From a virus, in the IMG/VR virus record IMGVR_UViG_3300020392_000025, positions 1 through 45,325 of that record: a stretch of DNA of 45,325 nucleotides; one strand, 5' to 3'. The stretch's first letter is position 1. Each line of letters starts with the position of its first letter. Both the position numbers and the translations under genes were made by a program. The notes beneath the pieces are model-generated. The model was given only the letters and a program-made list of their open reading frames with translations. It did not search any database and was not told the origin of the DNA. Shown piece after piece: positions 1-45,325 of the stretch.

Positions 1-1
1 A

Positions 2-916
2 GAAAGGGATCAAGCATGGAGAGATAGACAAGATGAATTACTAGGTGATCCTAGAATGGCAGCACAAGAATGTGACTGTGATTTTTCAACATCAGGTGAT
101 GTTGTATTTTACCCTGAATATATAGAATTTTATGAAAAAACATACATTAAAGATCCTCTTGAGCGTCGCGGAGCTGATAGAAATTTATGGGTTTGGGAAC
201 CCTGCGATTACTCTAGAACATATATGGTTGTGGCTGATGTTGCAAGAGGAGACGGAAAAGACTACTCAGCATTTCACATAATAGATGTAGAAAACAATGT
301 ACAAGTAGCGGAATACAAAGGACAATTAGGCACAAAAGAATTTGGATATTTACTAGTAGGTATAGCTACAGAATATAATGAAGCACTATTAGTAATAGAG
401 AATGCTAGTATAGGTTGGGCTACAATACAAACAGTTATAGATAGGGGTTATCAAAATCTTTATTATTCACCTAAGAGTGGAGAAGTAAGAGCTGATTCGT
501 ATTTTGACCAATATATGGATACATCAAGAATGGTAGCTGGCTTTACAAATTCATCCAGAGTTAGACCTATGTTGATAGGTAAATTCCAAGAATATTTAAG
601 TGATAAAGGTGTTACAATTCAAAGTAAAAGATTAATGGAAGAAATGAAAACTTTTATTTGGAAAAATGGTAGACCTGAAGCACAACAAGGATATAATGAT
701 GATTTAGTAATGTCATTTGGTATTGCAATGTACATGAGAGATACAGCATTTAAATTTAAGCAACATGGAATAGATTTAACAAAAAGTATGTTAACTAACT
801 TGCATTCCTCTAAAGTAAATTATAATGGAGCTTACCAATCCCCTAAAGATAAAAATCCGTGGCAAATAGATAACCCATATTCTAATGGAAAAGAGGACAT
901 TCGTTGGCTCTTATAA
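2..916 (+). CDS. gp17: Terminase large subunit (gp17-like), C-terminal part
   Basis: Nuclease half of the ATP-driven DNA-packaging motor, which cuts concatemeric DNA and docks on the portal. The frame is open from base 2 without a start codon, so the gene begins outside the window; the ATG at 56 is internal. The three acidic positions of the RNase H-like nuclease fold are visible: Asp in VVADVARGDGKD, Glu in LLVIENASIGW and Asp in GYNDDLVMSFG. The end of the ATPase domain and its Walker motifs would lie upstream. The gene is followed at once by a late-type motif and the portal gene, the 17-20 association usual in T4-like phages. The identification is firm; only the N-terminus is missing. Confidence 0.92.
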   Translation, partial: ERDQAWRDRQDELLGDPRMAAQECDCDFSTSGDVVFYPEYIEFYEKTYIKDPLERRGADRNLWVWEPCDYSRTYMVVADVARGDGKDYSAFHIIDVENNVQVAEYKGQLGTKEFGYLLVGIATEYNEALLVIENASIGWATIQTVIDRGYQNLYYSPKSGEVRADSYFDQYMDTSRMVAGFTNSSRVRPMLIGKFQEYLSDKGVTIQSKRLMEEMKTFIWKNGRPEAQQGYNDDLVMSFGIAMYMRDTAFKFKQHGIDLTKSMLTNLHSSKVNYNGAYQSPKDKNPWQIDNPYSNGKEDIRWLL

Positions 917-925
917 TATTTATAC
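917..925 (+). promoter_or_regulatory. Late-promoter-like motif upstream of portal gene
   Basis: Variant TATTTATAC, with a 12-base gap to the portal ATG at 938. It belongs to a family of at least eleven sites in this window. Its core is the reverse complement of the T4 late promoter box TATAAATA. Promoter function is inferred from position and recurrence. Confidence 0.55.
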
Positions 926-937
926 AATATATATATC

Positions 938-2830
938 ATGGCAGATACTAGATTATTTTCAAGACTTAAAAGATTATTTTCAACAGATGTAATAATTCGA
1001 AATGAAGGTGGTAACCAGCTTAAGGTTATGGATATTAATAAAATCCAAGCTTCTGGAGAATACGAAAATAACTCATTAGTAGATAGATTTAACAGGTTAT
1101 ATTCAACATCACCTACTTCATTATATGGTTACCAAAGTAACTTTAATTATCAAACATTAAGACCACAACTATATTCAGAATATGATGCTATGGATACAGA
1201 TGCTATTATAGCTTCTGCTTTAGATGTTATAGCGGATGAAAGTACTCTTAAAAATGATATGGGTGAAGTGTTATCTATTAGATCATCAGATGAAAATATA
1301 CAAAAAATATTATATAATTTATTTTATGATGTTTTAAATATAGAATTTAATTTATGGCCCTGGACTAGAAATATGTGTAAATATGGAGACTTTTTTCTAA
1401 AACTAGAAATAGCAGAAAAGTTTGGTGTATATAATGTTATACCCTATAACGCATACCACATAGAAAGATTAGAAGGAAGTGATCCTGATAATCCAGCAGA
1501 CATAAAATATGTTATGAATCCCGAAGGGGTTTCAGCTGGGGGTTATGGTTATTATAATGTTCCTAATACTAAAAATGCTAGTGGTAAAGATATTATATTT
1601 GATAACTATGAAATGGCTCATTTTAGATTACTTACAGATACTAATTTTCTTCCATATGGCAGAGCATACATAGAACCAGCACGTAAACTATTTAAACAAT
1701 ACACACTAATGGAAGATGCGATGCTAATACATCGTATAGTGAGAGCACCTGAAAAACGAATATTCTATATTAATGTAGGAAACATTCCACCTAATGAGAT
1801 AGAAAATTTTATGCAAAAAACTATCACTAAAATGAAAAGAACTCCGTATATGGATGAAAAAACAGGTGAATATAACTTAAGATATAACATGCAAAACATG
1901 TTAGAAGATTTTTATATTCCAGTTAGGGGTAATGATACAGCTACTAAAATAGATACTACACCTGGATTACAATATGATGGCATAGCGGATGTAGAATATT
2001 TAAGAGATAAATTATTTGCAGCTTTAAAAGTACCTAAAGCATTTATTGGATATGAAGAAGGAGTAGAAGGCAAAGCTACATTAGCAGCACAAGATATTAG
2101 ATTTGCTCGTACAATAGAAAGAATTCAAAGAATACTAGTATCAGAACTACAAAAAATAGCATTAGTACACTTATATACTCAGGGTTATAAAGATGAAAAT
2201 TTAACAAACTTTGAATTATCATTAACTACACCATCAATCATATATGATCAGGAAAGAGTAGCATTAATGACAGAAAAAATGACATTAGCTCAGGCTATGA
2301 TGGATAGTAAAATTATTCCTACAGATTGGATTTATGAAAATATATTCCACTTTAGTGCAGATGAATATGATGAGTATAGAGATTTAGTACAACAAGACGC
2401 TAAACGTGCATTTAGATTATCACAAATAGAGGCAGAAGGTAATGACCCATTAGAAACAGGTAAGTCTTATGGTACACCACATGATTTAGCTTCACTATAT
2501 GGGGTAGGTAGAATGCAATCCGATCCAAGTAATATACCAGATGGATATAATGAAAAAATACCATTGGGTAGGCCAAAAGAAAAGCAAACAGATAGAGGTA
2601 AACAAGAAAATGCATTTGGAAAAGATCCATTAGGTAGAAAAGATATAAAAGGTGGAGATGATGATGCTGGTAGATTAAGGCCAAAATTTAGAGGTGGTTC
2701 TCCATTAGCAATGGAGCATAAAGAAATGTTAAAAAAAGTACCGGGTCCAAAAAGAACTGGAAAAAAACTTGTTTTTGAACAAGAAAAAAAAGAAAATAAG
2801 TTACTAGATGAAAGTCAATTGAAAGAATGA
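938..2830 (+). CDS. gp20: Portal vertex protein (gp20-like)
   Basis: Dodecameric ring at the unique capsid vertex through which DNA enters and leaves; it also nucleates prohead assembly. The N-terminal part (SRLKRLF, then DAIIASALDVIADEST near residue 90) and the region FNLWPWTRNMCKYGDFFLKL (about 137-156) are typical of T4-family portals. At 630 residues it exceeds T4 gp20 (524). The excess is a charged, Gly/Pro/Lys-rich tail from about residue 500 (GKSYGTPHDLASLYGVG onward) that looks disordered. The ATG at 938 is the first after the upstream stop and follows a late-type motif. The antisense reading frame over the tail is a compositional shadow. Confidence 0.93.
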   Translation: MADTRLFSRLKRLFSTDVIIRNEGGNQLKVMDINKIQASGEYENNSLVDRFNRLYSTSPTSLYGYQSNFNYQTLRPQLYSEYDAMDTDAIIASALDVIADESTLKNDMGEVLSIRSSDENIQKILYNLFYDVLNIEFNLWPWTRNMCKYGDFFLKLEIAEKFGVYNVIPYNAYHIERLEGSDPDNPADIKYVMNPEGVSAGGYGYYNVPNTKNASGKDIIFDNYEMAHFRLLTDTNFLPYGRAYIEPARKLFKQYTLMEDAMLIHRIVRAPEKRIFYINVGNIPPNEIENFMQKTITKMKRTPYMDEKTGEYNLRYNMQNMLEDFYIPVRGNDTATKIDTTPGLQYDGIADVEYLRDKLFAALKVPKAFIGYEEGVEGKATLAAQDIRFARTIERIQRILVSELQKIALVHLYTQGYKDENLTNFELSLTTPSIIYDQERVALMTEKMTLAQAMMDSKIIPTDWIYENIFHFSADEYDEYRDLVQQDAKRAFRLSQIEAEGNDPLETGKSYGTPHDLASLYGVGRMQSDPSNIPDGYNEKIPLGRPKEKQTDRGKQENAFGKDPLGRKDIKGGDDDAGRLRPKFRGGSPLAMEHKEMLKKVPGPKRTGKKLVFEQEKKENKLLDESQLKE

Positions 2831-2842
2831 AATATTTTTATA

Positions 2843-2851
2843 TATTTATAA
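2843..2851 (+). promoter_or_regulatory. Late-promoter-like motif upstream of 2871 gene
   Basis: TATTTATAA, with a 19-base gap to the ATG at 2871. It would drive the run of overlapping genes 2871-6035. Function is inferred. Confidence 0.6.
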
Positions 2852-2870
2852 ATAAACCAAACTGCGCAGA

Positions 2871-3731
2871 ATGAATATAAAACATTCAAAGTACAAAAAT
2901 TCTGGTATTCTTTTTGAACTATTAGTACGTCAAATTACTGCTGATACTCTAGATGGTATCGATTCCCCAGCAAGAAAAATACTAAAAGAATATTTTGTCA
3001 AAACCGAATTAGGAAGGGAATATAAGTTATATGAACAATTAGCTAAACATACTGCTGTATCCGAGGCAAAGGCTAATTTAATTTTAAATTCACTATTAGA
3101 AGCTTCATCTAATTTAAATAGAAGTGCTCTAAAAAGGCAAAAATATAATTTAATTAGTGAAATTAAAAAACACTACGATGTAACTAAATTTTTTAGACAT
3201 AAATTACCCTATTATAAAATCCAGGCTGCTTTTTATACATTAACTGAAATTAAAGCTAATATGGAATTTTCTAATCCTGAATTAGAAATAAATAATAAAC
3301 TTACTATTTTAGAACATTTATCTGAAAAAAAAATAATAAAAGATAAAAAAGAAACGGTTATAGATGAATTTCAAAATTATGATAAGGATTTAAGAATATT
3401 AACATATAGAGTATTACTTGAAAAATTCAATGATAAGTATGATACATTGTTAGAGGATCAAAAAGAAATTCTTAAAGAACTTATTACATCAATAGACAAT
3501 ACACCTAGATTAAAAGAATTTTATAACACTAAAGTAAACGAAATTAAAACTACTTTAGAAGAATTAAATACTAAAGTAACAGATAAAGTTACTAAAATCA
3601 AAATAGAAGAAGTTATTAAAATGCTTCCTACACTAGATAAAAGAGCTAAAGTTAAAGATGATGATTTAACTAACTTGTTACAATACTACGATTTAATACA
3701 AGAGTTACAAAATGTACAAGTACAAGCTTAA
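2871..3731 (+). CDS. Unknown protein between portal and protease (286 aa)
   Basis: No function recognised. The protein is Lys/Glu-rich and appears mostly helical, opening with MNIKHSKYKNSGILFELLVR. The C-terminal half (residues about 165-286) is a run of charged helices with coiled-coil character. It lies directly after the portal gene and overlaps the next gene by 20 bases, so the genes are probably translationally coupled. In T4 the 20-21 interval holds gp67 and gp68, prohead-core proteins. A head-assembly or core role is a positional inference only; the protein is far longer than either T4 gene product and no sequence match was recognised. Confidence 0.8.
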   Translation: MNIKHSKYKNSGILFELLVRQITADTLDGIDSPARKILKEYFVKTELGREYKLYEQLAKHTAVSEAKANLILNSLLEASSNLNRSALKRQKYNLISEIKKHYDVTKFFRHKLPYYKIQAAFYTLTEIKANMEFSNPELEINNKLTILEHLSEKKIIKDKKETVIDEFQNYDKDLRILTYRVLLEKFNDKYDTLLEDQKEILKELITSIDNTPRLKEFYNTKVNEIKTTLEELNTKVTDKVTKIKIEEVIKMLPTLDKRAKVKDDDLTNLLQYYDLIQELQNVQVQA

Positions 3732-4461
3732 AGAAATAGAGGTAGGTGACACTGATATAAGAAAAGGTGTAAAAACAACAGTATCAGATGTTGATCCTGA
3801 AACAGGTGCAATTACATATGATGTAGAAAATGTAGCTGATTTTTCTTCAACGTACAAAGAATTAGAACAAGCTAAAAAATTTTTAAGAGATTTAGAACAA
3901 ACAGGTAAAGCTAAAGACGATACTACATTAGATAAACTAGCAGATGAATTAAGTAGTATTTTTAATAAGTTCAGAACCCATATTAGAAAAAATTACCCTG
4001 AAGAATACGAAAGGGTATTAAGATTAAAAGAAGAAGAAATTGATGAACAATCTTCCACAGCTCAGGGTGGAATGGCTTTATCAGGTGGAGTAGGTGCACA
4101 ATATGCAACTCCAAGAGCATTTAGTAAAAATAAAAAAGGTAAAGGAGCTGCTAGTATTTATTACTATAAACTAGGATATAAGCCTGTACCAAAAATTAAG
4201 CCTAAATCCTACGATATAAAGAAGTTATTTGAATATAATGACTTTCAACAAAATAGAATTAGTGTCTTTGATGATATTGAGAAGAAAATAGATATGATTC
4301 TTCCAATGTTATCAAATGCAAAAAATAAAACAGCTGAGTATTACAATGAAAATCCGGGTTCATATGCAATAAATTACCCAACAGATGCAATACTAGTAGA
4401 ATTAGACGATATTATAAAACAATTAAAAGCAGGAGATGAAAACATTATCAAATCAGTATAA
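3712..4461 (+). CDS. Unknown protein between portal and protease (249 aa)
   Basis: No family recognised. The N-terminal half is acidic and predicted helical (SSTYKELEQAKKFLRDLEQ near residues 44-62). A Gly/Ala-rich segment follows (QGGMALSGGVGAQYATPRA, about 118-136), then a basic stretch (KNKKGKGA), a Tyr/Lys/Pro-rich region and a helical tail. The gene overlaps both neighbours (20 bases upstream, 26 downstream), forming a coupled cluster. The Gly/Ala segment resembles motifs often found in head proteins of marine T4-like phages, but that is only an impression. Confidence 0.78.
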   Translation: MYKYKLKEIEVGDTDIRKGVKTTVSDVDPETGAITYDVENVADFSSTYKELEQAKKFLRDLEQTGKAKDDTTLDKLADELSSIFNKFRTHIRKNYPEEYERVLRLKEEEIDEQSSTAQGGMALSGGVGAQYATPRAFSKNKKGKGAASIYYYKLGYKPVPKIKPKSYDIKKLFEYNDFQQNRISVFDDIEKKIDMILPMLSNAKNKTAEYYNENPGSYAINYPTDAILVELDDIIKQLKAGDENIIKSV

Positions 4462-5401
4462 ATTAATTAAAGAAGGTAAAGGAAGTAAAGATGGGTTTTT
4501 AAGAAACGCTAAAAGACAATTTCCAAACCATGTACCTAATCATGCCACATATAATCAGGCTGCTAAAATTCTAAAGCAAAAGGGTATTATATCTGAAAAT
4601 TTTGTAGGATCTCAAATGATTGGAGGTTATGCAAAACAAGAAAAACAAGGATATGAAAAGGCATTTGAAAACTTTTTAAAAGAAGCAGAAGCAAAAGCTG
4701 AAGAGAAAAAAGTAACTAAAGAAGTAGAAGAAGATTTAGCTAAAACTTATGATTACAAGGATGAAAAAAATCCTGATAATATGATTTTTGGTCAAATTCA
4801 AATGGGAGTTTACTATGAAGCTAAATTAGATAAGAATGAAGGTAAAACTTTAGATGAAATTAAAGATATAGTATTTAAAAATTTAGCTAAAGATCCTATA
4901 CATTATACTAAAACAGGACAATTTGGAGTAGAAGTGGGGTATACAGATGAGGCTCCAAGTTTAGGTGCAACGGATGAACCTAAAGGTAAATACAAATCTT
5001 CTGGGTATGGTAATTTAAAAGAACATTCTATACCAGTAGGAGGAGGTATAGTAACGGATCATGTTTTTTCATCAGTAGATTATAAAGATTTTTTTGGTTT
5101 AAATGAACAAGATAAACTTACTGATGATGATGTTGAAAGGTCTGAAAAATATGTTAGTAATATAAAAATGGCAACAGATTTACTTAAAAATGAAGAATTA
5201 AAAGAAGATGAAGCTCCATTAGAAGCTATGGCCTCAATAGATGACATAGTAACTAAAGCAGAAGAAATGGCAAGAGGAGCAGAAGAAAGAGGGGATAAAG
5301 TTAACATAGACATGATAGTAGATAAAGCACTTTCTGAATTAAGAACTGATATTAAAAATGCACTAGAAGCCAATTTAAATTTGGATACATCAGATAGATA
5401 A
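4436..5401 (+). CDS. Unknown acidic protein before prohead protease (321 aa)
   Basis: No family recognised. The N-terminus contains a basic helix-turn-like region (YKLIKEGKGSKDGFLRNAKR, residues 8-27; NHATYNQAAKILKQKG, 35-50). A Lys/Glu-rich coiled-coil segment follows (about 75-105), then a long acidic C-terminus rich in Glu, Asp and Ala (about 225-321). It overlaps the previous gene by 26 bases and ends one base before the protease gene. Acidic helical composition and this location fit a prohead core component processed by the protease; that is inference. Confidence 0.78.
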   Translation: MKTLSNQYKLIKEGKGSKDGFLRNAKRQFPNHVPNHATYNQAAKILKQKGIISENFVGSQMIGGYAKQEKQGYEKAFENFLKEAEAKAEEKKVTKEVEEDLAKTYDYKDEKNPDNMIFGQIQMGVYYEAKLDKNEGKTLDEIKDIVFKNLAKDPIHYTKTGQFGVEVGYTDEAPSLGATDEPKGKYKSSGYGNLKEHSIPVGGGIVTDHVFSSVDYKDFFGLNEQDKLTDDDVERSEKYVSNIKMATDLLKNEELKEDEAPLEAMASIDDIVTKAEEMARGAEERGDKVNIDMIVDKALSELRTDIKNALEANLNLDTSDR

Positions 5402-5402
5402 T

Positions 5403-6035
5403 ATGAAACAAGTACTTATAGAAACCCAAACCTTTAACCCACTACCAGGTTTACTATCTGAAGGTCATAGATCTGAAAGAGGTAATCCTTTAGTTCAAGG
5501 TATACTAGCAACCTGTGAGGTTAAAAATGGTAATGGTAGATACTATTCTAAAGATTTATGGAATAGAGAAATAGATAAGTACATGGAATTAGTTAAAGAT
5601 AATAGAGCATGTGGTGAACTAGACCACCCTGAATCTCAAGTAGTTAACTTAAAAAACGTTTCACATAATATTAAAGATATAAGTTGGGATGGAGATAACA
5701 TAATGGGTACAATAGAAATTTTACCTACTCCATCTGGTAATATTTTAAAAGCATTAATAGATAATGGTATTAAAGTAGGTGTATCATCAAGAGGTATGGG
5801 TTCACTAGAACAAAATGGTGATATAATGGAAGTACAAGATGATTTTGAATTATTATGTTGGGATTTTGTTTCAACACCATCTAATCCAGGTTCATTTATG
5901 CAAACAGTTAATATTAATAATAAGGGTACTATTAACATAAATGAAAGTAAAATAAATAATAAGTATCCATATGCAAAAGCAAATAGTATAGTAACAGAAA
6001 TACTATGTGCAAACGGCAATTGCCCGATATTTTAA
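5403..6035 (+). CDS. gp21: Prohead core protease (gp21-like)
   Basis: Serine protease of the herpesvirus-assemblin-like fold that degrades the scaffold and trims the capsid protein during prohead maturation. At 210 residues it is close to T4 gp21 (212). Visible family motifs are GNGRYYSKDLW (residues 44-54), the catalytic His in GELDHPES (His75), and the catalytic Ser in GVSSRGMGS (Ser128 or Ser129). DDFELLCWDFVSTPSNPGSF follows, the conserved end of the protease domain. The ATG at 5403 follows the upstream stop by one base. The Asn-rich C-terminal tail is probably removed or disordered. Confidence 0.93.
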   Translation: MKQVLIETQTFNPLPGLLSEGHRSERGNPLVQGILATCEVKNGNGRYYSKDLWNREIDKYMELVKDNRACGELDHPESQVVNLKNVSHNIKDISWDGDNIMGTIEILPTPSGNILKALIDNGIKVGVSSRGMGSLEQNGDIMEVQDDFELLCWDFVSTPSNPGSFMQTVNINNKGTININESKINNKYPYAKANSIVTEILCANGNCPIF

Positions 6036-6121
6036 AAAAACCAAGATAAACATATTTACCACATTTAACTTGTTTACGTACAAAGGTTACATTAACTTAA
6101 TTATTAACTAAACTTTTAATT

Positions 6122-6349
6122 ATGGAAACAATAATGAACAAAGTAACAAGTTTTTTAAGTGGATTAACAACTATTCTACTATCATTTGTATCACTAGGTA
6201 TACTAGCCGAAGTAATTTTCGGAGTAGGTGCTTTTGGGGTAAGTGTAGTAGATAATGTCATAGCATTGATACAATCATTCGGTGATAGTGGCTTTGTTGG
6301 TCTAATAGCTTTAATTATCTTAATTCAGCTTTTTCAAAATAAAAAGTAA
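6122..6349 (+). CDS. Small two-helix membrane protein (75 aa)
   Basis: No family recognised. Two hydrophobic segments are visible, about residues 11-38 (FLSGLTTILLSFVSLGILAE within it) and about 55-72 (GFVGLIALIILIQLF), with a short basic C-terminus (QNKK). This predicts a hairpin in the inner membrane. The gene sits alone between the protease (86-base gap) and a strong terminator. A second in-frame ATG at 6134 is possible. Prohead assembly in T4 starts at the membrane, which would give such a protein a plausible place, but a host-interaction role is equally possible. Confidence 0.72.
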   Translation: METIMNKVTSFLSGLTTILLSFVSLGILAEVIFGVGAFGVSVVDNVIALIQSFGDSGFVGLIALIILIQLFQNKK

Positions 6350-6376
6350 AATTTAGAAAATAATTGCTTAAATAGT

Positions 6377-6405
6377 AACCTGGGAGTAAACTCCCAGGTT
6401 TTTTT
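6377..6405 (+). terminator. Rho-independent terminator after the protease operon
   Basis: A perfect 10-bp stem (AACCTGGGAG / CTCCCAGGTT, 6377-6386 and 6391-6400) with a TAAA loop is followed by a T tract. It is unusually GC-rich for this window. It separates gp21 and the membrane protein from gp22/gp23, so the scaffold gene needs its own promoter downstream. Confidence 0.9.
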
Positions 6406-6425
6406 GCGATCTTTAAGAATACTCA

Positions 6426-6504
6426 TATACGTATAACCGTAAAATATGCTATCCCATATAGCATTGACATAATATAAATTCTATTACGTTTCCAAATAAA
6501 CGTA
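6426..6504 (+). repeat. Cluster of three inverted repeats in the gp22 leader
   Basis: Three separate inverted repeats occur within 80 bases: the 10-bp palindrome TATACGTATA (6426-6435), ATGCTAT/ATAGCAT with a 5-base loop (6446-6452, 6458-6464), and TACGTTT/AAACGTA with a 6-base loop (6485-6491, 6498-6504). None has a T tract, so they are not terminators. They could be regulator binding sites or stabilise the 5' end of the scaffold/capsid mRNA. Confidence 0.6.
6464..6492 (+). promoter_or_regulatory. Candidate host-type promoter for gp22-gp23
   Basis: TTG at 6464-6466 (within TTGACA) and TACGTTTC at 6485-6492 are separated by 18 bases. This resembles the Bacteroidota housekeeping promoter (TTG at -33, TAnnTTTG at -7). 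No TATTTATAA motif was found between the terminator at 6405 and the gp22 start at 6532, so this is the best candidate for transcription of the scaffold and capsid genes. Single-site evidence only. Confidence 0.4.
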
Positions 6505-6531
6505 TTTCCCAAACAATTAAATTTTAGGATA

Positions 6532-7689
6532 ATGGCAAAGAGAGACATTCTCAAAGAAGCTATCGCTGACGCTAAAGCCGTCAAAGAAACCGCTATCGCA
6601 AACGCCAAAGCTGCTCTAGAAGAAGCATTCACACCTCAACTTAAATCTATGTTAGCTGCAAAGTTAGAAGAAATGGAATTAGATGAGGAAAAAGAAGAAA
6701 AGATGAAAGAAGGCATGAAAATGTACGATGAAGATTCTACTAAAATGGAAGAAGAAAAAATGTACGATGAAGATTCTACTAAAATGGAAGAAGAAATGAA
6801 GTACGAAGAGGACATGGATGAAGAAATGAAGTATGAAGAAGACATGGACGAAGAAATGAAGTACGATGAAGATTCTACTAAAATGGAAGAAGAAATCAAC
6901 CTTGATGAAATCTTAGCTGAACTAGAAAGCGAACTAAATGAAGAAAAAAAGGATAAAAAAGACATGAAAGAAGAAGAAATTTCTGAAACTGAAGAAGTAT
7001 CTGAAGCTGCTCACGCAGAGGAAGAAGAAACAGAAGATGAAGAAATTGATTTAGAAGATATGTCAGACGACGACCTTAAAGGATTCATTGAAGACGTAAT
7101 TGCAGATATGGTTAAATCTGGTGAGCTAGAAGCTGGTGATAATTTCGAAGAAGAAGATGAAGATGCTGAAGAAGAAGTAGGCATGGACATCATGGAAAAG
7201 AAACACGCAGAGGATAAAGATAAAATGAAAGAGGGCAAACATGAAGATAAAGAAAAAGTTAAAGAAGAGGAAGACAAAAAGAAAAAAATGGAAGAATCTG
7301 AAATAGCTGAAGTTTATAAGGAAAAAGAAGCCTTAGAAAATGAGTTAAAAGAAACTCATGAAGTTATCAACACTCTACGTTCTGATTTAAATGAAGTTAA
7401 TTTGCTAAATGCAAAATTGTTATACACTAATAAAATTTTCAAAGCAAAAAACTTAACAGAAAATCAAAAAGTTAAAGTATTAGGTGCTTTTGATAAAGCT
7501 AATACAGTTAAAGAATCTAAATTGGTATATGAAACTTTAAACGAAGGTTTAAAGGCTAAGAAAAAATCACCAATAACAGAATCTTTAGGTGCGGCCTCAA
7601 GAGTATCAGGAAATGTAAATACTAAAAAACCAATTATTAAAGCTGACCCAATGGTGGAAAGATTTAAGAAATTGGCAGGTTTAACATAA
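6532..7689 (+). CDS. gp22: Prohead core scaffold protein (gp22-like)
   Basis: Internal scaffold around which the capsid assembles; normally degraded by the gp21 protease. Evidence is position immediately before gp23 and composition: an Ala-rich N-terminal helix (KEAIADAKAVKETAIANAKA, residues 6-25), a highly acidic repetitive centre (about 45-235), and a conserved-looking C-terminus (LLYTNKIFKAKNLTENQKVK, about 299-318, and a final MVERFKKLAGL). At 385 residues it is longer than T4 gp22 (269). The excess is the Glu/Asp/Met/Lys repeats. The real start is the ATG at 6532 (MAKRDILKEA). Confidence 0.85.
   Translation: MAKRDILKEAIADAKAVKETAIANAKAALEEAFTPQLKSMLAAKLEEMELDEEKEEKMKEGMKMYDEDSTKMEEEKMYDEDSTKMEEEMKYEEDMDEEMKYEEDMDEEMKYDEDSTKMEEEINLDEILAELESELNEEKKDKKDMKEEEISETEEVSEAAHAEEEETEDEEIDLEDMSDDDLKGFIEDVIADMVKSGELEAGDNFEEEDEDAEEEVGMDIMEKKHAEDKDKMKEGKHEDKEKVKEEEDKKKKMEESEIAEVYKEKEALENELKETHEVINTLRSDLNEVNLLNAKLLYTNKIFKAKNLTENQKVKVLGAFDKANTVKESKLVYETLNEGLKAKKKSPITESLGAASRVSGNVNTKKPIIKADPMVERFKKLAGLT
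6718..6894 (+). repeat. Acidic tandem repeats inside the scaffold gene
   Basis: In-frame direct repeats encode variants of MYDEDSTKMEEE and MKYEEDMDEE. The block GATGAAGATTCTACTAAAAT occurs three times (around 6727, 6766 and 6865). Copies are nearly identical in DNA, so their number probably changes by slippage or recombination. Confidence 0.85.
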
Positions 7690-7715
7690 TTAAAAATAAA
7701 TAAAAATAACTAAAA

Positions 7716-9416
7716 ATGTCACAATTAAATTCACTTTTAGAAAGCTCAGCGAACAACTGGAAAAGTGTTCAGAGCGACGCTGCTAGATTAGCAGACAAGT
7801 GGGAAAAGACAGGACTTTTAGAAGGTTTAACTGAGGTTAACAAGAATAACATGTCAATGATTCTTGAAAACCAAGCTAAACAACTAGTTGTTGAGCAATC
7901 ATCTACTCAAACGAGCGGAGACGCTTTTGCGGGTGGAACAGGTGCTCAATGGGCTGGTGTAGCTTTACCATTGGTAAGAAAAGTATTCGGGCAAATTGCT
8001 GCTAAAGAATTCGTTTCTGTTCAACCAATGAATTTACCTTCAGGTCTAGTATTTTTCCTAGATTTCCAATATGGACAAGATAAAGAAATGAACTTTGGTC
8101 CAGCTGGAACACCATTTGGCAGTGATGCTCCAGGTGGAGGATCAGGATCACTTTATGGTGAAACTAACCCAGGACCAGCTACAGATCCAAGATTTGGATT
8201 ATATGGTTCAGGAAGATTCGGATATTCAATTAACCAATTTTCTCAATCAGTAGCTGTTACAGTTGCTACTTCATCATGGTCTGATGTAGATTATTTAGCT
8301 GAAAGATCAGCTTCAGTTGTTGCTGAAGAATTAACTACAGTTACTGTAGCAAATTCAGAAGTAACTAACCTAGATGTTGATTTTAGAGGTGTTAGAGCAA
8401 TGTTTGTAATTTCATCTTCAGATTCTAACTATTTCTTCCAACCAAGTATAGATAAATTATTACCAGAATTTACAAGAGTAACAGCTAATAATGATTTAGT
8501 ATTTGTATATAATGGAGCTATTGCTTCAGCTAATATACCAAAAACTGGAGATAATGTATTATTCTTTAATAAACAACCTAAGGCTAATTCAAGAGGTGAT
8601 TTTGAAGATGCTGCAGGTGCAGGTAGACCAAATGCTGAAACCACTACTGCGGATGCATTAGCAATTCCACAGATTAATGTAAAAATGAAATCTGAAGCAA
8701 TTGTTGCTAAGTCAAGAAAGTTAAAAGCACAATGGACTCCTGAATTCGCTCAAGATTTAAATGCTTACCAAGCACTAGATGCTGAAGCAGAATTAACATC
8801 AATTATGAGTGAATATATTTCATTAGAAATTGATCTTGAAATTCTAGATATGTTAATCCAAGATGCATCAGCAAGAGATGAATATTGGAATGCAGAAAAT
8901 AATAAAAATTTAAATTCAGGTAAAACAGGATTTGATGATTTAGGTTTCTACAATACACAAGGACAATGGTTCCAAACATTAGGAACTAAAATGCAAAAGG
9001 TATCAAATAAAATACACCAGAAAACTCTTAGAGGTGGTGCTAACTTTATTGTAATTTCACCAGCAGTATCTACAGTATTAGAATCAATCCCAGGATTTGT
9101 TTCTAATTCGGATGGAGATGCTACTAAAGCAAAATATGCCTTTGGTATCCAAAAAGTAGGACAAATGAACACCAGATATGATGTTTATAAAAATCCATAC
9201 ATGACTGAAAATGTAATATTAATGGGATATAGAGGTTCTCAGTTCTTAGAAACTGGTGCTGTATTTGCCCCATATATTCCACTAATCATGACTCCATTAG
9301 TATATGATCCAGACACTTTCACACCAAGAAAAGGTCTATTAACGAGATATGCTAAGAAAATGATCAGACCAGAATTTTACGGTAGAGTATTCTGTTCTAA
9401 CATTGATACTATATAA
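7716..9416 (+). CDS. gp23: Major capsid protein (gp23-like)
   Basis: Forms the hexamers of the T4-type capsid (HK97 fold). Diagnostic regions are the N-terminal GDAFAGGTGAQWAGVALPLV segment (about 68-87), VRKVFGQIAAKEFVSVQPMN, the SGLVFFLDFQYG strand, and the C-terminal VYDPDTFTPRKGLLTRYAKK. Length (566) is near T4 gp23 (521). The N-terminal about 50-60 residues are probably cleaved by the protease; MILE|N after Glu51 fits the (I/L)xE rule and VVE60 is a weaker alternative. The gene starts 26 bases after gp22 with an A-rich leader and no late-type motif, so it is probably cotranscribed with gp22. Confidence 0.96.
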   Translation: MSQLNSLLESSANNWKSVQSDAARLADKWEKTGLLEGLTEVNKNNMSMILENQAKQLVVEQSSTQTSGDAFAGGTGAQWAGVALPLVRKVFGQIAAKEFVSVQPMNLPSGLVFFLDFQYGQDKEMNFGPAGTPFGSDAPGGGSGSLYGETNPGPATDPRFGLYGSGRFGYSINQFSQSVAVTVATSSWSDVDYLAERSASVVAEELTTVTVANSEVTNLDVDFRGVRAMFVISSSDSNYFFQPSIDKLLPEFTRVTANNDLVFVYNGAIASANIPKTGDNVLFFNKQPKANSRGDFEDAAGAGRPNAETTTADALAIPQINVKMKSEAIVAKSRKLKAQWTPEFAQDLNAYQALDAEAELTSIMSEYISLEIDLEILDMLIQDASARDEYWNAENNKNLNSGKTGFDDLGFYNTQGQWFQTLGTKMQKVSNKIHQKTLRGGANFIVISPAVSTVLESIPGFVSNSDGDATKAKYAFGIQKVGQMNTRYDVYKNPYMTENVILMGYRGSQFLETGAVFAPYIPLIMTPLVYDPDTFTPRKGLLTRYAKKMIRPEFYGRVFCSNIDTI

Positions 9417-9438
9417 GATAATTTATATATTATTTATT

Positions 9439-9470
9439 AAGACCCGACTTTTTAGTTGGGTCTTTTTTTT
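9439..9470 (+). terminator. Rho-independent terminator after gp23
   Basis: Stem AAGACCCGACT / AGTTGGGTCTT (9439-9449, 9454-9464) with one G-T pair and a TTTT loop, followed by a T8 tract. It closes the head operon. Confidence 0.9.
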
Positions 9471-9490
9471 ACTCTAATTTATTTTCTTAA

Positions 9491-9499
9491 TATTTATAA
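9491..9499 (+). promoter_or_regulatory. Late-promoter-like motif, first adhesin block
   Basis: TATTTATAA inside the longer ATATTTATAACAAAA string that recurs exactly at 16484. The gap to the ATG at 9507 is only 7 bases, so a promoter here would give an almost leaderless mRNA. Confidence 0.62.
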
Positions 9500-9506
9500 C
9501 AAAAAT

Positions 9507-9917
9507 ATGGCAGCTGGAAAATATAATTTTACAATAGAACAAGGGGCCACCGTTGATTTTGCAGTTCAATATAAAGATTCAGGTTCAAACCCAGTAGATT
9601 TATCAGGATATCAAGCTAGAATGCAAATTAAACCTACATTTGGTTCTAGTACAACTTTTTTAACTTTATCCTCAAGTTTAGGTACTTGTGGTACTGGTTT
9701 AAATTTAAGTGGTTCTGGTGGATTAGATGCCTCAACCCCTCTTTCTTCAGGCTCTATTGGAGTTTTTATTTCTGCTGCTTCCTCTTCCCAACTAAATTTT
9801 AATGGTGCTTTATATGATTTAGAAATAGCATCAGGTAGTGGAGATTGTGCCGTTGTAACAAGACTTTTAGAAGGAGTAGTAAAATTATCTAAAAATATAA
9901 CATTAGGAGGATTTTAA
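9507..9917 (+). CDS. Structural protein with beta-rich N-terminus (136 aa)
   Basis: Probably a baseplate or fibre-associated structural protein. The N-terminus AAGKYNFTIEQGATVDFAVQ and the segment SGYQARMQIKPTFGSSTTF are typical of small Ig-like or baseplate-upper-protein-like domains encoded beside fibre genes in marine phages; the exact family is uncertain. An upstream in-frame start at 9456 exists, but the late-type motif at 9491 and the promoter-proximal ATG favour 9507. The gene ends immediately before the 1474-aa fibre, with which it is probably coupled. Confidence 0.75.
   Translation: MAAGKYNFTIEQGATVDFAVQYKDSGSNPVDLSGYQARMQIKPTFGSSTTFLTLSSSLGTCGTGLNLSGSGGLDASTPLSSGSIGVFISAASSSQLNFNGALYDLEIASGSGDCAVVTRLLEGVVKLSKNITLGGF
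9905..9910 (+). promoter_or_regulatory. Shine-Dalgarno-like AGGAGG before the large fibre gene
   Basis: AGGAGG lies 7 bases before the ATG at 9918. It is the clearest ribosome-binding sequence seen in a window where most starts lack one. It also encodes Gly-Gly of the upstream protein, so it may be coincidental. Confidence 0.4.
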
Positions 9918-12900
9918 ATGGCTAATATTGTAACGGTAACAGAAACTAAAAAAGAAATAGTAAGTATAAACACCCCAGGACCACAAGGACCACAAGGGCC
10001 ACAAGGTGTACCTGGACCCTCTGGTAGTGCTACCGATATAAGTGCACTTAATACTTTTACAGGTTCAGCTCAGGCGGAAATAGACAGTTTAACTACTGCT
10101 ACAGGTTCATATTTAACGTCTTTACCTAGTGGAGTATTATCTGGCTCGGCTCAAATTTCAACAAACATTTCGGGTGCATTTACAGCTGCAAGCTCTTCAT
10201 TTAGTACAAGAACCACAACACTGGAATCAAATCCTGTATTTAGTGCAGCGGGTATATCAGGATCATTTGGTGCCGCTTCATCTTCATTTAGTACAAGAAC
10301 CACAACACTAGAATCAAATCCTGTATTTAGTGCAGCGGGTATATCAGGATCATTTGGTGCCGCTTCATCTTCATTTAGTACTAGAACAACAGTGCTAGAA
10401 TCAAATCCTGTATTTTCAGCAGCGGGTATTTCTGGGTCTTTTAATGCCACAAGTGCTTCATTTAGTACAAGGGTTACTACAAACGAAACTATAACATCAA
10501 AAACATTATTATCAAGTTCAGCTCAAATAGCATCGGATATTTCAGGGGCATTTGCTTCACCATTTACAGCAGCAGGTATAAGTGGATCTTTTACAGCTGC
10601 AAGTTCTTCATTTAGTACTAGGATTACTACAAACGAAACTATAACATCAAAAACATTATTATCAAGCTCAGCCCAAATAGCATCAGATATTTCAGGAGCA
10701 TTTGCTTCACCATTTACAGCAGCAGGTATAAGTGGATCATTTACACCCGCAAGTGCCTCATTTAGTACCAGAGTTACTTCATTAGAAGATGGTGGTAGTG
10801 GTGGTGGATTTACAGCAGCAGGAATTTCGGGTTCATTAGGACCTAATGCTACATTAATTAGATCATTAACAGCTTCAAATATATCAGGTTCATTCAATGC
10901 CGCTTCATCCTCATTTAGTACCAGAGTTACTTCATTAGAAGATGGTGGTAGTGGTGGTGGATTTACATCAGCGGGTATATCTGGATCATGGCAGGGACAA
11001 AATTTTATTTCTGCAAGTCAAGTAACACCTAATTTACCTTCAGGTACACTATCAAGTTCAGCTCAAATAGCATCGGATATTTCGGGTGCATTTGCTTCAC
11101 CTTTTACAGCAGCAGGAATTTCGGGTTCATTCAATGCTGCAAGTTCTTCATTTAGTACAAGAACAACAGCATTAGAATCAAACCCTGTATTCACAGCAGC
11201 AGGAATATCAGGTTCATTTAACGCAGCTTCATCTTCATTTAGTACAAGAACAACAACACTAGAATCAAACCCGGTATTCACAGCAGCAGGTATATCAGGA
11301 TCATTCAATGCCGTTTCATCTTCATTTAGTACAAGAACAACAACACTAGAATCAAACCCGGTATTTAGTGCAACAGGAATATCAGGATCATTTACATTAA
11401 CATCAAGTTCATTAGCAAGTCGTACTTCAACTCTAGAAGATGCAGGATATATAACTTCTGCTTTCCCATTCACAGGAGATGCTCAAATAACAGGATCATT
11501 AATAGTATCAGGGTCATTTAATGCCTTTAGAGTAGCAACAACTAATTTAGTATTAGGTACACAAGCAGGTGAAAATTTAAATCCTTCCGCAACTGGAAAT
11601 GTAATATTAGGTAATCAAGCTGGAATGGAAGGTTCCAGTACTACTCAAAAGAATGTTTTTATAGGAGATTCAGCAGGAGAAACTATTACAGGAACTTCTA
11701 GATACAATGTGTTTTTAGGATTAGATTCTGGAAAACAAGGATCGGGTAAAACTGATAATATTGGTATAGGATTTTCAGCTTTAAAAGGAAGATCAACTTC
11801 AGATTCATCTGATGGTAATGTTGCTATTGGGTACAGTGCTGCTCAATCATCATTAAGCACAAGATACACTGTTGCAATAGGGTATAATGCAGTAGCAGGT
11901 AATGCAAGTTCAGGCTTTAGTGGTTATGGTAATATTGGTATAGGACGAGATGCTATTTCTAATTTAGGAACTAGTGGAGGAGCATATAATACTGCTATAG
12001 GATATTATGCAGGTGCAACAATATCAAGTGGAAATGCTAATATAATAATAGGGTCAGGTAGTAGAGGTGAAGCAGCCATGTCTAATCAACTTAGAATAGG
12101 ACATTCTACCCTACATGTTATATCAGGTTCACTAACAACAGGAGATATCATATTCTACAATACAGCATCAGCACCAAATTTCTCAGGTTCATTCCAAGGT
12201 GATGGTTCAAATTTAACAAATCTACCAGCATCAAATCCATTTCCATTCACGGGAGATGCTCAAATAACAGGATCATTAATAGTATCAGGATCAGGAGGAT
12301 TAAAAGTAAAAGGTCCATTTGAATTATCAATGACAGCATCCTCCGGAGGTGCTACACCATTTTCTATTAAAGCAGCTAGTGATCTTGCTACAGATAAAAT
12401 TATAGAAATAAAAGATGATGGTGGAAGTTATGATTTATTAACTTTAGATAGTGAAGGAGCTCTTAGAATACGAGAAGCAGGAAATTCAGGTGAAGGTGGT
12501 GGAGTATATATTCAATCTGGAGGAACTACGTCAGATCATGCTAATATGTTTGTAAATGGAGGGACAGCTAGATTATCAATATCATCCAATACTAATGGAG
12601 CATTTACAGTTGTTCCTGGAGGCCAATCTAATGGTTATTTAGTTGGGTTAACAGGAAAAGGTACAATGGCTTTAGGTAAAGGTGCTACATCTGGAACTAA
12701 ACCTAGTGAGAATAATACAAATACTTTATACATTACTAATGGTACTAATCCTACAAATACACCTACTGATAGTTTTGCATTATTTTCAAAAGATGTTAAT
12801 AGTGGGGCAGGAACAGCATCACCAACTTTTTTAACAGAAGATGACACTACTATACAATTAGGTACTACTTCTTCATTTTCATATGTATCAGCTTCAGCAT

Positions 12901-14342
12901 TTAAAGGTGATGGTTCACAATTAACAGGCATAGTTGCAAGCACAGCCACAACAGCCTCTTATGTAGAAACATCTGAATATACTACAAGATGGAATGTTAC
13001 AAATAATGGATCCTCAGGTTATTATTTTGATGGAAATGGAGTAGGATCCACAGATAATAATCCGGACATATATTTAACAAGAGGTGAAAAATATCTATTT
13101 AATATAAATGCCGCCTCTCATCCTTTTGCAATTAGAGTAGCTAATGGAGGTAGTGCTTATAATGATGGTGTAACTAATAATGAACAAAATAATGGAGATT
13201 TAATATTTGAGGTACAAATGGATGCTCCTACTAGTTTAGTATATCAATGTACTATTCATGGTGGTATGGTTGGTAATATTTACATTGCAGATGCAAGAGT
13301 GGCTTCAGGATCATTTAGTGGATCATTCCAAGGTGATGGTTCAAATTTAACAGGAGTAGGTGGAGACGCTTTTCCATTCACAGGAGATGCTCAAATAACA
13401 GGTTCATTAATAGTATCAGGATCAACTGAATTAAGGGGGAGTAGAGGTTTTGCAACAAATGTAGTTATAGGTCAAAATGCTCAGGCAGCTAGCCAAAACT
13501 CAGTTGCTATTGGTAATGGAGCAGGTACTTCAGCTGGAGGATCAAATAATACAGCTATAGGTGACTCAGCTACTTTAAATAATAATACTCATTTTGGAAC
13601 TACTGTTGGCCAAGGTTCAAGTGTAACCGGAACAGCTGGTATAGCCTATGGCTATTCTGCTACATCAGCTGGCGAAGGTATTGCAATAGGTAGAAGTGCA
13701 AATGCTTCAACATATGGATTAGCAATAGGCAAGAGTGTTACAGCAGGTACTTCTCAATTAGCTATTGGATATCAAAATACAACTATATCAGCCTCATTTA
13801 CTACAGGTCGTGTTATATTATCAGGTTCAACAGGAGGATTAGAACTTATAGGTTCGGGTTCAACAATGTTTGAAGTAATAGGATCAGAAGGTACATTATT
13901 TGCAGTAGACGATGATTTAGACGGAACTATATTTACGGCAAACGATAGAACAGGTCTTCCAGTACTACAAGCCGAAGCAGACGGAGAAGTTTATTTAGGT
14001 AAAACACCACAATCTTTATATACAACAGCAGTAGTAAGCGCAACATCAGCCTCATCAACAGCTTCATTAATAGCATTAAGTACAAGTTCATATGACAGTG
14101 CATATTTCGATTTTACATGTATTTCAGCTTCAAATTCTACAGTAGGTAGTATAATGTCAACATGGAATGAAGAAACAATAACATTTAACGAATATGCCAC
14201 TTCTTCTATAGGTACAACATATAGAACAGCTGGTCTTGATTTACAAGTAATAATATCAGCAAGCCAAGCTCAACTAGTAGCCATAACAGACTCTACGAGT
14301 CCGAATACATGGAAAATTAAAACCACAGTAAGAGCAATATAA
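9918..14342 (+). CDS. Large modular tail-fibre/adhesin protein (1474 aa)
   Basis: Candidate long tail fibre or receptor-binding structural protein. Domains in order: a short N-terminal anchor; a collagen-like GPQGPQGPQGVPGPSG segment (about 21-36); Ser/Thr-rich 29- and 50-residue repeats (about 95-495); a YadA-like head region of IGxxA-type repeats ending SNQLRIGHS (about 544-730); GSFQGDGSNLTN and FPFTGDAQITGSLIVSGS linkers; a cupredoxin-like domain (about 1015-1128) with His1068, Cys1111, His1114 and Met1117; a second YadA-like region (about 1180-1290); and a C-terminal beta-rich tip. The modules are those of trimeric fibres. No S74 chaperone domain was recognised. Long antisense frames across the repeats are composition artefacts. 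Confidence 0.85.
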   Translation: MANIVTVTETKKEIVSINTPGPQGPQGPQGVPGPSGSATDISALNTFTGSAQAEIDSLTTATGSYLTSLPSGVLSGSAQISTNISGAFTAASSSFSTRTTTLESNPVFSAAGISGSFGAASSSFSTRTTTLESNPVFSAAGISGSFGAASSSFSTRTTVLESNPVFSAAGISGSFNATSASFSTRVTTNETITSKTLLSSSAQIASDISGAFASPFTAAGISGSFTAASSSFSTRITTNETITSKTLLSSSAQIASDISGAFASPFTAAGISGSFTPASASFSTRVTSLEDGGSGGGFTAAGISGSLGPNATLIRSLTASNISGSFNAASSSFSTRVTSLEDGGSGGGFTSAGISGSWQGQNFISASQVTPNLPSGTLSSSAQIASDISGAFASPFTAAGISGSFNAASSSFSTRTTALESNPVFTAAGISGSFNAASSSFSTRTTTLESNPVFTAAGISGSFNAVSSSFSTRTTTLESNPVFSATGISGSFTLTSSSLASRTSTLEDAGYITSAFPFTGDAQITGSLIVSGSFNAFRVATTNLVLGTQAGENLNPSATGNVILGNQAGMEGSSTTQKNVFIGDSAGETITGTSRYNVFLGLDSGKQGSGKTDNIGIGFSALKGRSTSDSSDGNVAIGYSAAQSSLSTRYTVAIGYNAVAGNASSGFSGYGNIGIGRDAISNLGTSGGAYNTAIGYYAGATISSGNANIIIGSGSRGEAAMSNQLRIGHSTLHVISGSLTTGDIIFYNTASAPNFSGSFQGDGSNLTNLPASNPFPFTGDAQITGSLIVSGSGGLKVKGPFELSMTASSGGATPFSIKAASDLATDKIIEIKDDGGSYDLLTLDSEGALRIREAGNSGEGGGVYIQSGGTTSDHANMFVNGGTARLSISSNTNGAFTVVPGGQSNGYLVGLTGKGTMALGKGATSGTKPSENNTNTLYITNGTNPTNTPTDSFALFSKDVNSGAGTASPTFLTEDDTTIQLGTTSSFSYVSASAFKGDGSQLTGIVASTATTASYVETSEYTTRWNVTNNGSSGYYFDGNGVGSTDNNPDIYLTRGEKYLFNINAASHPFAIRVANGGSAYNDGVTNNEQNNGDLIFEVQMDAPTSLVYQCTIHGGMVGNIYIADARVASGSFSGSFQGDGSNLTGVGGDAFPFTGDAQITGSLIVSGSTELRGSRGFATNVVIGQNAQAASQNSVAIGNGAGTSAGGSNNTAIGDSATLNNNTHFGTTVGQGSSVTGTAGIAYGYSATSAGEGIAIGRSANASTYGLAIGKSVTAGTSQLAIGYQNTTISASFTTGRVILSGSTGGLELIGSGSTMFEVIGSEGTLFAVDDDLDGTIFTANDRTGLPVLQAEADGEVYLGKTPQSLYTTAVVSATSASSTASLIALSTSSYDSAYFDFTCISASNSTVGSIMSTWNEETITFNEYATSSIGTTYRTAGLDLQVIISASQAQLVAITDSTSPNTWKIKTTVRAI
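10200..11410 (+). repeat. 87-bp and 150-bp in-frame repeats in the fibre gene
   Basis: Copies beginning TTTAGTAC occur at 10200, 10287, 10374 and 10461 (period 87 bp, 29 residues), then 10611 and 10761 (period 150 bp, 50 residues), and again at 11151, 11238 and 11325 (87 bp). Each encodes FSTRxTxLE followed by AAGISGSF-type strands. Near-identical DNA suggests recent unequal exchange. Confidence 0.92.
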
Positions 14343-14346
14343 AGTT

Positions 14347-15057
14347 ATGGGAATTAGAAGAGGTTCCATATTAACCCCAATTATAGCGGATGGGCTAGTA
14401 TTCAATATGGATGCTGCAAATAGGGCAAGTACTGTGCCTATAAGTACTATTACAACATCTTTTAATACTATAGATACAAATATTTCTGGTGCATTTTCTG
14501 ATAATGGTATATTTGATTCAAGTACTATTGTCCCTAGTTTTGCATTTGGGGGAACAGATGATTATATAGATGCATCCCAAATTAAACCCTCCTCTTTTTC
14601 AGCATATACATATAATGTCTGGTTAAAAACTTCATCTACATCACAACAATATGTGTTAGGAGGAGCAAGCGGAAATAAAAGTAATTATCCGACATTGTCT
14701 ACAAGATTTGATGGCTCTAGAGGTATTCGTTTTATAACATCAGGAGATGATTTATATGACACAGGAAACTTAAATAGTCATTTAGGAAATTGGATTCAAA
14801 TAACAATAACAGATGCTGGAGGAGATGATGTAGCTGCGTACTTAAATGGTGTTTCCCAAGCTATAACAAAAGCAGTAGATAATGGAGGTTATAGAGCAAA
14901 TCAATCATTAAATATAGGAAGAGGTATGAGAAATACTGGCGGATTCACTGGTAATTATTTTTCGGGCAACATGGGATGTGTGCATGTATACAACCGCGCC
15001 TTATCAGCAAACGAAGTGTTACACAACTACAACGCATTAAAATCAAGATTCGAATGA
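14347..15057 (+). CDS. LamG/ConA-like lectin-domain protein 1 (236 aa)
   Basis: Predicted single-domain jelly-roll (laminin G / concanavalin A-like) protein, probably a glycan-binding tip or decoration of the tail fibres. Family features: IADGLVFNMDAANRAST near residue 13, FGGTDDYIDAS (about 69), an N-V-W strand near the centre, NWIQITITDAGG (about 156), and the C-terminal block YNRALSANEVLHNYNALKS that is shared by all five paralogues here. The gene starts 5 bases after the large fibre and overlaps the next lectin gene by ATGA. Specificity cannot be read from sequence. Confidence 0.78.
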   Translation: MGIRRGSILTPIIADGLVFNMDAANRASTVPISTITTSFNTIDTNISGAFSDNGIFDSSTIVPSFAFGGTDDYIDASQIKPSSFSAYTYNVWLKTSSTSQQYVLGGASGNKSNYPTLSTRFDGSRGIRFITSGDDLYDTGNLNSHLGNWIQITITDAGGDDVAAYLNGVSQAITKAVDNGGYRANQSLNIGRGMRNTGGFTGNYFSGNMGCVHVYNRALSANEVLHNYNALKSRFE

Positions 15058-15743
15058 GTGGAAGAGTAGGTAGCATAACAACAGAGATAATAGCGGATGG
15101 GCTAGTATTCAACATGGATGCTGCAAATAGGGCAAGTACTATACCTAGTACTAGTACTTTAAAAACATTCAACACAATAGATACTTCTATATCTGGGTCT
15201 ATAGTTACAGATGCAACATGGGAAGAAGGATCACCTTCAACTTTTGATTTTGATGGTACTGATGGTAAAATTGAAACTAATTTTACTACAAATGGGTTTT
15301 CTGGTTTAACTGTATCTGCATGGATTTATAGAATAAGTAATCAAGTACAATATTTTGCAAGTCAATGGATAGAAGGAAGCGGAACTTCATCTTCATGGGG
15401 TCTTGATACTTATACTAATAAACTTCTTTTTTTTGTAAGAGCAGGAAGTTCATCTAAAGTAATAACAGGGGGAACAAATATAACAACAGGAGTTTGGAGA
15501 AATGTTACTGGAATATGGGATGGAAGTAATATATATGTTTATTTAGATGGCATATCAGATGCAACTCCTGTATCATGTACTAGCATGAATACTACAACAC
15601 CAAATATGTCAATAGCATCTAGTACTAATGATCAGTATTTTTTAAATGGTAATATAAATAGTGTTCATGTCTACAACCGCGCCTTATCCGCAAACGAAGT
15701 ACTACATAACTACAACGCATTAAAAGGGAGGTTTGGATTATGA
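15054..15743 (+). CDS. LamG/ConA-like lectin-domain protein 2 (229 aa)
   Basis: Paralogue of the preceding gene. The start is the ATG at 15054 (MSGRVGSITTEI), overlapping the upstream stop as ATGA; an upstream in-frame start at 14976 would bury 78 bases in the previous gene and add an unrelated N-terminus. The first about 45 residues are nearly the same as in paralogue 3 (IPSTSTLKTFNTIDTSISGS here), and the C-terminal YNRALSANEVLHNYNALKG block is nearly invariant, while the middle is unrelated in detail. LamG features: FDFDGTDGKIE, GLTVSAWIY, GVWRNVTGIWDGSNIYVYLD. Confidence 0.78.
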   Translation: MSGRVGSITTEIIADGLVFNMDAANRASTIPSTSTLKTFNTIDTSISGSIVTDATWEEGSPSTFDFDGTDGKIETNFTTNGFSGLTVSAWIYRISNQVQYFASQWIEGSGTSSSWGLDTYTNKLLFFVRAGSSSKVITGGTNITTGVWRNVTGIWDGSNIYVYLDGISDATPVSCTSMNTTTPNMSIASSTNDQYFLNGNINSVHVYNRALSANEVLHNYNALKGRFGL

Positions 15744-16462
15744 AATACGGGTCAATAACAACAGGTATTATAGCGGATGGGCTAGTATTCAACATGGATG
15801 CTGCTAATAGGGCAAGTACTATACCTAGTACTAGTACTTTAAAAACATTCAACACAGTAGATACTTCTATATTTGGGTCTATAATAACAGATTCTACATG
15901 GACTAATTCAACAATTTCACCCTCATTTAATTTTGATGGTAGTGATGGGTATATTGATTTTAGTGATGATGATATATTTAGTTTTGGTAATGGTACCACA
16001 GACTTTCCTTTTAGTGTTAGTTGTTGGGCATATTGTGTTGATGCTACTAGATTTAGAACTTTATCTAAAGCTACTGAATGGCTTCATGGGGGTTTTGGTA
16101 GTGATACACTTGGATTACTTTTGATGGATAACAATGCTTCAAATTATATATACAGAACATCAAATGCAACTATTCCTCAAAATGTTTGGGTAAATTTAGT
16201 CTCAACTTATGATGGTTCAGGAGCTAATACAGGCATAAAACTTTATATTAATGGATCAGAAGATTCGGGTACAACGGGAAATGCTGGTTCTTATACAGCA
16301 ATGCATAATAATTCTAGTATTTTATATGTAGGACGAGATAGTGATTTTGGAAACTATTTTGCAAATGGAAATATTGGATCTGCCCAAATTTACAACCGTG
16401 CCTTATCAACCACAGAAGTCTTACACAACTACAACGCATTAAAAGGAAGATTTGGGCTTTAA
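15740..16462 (+). CDS. LamG/ConA-like lectin-domain protein 3 (240 aa)
   Basis: Third tandem paralogue, again overlapping the previous stop as ATGA. The N-terminus (GSITTGIIADGLVFNMDAAN) and first about 130 bases are almost identical in DNA to paralogue 2. LamG features: FNFDGSDGYIDFSDDD, FPFSVSCWAY, NVWVNLVSTYDG, IKLYINGSEDSG, and the C-terminal YNRALSTTEVLHNYNALKG. A GGGAGG at 15725-15730, 9 bases before the start, could help initiation. A late-type motif follows the gene, so this ends the first adhesin block. Confidence 0.78.
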   Translation: MKYGSITTGIIADGLVFNMDAANRASTIPSTSTLKTFNTVDTSIFGSIITDSTWTNSTISPSFNFDGSDGYIDFSDDDIFSFGNGTTDFPFSVSCWAYCVDATRFRTLSKATEWLHGGFGSDTLGLLLMDNNASNYIYRTSNATIPQNVWVNLVSTYDGSGANTGIKLYINGSEDSGTTGNAGSYTAMHNNSSILYVGRDSDFGNYFANGNIGSAQIYNRALSTTEVLHNYNALKGRFGL

Positions 16463-16484
16463 TAATACCTAAACCCTTCTTTAA

Positions 16485-16493
16485 TATTTATAA
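16485..16493 (+). promoter_or_regulatory. Late-promoter-like motif upstream of neck genes
   Basis: TATTTATAA within ATATTTATAACAAAA, identical over 15 bases to the site at 9490. The gap to the ATG at 16503 is 9 bases. Confidence 0.62.
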
Positions 16494-16502
16494 CAAAATA
16501 CT

Positions 16503-17666
16503 ATGAATATTCCAATTTGGACAGGTATATCAACATTTGAATCTGGTCAAACCCCTTTTGGTTTTTACGATAGCGATACTGATTTTCAAACTGATGCTGA
16601 CAAAGTAGCAGATTTTTGCGCTCGTAGATTAGGTTATCCCCTAGCTGATGTAGAACTACAATCAGGTTCTTTCTTTACTGCATTTGAAGAGGCAGTTACT
16701 ACATACGGAAATGAATTATATGCTTATAAAGTAAGAGAAAATTATTTATCCCTAGAAGGGTCTTCTACAATTCTACCTTCAAATGAAAAAATAATTCAAC
16801 CTAATATGGCGGGATTAGTAAGAATATCCCAACAATATGGTACTGAAGCAGGTGTGGGTGGTAATGTAACTTGGTATTCTGGTTCTTTAAAGCTAATAAA
16901 TGGTCAACAAGATTATGACATGGATGCTTGGGCAGCAGAAAATGCTAATCTAGATCCAGGGGATTCTATAGAAATAAGAAGAGTATTTTACGAAATACCT
17001 CCTGCTATATCAAGATATTTTGATCCATATGCAGGTACAGGTACTGGTATGATGAATTTATTAGATTCATTTGGTTGGGGTAATTACTCACCTGCTATTA
17101 ATTTCTTATTAATGCCTATCAATTATGATATGCAAACAATACAGGCAATAGAATTTAATGATCAGGTAAGAAAATCTCAATACACATTTGAACTTATAAA
17201 TAATAAGTTAAAAATATTTCCTATCCCAAATTATGGTATAATGAATACTGAAGAACATAATTTAATTTTTCAGTATATAAAAAAATCGGAAAGAGAAAAC
17301 CCCTATATAGATGGAATAAATAAAGTAACAAACGTAGCAGAAGTACCATTTGAAAATCCTACTTATAGCTCTATAAATTCAGTAGGTAGACAATGGATAT
17401 TTGAATATACTTTAGCTTTATCTAAAGAAATACTGGGATACATTAGGGGTAAATATGGACAAATTCCAATCCCAGATGCGGCTATTACATTAAACCAATC
17501 AGATTTACTTTCAGCTGCTACAGCAGAAAAAAACGCATTAATAGAAAGATTAAGAGGATATTTTGATGAAACCTCTAGAGATAAGTTATTAGAAAGAAGA
17601 GCAAACGAAAATGATTTTTTACAAAAGGAATTAAATAAAGTTCCTTACACAATATATATAGGTTAA
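16503..17666 (+). CDS. gp13: Neck protein (gp13-like)
   Basis: Head-completion protein that closes the filled head at the portal and accepts the tail. The C-terminal half resembles gp13 of marine T4-like phages: WIFEYTLALSKEILGYIRGK, then YGQIPIPDAAITLNQSDLL, then an ALIERLRGYFDETSRDKLLE helix and a terminal KVPYTIYIG. Length 387 compares with 309 in T4. It is followed after one base by a gp14-like gene, the neighbour expected for gp13. The N-terminus (PIWTGISTFESGQTPFGFYD) is less familiar. Confidence 0.72.
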   Translation: MNIPIWTGISTFESGQTPFGFYDSDTDFQTDADKVADFCARRLGYPLADVELQSGSFFTAFEEAVTTYGNELYAYKVRENYLSLEGSSTILPSNEKIIQPNMAGLVRISQQYGTEAGVGGNVTWYSGSLKLINGQQDYDMDAWAAENANLDPGDSIEIRRVFYEIPPAISRYFDPYAGTGTGMMNLLDSFGWGNYSPAINFLLMPINYDMQTIQAIEFNDQVRKSQYTFELINNKLKIFPIPNYGIMNTEEHNLIFQYIKKSERENPYIDGINKVTNVAEVPFENPTYSSINSVGRQWIFEYTLALSKEILGYIRGKYGQIPIPDAAITLNQSDLLSAATAEKNALIERLRGYFDETSRDKLLERRANENDFLQKELNKVPYTIYIG

Positions 17667-17667
17667 T

Positions 17668-18237
17668 ATGGCTTTATATGGTAGTCAACGTGATTTTAGT
17701 CTAATTAGACATATAAATAGGGAATTAATAGGGGATATTATGTCCCAACAGTGTGCTTATTATAAATTAAGATTAGAAGAAACTAAAGTAAATTTATATG
17801 GTGAGGCAGCAGGAGCTAAATATTACCATGCCCCAGTATTATTAAGTGCTATAATAGATCACATGGATGAAGAATATCCAGATGATGAATTTGGTGTAAG
17901 ATATTATAAAAATGTTGATTTTAAATTTTTAAGAGATGATCTTTTAGCAAGAAATCTTGATTTTAACAAAGATTATGATCAGGCAGATTATTTTGGAGCG
18001 GATTTAGAACCTGAAGTAGGTGATATAATCTTTTACTATGGTGGGTACTATGAAGTAGATGAAACAATAGATAATCAATATTTTGTAGGTAAAAAACCAG
18101 AATATTCTTATGGGGGAGATAATAATATTATAAACCCAGGATTACAAAATTTTGGTAGGGATATGTCTATAATATGTAAAACCCATTACCAACCAGCAGA
18201 TAAAGTACAAATAGAAAAAGCAAGAATAAATGGCTAA
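17668..18237 (+). CDS. gp14: Neck protein (gp14-like)
   Basis: Probable second neck/head-completion protein. GDIIFYYGGYYEVDETIDNQ (about 117-136) matches the pattern in gp14 where a flat beta-rich core reads GDLIYF...FEI. VDFKFLRDDLLARNLDF is another family-like stretch. At 189 residues it is shorter than T4 gp14 (256). It begins one base after gp13 and overlaps the next gene by 8 bases, consistent with a gp13-gp14-gp15 neck operon. Confidence 0.62.
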   Translation: MALYGSQRDFSLIRHINRELIGDIMSQQCAYYKLRLEETKVNLYGEAAGAKYYHAPVLLSAIIDHMDEEYPDDEFGVRYYKNVDFKFLRDDLLARNLDFNKDYDQADYFGADLEPEVGDIIFYYGGYYEVDETIDNQYFVGKKPEYSYGGDNNIINPGLQNFGRDMSIICKTHYQPADKVQIEKARING

Positions 18238-19204
18238 ACAATATAGAAAACCAGTTCCAAAATCTCAAAGAGAAATTTCTACAGGTTTAAAACAACCATA
18301 TTCAGTTGAAGCTGGAAATCCTAATGACACTCAGGATGGAAAACAATTTGGCCCCGAAAATCAAGCTAATATTCCGTTTAATAGATCTACAAAAATGTCT
18401 TTTAAAGGGGATAATGTTAAACCTTTTTCTATTGGCATACAAGATATAGATGAATCTATAATGTTTTATTTTAATAATGTTATTAAACCATCCGTAATAC
18501 AAAATAATGAAAGAATAGCAGTACCTATTATATATGGTTCTCCCGAAAGATGGAAATCAATACAAAAAGATACTTTTTTAAGAGATCAAAAAGGTGCTCT
18601 TTTAATGCCCCTAATAGTATTTAAAAGAGATAGTTTAGAAAAAAATAGATCTATAGCAAATAAATTAGATGCTAACCAGCCTAATTTATATACTACTTTT
18701 CAAAAAGTATATAATGAAAAAAATTTTTATAGTAATTTTAATGTATTAAATAATAGAATACCCACTAAACAATTTATAGCAAACGTAGTACCAGATTATG
18801 TTACATTAACTTATAGTTGTATTATACAAACATACTATATAGAACAATTAAATAAAATAATAGAAGCTATAAATTATGCTTCTGATTCATATTGGGGCGA
18901 TCCTGAAAGATTTAAATTTAGGGCTAGAATAGATAATTTTACTACAGTAACAGAGCTAGTAAAATCACAAGAAAGATTAGTAAGGGGTACATTTAACATA
19001 AAAATGTATGGATATATAGTTCCAGATGTTATACAAAAGGATTTAACAGCTATTAAAAAATATAATGAAAAATCAAAAATAATATTTGGATTAGAAGTTA
19101 CATCACAACCTGAAAGATTTCAAGCAAACCCAACTACTACCCCTGATGGTAGAACAAGATTGGATCCTGATGGAGAGTCCTCAATTTCTAATCTAAAATA
19201 TTAA
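18230..19204 (+). CDS. Tail completion / sheath stabiliser-like protein (gp15-like)
   Basis: Most likely the tail terminator that caps the sheath and binds the neck. The region IAVPIIYGSPERWKSIQKDT (about 97-116), followed by LLMPLIVFKRDSLEKN, has the layout of gp15 of marine T4-like phages (VPI.YG..., then a P.I.F strand). VPDYVTLTYSCIIQTYYIEQ is compatible. The assignment also rests on position after gp13 and gp14; T4 gp3 or an unrelated completion protein remains possible. Length 324 versus 272 in T4 gp15. Confidence 0.55.
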   Translation: MAKQYRKPVPKSQREISTGLKQPYSVEAGNPNDTQDGKQFGPENQANIPFNRSTKMSFKGDNVKPFSIGIQDIDESIMFYFNNVIKPSVIQNNERIAVPIIYGSPERWKSIQKDTFLRDQKGALLMPLIVFKRDSLEKNRSIANKLDANQPNLYTTFQKVYNEKNFYSNFNVLNNRIPTKQFIANVVPDYVTLTYSCIIQTYYIEQLNKIIEAINYASDSYWGDPERFKFRARIDNFTTVTELVKSQERLVRGTFNIKMYGYIVPDVIQKDLTAIKKYNEKSKIIFGLEVTSQPERFQANPTTTPDGRTRLDPDGESSISNLKY

Positions 19205-19213
19205 TATTTATAA
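19205..19213 (+). promoter_or_regulatory. Late-promoter-like motif, second adhesin block
   Basis: TATTTATAA starting right after the previous gene's stop; the gap to the ATG at 19233 is 19 bases. The final A is also the first base of a six-codon ATG frame that is probably not expressed. Confidence 0.6.
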
Positions 19214-19232
19214 TGAGTAAAAACATATTTTA

Positions 19233-22200
19233 ATGCCTAATATAAGATTTATAGATAGTGGAACCCCAGTAGGTGCTTACGGTATACCTAAAGTAGATAA
19301 TGCTACATCATCTAGTTTTGCTGCCTCAGCTAGTTTTGCTAATACAGCAATCACGGCCAGTCATGCTCTATTTGCAGTATCCGCATCAGTTGAGATTACA
19401 AAAGAAGTATCTTCTTCTCATGCTAATAGAGCAGATGTTGCAAATATTGCTGAAGGATTACAAAATCAACCTTCAATATTTACCACTAATATTACCTCAT
19501 CAGGCAATATAAGTTCAAGTGCAAATGTTAGAAGTAATATAAGTGTAGGAAATACTACAGGACAACTACATGTTACACAATCTACTGAATTAATAGTTAA
19601 AGTAGATACTCAAGTCCCAGACCATAGATACTATGATATAGGTTCGGCAAATAAATACTACATTAATGGATTAACATCCCCATATTTTGATGTTTACCCA
19701 GGTAAAAAATATAAATTTAACCAAAACGATTCTTCAAATAATAATCACCCTGTAATATTTTATTTAGATGCGGCCAGAACTACCGAATATAATACAGGAG
19801 TAATATATTATGCAGATGGAATTCAATCTACTTCTGCAAATTACAATACAAATTTTAATGCTGCTTCAGTTAGATACACTGAAATACAAATAACAGATAC
19901 TACCCCATCAATACTTTACTACCAATGTTATAATCATGGATATATGGGTAATGCTGTGTATGTTCAAGGTGCACAACAATTTACAGCAGCATCAGGCTCG
20001 TTTTCAGGATCATTTGAAGGTAATGGTTCAGGGTTAACTAGTATACCAGCGTCAGGAATAGTAGGATTAAATTTATCACAGATCGTTAGTGGTTCAGCAA
20101 CGGCATCTATATCTCCTAATTTAGGATTAGTTGTTAATACTAATGTATCCTCGAGTGCAACTTCAACAGCATCATTCGGAACATATTTAGGTGATGGTTC
20201 ACAATTATCTGGAATTACACCTACAGCAGGATCTTCGGCAGGCAGAGTAGTATTCACCACTACAAATGGAGAATTAACAGCGGAATCGGGATTTGAATAT
20301 GATTCTGCAACAGATCAATTAACAGTACAATCCTTAAATGTTACACATTTAACATCATCTTTTATAACAGCATCTACAATCCAAACCTCAGGATCTAATA
20401 TTTTTGGAGATGATACAACAGATACTCAAACATTAATAGGTACTACTAAGATGACAGGATCTGTACAAGCAACAGGTTCAGTTGACTTTCTTTTATCGGG
20501 AAATAATATTAAAATAAATCAAGGAGGTTCAGGTAATATTATATTTTCTAATACTTCAAACGCTAGTGCTAATATAATAGACGGTAGATACAATTCACAA
20601 ACAAAAGCTTTATTAGGATTAAGTGGTGGTAGTGGATATTTACAATTATTTCATGCTGGAACTTCTAAATATGTAGATTTAAATTCATCTACAAATTATT
20701 TATTTGCTAATACAAGATTTGGGGCAAATAGTGGTACTGCCTTATCTACTGTTGATATAGTAGGAGATTTAAATGTTTCAACAAACATTACAGCCTCAGG
20801 CAATTTATCAGGCAGTGCAACATCAACATCATCATTCGGAACATATTTAGGTGATGGTTCACAATTAACCGGCATAGAAACAGATCCATTCCCATATACT
20901 GGAGATGTTCAAATAACAGGATCATTATTAGTATCAGGATCAACAACTTCAGATATTATATTACCAAATGCTCCTACAAATGCTGTTATAATATCAGGTA
21001 GTAATAACCGTACAAGATTACATATATATGAATCTGTAGAAAATAATAGTCCTGAATATACAGAAGGTGCAGGTATAAAATTAGTAGGAGGAGAAGGGTC
21101 CGGTCATCAATCAACATTAGAAATATCATCAGTTGGTTCTGCTAACGGGGGTGGTAATAATGAACAATCATTTATTCGTTCAAACCAACAATTAGTTATA
21201 CGAGGTAATGATAATGATGCAGGTGATAATATTAGATTTTTAGGTTCACATGATAGTTATGGGTTAAAATTTGATGCAAGTACTTCAGGGGTTACATTAA
21301 CATATTTTACTAATGGAGGAGCAACAGTATCAGAGCTTAATATGGGTAATGGCACCTATATACAAGCAGCTGCAAATGGTTCTTACTACAAAATAGGAAG
21401 AAGTTCAACAGATTGGTTAAATTTATCATCTACAAAAGCTACATTCGCAGCTGATGTTTCTTCAAGCGCAACTTCAACAGCATCCTTCGGAACATATTTA
21501 GGTGATGGTTCACAATTAACAGGCATAGAAGCAGGAACTAATTTAACACAATCTTTATTTGTATCACCTTCAGGAGATAATTCTACAGCAATAGTAGGAG
21601 ATTTAACAAAACCATTCTCTACAATATTAGGAGCAACAGGGTCCGCAAATCCAGGCGACACTATTATAGTATATCCTGGTACATATGTTGAAAACCATAA
21701 CTTATATAAAGATGGTGTTAATTATCATTTTATAGATGGAGCAAAAGTTGTAGCAACATCCCCAGTAGAACCTATGTGGGGTGGAGGAGCAGGTACAGCA
21801 AATGGTATAGGAACAAGTTTTGATTCTCCTATAAGCATAACGGGACATGGAGAATTTATTAGCACAACATCTAATACAAGGACATCTGCAATATTTTACA
21901 TACAAGCACCATCTGGAGTTATTGAAATTAAAAGAGCTGTAAAGCATGGAATTGCGGGAGACTCATATACTCTAGTAGCTGGGTTTGGTCAAGTTACTTC
22001 TATAGATTCAACCGGTGTATTAACAGTGCGGGGTAAATTTGAAAATTCTGGATCTGCTTCATCATATAGTAATGTAGTATCACTTGGGCAAGGTAATATT
22101 AATACCGATATAGTAGTTAGAGCAGAAAATGGTACCGCAACTGGTGTTTATTTATGGAGTGATACTGGAGATATAAATGGTACAATGGATGTATATTCAG

Positions 22201-23048
22201 AAGCAACAGGATTAGTTTGTTCTGCAAGACAATCTGCATTATCTTATTTGAAAGGTAGATTTGAAACATTAACTACAAACCAAGGATCAAATTATGCACT
22301 ATATTTTTCTCCAGGATATCGAGGTAGTTTTTATGTAGATGCCGAAATTCGTGGAGCTATATATATTAATCCTGGAGGAGCATATGAAGCTAGTGTACAA
22401 ATAGAGGGATATCAAGAAATAAGTAATTCTCCGGGTGGGGGTGCAAATGTTATTTTAAGTGGCCATAATCAATTATCACAAAAAATATATGGAGTTGGAA
22501 GTGCTACTGCAGCATTTAAGGTAACGGGTGGAACAACTACTTATGATGGACTCATAAGACTTACCGGATCATACCCCAAATTATTTGATATATCTTCAGG
22601 AATATTTTATTGGAAAGGTACAGCTCAAGGCGTAGCAGCTAGTTTACCGACTACTTATACAAATCCAAGTGAAGTATCTGGTGGAGAATTAATAATAGAA
22701 TCACAACTAGATTATTTTAATGCTGGTAATTACCAACACACAAATGATTATGTATTTAATTTATCTGGTGGGACATTAGATATCCAAAGTAAGATTAGAC
22801 AACATGAAGATGGGGGTAACAATGGAATTGTTAATATGACAGGTGGATATTTAAAAATGAATGGTGTAGAACTAGTTCATGCAACTAAAACAGGATCTTT
22901 TGCTTATGCAATCGACTTGAATAATCAGACGCATTCTGGATCAATACTAAATAATTGTTTCACAAATTTACAACCATTTAATTCTGGTTCATTTATAAAC
23001 GAGGTAACAGGAGGGGGCACATTATTTGAATCACATAAACTATATTAA
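19233..23048 (+). CDS. Large fibre with cupredoxin-like and beta-helix domains (1271 aa)
   Basis: Probable tail-fibre/adhesin. Order: an Ala/Ser-rich N-terminus with coil-like repeats (SSSFAASASFANTAITASHA, about 26-45); a cupredoxin-like domain (about 128-248) with His172, Cys232, His235 and Met238; GSFSGSFEGNGSGLTS and FGTYLGDGSQLTG linkers repeated three times; PYTGDVQITGSLLVSGS; and from about residue 770 a right-handed beta-helix/pectate-lyase-like region beginning SLFVSPSGDNSTAIVGDLTK. It ends GGGTLFESHKLY, closely matching the end of the next fibre. A degradative activity against surface polysaccharide is possible but no catalytic residues were identified. Confidence 0.83.
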   Translation: MPNIRFIDSGTPVGAYGIPKVDNATSSSFAASASFANTAITASHALFAVSASVEITKEVSSSHANRADVANIAEGLQNQPSIFTTNITSSGNISSSANVRSNISVGNTTGQLHVTQSTELIVKVDTQVPDHRYYDIGSANKYYINGLTSPYFDVYPGKKYKFNQNDSSNNNHPVIFYLDAARTTEYNTGVIYYADGIQSTSANYNTNFNAASVRYTEIQITDTTPSILYYQCYNHGYMGNAVYVQGAQQFTAASGSFSGSFEGNGSGLTSIPASGIVGLNLSQIVSGSATASISPNLGLVVNTNVSSSATSTASFGTYLGDGSQLSGITPTAGSSAGRVVFTTTNGELTAESGFEYDSATDQLTVQSLNVTHLTSSFITASTIQTSGSNIFGDDTTDTQTLIGTTKMTGSVQATGSVDFLLSGNNIKINQGGSGNIIFSNTSNASANIIDGRYNSQTKALLGLSGGSGYLQLFHAGTSKYVDLNSSTNYLFANTRFGANSGTALSTVDIVGDLNVSTNITASGNLSGSATSTSSFGTYLGDGSQLTGIETDPFPYTGDVQITGSLLVSGSTTSDIILPNAPTNAVIISGSNNRTRLHIYESVENNSPEYTEGAGIKLVGGEGSGHQSTLEISSVGSANGGGNNEQSFIRSNQQLVIRGNDNDAGDNIRFLGSHDSYGLKFDASTSGVTLTYFTNGGATVSELNMGNGTYIQAAANGSYYKIGRSSTDWLNLSSTKATFAADVSSSATSTASFGTYLGDGSQLTGIEAGTNLTQSLFVSPSGDNSTAIVGDLTKPFSTILGATGSANPGDTIIVYPGTYVENHNLYKDGVNYHFIDGAKVVATSPVEPMWGGGAGTANGIGTSFDSPISITGHGEFISTTSNTRTSAIFYIQAPSGVIEIKRAVKHGIAGDSYTLVAGFGQVTSIDSTGVLTVRGKFENSGSASSYSNVVSLGQGNINTDIVVRAENGTATGVYLWSDTGDINGTMDVYSEATGLVCSARQSALSYLKGRFETLTTNQGSNYALYFSPGYRGSFYVDAEIRGAIYINPGGAYEASVQIEGYQEISNSPGGGANVILSGHNQLSQKIYGVGSATAAFKVTGGTTTYDGLIRLTGSYPKLFDISSGIFYWKGTAQGVAASLPTTYTNPSEVSGGELIIESQLDYFNAGNYQHTNDYVFNLSGGTLDIQSKIRQHEDGGNNGIVNMTGGYLKMNGVELVHATKTGSFAYAIDLNNQTHSGSILNNCFTNLQPFNSGSFINEVTGGGTLFESHKLY

Positions 23049-23051
23049 AAA

Positions 23052-24623
23052 ATGGCATTTACATCATCATATACAGATCATTTAATACAACAATCCCAAT
23101 TTTACTATGGAGTTCCATCTATGGAACCAGGTTTATCAGGTTCATTTTCTGGTTCATTCCAAGGCGATGGTTCAAATTTAACAGGTATTTCGGGAGGAAT
23201 AAATTTAACACGGTCTTTATTTGTATCACCTTCAGGAAATGATGGAACCGCTGTAGTAGGTGATTTAACAAAACCATTTTCTACAATCTTAGGAGCAACG
23301 GGATCTGCAAATATAGGAGATACAATTATAGTATACCCAGGAACATATACACCGGCTTCACAAATAATAAAAGACCATGTAAATTATTATTTTCATCCTG
23401 GAGCTATTGTTACTGGATCTATAGCACTAATGGAAGGTACCTTTGATAATATTAATGTTAGAGGGTATGGTACTTTTGATGTGAATGGAGATATAACAGG
23501 TATTAGTGTAACAGCTAATGGACATATTGAAGTAGATAAATTTATAATACGAGGAATTACAAGTACGAATAGAAAAAGAATGACTTTTAATGGATCTGGA
23601 AGTGGGCTTTTAGAATTAAAAGGTACAGGAATTGCAGAAGGTGTAGGAGCACTTAATTCAGAACTTTTTTCTTTTGGTACTGGTGAAGTATTAGCAGACA
23701 TTCAAGCATTTGATAATACTGTAGGTGGAGATATATGTATTGAGGTTGCTGGAGCAGGAACTAAAACTATAAATGCCTATGCTGTAAGTAAAATGGGAAA
23801 TACAGTTTATATTTCTACTAATAGCTACCCAGAAGCTATTAATCTCACGGGCCATTTTGAAACTCAAAACCAAGCTAATAAATATGCAATGTTTTTATCT
23901 ACAGGAAATGGAGCAGATATTAAAGTAGATGCTCATATAGTAGGATCTATATATTCTTTAAATAGTAATAACCATCTTACTCAAATCCATGGTAGTCAAG
24001 TCTGTAGTGCTTCTCCATCAAACGATGCAGCTGTTAGTTGTGATCAGGGAGAACATTTATTAAATCAATATCTTAGATGTTCCACACCAACAGCTTATCA
24101 TTTAGATGATACTAATGGGCAAGTAACAGTTACAGGAGTAGCTCAACCAGAAGGACAATATAAAAGATTAATGGATGTTCAAAGTGGAAAATTTGTATGG
24201 CGTGGTACTTCATTTAATCAATCTGTTAGAGCCGAATCCAGTAAAATAGAAGGTACAGGTACAGTTATAATAGATTCACCTCTTTTTCATTATGGTGCTA
24301 CTTATCCACAGAATGAATATGCCTTTCATTTAAATAGTGCAGATGCAACTTTAGAAATAAATAATAAACTTGAATATAATCATGATATTACAGGATCAGG
24401 CATAATAAACATTACTTCTGGGCGTTTAGTACTAGATGGTGCTCAACTAATACATGGAGGTGGAACCGGATCATATGCATATGCAATTAAATTAAATGAT
24501 AAAGCACACTCAGGATCTATATTTAGTAACAGCTTTACAAACCTAACCCCATTTGGACCAGGTTCATTTGAAAACGAAATAGTAGGTGGGGGAACACTAT
24601 TTGAAACCGATAAATTAAGTTAA
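23052..24623 (+). CDS. Beta-helix tail fibre/spike (523 aa)
   Basis: The N-terminal about 45 residues (MAFTSSYTDHLIQQSQFYYG onward, then GSFSGSFQGDGSNLTG) are almost identical to those of the next gene, suggesting a shared attachment domain. From about residue 50 the protein is a paralogue of the C-terminal beta-helix of the 1271-aa fibre (SLFVSPSGNDGTAVVGDLTK, then GDTIIVYPGTYTP), and ends GGGTLFETDKLS. It begins three bases after the previous stop. It is most simply read as a spike with a variable glycan-binding or glycan-degrading solenoid. Confidence 0.82.
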   Translation: MAFTSSYTDHLIQQSQFYYGVPSMEPGLSGSFSGSFQGDGSNLTGISGGINLTRSLFVSPSGNDGTAVVGDLTKPFSTILGATGSANIGDTIIVYPGTYTPASQIIKDHVNYYFHPGAIVTGSIALMEGTFDNINVRGYGTFDVNGDITGISVTANGHIEVDKFIIRGITSTNRKRMTFNGSGSGLLELKGTGIAEGVGALNSELFSFGTGEVLADIQAFDNTVGGDICIEVAGAGTKTINAYAVSKMGNTVYISTNSYPEAINLTGHFETQNQANKYAMFLSTGNGADIKVDAHIVGSIYSLNSNNHLTQIHGSQVCSASPSNDAAVSCDQGEHLLNQYLRCSTPTAYHLDDTNGQVTVTGVAQPEGQYKRLMDVQSGKFVWRGTSFNQSVRAESSKIEGTGTVIIDSPLFHYGATYPQNEYAFHLNSADATLEINNKLEYNHDITGSGIINITSGRLVLDGAQLIHGGGTGSYAYAIKLNDKAHSGSIFSNSFTNLTPFGPGSFENEIVGGGTLFETDKLS

Positions 24624-24626
24624 AAA

Positions 24627-27218
24627 ATGGCATTTACATCATCATATACAGAAGGATTAATACAACAATCTGAATACTACTACGGAGTTCCATCTATGGA
24701 ACCAGGTTTATCAGGTTCATTTTCAGGTTCATTCCAAGGTGATGGTTCACAATTAACAGGAGTAGGTGGTAGTGGTGATACCCCTACATTCATAGGATCA
24801 GGTTCAACATCAGCTTCAACAGATCCAAATAATGGAGTAGTAATAAACGCTAGTGGTTCAACATTATTTGATGTAAGAGGATCATTAGGTTCATTATTTT
24901 CAGTAACAGATAGCTTTGAAGATAATTTATTTGAAGTAAATAATATATCAGGTATATCACTATTAACTGTATCATCTAGTGGAGATGTAGATATACCAAA
25001 AGGTGTTTTAACAGTTTCAGGTTCAGTTTCAGCTAGTCAATTTTTAGGTGATGGTTCACAATTAACAGGCATATCATCTACACCATTTCCATTCACAGGA
25101 GATGCTAAAATAACAGGTTCATTAACAATATCAGGATCATTTTCATCATTTAGAGTAGCTGAATCTAATATAGTGTTAGGTACAGGTGCAGGAGCATTAT
25201 TACGCTCTTCAGATACAAATAATGTTATGTTAGGGGTAGATGCAGGAGCGGGAGTACAAAATGACGATGTAATTGCTATTGGACATTCTGCTGGTGGAGT
25301 TGTAAATTTTAATAGTAGTGTAGTCATAGGAAAACAAGCAGGATTAAATGTTCAAGGTTCTGCAAATAGTATGGTTTTAATAGGGGAACTAGCGGGACAA
25401 AGAGCTGATACTGGAGACACTTACATAGGAACAAATTCCGGTACTGGTGCAGGTTCGGGAGGTAGTAGTGGTGGGATGAATACTGGATTAGGTTATTTAT
25501 CTTTAAGTGGGATTAATGGAGGATCAAATAATATTGGTATTGGTAGAAACGCAGGAGCTAGTATAGCATCTGGTGATGGGAACATTATAATAGGATCGGG
25601 TAGTTTAGGTGAAGCCGCAATGTCTAACCAACTTAGAATTGGAAATAGTAATAATTTCACACTAATATCTGGTTCACTGGCAGATGGAGGTCTTTTAATA
25701 CAAGGCCAAGTATCAGCTTCATCTTACATAGGTGATGGTTCTGGTTTAACAGGTATATCATCAACACCATTCCCATTTACTGGAGATGCTAAAATAACAG
25801 GATCACTAGTTATATCAGCATCAAACAACACTTCAGAATCACTATCCATACAAGGATCAGGTTCAACAATATTTTCAATACAAGGTTCACAAGGTCAATT
25901 ATTTTCAGTAACAGATGATTTACTAGATGAAGTATTCTCAGTAGCAGATATATCAGGTGATACATTATTAAGTGTATCAGGATCAGGACTAGTAACAATA
26001 CCAGTAGGAGATTTAACAGGTAGTGCTACAGCTACTGCTTCATATGGTGCATTTAAAGGTGATGGCTCACAATTAACAAATTTACCAGCATCAAACCCAT
26101 TCCCATTCACAGGAGATGCTTCAATAACGGGTTCATTAACAGTATCCGGATCATTTCATGCATTTAGATTAAACTCTCAAAATGTAGTTTTAGGGCAAGA
26201 TGCTGGATTCAATACTAATGTAAATGGTCCTCGAAATGTGTTTGTTGGATATCAAGCAGCATATACAAACACAATAGGTGATGATAATGTGTGTGTAGGA
26301 CGTGCAGCGGGATATGCTTTATCAAATGGTGCTTCAGACGGTAACATTTTTATAGGAAGTTTAGCTGGAGCAGGAGGTACTTCCCCAGCCGCTAGAATGT
26401 CAGATGCTAATAATAACATTGGTATAGGGTATGAAGCATTATTATATTTAACCTCGGGAGATCAAAATATAGGTATGGGAGTTCGTACCTTACGTCATAT
26501 ATCTACTGGTAGGTATAATTATGCTTATGGTGATGGAGCTTTATATAATACTAACTCTGGTCAAAATAATATAGGTATAGGATATCAGGCAGGATTAAAC
26601 CAAACTACGGGCAATGGAAACATAACAATAGGGTCCGGTAGTTTAGGTGTTGCGGGAGAATCAAACCAACTTAGAATTGGAAATGGCAATGGTGATGTTT
26701 TAATTCATGGAGATTTTGATTCTGGAAGTATCACTTTTAATGTATCAGGATCGAATGCATTCCAGGTAATAGGAACAGAAGGTACTATATTTAAATTGGA
26801 TGATGATCTAGACGGAACACTATTTACAGTAAACGATAGATCAGGTATTCCAATGTTTGAAGTATCTGCCAGTGGTAGAATAGTAGCAGAAGAAGGTGAA
26901 TCCATTATTAGATCACAAAGACCAATGGTTACACATACTGCAGATTTCAGTATCACATCTTCATTAGACTTTGCAGGTAAATACCATATAGTAGGAGGTG
27001 ATTTAACATGCTCAATAAACACAAGTTCAATAGTACCAGCAGGAGCAGAATTTGAATTTTTCCAAACCTCATCTGCCGGTAACTTTTTATATACAACAGC
27101 TTCCCATGTAGATTTAATAGTAAAAAATGATAATCTAAACCTAGCAGGTAGAGGATCAGGAGCTACACTAAAATATATAGGTGGAAGTACATTCCACTTA
27201 GTAGGAGATTTAACATAA
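24627..27218 (+). CDS. YadA-like modular tail fibre (863 aa)
   Basis: The N-terminus duplicates that of the 523-aa fibre (MAFTSSYTEGLIQQSEYYYG). It is followed by GDGSQLTG linkers and two YadA-like head regions (about 183-340 and 519-686), each of IGxxAG repeats ending SNQLRIGN. Three FPFTGDAxITGSL modules separate them. The C-terminus (SLDFAGKYHIVGG to the end) is a beta-rich tip with LKYIGGSTFHLVGDL. Such IGxxA repeats form trimeric beta-prisms in bacterial adhesins; in phages they often precede an S74 chaperone, which was not recognised here. Starts three bases after the previous stop and ends one base before a lectin gene. Confidence 0.82.
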   Translation: MAFTSSYTEGLIQQSEYYYGVPSMEPGLSGSFSGSFQGDGSQLTGVGGSGDTPTFIGSGSTSASTDPNNGVVINASGSTLFDVRGSLGSLFSVTDSFEDNLFEVNNISGISLLTVSSSGDVDIPKGVLTVSGSVSASQFLGDGSQLTGISSTPFPFTGDAKITGSLTISGSFSSFRVAESNIVLGTGAGALLRSSDTNNVMLGVDAGAGVQNDDVIAIGHSAGGVVNFNSSVVIGKQAGLNVQGSANSMVLIGELAGQRADTGDTYIGTNSGTGAGSGGSSGGMNTGLGYLSLSGINGGSNNIGIGRNAGASIASGDGNIIIGSGSLGEAAMSNQLRIGNSNNFTLISGSLADGGLLIQGQVSASSYIGDGSGLTGISSTPFPFTGDAKITGSLVISASNNTSESLSIQGSGSTIFSIQGSQGQLFSVTDDLLDEVFSVADISGDTLLSVSGSGLVTIPVGDLTGSATATASYGAFKGDGSQLTNLPASNPFPFTGDASITGSLTVSGSFHAFRLNSQNVVLGQDAGFNTNVNGPRNVFVGYQAAYTNTIGDDNVCVGRAAGYALSNGASDGNIFIGSLAGAGGTSPAARMSDANNNIGIGYEALLYLTSGDQNIGMGVRTLRHISTGRYNYAYGDGALYNTNSGQNNIGIGYQAGLNQTTGNGNITIGSGSLGVAGESNQLRIGNGNGDVLIHGDFDSGSITFNVSGSNAFQVIGTEGTIFKLDDDLDGTLFTVNDRSGIPMFEVSASGRIVAEEGESIIRSQRPMVTHTADFSITSSLDFAGKYHIVGGDLTCSINTSSIVPAGAEFEFFQTSSAGNFLYTTASHVDLIVKNDNLNLAGRGSGATLKYIGGSTFHLVGDLT

Positions 27219-27219
27219 A

Positions 27220-28005
27220 ATGGGTTCTTCATTCGGGGTCATATCACAAACTGGAAATAACATTCAGACAGAAGGGTTAGTATTTTATATTGACCCAGCT
27301 TACAAAAAATCATGGTCTGGGCCCGAATCAAGTGACACAAATACATTAGTACCTAATAGTATTTTTACTGGATCTATTAATAATGATACATCTGGAAGTT
27401 ATGGTCAATACAATAGTTTTACTTTTGATGGAACTGACAGTTATATTAATGTAGCACCATTAACTGCTTCTATAAACACTGCTACTGTTGGTACAATATC
27501 ATTATGGACAAGAATAGAAAGTAACAGTTCTTATAGTTGTTTATTTAGCGGTACTCGAGCTCTACGTAGAACAAGTTTTGCTTTAAGATTAATAGATTCT
27601 GGATTACCAGCTAAATTACATATGACTTTTAGAAAAAATGGTGAAGATCCTTCCCATGTTGCTTTTCAAACTACAAATACAGAAATAAATGCAGACACCT
27701 GGTATAATATTACAGTAACACAAGATGGAACAGCTGCAGTATGTTACATTAATGGAAGTACAGTTAGTTTGGAAAATTTAACTGGCGGTAATCCAACAAC
27801 AGTAGCTACAATGTGGTATAATTATATTACACCTACAGAATTATATATAGGTAAAAATAGAGTTGCAAATCAAAATAATCCTGGGGCCTTTGATGGACAA
27901 TATTGGGATGGTCAAATGGGACCTATATTGTTTTACAACCGTGCCCTCTCAGCAGAAGACGTTCTCCAAAACTACAATGCACAAAAAGGCAGATTCGGAT
28001 TATGA
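27220..28005 (+). CDS. LamG/ConA-like lectin-domain protein 4 (261 aa)
   Basis: Fourth paralogue and the most divergent at its N-terminus (GLVFYIDPAYKKSWSGPESS instead of the FNMDAANRAST type). LamG features: FTFDGTDSYINVAPL, GTISLWTRIES, TWYNITVTQDGTAAVCYING, ELYIGKNR. The C-terminus keeps the family block (FYNRALSAEDVLQNYNAQKG). It starts one base after the 863-aa fibre and overlaps the next lectin as ATGA. Probably a tip or accessory adhesin of the second fibre set. Confidence 0.77.
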   Translation: MGSSFGVISQTGNNIQTEGLVFYIDPAYKKSWSGPESSDTNTLVPNSIFTGSINNDTSGSYGQYNSFTFDGTDSYINVAPLTASINTATVGTISLWTRIESNSSYSCLFSGTRALRRTSFALRLIDSGLPAKLHMTFRKNGEDPSHVAFQTTNTEINADTWYNITVTQDGTAAVCYINGSTVSLENLTGGNPTTVATMWYNYITPTELYIGKNRVANQNNPGAFDGQYWDGQMGPILFYNRALSAEDVLQNYNAQKGRFGL

Positions 28006-28754
28006 AAGTAGGTAGCATAACAACAGATATTATTAAAAATGGGTTAGTGTTTAATATGGATGCTGCTAATAGAGCAAGCTATCCCAAAACTGGTACTACT
28101 GTTACTGATACTATTGGTACTATTAATGGCACTCTTCAATCTTCTGGAATGTTTGAAAACACTAATAGTGGTGTATTTAATTTTGATGGGAGTACTAATT
28201 ATATAGTAGCAAATTCTTTAGCTTCAACAATGGCTAATGCTTCTGAAGGTACTTTTTGTTTGTGGGTAAAACCTCAAGGAGGTAATACTAATAGAAATGG
28301 CGTTAGTTTTGATGATTTAAATGGTAATACCACAATTCAAATAGCAGTACATGGAAGAGATAATGGGAGTAGCCCTGGATCTATATATTGGTTTTGTAGA
28401 GTAAGTGGCACAAATCAATTTATAGTTACTTCCGAAAATAATGTTAGTGTAGATAATGAATGGGCATATGTTTGTGGAGTTCAAACAGCTGATACTAATG
28501 CTCCTCTTTTATATCGAAATGGTCAATTATTATCTGCTACAAATTCAATAAGTACTAATAATGCATACTTTTTTTCTTCTGATACAAGTAATATTATTGA
28601 TGGTTTTAGCATTGGAAGATATAATAGTGGGTATAACCCAAATGAAAATCATTTTTACGGAGATATGGGGTCTGTACACATCTACAACCGCGCCTTATCA
28701 GCAACAGAAGTCCTACACAACTATAACGCTTTAAAAGGAAGATTTGGTTTATAA
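28002..28754 (+). CDS. LamG/ConA-like lectin-domain protein 5 (250 aa)
   Basis: Fifth paralogue. The start is the ATG at 28002 (MKVGSITTDIIKNGLVFNMD), overlapping the upstream stop as ATGA; an in-frame start at 27903 would lie 100 bases inside gene 4 and is rejected. The N-terminus is of the same type as paralogues 1-3 despite lying about 11.5 kb from them. LamG features: FNFDGSTNYIVANS, EGTFCLWVKPQGG, EWAYVCGVQTADT, and the C-terminal YNRALSATEVLHNYNALKG. Last gene of the second adhesin block. Confidence 0.78.
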   Translation: MKVGSITTDIIKNGLVFNMDAANRASYPKTGTTVTDTIGTINGTLQSSGMFENTNSGVFNFDGSTNYIVANSLASTMANASEGTFCLWVKPQGGNTNRNGVSFDDLNGNTTIQIAVHGRDNGSSPGSIYWFCRVSGTNQFIVTSENNVSVDNEWAYVCGVQTADTNAPLLYRNGQLLSATNSISTNNAYFFSSDTSNIIDGFSIGRYNSGYNPNENHFYGDMGSVHIYNRALSATEVLHNYNALKGRFGL

Positions 28755-28794
28755 AAAAACCCTACATACATTATACCTTAACATAAACTTACAG

Positions 28795-28803
28795 TATTTA
28801 TAA
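28795..28803 (+). promoter_or_regulatory. Late-promoter-like motif upstream of coiled-coil gene
   Basis: TATTTATAA preceded by G; the gap to the ATG at 28823 is 19 bases. Confidence 0.6.
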
Positions 28804-28822
28804 TCACACAAAAAAATAAAAA

Positions 28823-29071
28823 ATGGAAAATAAAGTTTTAGATAAAGAAGAAGTAGAAACATTAACTTCGTTACAACAGGAACAAAATGATTTAGTATAT
28901 CAATTAGGACAGATTGAATACCAAATCGGATTTTTTACAAGACAAAAAGAACTAGTAACACAAAAATTAGAAGCTTTTGAAAAAAGACAACAAGAACAAG
29001 CACAAAAATTAGAAGAAAAGTATGGTCAGGGTACTGTAAATCTAGAAAGTGGTGAGTTTATTAAAGCTTAA
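28823..29071 (+). CDS. Small coiled-coil protein before sheath (82 aa)
   Basis: No family with known function. A Gln/Glu/Lys-rich helix spans about residues 7-65 (ETLTSLQQEQNDLVYQLGQI; LEAFEKRQQEQAQKLEEKYG), and the C-terminus is short and polar. It has its own late-type motif, and another motif separates it from the sheath gene, so it forms a one-gene unit. An assembly or structural role in the tail is a positional guess. Confidence 0.72.
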   Translation: MENKVLDKEEVETLTSLQQEQNDLVYQLGQIEYQIGFFTRQKELVTQKLEAFEKRQQEQAQKLEEKYGQGTVNLESGEFIKA

Positions 29072-29095
29072 TTGCATTTTTAAAGGCTTTTGCAA

Positions 29096-29104
29096 TATTT
29101 ATAA
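29096..29104 (+). promoter_or_regulatory. Late-promoter-like motif upstream of sheath gene
   Basis: TATTTATAA followed by ACAAAA; the gap to the ATG at 29125 is 20 bases. Confidence 0.6.
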
Positions 29105-29124
29105 ACAAAATTAATTCATAAGAC

Positions 29125-31254
29125 ATGGCAGAAGTATTAGTATCCCCCGGTGTATTAGCAAGGGAAAACGACCAAACTTTTTTAGAGGCTCAACCTGTAC
29201 AAGCAGGAGCAGCTATAGTAGGACCAACAGTTAAAGGACCAGTTGGTATCCCAACACTAATTACAACATATTCAGAATATCAAAATGTGTTTGGTACTAC
29301 AGTAGAAAGTGGTAGTGGTCAATTTACCTATCTTACATCAATTTCAGCATTTAATTATTTCCAACAAGGTGGAGATTCTTTATTAGTAACAAGAGTAGTA
29401 AGTGGTTCTTTTACAAGTGCTACTAGTACAACAATTGCTAATGGTCAAAACATCACGGGAGCTGCCGCAGCTACAGGTTCGTTAACAATAGCAGGAACAT
29501 TTGGTCAAACAGTTGATGATGAATTTCAAATTACAGTAGGAGGAAGTGAATTTAGATTTATTGCTGCGGATCCAGCAGGTGGTCTACCAGCAGATAGTAA
29601 CCCCGTATTTTTCTTAGCAACAGGATCTAACACAGCGGGATACATAGATAACTTGGTAACTAAAATTGATGGTGCTAGTATAGGAGTAAATGCTACTGAT
29701 GCTACAACAGCTATTCAGTTAACAGCTTCTTCAGCAGGTACAGCAGGAAATTTAATTTCAGTAGATACAGGTTCTGGAACTACATTTAGTGATGTTTTAA
29801 CATTAGAAGGTGGAGTAGCGGGAGTAGGAAGTACTAACGCGTTTACATTAAAAACTATATCTGAAGGAGTTATTGCTAATAGTGACGGTGCAGAAGGTAC
29901 TAATAATACTTTAGCAAATGGTACTTCAGATAATGTTAGATGGGAAATTGTTAATCCAAATGTATCAACTGGAACATTTAGCTTATTAATTAGAAGAGGA
30001 GATGATGCTTCCAATGATAAGGTAGTATTAGAAACTTTTGCTAATTTATCAATGGATCCAAATTCAAGTGATTATATTGAAAAAGTAGTTGGAAATTCAA
30101 AACAAACGGTTACTGCGGATGGTACTGAGTACTATATTAAAAATGAAGGTACTTATTTAAATAGAAGTAAATTTGTTTATGTTGATTCCGTATCAACTCC
30201 AACATTAAATTATTTTGATAATAATGGAGATGCTAAAACAGCATTAACATCTTCTATACCAGTAGCAAGTTCGGGTTCATTTAATAGTGCAACAGGAACA
30301 GTATTTACAGCTGCTAATAGTCCTGCTTTATTTTATGAAACTATTAATAATACTAATAGCCAAGGGTTTGATGCTGCTGCTTTAGGAGATACTACATCAA
30401 ATGGAACTTATGCTGTAGCATTTAATTTATTAGCTAACCAAGATGATTTTCAATTTAATTTAATTACTGCACCAGGTTTAATTAAAGGAAATGGAAATGC
30501 TTCTAGTGAATTAACAACATTAGTTAATAATGCACAGTCAAGAGGAGATAATTTAGCAGTAATAGATTTAGTAAATTGGAATTCAACTATTTCAACTGTA
30601 ACAGCAGGAGCAACAGCAGTAGATTCCTCATACGCAGCTACATATTGGCCATGGTTACAAACCATTGATCCAGATACTAATAAAACAGTTTGGGTACCAG
30701 CTTCAACAATGATACCTGGAGTATATGCTTTTAATGATAGATCAGCGGAAGCATGGTTTGCACCAGCTGGATTAAATAGAGGTAGTTTAACTACAGTAGT
30801 TAGAGCTGAAAGAAAATTAACTAATGGCAATAGAAATACTTTATACACTTCAAATGTTAACCCAATAGCTACATTCCCAAATTCGGGAGTAGTAGTATTT
30901 GGTCAGAAAACATTACAGAAAAAAGCAAGTGCATTAGATAGAGTAAATGTAAGAAGATTATTAATAGAACTTAAATCATTTATTTCACAAGTAGCAGATA
31001 ATTTAGTATTTGAACAAAATACAGCAACTACAAGAAATAATTTCTTAAGCCAAGTTAATCCATTCTTATCAAGTGTACAACAAAGACAAGGATTATTTGC
31101 CTTTAGAGTAGTAATGGATGATAGTAATAATACACCAGATGTAATAGATAGAAATCAATTAGTAGGACAAATATTCATACAGCCAACTAGAACAGCTGAA
31201 TTTATTTACCTAGATTTCAACATATTACCAACTGGAGCTACTTTCCCGTCATAA
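29125..31254 (+). CDS. gp18: Tail sheath protein (gp18-like)
   Basis: Contractile sheath subunit that surrounds the tube and drives injection. The N-terminus VLVSPGVLARENDQTF and GGDSLLVTRVVSG (about 82-94), and the C-terminal domain (SALDRVNVRRLLIELKSFIS, then RVVMDDSNNTPDVIDRNQLV) with the final FIQPTRTAEFIYLDF strand, are diagnostic. Length 709 versus 659 in T4. The extra length lies in a Gly/Thr/Ser-rich, surface-type insertion after about residue 95. The next gene is the tube protein, as in T4. Confidence 0.95.
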   Translation: MAEVLVSPGVLARENDQTFLEAQPVQAGAAIVGPTVKGPVGIPTLITTYSEYQNVFGTTVESGSGQFTYLTSISAFNYFQQGGDSLLVTRVVSGSFTSATSTTIANGQNITGAAAATGSLTIAGTFGQTVDDEFQITVGGSEFRFIAADPAGGLPADSNPVFFLATGSNTAGYIDNLVTKIDGASIGVNATDATTAIQLTASSAGTAGNLISVDTGSGTTFSDVLTLEGGVAGVGSTNAFTLKTISEGVIANSDGAEGTNNTLANGTSDNVRWEIVNPNVSTGTFSLLIRRGDDASNDKVVLETFANLSMDPNSSDYIEKVVGNSKQTVTADGTEYYIKNEGTYLNRSKFVYVDSVSTPTLNYFDNNGDAKTALTSSIPVASSGSFNSATGTVFTAANSPALFYETINNTNSQGFDAAALGDTTSNGTYAVAFNLLANQDDFQFNLITAPGLIKGNGNASSELTTLVNNAQSRGDNLAVIDLVNWNSTISTVTAGATAVDSSYAATYWPWLQTIDPDTNKTVWVPASTMIPGVYAFNDRSAEAWFAPAGLNRGSLTTVVRAERKLTNGNRNTLYTSNVNPIATFPNSGVVVFGQKTLQKKASALDRVNVRRLLIELKSFISQVADNLVFEQNTATTRNNFLSQVNPFLSSVQQRQGLFAFRVVMDDSNNTPDVIDRNQLVGQIFIQPTRTAEFIYLDFNILPTGATFPS

Positions 31255-31270
31255 AAATTAAAGAATTAGA

Positions 31271-31279
31271 TATTTATAA
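31271..31279 (+). promoter_or_regulatory. Late-promoter-like motif upstream of tube gene
   Basis: TATTTATAA, then CAAGAAA; the gap to the ATG at 31301 is 21 bases. Sheath and tube thus each have their own site. Confidence 0.6.
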
Positions 31280-31300
31280 CAAGAAATAAATTAGAACAAA

Positions 31301-31789
31301 ATGCCAATAATAGATCCCAACGAAATATTTTTTACCGCTTTTGAACCAAAGCAGGCCAATAGATTTATAATGACTCTAGATGGTATACCCAGCTTTATAG
31401 TAAAAGGATTAAGTGCAATTTCAGTAACACAAGGTGAAGTAATCCTAAACCATATAAATATCCTAAGAAAAGTTAAAGGAAAAACTATATGGAATGATGT
31501 AACAATGACATTATTTGACCCTATTACACCATCAGGTGCCCAAGCAGTAATGGAATGGATAAGATTACACCATGAATCAGTAACAGGTAGAGATGGTTAT
31601 TCTGATTTCTATAAAAAAGATCCAGTTTTACAAGTTTTAGGTCCTGTAGGTGATGTAGTTTCAGAATGGATATTAAAAGGTGCTTTTGTTAAAGAATCTA
31701 CATTTGGAGATTATAACTGGGATACAGAAAACGAAGCAAAACAAATTGAAGTAACATTAGGAGTTGATTATTGTATATTAAATTTCTAA
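31301..31789 (+). CDS. gp19: Tail tube protein (gp19-like)
   Basis: Hexameric inner-tube subunit. At 162 residues it matches T4 gp19 (163). Recognisable segments: FEPKQANRFIMTLDGIPSFI near the N-terminus, LRKVKGKTIWNDVTMTLFDP, and GSEW-like VSEWILKGAFVKESTFGDYN, followed by the strand KQIEVTLGVDYCIL. It lies directly downstream of the sheath gene and upstream of a terminator. Confidence 0.92.
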   Translation: MPIIDPNEIFFTAFEPKQANRFIMTLDGIPSFIVKGLSAISVTQGEVILNHINILRKVKGKTIWNDVTMTLFDPITPSGAQAVMEWIRLHHESVTGRDGYSDFYKKDPVLQVLGPVGDVVSEWILKGAFVKESTFGDYNWDTENEAKQIEVTLGVDYCILNF

Positions 31790-31810
31790 GAAAAAATAAA
31801 TATTTTATTA

Positions 31811-31842
31811 AAGGGAGCTTGGCTATGTCAAGCTCTTTTTTT
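31811..31842 (+). terminator. Rho-independent terminator after tube gene
   Basis: Stem GAGCTTG / CAAGCTC (31815-31821, 31829-31835) with a 7-base loop, A-rich on the 5' side and followed by a T tract. A new late-type motif begins 8 bases later, so expression of tube and downstream genes can be uncoupled. Confidence 0.88.
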
Positions 31843-31849
31843 ATATTGG

Positions 31850-31858
31850 TATTTATAA
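31850..31858 (+). promoter_or_regulatory. Late-promoter-like motif upstream of gp26-like gene
   Basis: TATTTATAA within GTATTTATAACAAAA; the gap to the ATG at 31888 is 29 bases, the longest of the set. Confidence 0.6.
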
Positions 31859-31887
31859 CAAAATTAAGTTATTAATAAATAAAAGAT

Positions 31888-32616
31888 ATGTCAGATTTTA
31901 AATTCCCATCGGAAACAATTGAATTACCCTCAAAGGGCTTACTATATCCTGAAGATAATCCTTTATCAAGTGGCAAAATAGAAATAAAGTATATGACTGC
32001 TAGAGAAGAAGATATTTTAACTAACCAGGCTTATATAGAAAAAGGTACAGTTTTAGATAAACTAATTGAATCTTTAATAGTAGATAAAAATATAAACTAT
32101 AAAGACTTAATTGTAGGAGATAAAAATGCCGTTCTAGTAACTGCTCGAGTTTTAGGATATGGTAAAAATTATACTTTTACTTTAAAAGGAGAAGAACATA
32201 CTGTGGATTTAACAGAGGTAGATAACAGAGAAATAGATGAATCCAAGTATACAAAAGGTAAAAATAGTTTTTCTTTTAAATTACCTAATAGTGGTAATGA
32301 AATTACATATAAGATTTTAAATGGTCATGATGAAACTAAAATAGAACAGGAATTAAAAGGACTTAAAAAAATTAATAAAGATGCTTCTCCTGAATTATCT
32401 ACTAGATTAAAATATTTAATCACATCAGTTAATGGCGAAACCGAAAATAAAAAAATTAGAGAATTTGTAGATAATTATTTATTAGCTATGGATTCTAGAG
32501 CCCTAAGAGAACATATTAGAGACACTCAACCAGATGTAGATTTAATCTTTGATATAGAAGGTGAAGGGGAGGTCACGGTCCCAATAGGGATTACGTTTTT
32601 TTGGCCTGACGCGTAA
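31888..32616 (+). CDS. gp26: gp26-like baseplate/tail assembly protein, 0-frame product
   Basis: Member of the T4 gp26-type family (IELPSKGLLYPEDNPLSSGK, residues 11-30; then IEIKYMTAREEDILTNQAYI and FTLKGEEHTVDLTEV). The end VTVPIGITFFWPD is typical. T4 gp26 (208 residues) is needed to build the baseplate hub and lies beside gene 51. Here the gene stands between tube and tape measure, where other phages place tail-assembly chaperones. The 242-residue form ends at TAA 32614-32616. A T7 run 12 bases before that stop may let ribosomes enter the downstream frame and make a 334-335 residue fusion. The coding sequence just before the run uses atypically GC-rich codons (GTC ACG GTC, GGG, ACG). Confidence 0.82.
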   Translation: MSDFKFPSETIELPSKGLLYPEDNPLSSGKIEIKYMTAREEDILTNQAYIEKGTVLDKLIESLIVDKNINYKDLIVGDKNAVLVTARVLGYGKNYTFTLKGEEHTVDLTEVDNREIDESKYTKGKNSFSFKLPNSGNEITYKILNGHDETKIEQELKGLKKINKDASPELSTRLKYLITSVNGETENKKIREFVDNYLLAMDSRALREHIRDTQPDVDLIFDIEGEGEVTVPIGITFFWPDA

Positions 32617-32893
32617 AATAGTACCCCAAGTTAGATCAAATTTATTTAAACAAATTCATGAAATAGTTTTTCATGGTAAAGGAGGATATGATTATTATAC
32701 TATATATCATATGCCTACATGGTTAAGAAAATTTACTTTTAAAGAAATTTCAGATTTTTATAAGGAAAAAAATAAATCTCAAGAAAAGTCTTCGGGTAAA
32801 AATTCTTCCACAATAATGGATTCCTCAGGAAAAATTAACCCAAAAAATATCCCATCTTCTCCGGCTAGTAGGGGTAAAACTTCATATAAATAA
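32588..32893 (+). CDS. gp51/T-like frame without start codon; probable frameshift extension
   Basis: Open in the +1 frame relative to gp26 from just after TAG 32585-32587 to TAA 32891-32893. Between 32588 and 32710 there is no ATG, GTG or TTG. Even so, this stretch encodes a conserved-looking domain: RKIVPQVRSNLFKQIHEIVF, then HGKGGYDYYTIYHMPTWLRK. That is the layout (aromatic helix, GG-[FY], MP.hlR) seen in the second part of phage tail-assembly chaperone pairs and gp51-like proteins of marine T4-like phages. The ATG at 32711 would start in mid-domain and yield only 60 residues. Expression as a fusion by +1 or -2 frameshift is therefore favoured. The tail after about residue 65 is Ser/Lys-rich and disordered. 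Confidence 0.68.
   Translation, partial: GLRFFGLTRKIVPQVRSNLFKQIHEIVFHGKGGYDYYTIYHMPTWLRKFTFKEISDFYKEKNKSQEKSSGKNSSTIMDSSGKINPKNIPSSPASRGKTSYK
32596..32602 (+). other. Candidate programmed frameshift site (T7)
   Basis: ACG TTT TTT TGG in the 0 frame. Skipping one T, or slipping back two bases on the second TTT, continues GGC CTG ACG CGT AAA in the downstream frame. The overlap in which a shift can occur is bounded by TAG 32585-32587 (downstream frame) and TAA 32614-32616 (0 frame), and the T run is its only obvious slippery element. An AGGGA at 32586-32590 just upstream could act as a stimulatory Shine-Dalgarno-like sequence. Confidence 0.6.
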
Positions 32894-32903
32894 TTTTTTT
32901 TAA

Positions 32904-32912
32904 TATTTATAA
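32904..32912 (+). promoter_or_regulatory. Late-promoter-like motif upstream of tape-measure gene
   Basis: TATTTATAA; the gap to the ATG at 32926 is 13 bases. Confidence 0.6.
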
Positions 32913-32925
32913 TAAATATCTTTAA

Positions 32926-35499
32926 ATGGCTACTGAAGAAGAATTAAATAAACAAAATCAAAAACTTGAGGATCAAATATCTCTTCAACAGGAATTAAAT
33001 AGAATTATTCAAGAACGTGTAGGAATTTCCTCCCGAGCTTTATCGGGCCAACAAGAATCATTTAATGTTTTACAAGATCAACTTAAACTAGTAACATTTG
33101 AAAAAGCTGAGAGAATGGTTATACTCCAATCTCTTAGAAAGACAAATAAAATTGCTCTCAAAAATTATTCTATTTTAAGTGATGAACTAGGTACTACTAG
33201 GGGATTAAAAGAGTTAGCTAAGGATAAAATAATATTAGATAAAGAAATTCTTACATTACAAGATCAGCAAGCTAAATTTGCTGAAATTGCTAAGGAAGAA
33301 GATATAGAAAGATCAAGATTAGGTAAAAATATTTCAGATAGTTTAAAAAACCAAATCAGTGAATTACAAGAAACACAAAAAGAATTAAAAAAAGTTACTG
33401 AACTTTCTGGGAAAATTGCTAACGATTTTGGGGTAAAAACTTTTGGGGCCCTTGAAGATATAACTAGAAAGATCCCAGGACTTAGAAAATTTGCGGAACC
33501 TTTTCAAAAAGCAGCGGAAGCAGCTAGAGCAACGGCAACTGATAACGCTCTTGAAAAAGAAAGAGTAGATTTAAAAAACGAAGCAGCGGAAGCACAATTT
33601 GAATCCGATAAAGCGGCTTTAGAATCTGGAAAAGGTTTAACTAAAGATGTAATTAAAAGATTAGGCTTAGAGAAAAATCACGAAGCTAAACAAAGAATAG
33701 CGGATTTAGAATCACTTAAAACAGGAAAGGGTTTAACTCGGGAAAAAATAAAAGAATTAGGTTTAGAAAAAATACTAATATCTAAAAAGGGAAAAGCATT
33801 AACAGGATCATATGCAGCAAGTGTAGCAGCAGCTAAAAATGCAAAAAACATGTTAGGGGGATTGGGTGCACAAGCTGCGGCATCAGTTAAAGCACCACTA
33901 AAAGCTGTTGCTAAAACCTCCTCAGCTTTTAAAGCAGGAGCTAAAATATTGGGGAAATCTCTTAGTAAAGCATTAGGTCCTATAGGATTACTTTTAGAGC
34001 TTATAATGGCTTTAGTTAGAGGGGATAAAGCAGCAGGAGATTTAGCTAAGTCTATGAATATGACTTACAATGAAGCTCTTGCCACTAGGAGAGAATTTAC
34101 AATGATAGCTGAGGAATCAGGAGAAACTTTTGTTACCACTAAGGGCATACAGGAATCAATGATAGCTTTAAATAAATCTTTAGGTACTAATGTAATGCTA
34201 AATAAAGATAATCTTATATTTGCAACTATGATGAGAGAACAAATGGGTTTTTCTCAAGAAGCAATAGTTGGTACTAATAAACTCTCAGAAGCTTTTGGAA
34301 AAACTATAGAACAAATTACGGGAGAGGTAATAGCCCAGGCTGATATAACTGCTACTAACTTAGGTGTTCAATTAGAAGAAAAAGAAATTTTAGAAGAGGT
34401 ATCTAAGGCCTCAGCGGCAACAACTTTATCTTTAAAAGGTAGTGGTAGAGAATTAGCAAAAGCAGTAACTACTGCTAAAGCTTTAGGTATGACATTACAG
34501 CAGATTGAAAAAATATCTGATAGTATATTAAATTTTGAACAATCTATTTCAAGTGAGTTAAAAGCAGAATTATTAATAGGTAGAAATCTTAATTTAGAAA
34601 GAGCTAGATTAGCAGCTATTAATAATGACATAGAAGGAGTAGCTAGAGAAATTGCATCACAATTTGGTAGTGCTGCTGAGTTTGGGGATTTAAATAGAAT
34701 TCAACAAAAAGCTATAGCTGAGGCAGTTGGAATGACAAGAGATGAATTAGCTGAAACTTTATTTACTCAACAAGCTATAGGAAATGCAACTGGAGAAGAG
34801 GCAAAAGAAAGAAAGGCAGTAATAGCGGGAATGTTAAAAACAATGTCTATTGAGGAAGCTCAAAGAAAACTAGAAAAAGAAGGTATTGAAAACCTAAAAA
34901 AACAAGCTTCAACTCAAGAAAGATTTAATGCAATGTTAGATAAGCTAACAGAAATTGCAGTTCAAATAGGTGAACCTTTATTAGAGATAATAGGTCCGAT
35001 AGCAGACTTAGCAGAATTTATCTTACCTAAACTAACTGGAGCTTTACAACCTATAGTAGGTGTTATTAAAGCAATATTTTTAGGTATAAAGGGTATAGGC
35101 CAAGCTATTGGTGCTCTTTTTGGAAATGAAGAAGCAGCAAAAAGTTATGGAGATACTTTTTCTGAAGCAGGAGAGGCCCTTATGTTTGGTTTTAATAGAG
35201 GATTTGATACAGGGATGGGTAAGGATTCATTTGCAGCAGAATTGGGACTAGATTTTGGCACTGTTGCTGGTATAGGAAAAGAATCAACAGTATTTGGAGA
35301 TAATTCAATATTTACCGGAGGAGCTAATGCAAATACTAATAATAATAATCAAAGTTCAGCCCTAGAACTGGATAGACTAAGACAATTAAATGAACGTAAT
35401 TATCAACAACAACAAAGAGATATGAGGGAATTAATTAACGCAGTTAGAGAAAACAGACCTGCTGTTGATGTATTTGGGAATGAATTCTATGGGTCCTAG
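32926..35499 (+). CDS. Probable tape-measure protein (gp29 position, 857 aa)
   Basis: Probably sets tail length and is ejected with the DNA. Evidence: long helical/coiled-coil N-terminal third (about 1-280, Lys/Glu/Gln-rich); an Ala/Lys-rich middle with a hydrophobic stretch (KALGPIGLLLELIMALVRG, about 348-366); a second hydrophobic region (about 685-730, VGVIKAIFLGIKGIGQAIGA); and an Asn/Gln-rich C-terminus. An internal duplication reads GKGLTKDVIKRLGLEK and GKGLTREKIKELGLEK (about 235-280). It follows the gp26/gp51-like pair, as tape measures follow G/GT chaperones. No direct similarity to T4 gp29 was recognised; the call rests on architecture and place. Confidence 0.68.
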   Translation: MATEEELNKQNQKLEDQISLQQELNRIIQERVGISSRALSGQQESFNVLQDQLKLVTFEKAERMVILQSLRKTNKIALKNYSILSDELGTTRGLKELAKDKIILDKEILTLQDQQAKFAEIAKEEDIERSRLGKNISDSLKNQISELQETQKELKKVTELSGKIANDFGVKTFGALEDITRKIPGLRKFAEPFQKAAEAARATATDNALEKERVDLKNEAAEAQFESDKAALESGKGLTKDVIKRLGLEKNHEAKQRIADLESLKTGKGLTREKIKELGLEKILISKKGKALTGSYAASVAAAKNAKNMLGGLGAQAAASVKAPLKAVAKTSSAFKAGAKILGKSLSKALGPIGLLLELIMALVRGDKAAGDLAKSMNMTYNEALATRREFTMIAEESGETFVTTKGIQESMIALNKSLGTNVMLNKDNLIFATMMREQMGFSQEAIVGTNKLSEAFGKTIEQITGEVIAQADITATNLGVQLEEKEILEEVSKASAATTLSLKGSGRELAKAVTTAKALGMTLQQIEKISDSILNFEQSISSELKAELLIGRNLNLERARLAAINNDIEGVAREIASQFGSAAEFGDLNRIQQKAIAEAVGMTRDELAETLFTQQAIGNATGEEAKERKAVIAGMLKTMSIEEAQRKLEKEGIENLKKQASTQERFNAMLDKLTEIAVQIGEPLLEIIGPIADLAEFILPKLTGALQPIVGVIKAIFLGIKGIGQAIGALFGNEEAAKSYGDTFSEAGEALMFGFNRGFDTGMGKDSFAAELGLDFGTVAGIGKESTVFGDNSIFTGGANANTNNNNQSSALELDRLRQLNERNYQQQQRDMRELINAVRENRPAVDVFGNEFYGS

Positions 35500-35500
35500 A

Positions 35501-35509
35501 TATTTATAA
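35501..35509 (+). promoter_or_regulatory. Late-promoter-like motif upstream of baseplate genes
   Basis: TATTTATAA one base after the tape-measure stop; the gap to the ATG at 35532 is 22 bases. No further copy was seen before 43524, so genes 35532-43524 may form one operon. Confidence 0.6.
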
Positions 35510-35531
35510 TAAACAATTAAAATTTAAAATT

Positions 35532-36011
35532 ATGCCACATACACCCGGACTAAGAAATTTACTAGAAGATCCTGGAACAGGTCATGGATCAACACTTGCA
35601 GCAGAAAAACATGGTGGTCTTCCTGCCAGTGCAAATAACCCATTAATTGGAGGAAAAGGGAATAATGTTTCTACTAATAGTGTTCCTAACAACCCTATAT
35701 CTTCAACATTACACTCTAATGGAGATCCTACTAATAGTTATTCATTAAATGGTAGCAATCAATCTGATGTTAATCAGGGCTATCAACAATATAATGATGG
35801 AGTTCCAAATAACTTACCTAAACCAGCAAGATTAGATATAAATAATATGGGACAAAATAATACTGTTTTAAATGGTTTACCTGTTGGAGGAGCTTTTTTA
35901 CCTACATCAAATTTAACTAGTGCAAATAATGGAGTTTCACCTATGAATAATTCATTTGTAAATGGAACTTACTTTGCAAGTGCACCACCAGAAGGACTAG
36001 GAAATTTTTAA
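35532..36011 (+). CDS. Asn/Gly/Ser-rich low-complexity protein (159 aa)
   Basis: No family recognised. About half the residues are Asn, Gly, Ser or Pro, with no predicted helices, membrane segments or Cys. The N-terminus PHTPGLRNLLEDPGTGHGST and C-terminus FASAPPEGLGNF are the least repetitive parts. It lies at the head of the baseplate operon, 7 bases before the next gene. A flexible structural or decoration protein is the simplest reading. Confidence 0.68.
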   Translation: MPHTPGLRNLLEDPGTGHGSTLAAEKHGGLPASANNPLIGGKGNNVSTNSVPNNPISSTLHSNGDPTNSYSLNGSNQSDVNQGYQQYNDGVPNNLPKPARLDINNMGQNNTVLNGLPVGGAFLPTSNLTSANNGVSPMNNSFVNGTYFASAPPEGLGNF

Positions 36012-36018
36012 AATATAA

Positions 36019-38376
36019 ATGCCATTAATACAATTACAAACTAACCTTAAATCTCTTACATTTGGGAGGGATAGGCCAGGAGGGGGAAGTAGTAATCAAC
36101 CTTATATCACAGTAGACATTCCTCAAAACTTTGAGGATTTTCCAGAAGGTTTTGAAATTGCATTCCAAGGAGGCAATATTACTATTCCCGGGGGGTTAGG
36201 TAATATTAATATCCCTGGAGGAACAGTTAATATTCCCGGAGGACCAGATACTGATTTTTTAGTAAGAAATGGTTTAAATGTTGCTACTGATGTAACTAAA
36301 GATTTAGTAAGACTAGGTAAATATTTTGCCGGACCTTTTCCTCAAGGAGGAAGTCCTAGCGGTCTTTTATTTACAGCAAAACAAAATTTACTATCAAGAA
36401 TATCAACTAAAACTCAATTTAGTGGGGTTTTAAATGAAGGAGTATACACACCTTTATCCAGTTTAACTCAGGCGGGTATTAATGCATTTGGTTTACATGT
36501 TAGAAAACAGGGTTTAATTCCTTTTATAGAGCCTAAAACATATATAAACGAACTTAAAAATAGACTTGAATTCAGTAATACTTTAAACTTTTCAAATTTT
36601 AAAGATATTAATAGATTAGTTAGATTAACTGGGATTAAAATAGATAATTCCTCAACTTGGGAAAGAAAAGATAGAAGTAGAAACCAAATATCAGAGGACT
36701 CTAATGAAATTTTAGCTTATGGTGGGGGACCAAATTCAATAATAGGAATAGGTAAAACAAGAATAAAATTTGCAACTGATAGATTTGAAAATCCCTTACA
36801 AACTGGCAGAAATAATTGGAAATTAAATACTAATAATGCTTTAGAGGGAATGCCTACTGATTTCTTTAGCTTTAGAACAGGTGAAAATGTCTATAATTAC
36901 ACAGTACCGGGATATTATGGTTTAGGGGGGGTTAGTTCTTTTTTACCTGATAAAACTTTAGGAGTACCAACATTTATAAATAAAAATTCTAAAGAAAATG
37001 GTAAAGTTTTTGAAGTAGGAGGTCCTGTAGAAAAACTTTATAATCCCTCGGTTTATAAAACAAATGATATTGAAAGTAATGATTTTCTTTCTTTCGATGT
37101 TATAGGTTTAAGAATACCACGAAATGATTTAAAAACATATCAAGTAGGAAGTAAACTAAATTTTACTACTAACCAATTTAAACCAATTTTACGTGGAGGA
37201 GCTGGGGCTAAATATCTTAATGCTTTAGAAGCATTAGGAAATTCTAATAATGTAATTTTAAATAAGTTCTTAAGTGTAACTTTAGGGGGAGGTTTAACTT
37301 TTGAACCTAATTTTGAAACCTCAGTATACGTATCATCTCCAACTGGATCCCTAAAAAATTCAACAAGAATATTTGATAATAATACTTTTACTTTAAATAC
37401 TCAACAACTTCAAGATAAGGCTATATTATCCCTTAGTAATGGAGAATTCCCAGATTTTAGAAAAACTCTTATAGATGATAACAATATAAAAGAATCTTCA
37501 ACTTTAAGTATTTCTCCTAGTTATAAAAATGCTAGAAATAGAGCAATAGACGGTCCTACAGATTCTAGAATTAATTATGCTTCACCTGGTCAAAAAGGTA
37601 ATATTATTAGTTATACTAAGGGAAAAATAAATACTTTAGGTAAAATAAATATTACAGACAGATTAAATGCTTTACCTCTATATAAATCCAAAAATGTAGC
37701 AGCTACTCAAGAGGGAGATGCAGGGGGATTTAAAAATGATTTAGTTAAATTTAGAATAGCTGCTATAGATACAAATAATCCTACTAAAAAAACATATATG
37801 CATTTTAGGGCATATATAGATTCATTTTCTGATCAATATAATGCAAATTGGAACCAGCAAAAATATATGGGTAGGGGAGAACTATTTTACAAATACGATA
37901 ATTTTCAAAGAGATATAAATTTATCATTTACAGTTGCTGCCCAATCAAAACCAGAAATAATGGTTATGTATAGAAAATTAAATTACCTTGCCTCCACACT
38001 AGCTCCTGATTATACTCCAGCTGGATATATGGCAGGAAATTTAGTACAATTAACAATGGGTGGGTGGTGTTATGAACTACCTGGATTTATACGATCATTA
38101 ACATTAGATGTACCTGAAGAATCACCTTGGGAAATAGGTATAGATGATGAAGGATTATTTGATAGTACAGTTAAAGAAATGCCTCATATTTGTAAAGTAA
38201 CAGGATTAACATTCACACCAATCCATACATTCAGACCTTCTATTATGAAATTAACTAAATCGATGTCTAAACCAGATGATAATTTAGCAGATAATAATGA
38301 ATATGGAAATCAAAGATATTTAGCATTAAAAGCTACTAATAATAATTATGATAGTAAAGTAAATTGGTATATATAA
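36019..38376 (+). CDS. Baseplate/tail structural protein (785 aa)
   Basis: Probable baseplate component at the tube-baseplate junction. The N-terminus contains three short repeats of the type NIxIPGG (about 53-75) that may form beta-turn ladders. The centre is long and without known motifs. The C-terminal about 220 residues look globular and conserved: YMHFRAYIDSFSDQYNANWN, YMGRGELFYKYDNFQRDINL, then TMGGWCYELPGFIRSLTLDV and SPWEIGIDDEG. Position after the tape measure recalls T4 gp48 and gp54, which are tube-like initiators, but similarity to them cannot be shown here. Confidence 0.68.
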   Translation: MPLIQLQTNLKSLTFGRDRPGGGSSNQPYITVDIPQNFEDFPEGFEIAFQGGNITIPGGLGNINIPGGTVNIPGGPDTDFLVRNGLNVATDVTKDLVRLGKYFAGPFPQGGSPSGLLFTAKQNLLSRISTKTQFSGVLNEGVYTPLSSLTQAGINAFGLHVRKQGLIPFIEPKTYINELKNRLEFSNTLNFSNFKDINRLVRLTGIKIDNSSTWERKDRSRNQISEDSNEILAYGGGPNSIIGIGKTRIKFATDRFENPLQTGRNNWKLNTNNALEGMPTDFFSFRTGENVYNYTVPGYYGLGGVSSFLPDKTLGVPTFINKNSKENGKVFEVGGPVEKLYNPSVYKTNDIESNDFLSFDVIGLRIPRNDLKTYQVGSKLNFTTNQFKPILRGGAGAKYLNALEALGNSNNVILNKFLSVTLGGGLTFEPNFETSVYVSSPTGSLKNSTRIFDNNTFTLNTQQLQDKAILSLSNGEFPDFRKTLIDDNNIKESSTLSISPSYKNARNRAIDGPTDSRINYASPGQKGNIISYTKGKINTLGKINITDRLNALPLYKSKNVAATQEGDAGGFKNDLVKFRIAAIDTNNPTKKTYMHFRAYIDSFSDQYNANWNQQKYMGRGELFYKYDNFQRDINLSFTVAAQSKPEIMVMYRKLNYLASTLAPDYTPAGYMAGNLVQLTMGGWCYELPGFIRSLTLDVPEESPWEIGIDDEGLFDSTVKEMPHICKVTGLTFTPIHTFRPSIMKLTKSMSKPDDNLADNNEYGNQRYLALKATNNNYDSKVNWYI

Positions 38377-38378
38377 TA

Positions 38379-38795
38379 ATGAGACGTTATAGCCCCATAT
38401 CAACAAAACCAACACTAACAGGTAAAACAATATATAATACTGTACGTTATCCTGAAATACCTAGATCACCAAGTGATATATATGTTTATACTAGTATAGG
38501 GGATAGATTTGATACCCTAGCGGAACAATACTATGATGATTCTTCTTTATGGTGGATTATATCTATAGCGAATGGAAATTTTAAACAGGATTCATTAACT
38601 CCCCCTTTAGGACAACAAGTTAGAATCCCAGCAGATCCATCATCTATTATAGCTAATTATGAAAATTTAAACCCAGAAACTACTACTTCTACAAGAAGTA
38701 CTACTATAGCAAGAGGAAGTAGTGCGGGATCTAGTGGTGGAGGAAGTGCTGGATCTAGTGGTGGTGGTGCTGGATCTGGTGGTGGTGGATATTAA
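38379..38795 (+). CDS. LysM-like baseplate wedge protein (gp53-like)
   Basis: Small protein with a LysM-type core: YVYTSIGDRFDTLAEQYYDD (about 33-52), then SSLWWIISIANGNFKQDSLT and PLGQQVRIP. This is the pattern of gp53 and of tail protein X/LysM subunits that clamp the baseplate hub in contractile machines. The start is the ATG at 38379 (MRRYSPISTK), two bases after the previous stop; a TTG start at 38364 overlapping the previous gene is less likely. The C-terminus is Gly/Ser-rich and ends GSGGGGY, a tail also seen on the product at 42592. Confidence 0.75.
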   Translation: MRRYSPISTKPTLTGKTIYNTVRYPEIPRSPSDIYVYTSIGDRFDTLAEQYYDDSSLWWIISIANGNFKQDSLTPPLGQQVRIPADPSSIIANYENLNPETTTSTRSTTIARGSSAGSSGGGSAGSSGGGAGSGGGGY

Positions 38796-38807
38796 AAATT
38801 AAGGGTT

Positions 38808-41800
38808 ATGATAACGGGAGAACCTTTTGAAGATTATTTAAAAAAACAAATTTCCGATAGGCAAATTGTTCACGGAAAAGGAGTTAACCAAAATAGAACT
38901 CCTCAGGAATTAGCATATTTAAATTCTAGAACTTCTTGGGTTAAATTAGCTTCTAGTACTAATATTGACCAATTTAGATTAGATCTAATTCCTGAATTAA
39001 AAGGATCGGGTTTTACTGGTACATCTTTAGCTCAACAATATGTTTTATTTAACGGTTCTACCCAAATATTAACTAAAGAAACCTCACCATATACTGCTAT
39101 ATCTACTACTCCTGGTAGTGGAGGACCTACAACGATAAAAGCACAAAAGGCGGATGCACCTCCAGGAACAATGGTAGATATCCCAAACCCAGATTATACC
39201 CCTCCTGGAATTACTACTACTACTATTCCTGGTTCATTTACTGGAAAACAAGGTTCTCCAAGAGCTGGTATATTAGGAGGTTCACCCAACCCGGCATATG
39301 GTGCAACGGGTAATACAGATTTTGGTTTAGTACCTATGCCAGGAATAGAAGAAGCTACTATAACAACTCTAGAAATGGGGTCTATAAAAAGAGCTTCATT
39401 AGTCATTAAAGCACATAATAGACTACAATTTGATATAATAGATATGCTATATTTAAGGTTAGGATTTACTATTATGTTAGAATGGGGAGATTCTCATTAT
39501 ATAGAAAATGATACAAGAGAAATTAAAAAAATAGGAAATACTTTAATTGAAAACTTTTGGTTTAAACAAAACCCAGACACAATTAATTCTTTTAAGATAT
39601 TAGGAAAAATAGAAAAACAAAGAGAAAAATATTCAGCAAGTTATGATGCTTTATTTGGAAGAATAGAAAATTTTAAATGGACATTTAATCCAGATGGTTC
39701 TTATACTATTAATTTAGATATTTTAAGTATGGGTGATGTTATAGAATCATTAAAGATGAATACACCTGCTTATAAAAATTTTGAGGATCTTTCGATTCCT
39801 CCTAAAAACCCTACTTTTTTAAATGATAATCTATTTAAAACTACTTTAGAAAACTTATTTTACCCTATTTTAAAATATTATAATGAAGAGGCTAATGAAG
39901 AAGGGGTTGGGGGTACCCAACAATCTAATAAGGGTGAAGAAATAAAAATAATTTCTTATAAATTTGGAGATGAAGAGATAGTAGGAAATACAATTCCCTA
40001 CGAAGTTATAGATTCTTTAAAATTATTACCAAAATATGACCTTGCAAATACTAATGATGAACCTGGCACTATAAGATGGAATAAAGCATTTAATCAAGGT
40101 TCCCAAGTTACTAAAGCCCAATTTAATAAGGCTTATACAGTACCACCTGTAGATTATATAAGAACAACTTTTTTACCTAAGGCACATTCATATTATATAA
40201 GATTTGGAGCTTTATTAAATATTATAGAAAAAATTATTTTACCTTATATAAATCGAGATACGGATAATCCTATGGTAAAAATTGATAATAGAGTAGAAAA
40301 TAATTTAATGTATTATGTTCCTAACATGGTATCTATAGATCCTAGAGTGTGTATTATAAGCAATGATTTATTTAAACAACCTAATCCAGAAGGAACTGCT
40401 ATAGTTGATGAAAAAGGACTTTTTACTAATATTGAAAAATTTGTTTATCGTAATGAAAACGGAAATAGTTCATATGGAAGAATCATGAATATTTATCTAA
40501 ATTTTAGTTATTTAATTAAATCAGAACTAGATTTTAAAACGGATAAAAAAGGAAATGTTTTTATAATGGATTTTTTTAGAAATCTATGTGATAATATAAA
40601 TAGGGTTTTAGGAGGTGTTAATAATTTAACCCCTAAAATGAGACCCTCGGATAATACTATTTATTTTTTTGACCAAAGTGCTTTACCCGGAAAAGAAGAA
40701 CTTCCTGAATATATATTTAAAAAATCTTCATTACCAAAAGGAGTAGGCCAATTTAACCTGTATGGATATGGCATTGGAGGTACAAATAAACCCCCTAAAA
40801 ATTCTTCTAATTTTATACATCGCGTAGGAATTGTAACCTCAATTACCCCAGAATATGCTACTATAATATCAATAGGGGCAACTGCAGCGGGACATGTTGT
40901 AAATGAAGATGCCACAGCTTTTTCTAAATGGAATATAGGGATAAAAGATAGATTTCGTACTGATGTAGCTACTGGTTATGATAATATCCAAATAATACAA
41001 AACCAACAGAAAAAAGAACGAAAAAAATATCAAATTAATAAGCATTATTTTTATACTATTGGAAAACGATATGATGAAAGATTTTTATATTTAGGATTAA
41101 ATATAGAAACCCCCTCCCCAGGCTTTTTTTCGGGGTTTGGTAATTTTGCAAAAAACATATTTTTAGGCCAAGCATTACTTGGTACTTATGTATTTAATGG
41201 TCTCCCTTTTACTGATGTAATAAGGAACCGGATTATAAGTTATTACCAAAATCAATCTTCTGATGACCAAAACTCAGACCCAAATGGTCAACCTTTAAAT
41301 ATTAATGATGAATTAATTGCACAAAATTTACAAGTATTTACAGCTTATTATAAATCTATTCATAATGAAGCTTATCAAACATATGATAAAGCTGCGGGTA
41401 CAGTTGGTTTTATGCCCTTTAGACTTCAATTAGATATGGATGGGATTTCAGGAATGAAAATATATAATAAAATAGATATAGATTCTAGATTTTTACCTTC
41501 AAACTACCCAGAAACTTTAGAATTTATAGTAACAAATGTTACTCATACTATAAAAAACCATCAATGGGTTACGTCTATAGATAGCATAGCATCTGTTGGA
41601 AATTTATTTTCTACTAAAGAATTAGAATCAGTATCAGCATTACCCGAAAATTTCCAAGTTATAAACTTTTTACCTGCAGTAGGCCAATTTGGAGGTGTTA
41701 CTAATGTTAACCAATTAGCAAAATCACAATCAACAAATGGTCCTAATGCAAATAAATTAAGAGCTACTTTAGCACAATTAGGATATAGAGAAAAAGGAGT

Positions 41801-42575
41801 TGAAATAGATAATGGGGGAGATATTACAGCTAACACTGAAAAAATGGCTAGTGCAATATTTAGAAAAATTAAAGAATTATACCCTTTTATCCAAATTACA
41901 GTAACCGGAGGTAATGATTATTTCCATACTCAATTATCTTATACTTCTCGTCATACAAGGGGTAAAGGAATTGATTTTGTAATATCCCCAGCAACGGAAC
42001 AAAATTTAGATAATGTAGTAAGTGTATTAGATGGTTTTGCTAAGGGAGGAAATGGTAATATAAGATATATTGATGAATATAGAGATCCTTCTACTTCAGC
42101 ATCTGCAAAACATTTTCACATTTCTTATGGACAAGGAACAGAAGGAGCTAGTACATTAAGAAAGGCTCAACAGTCAGACGCAGTAGCCTATACTGTACCA
42201 AATGATGATCCAGATGATCTACCTAATGGTGTTAGTGGAGAAGATAGAGAAAGTATGTATAGAGCTAAACAACGAGAAATTAAAGAAATTAATCAAGAAA
42301 TATTAAAACTAGGAGGTACTAGACAATTTGATCCTAATATAATTGTAGGAACAGGCAAGTCCTATAATGCTATTAACCCAGAACTTCAGGATGCAAGAGA
42401 ATTTTTAAATTATTTAAAAAGAAACCCAAATGCCCAATATGGACCTACATCTACCCAAGACCTTTTAGATCAATCTCCTACGGGTAATACTGGTACTCTT
42501 CCTAATATATCTTTTGGTAACCCTGTAGACCCAAGTTTAATTGACCCCGATACTGGGTTTATAATAGATCCCTAA
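38808..42575 (+). CDS. Baseplate hub-like protein with C-terminal M15-type peptidase (1255 aa)
   Basis: Probable central hub/puncturing component with peptidoglycan-degrading activity. The N-terminal third contains ITTLEMGSIKRASLVIKAHN and FDIIDMLYLRLGFTIMLEWG (about 203-222), typical of hub proteins of the gp27 type in far-T4-like phages. The C-terminal region (about 982-1120) has the zinc-peptidase signature SRHTRGKGIDFVI with His1049 and Asp1056, followed by KHFHISYG with His1102 and His1104. That is the H-x6-D ... HxH set of M15/VanY-like LD- or DL-peptidases. T4 uses a lysozyme (gp5) for the same purpose. The Pro/Gly-rich linker near residues 95-185 and the disordered C-terminus are unassigned. 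Confidence 0.75.
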   Translation: MITGEPFEDYLKKQISDRQIVHGKGVNQNRTPQELAYLNSRTSWVKLASSTNIDQFRLDLIPELKGSGFTGTSLAQQYVLFNGSTQILTKETSPYTAISTTPGSGGPTTIKAQKADAPPGTMVDIPNPDYTPPGITTTTIPGSFTGKQGSPRAGILGGSPNPAYGATGNTDFGLVPMPGIEEATITTLEMGSIKRASLVIKAHNRLQFDIIDMLYLRLGFTIMLEWGDSHYIENDTREIKKIGNTLIENFWFKQNPDTINSFKILGKIEKQREKYSASYDALFGRIENFKWTFNPDGSYTINLDILSMGDVIESLKMNTPAYKNFEDLSIPPKNPTFLNDNLFKTTLENLFYPILKYYNEEANEEGVGGTQQSNKGEEIKIISYKFGDEEIVGNTIPYEVIDSLKLLPKYDLANTNDEPGTIRWNKAFNQGSQVTKAQFNKAYTVPPVDYIRTTFLPKAHSYYIRFGALLNIIEKIILPYINRDTDNPMVKIDNRVENNLMYYVPNMVSIDPRVCIISNDLFKQPNPEGTAIVDEKGLFTNIEKFVYRNENGNSSYGRIMNIYLNFSYLIKSELDFKTDKKGNVFIMDFFRNLCDNINRVLGGVNNLTPKMRPSDNTIYFFDQSALPGKEELPEYIFKKSSLPKGVGQFNLYGYGIGGTNKPPKNSSNFIHRVGIVTSITPEYATIISIGATAAGHVVNEDATAFSKWNIGIKDRFRTDVATGYDNIQIIQNQQKKERKKYQINKHYFYTIGKRYDERFLYLGLNIETPSPGFFSGFGNFAKNIFLGQALLGTYVFNGLPFTDVIRNRIISYYQNQSSDDQNSDPNGQPLNINDELIAQNLQVFTAYYKSIHNEAYQTYDKAAGTVGFMPFRLQLDMDGISGMKIYNKIDIDSRFLPSNYPETLEFIVTNVTHTIKNHQWVTSIDSIASVGNLFSTKELESVSALPENFQVINFLPAVGQFGGVTNVNQLAKSQSTNGPNANKLRATLAQLGYREKGVEIDNGGDITANTEKMASAIFRKIKELYPFIQITVTGGNDYFHTQLSYTSRHTRGKGIDFVISPATEQNLDNVVSVLDGFAKGGNGNIRYIDEYRDPSTSASAKHFHISYGQGTEGASTLRKAQQSDAVAYTVPNDDPDDLPNGVSGEDRESMYRAKQREIKEINQEILKLGGTRQFDPNIIVGTGKSYNAINPELQDAREFLNYLKRNPNAQYGPTSTQDLLDQSPTGNTGTLPNISFGNPVDPSLIDPDTGFIIDP

Positions 42576-42591
42576 AAACAAAGTATAAAAA

Positions 42592-43524
42592 ATGGCGCAA
42601 TATTATCCTAAATCTCAAATAATAACTAATCTATATACTGATGGAGGAGAATTTATATTATCTACAACAGGGAAAAATTATATAGGAGATTATTATAGTA
42701 CTTCAAATGGGGTTAGTTATACTGGAAAAAATCCTAAAGATGGTGAATCTATACCTATATTACGTCCTTCCCTTTTTACAAGTAATGAAAATATAACATC
42801 TGATGCAAGTACCCCAGGTAGTGATATAATAGTATTATCTACTAACATAAACCCAAATGTAGACATTGGAGATAATAATTATAAATTAGTAGAGGATTAT
42901 TTAAAATTACCCATAAGTAGTAAACAAAGTAAAAGAAAAATCCCACAAAATTTTTATCCTCAACCTACGGAATCCGATTATCAATTTAAAGAATTTCAAA
43001 GGTATTTTTGCAAAAAAAATAATGAACTAATTTATATAGAAATAAATGCTGAAACCTATAGAAAATTATCTAGTAATAATTCCAATATAGCATCTGAAAT
43101 GTATACTCCTTTTCAAATTACATGGACTATATCAGGGGAAGAAAGAAAAGTATTTAATATCAATAAAAGAGTAGTATCAACATTTGAAAGAAATAATAGG
43201 TCTTTATATGGGTTTAGTGCTTATTTTAAAAATAACTTTACTCAATTTTTTAAACCAGAAGTAAAAGAGAATTTATTTACTGATGGAGGAGAATATCTTA
43301 CTGAAGATGGTAGGGAATATATAGGAGACTATCATATTCACCCAGATAAGGGTCCAATGGTAGGAGCTGTCCATGTTAATGTTCCACATGATTATTTATA
43401 TCCTATTTCAGAAACAAATATGCAATTCACGGGTTCTATATCTCCATCGGTACCAATATCTACTCCTTCACCTCCAACTTATACCCCACCTGCTCCAAGT
43501 GGTGGAGGAGGAGGTGGATATTAA
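42592..43524 (+). CDS. Structural protein with duplicated TDGGE/YIGDY motif (310 aa)
   Basis: No function known. A motif occurs twice: NLYTDGGEF...NYIGDYY (about 13-35) and NLFTDGGEY...EYIGDYHIHPDKGPMVGA (about 226-256). The second continues into a His-rich stretch (HIHPDKG, then VHVNVPHDYL). Similar 'Y-G-x-Y-H-x-H ... MVGA' segments occur in structural proteins of marine T4-like phages. The C-terminus is Pro-rich, then SGGGGGGY. Last gene of the late block, 26 bases before the replication-gene frame. Probably a baseplate wedge or fibre-attachment protein. Confidence 0.7.
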   Translation: MAQYYPKSQIITNLYTDGGEFILSTTGKNYIGDYYSTSNGVSYTGKNPKDGESIPILRPSLFTSNENITSDASTPGSDIIVLSTNINPNVDIGDNNYKLVEDYLKLPISSKQSKRKIPQNFYPQPTESDYQFKEFQRYFCKKNNELIYIEINAETYRKLSSNNSNIASEMYTPFQITWTISGEERKVFNINKRVVSTFERNNRSLYGFSAYFKNNFTQFFKPEVKENLFTDGGEYLTEDGREYIGDYHIHPDKGPMVGAVHVNVPHDYLYPISETNMQFTGSISPSVPISTPSPPTYTPPAPSGGGGGGY

Positions 43525-43532
43525 AAATATCC

Positions 43533-43545
43533 TTCGTATATTTAC
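43533..43545 (+). promoter_or_regulatory. Candidate early/middle promoter motif
   Basis: TTCGTATATTTAC; 12 of its 13 bases recur at 45275. TATATTTA resembles the Bacteroidota -7 box TAnnTTTG, although no TTTG at -33 was seen. It lies immediately before the polymerase gene, at the junction where the late motif is no longer used. Confidence 0.42.
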
Positions 43546-43549
43546 ATAA

Positions 43550-44818
43550 TTGTTTTGGCTAATTGAAAATACTGACCAATTAAAAGGTTTTTATAATAAA
43601 GGTTACAAAGAAGCTTACATAGAAGTTATACCATATTCTTATAAAACTCATCCTGTAACTAATAAAATATCTTTAGTATATGTACATCCTTTAGATGCAC
43701 ATAAGGGCTATATCATCTCAATAAACCATAGCGAATCTATGCCGTTAAACAGCGAGTATATTGCTGAATTAATTAGTAGTTATGGTACATTATATGTTTG
43801 GGGTAAAAAAGAATTTTTGCATTATTACGTGCATAAAAATATAATAGATATTTCTTTAACATCCCCAGAATATGAAATGGAAACTACTAAAGCTCACCAA
43901 ATCTTACAACAAAGAACTAAAGATAAGTTGGATATTAATAGAATAGTTCCTATCGTTAAGCATTATGAAACTTGTGAAAAAAATTACAATAATTTAAAAC
44001 AATATTTTAATGAACCAGTCAACGAATTTTACAATAGCAGAGTACCATTGGTATTCAACGCCATCGAAAGGAGTGGAATACGAGTTAATAGAAAACTCTT
44101 CAAACAATACTTTGACAAAGATTGGGGAGATAAAGTGTACACACAATATAATTACAGAACAACTACAACAAGGCCCTCAAATAGGTTCGGAGGGGTCAAT
44201 TTTGCAGCTTTAAATAAAGATAATGGTTGTAGAAAATCCTTTATACCAGAAAATGATAAACTTCTTGAAATCGATATATCAGCTTATCACCCTACTCTTG
44301 CTAGTTCCCTTATTCATTATACTTTTGATGATGGAGATATTCATAAATCTTTCGCAAAAATGTATGGGGTGGATTACCAAAAAGCCAAAGAATTAACATT
44401 TAAGCAACTTTATGGAGGTGTATTTAAACAGTATAAAAATTTAGAATTTTTTGCTGGTATTCAAAAATACATAGATCAATTATGGTACTTTTTTAAAAAA
44501 AATGGTTACATAGAATGTCCTATATCAAAACATAAATTTGAGTATGGTAAGTTGGATAATATGAACCCACAAAAACTATTTAATTATTTACTACAGAATT
44601 TGGAAACTGCAATTAATGTTCGTATATTATGGGATATAATTAAGTTACTAAAAGGTAAAAAAACAAAATTAATTCTTTACACATATGATGCTTTTTTATT
44701 AGATGTGTGCAAGGAAGAAAAAGAAGATATTAAAAAAATACTTAAAGTGTTTGATAAATATAAGTTAAAAACAAAAATTAAACATGGAGACAGCTACGAT
44801 TTTACAGAACGAGATTAA
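43550..44818 (+). CDS. A-family DNA polymerase, polymerase domain only (422 aa)
   Basis: Palm/fingers region of a family A DNA polymerase. Visible are TTTTRPSNRFGG (about 204-215, template/primer region), motif A LLEIDISAYHPTL with Asp242, motif B YQKAKELTFKQLYGG (276-290, O-helix-like) and motif C LYTYDAFLLD with Asp380, where the usual HDE reads YDA. No DEDD exonuclease or 5' nuclease motifs are present; the N-terminal about 160 residues are a distinct conserved-looking domain. RM378 has a family A polymerase split from its exonuclease, which is the closest known parallel. The frame opens with TTG at 43550 right after an in-frame TAA (43547), so TTG is the likely start; the first in-frame ATG (43739) would remove 63 residues. 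Confidence 0.78.
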   Translation: MFWLIENTDQLKGFYNKGYKEAYIEVIPYSYKTHPVTNKISLVYVHPLDAHKGYIISINHSESMPLNSEYIAELISSYGTLYVWGKKEFLHYYVHKNIIDISLTSPEYEMETTKAHQILQQRTKDKLDINRIVPIVKHYETCEKNYNNLKQYFNEPVNEFYNSRVPLVFNAIERSGIRVNRKLFKQYFDKDWGDKVYTQYNYRTTTTRPSNRFGGVNFAALNKDNGCRKSFIPENDKLLEIDISAYHPTLASSLIHYTFDDGDIHKSFAKMYGVDYQKAKELTFKQLYGGVFKQYKNLEFFAGIQKYIDQLWYFFKKNGYIECPISKHKFEYGKLDNMNPQKLFNYLLQNLETAINVRILWDIIKLLKGKKTKLILYTYDAFLLDVCKEEKEDIKKILKVFDKYKLKTKIKHGDSYDFTERD

Positions 44819-44819
44819 T

Positions 44820-45254
44820 ATGTATAAGGCGAATTACGACTTTGAAAGTCCTTATAATATTAGTGATTTGAATAATAAACTGTTTTGTACTTTTACCACA
44901 TTAGAGGGGTTAGAGGGACTAGTCAAAAGTCTCTCTTCTAAATACTCAATAATGTATAACAAAATGTTTGCATTGTATATAAAAAGCAATGATGAGTATG
45001 TTCTGACTTATAATGTTGATCAAGGTAATGTGAGTGAAATCCCTAAAAATACAATATTAGTCCATAGAAAAAAAGAAACTAATACTTTATATACTATAAA
45101 CGCATTAAACGAGCTAATCAAAAGCCTAAATGGGGGAGTAGTAAATACTAAATTCCCTATAAACTGGAAGCATTACAGAAACTGTATATTGCTTACCCAA
45201 CACAATGAGTTAAAACAACTCAATACTAAAATTCACAAAATAATTGAATTATAA
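44820..45254 (+). CDS. Unknown protein downstream of polymerase (144 aa)
   Basis: No family recognised. The ATG at 44820 lies one base after the polymerase stop; an in-frame ATG at 44784 would overlap the polymerase by 35 bases and add 12 residues. Mixed alpha/beta composition: LFCTFTTLEGLEGLVKSLSS, then YNKMFALYIKSNDEYVLTYN, and a basic C-terminus (NWKHYRNCILLTQHNELKQL). Cotranscription with the polymerase suggests a replication-associated role, without direct evidence. Confidence 0.72.
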   Translation: MYKANYDFESPYNISDLNNKLFCTFTTLEGLEGLVKSLSSKYSIMYNKMFALYIKSNDEYVLTYNVDQGNVSEIPKNTILVHRKKETNTLYTINALNELIKSLNGGVVNTKFPINWKHYRNCILLTQHNELKQLNTKIHKIIEL

Positions 45255-45287
45255 TTTGGATCCCAAATTTATGGTTCGTATATTCAC
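45255..45287 (+). promoter_or_regulatory. Candidate Bacteroidota-like promoter at the window end
   Basis: TTTG (45255-45258), a 20-base spacer, then TATATTCA inside TTCGTATATTCAC (45275-45287), matching the site at 43533 except for one base. A start codon follows at 45317, giving a leader of about 25 bases. Confidence 0.48.
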
Positions 45288-45316
45288 GTTGAAATTTTTA
45301 AAAAACAGTTACAATT

Positions 45317-45325
45317 ATGGATTTA
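45317..45325 (+). CDS. Start of a further gene, cut by window end
   Basis: ATG GAT TTA after an A/T-rich leader and the promoter-like motif at 45275. Only three codons are present, so nothing can be said about the product. Confidence 0.35.

What the first reader, a model, noticed from the sequence alone, without database searches (positions are those of the whole stretch)
19612..19977. Second, divergent cupredoxin-like domain in another fibre with the same ligands
The 1271-aa fibre carries NNHPVIFYL (His172) and YYQCYNHGYMGNAVYVQ (Cys232, His235, Met238). Apart from the ligands the domain differs substantially from the one at 12958. Retention of all four ligands in both diverged copies argues that metal binding is selected. 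Possible roles: fold stabilisation of the trimer, redox sensing, or binding of a host metal-transport receptor.
Basis: inference. Interest (0 to 1): 0.68.

Follow-up and report, generated by a model that had tools for sequence, protein, structure and literature searches.

The report
Copper-site cupredoxin domain in phage fibre
A tail-fibre protein of this marine virus of bacteria carries a copy of the blue-copper protein fold (the plastocyanin kind) with its four metal-holding residues intact, and the same module with the same four residues recurs in the fibres of hundreds of ocean phages, which suggests that many marine virus particles carry copper although nobody seems to have reported it.

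Summary
ORF 19233-23048 (1271 aa) carries a domain (window ~19623-19967) with His172, Cys232, His235 and Met238. It is homologous to, but only about 24-31% identical with, the copy in ORF 9918-14342. A profile of 40 phage copies finds blue-copper proteins of the PDB (NirK 4.5e-7, plastocyanin 1.9e-6, amicyanin 1e-4) with the ligands aligned; the best PDB fold matches of the first copy's model are cupredoxins. In 53 diverse copies the four most conserved columns are exactly the four ligands. When copies were recruited by the N-terminal half alone, 158 of 164 distinct ones carried CxxHxxM. Exceptions are mostly Leu or Gln for the axial Met, both known in type 1 copper sites, or loss of several ligands together. 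The two copies belong to deeply separated clades shared with other marine phages, so the site has been kept independently in both. Most likely it is a copper-binding cupredoxin module spliced into trimeric fibres, where copper rigidifies a surface bead that takes part in host contact. Cupredoxin and site: strong. Copper in the virion: likely, untested. What copper does: open. No paper found describes a cupredoxin in phage fibres.

The parts
19233..23048 (+). 1271-aa fibre protein carrying the domain; tail fibre family phrog_30742 over residues 83-312, C-terminal part shared with the next ORF
   Evidence: (E 6.6e-27)
19623..19967 (+). cupredoxin domain 2 (d2), family-profile match
   Evidence: (E 2.3e-22); AF2 model pLDDT 82, pTM 0.79
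19746..19748 (+). His172, first His metal ligand (HP motif)
19926..19928 (+). Cys232, thiolate ligand; the only Cys in the domain
19935..19937 (+). His235, second His ligand
19944..19946 (+). Met238, axial ligand
19992..20050 (+). SGSFSGSFxGxGSxLT linker directly after d2, same repeat family as the linker after d1
   Evidence: family D3
9918..14342 (+). 1474-aa fibre carrying the first copy
   Evidence: phrog_677, baseplate wedge tail fibre connector, E 1.7e-26
12978..13289 (+). cupredoxin domain 1 (d1): His1068, Cys1111, His1114, Met1117
   Evidence: E 5.4e-44; AF2 pLDDT 92, pTM 0.86; best PDB fold hits are cupredoxins
13305..13363 (+). SGSFSGSFQGDGSNLTG linker directly after d1
   Evidence: family D3 reference copy

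Best explanation
The feature is a cupredoxin domain of the plastocyanin/amicyanin class with a complete type 1 copper ligand set (His, Cys, His, axial Met), inserted as a bead into a trimeric tail fibre and bounded by the recurrent GDGSxLTG-type fibre linkers. Shown: homology to blue-copper proteins, fold (for d1), ligand set and spacing, and strong independent conservation of the ligands. Inferred: each chain binds one copper (three per fibre trimer), probably picked up outside the cell or during lysis because the fibre has no export signal and is made in the cytoplasm. Inferred, weaker: the copper-thiolate site clamps the ligand loops and gives a rigid, exposed bead that helps the fibre contact the host surface. 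I give about 0.93 to 'cupredoxin with an intact type 1-like site', 0.7 to 'copper bound in the virion', and about 0.45 to the structural/adhesive role.
For: Profile A1 against PDB sequences: NirK 4.5e-7, plastocyanin 1.9e-6, amicyanin 1e-4, with His, Cys, His and Met aligned in the printed plastocyanin alignments. NCBIfam amicyanin matches 6 of 40 members, best 2.8e-6; Pfam Copper-bind matches 7 of 40, best 9.8e-5. The d1 model matches cupredoxins at probability 1.00, NirK 1.1e-4, N. maritimus purple cupredoxin TM 0.65. Ligands are the top four conserved columns. Motif-masked recruitment: 158 of 164 (counting L178, whose motif is seen in the overlapping locus L002). Axial replacements are Leu (4 distinct copies) and Gln (1), residues that natural type 1 sites use (laccase and stellacyanin precedents are own knowledge). 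In phage gp7-like wedge proteins the ligands are lost together (K/D/H/V; Q/A/N/-; N/T/H/-), so the domain can persist without the site and the site behaves as a unit. d1 and d2 lie in clades split at 100/99 support. Marine bacterial lipoproteins carry the same domain at 41-48% identity with all ligands. The ligand Cys is the only Cys in the domain, against an intradomain disulfide.
Against: No metal measurement exists. The d2 model alone has no PDB fold match below E 1e-3; its best matches are Ig-like, with rusticyanin and amicyanin at probability 0.8, so its assignment rests on the family. The window copies themselves reach no Pfam or NCBIfam copper family. The residue after the first His is Pro, not the Asn of plastocyanin. 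Cytoplasmic copper is scarce (own knowledge), so loading is a problem. Nothing here tests adhesion.
Confidence: 0.72

Rival explanations
1. Copper Trojan horse: the fibre presents a copper site (or apo-site) to a host outer-membrane or surface metal-acquisition protein, which serves as receptor, by analogy with the iron hypothesis for tail fibres.
For: The ligands, not the surface, are what is conserved. Iron in T4 gp37 fibres and a proposed iron-receptor route are published for phage fibres (PMC11705849). The domain was found only in aquatic phages in the phage collection.
Against: A type 1 copper is buried and tightly held (own knowledge), a poor bait. The domain sits in wedge, connector and proximal fibre proteins as well as in other fibres. 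No receptor is known.
Confidence: 0.17
2. Redox switch or sensor: the Cu(I)/Cu(II) state, or oxidation of the free Cys in the apo form, changes fibre conformation or triggers tail contraction near a respiring or photosynthetic cell.
For: The site is that of electron-transfer proteins.
Against: Type 1 sites change little with redox state (own knowledge). No partner domain is seen; the host protein and the position along it vary.
Confidence: 0.08
3. The four residues hold another metal such as zinc, or none, and are kept for packing or folding only.
For: No metal data. Cupredoxin sites can take other metals in vitro (own knowledge).
Against: Ligand-poor copies persist in wedge proteins, so the domain does not demand them. 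Leu or Gln exchange at the axial position is typical of copper sites. Soft Cys/Met ligation is unusual for structural zinc.
Confidence: 0.12
4. Chance motif resemblance in an unrelated beta-sandwich.
For: The d2 fold search alone is ambiguous.
Confidence: 0.02

Closest known systems
Amicyanin / plastocyanin (PF00127 Copper-bind; TIGR02657, TIGR02656)
   Same: Ligand order, profile homology across about 77 residues; beta-sandwich for d1. The C-x2-H-x2-M spacing is seen in the C-terminal cupredoxin domain of NirK 6hbe and, from own knowledge, in amicyanin.
   Different: Internal bead in a phage fibre instead of a soluble periplasmic carrier; no signal peptide; His-Pro instead of His-Asn at the first ligand; the window copies do not reach the curated families.
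PHROG families phrog_30742, phrog_677, phrog_27200, phrog_708 (tail fibre, gp9-like connector, unknown, baseplate wedge)
   Same: These phage families contain the domain: 39 of 40 members match phrog_27200 and 37 match phrog_677.
   Different: They are annotated as fibre, connector, wedge or unknown; the cupredoxin nature is not stated.
C-terminal domains of Flavobacteriaceae lipoproteins with CHRD or Lipoprotein_15 repeats (L350-L357)
   Same: 41-48% identity to d1 with the same ligands.
   Different: Cellular, with N-terminal sequences that look like lipoprotein signals.
Iron-binding HxH fibres (T4 gp37, alterophage R22Y)
   Same: Metal ions in a phage tail fibre (PMC11705849).
   Different: HxH pairs binding iron in the trimer, not a cupredoxin site inside each chain.

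Membership tests
Cupredoxin superfamily, plastocyanin/amicyanin class | Sequence homology to proven blue-copper proteins | tested here: met
   profile of phage copies hits NirK, plastocyanin, amicyanin at 4.5e-7 to 1e-4
Cupredoxin superfamily, plastocyanin/amicyanin class | Greek-key beta-sandwich fold | tested here: met
   d1: top hits are cupredoxins, probability 1.00. For d2 alone inconclusive
Cupredoxin superfamily, plastocyanin/amicyanin class | Type 1 ligand set His ... Cys-x2-His-xn-Met, conserved in the family | tested here: met
Cupredoxin superfamily, plastocyanin/amicyanin class | Binds copper with a blue (about 600 nm) spectrum | not testable with these tools
   needs protein
PF00127 / TIGR02657 as curated families | Score above curated cut-off | tested here: not met
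   d2: no Pfam or NCBIfam family; d1: no copper family in Pfam or NCBIfam. Not filed as a plastocyanin or an amicyanin
Amicyanin (functional) | Periplasmic electron carrier with signal peptide | tested here: not met
   domain is internal in 1271- and 1474-aa fibre proteins
phrog_30742 phage tail fibre | Homology including the domain | tested here: met
   E 6.6e-27 full protein; 1.3e-33 domain

The most novel reading that the evidence does not exclude
Most cyanomyoviruses and many other marine phages are copper-carrying particles: each fibre or wedge trimer holds type 1 copper that is needed for host attachment, which makes copper a determinant of marine phage infection and phages a carrier of bioavailable copper.
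Probability: 0.2. Interest if true: 0.88.

Novelty: new variant of a known kind. Interest (0 to 1): 0.6.

Why it matters
Phage fibres with a conserved blue-copper site would add a second transition metal to virions, after the iron of T4-type fibres, and in very abundant ocean phages. It gives an immediate test (are the proteins blue, do the particles hold copper?), explains a domain now annotated only as fibre or unknown, and bears on host attachment and on the marine copper budget.

Tried and rejected
Chance motif: rejected. Window-specific recent duplication: rejected, the copies fall in two old clades. Disulfide role of the Cys: the domain has a single Cys. Whole-alignment scans with A1, A3 and A4 failed because no stretch was conserved enough; replaced by single-sequence N-terminal-half scans. 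A direct phmmer of d2 against the PDB gave nothing relevant, and Pfam on d2 gave nothing; only the family profile is sensitive enough. Fold search of the d2 model was ambiguous. Ten literature searches found no cupredoxin in phage fibres; the library is open-access papers only, so this is weak evidence of absence. First-pass recruitment used patterns that included the ligand motif and was not used alone to claim conservation.

Full report
What is there. The window is a 45,325-base virus record that encodes a T4-like head, tail sheath, baseplate and fibre gene array on the + strand. Its portal protein is closest, among 50,697 phage records, to Flavobacterium phage immuto at 59% identity. The 1271-aa ORF 19233-23048 carries the reported domain. 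The residues are as stated: His172, Cys232, His235, Met238. The other copy, in ORF 9918-14342, has His1068, Cys1111, His1114 and Met1117. CxxHxxM occurs nowhere else in the 33 ORFs, and no shuffle of 5,000 gave two.

Are the two copies related? Yes. BLASTP gives 31% identity over 98 aa at E = 1e-5, and iterated profiles from either seed recruit the other. In a tree of 59 representatives the two lie in clades separated at 100/99 support. d2 groups with fibres of Melnitz, Mosig, P-TIM68 and P-SSM2; d1 groups with connector-type fibres. Cyanophages Bellamy and P-SSM2 carry both types. The copies are therefore old paralogous lineages and each has kept the four ligands. Many forks of the tree are unresolved because there are only 108 columns.

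Is it a cupredoxin? A single sequence is too diverged for Pfam or the PDB. The profile of 40 phage copies finds blue-copper proteins as its top hits: NirK 4.5e-7, plastocyanin 1.9e-6, amicyanin 1e-4, with His, Cys, His and Met aligned to the copper ligands in the printed plastocyanin alignments. Six of 40 members match the amicyanin model (best 2.8e-6) and seven match Copper-bind (best 9.8e-5). The d1 model (pLDDT 92) matches cupredoxins in the PDB with probability 1.00. The d2 model (pLDDT 82, insertions, low-confidence N-terminus) is a beta-sandwich but its PDB matches are weak and mixed. For d2 the assignment rests on homology and ligands, not on its own fold search.

Is metal ligation selected? 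In 53 copies below 70% identity the four columns of highest information out of 113 are Cys, Met, His and His, in that order. The first recruitment used patterns that contained the motif, so I repeated it with the N-terminal half only, motif excluded. Of 164 distinct copies that run far enough, 157 have CxxHxxM by script and one more (L178) has it on inspection of the overlapping locus L002. These masked patterns did include the first His, so that residue is not tested without bias. Across all sets, 270 of 280 distinct full copies are His/Cys/His/Met; four are His/Cys/His/Leu and one His/Cys/His/Gln; the other five have lost one or more of the strong ligands. Leu and Gln are axial residues of natural type 1 sites in laccase and stellacyanin (own knowledge). 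In the gp7-like wedge proteins of P-HM1, S-H25 and S-IOM18 a copy has lost several ligands at once. The domain can thus persist without the site, and where the site is kept it is kept whole.

Where else is it? tblastn with d1 finds 356 phage records and with d2 187, nearly all labelled Synechococcus, Prochlorococcus, cyanophage, Pelagibacter, Methylophilales or marine. The portal search lists 633 Escherichia, 324 Klebsiella and 134 Vibrio records, and none of these names appears in the domain lists. It occurs in myoviruses and also in P-GSP1 (Autographiviridae) and pelagiphage Baldr, one to four copies per genome. The immuto phage lacks it, so it is probably an exchangeable module. Both copies in the window are followed at once by the same SGSFSGSFxGxGSxLT linker, part of an eight-copy DNA repeat family, a likely means of shuffling (inference). 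Flavobacteriaceae and a myxobacterium have the same domain at the C-terminus of proteins that look like surface lipoproteins, and these fall among phage sequences in the tree, which points to exchange between phages and cells.

How it most likely works. Shown: a cupredoxin-family domain with an intact type 1-like ligand set under strong conservation in fibres, connectors and wedges. Inferred: one copper per chain, three per trimer, loaded after or at lysis. Inferred, weaker: copper stiffens the bead, and the bead contributes to host-surface contact. Rivals are a metal-receptor bait, a redox switch, or another metal. Iron-holding HxH fibres and the Trojan-horse proposal are the nearest published idea (PMC11705849). 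I found no paper that reports a cupredoxin in a phage fibre in an open-access library.

Verdict. The domain family is known to PHROGs under fibre names, so the novelty lies in recognising a conserved copper site as a virion module.

Noticed in passing
L115, L116, L127 (gp7-like wedge proteins): Cupredoxin-like copies that have lost several metal ligands together; L115 and L127 also hold a ligand-bearing copy in the same protein.
   Followed up: partly
L350-L357: Flavobacteriaceae lipoprotein-like proteins with CHRD or Lipoprotein_15 repeats end in the same cupredoxin domain, with all four ligands.
   Followed up: partly
L349:2867-4339: A Nonlabens genome contig encodes a T4 gp9/10-like N-terminal domain followed by the cupredoxin domain: a T4-like phage or prophage in a bacterial assembly.
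   Followed up: no
BFVD hits A0A481YXP1, A0A481YY19, A0A481Z6J5, A0A481Z7Q7: Beta-sandwich proteins of marseillevirus- and pithovirus-like genomes resemble the d1 model (E about 1e-6 to 1e-5); whether they keep metal ligands was not checked.
   Followed up: no
window 10080-11481: 87-base (29-residue) tandem repeats in the 1474-aa fibre, which also has a collagen-like GPQGPQGPQG stretch near its N-terminus.
   Followed up: no
window 14347-16462 and 27220-28754: Two sets of tandem laminin-G/concanavalin-like lectin genes, several with overlapping ends.
   Followed up: no
window 22824-23123 and 24399-24698: The 1271-aa and 523-aa fibre genes share a 3' end at 72% DNA identity, as if one end module had been copied.
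   Followed up: no
window 43550-44818: Weak match to DNA polymerase family A (E 5e-4) in an ORF beside the tail genes.
   Followed up: no
L100/L296 versus L057/L297: Same fibre domain with the ligand Cys and its neighbours changed (YYQCQ to YFIAQ) in one of two otherwise matching contigs; may be a sequencing or local frame error.
   Followed up: no
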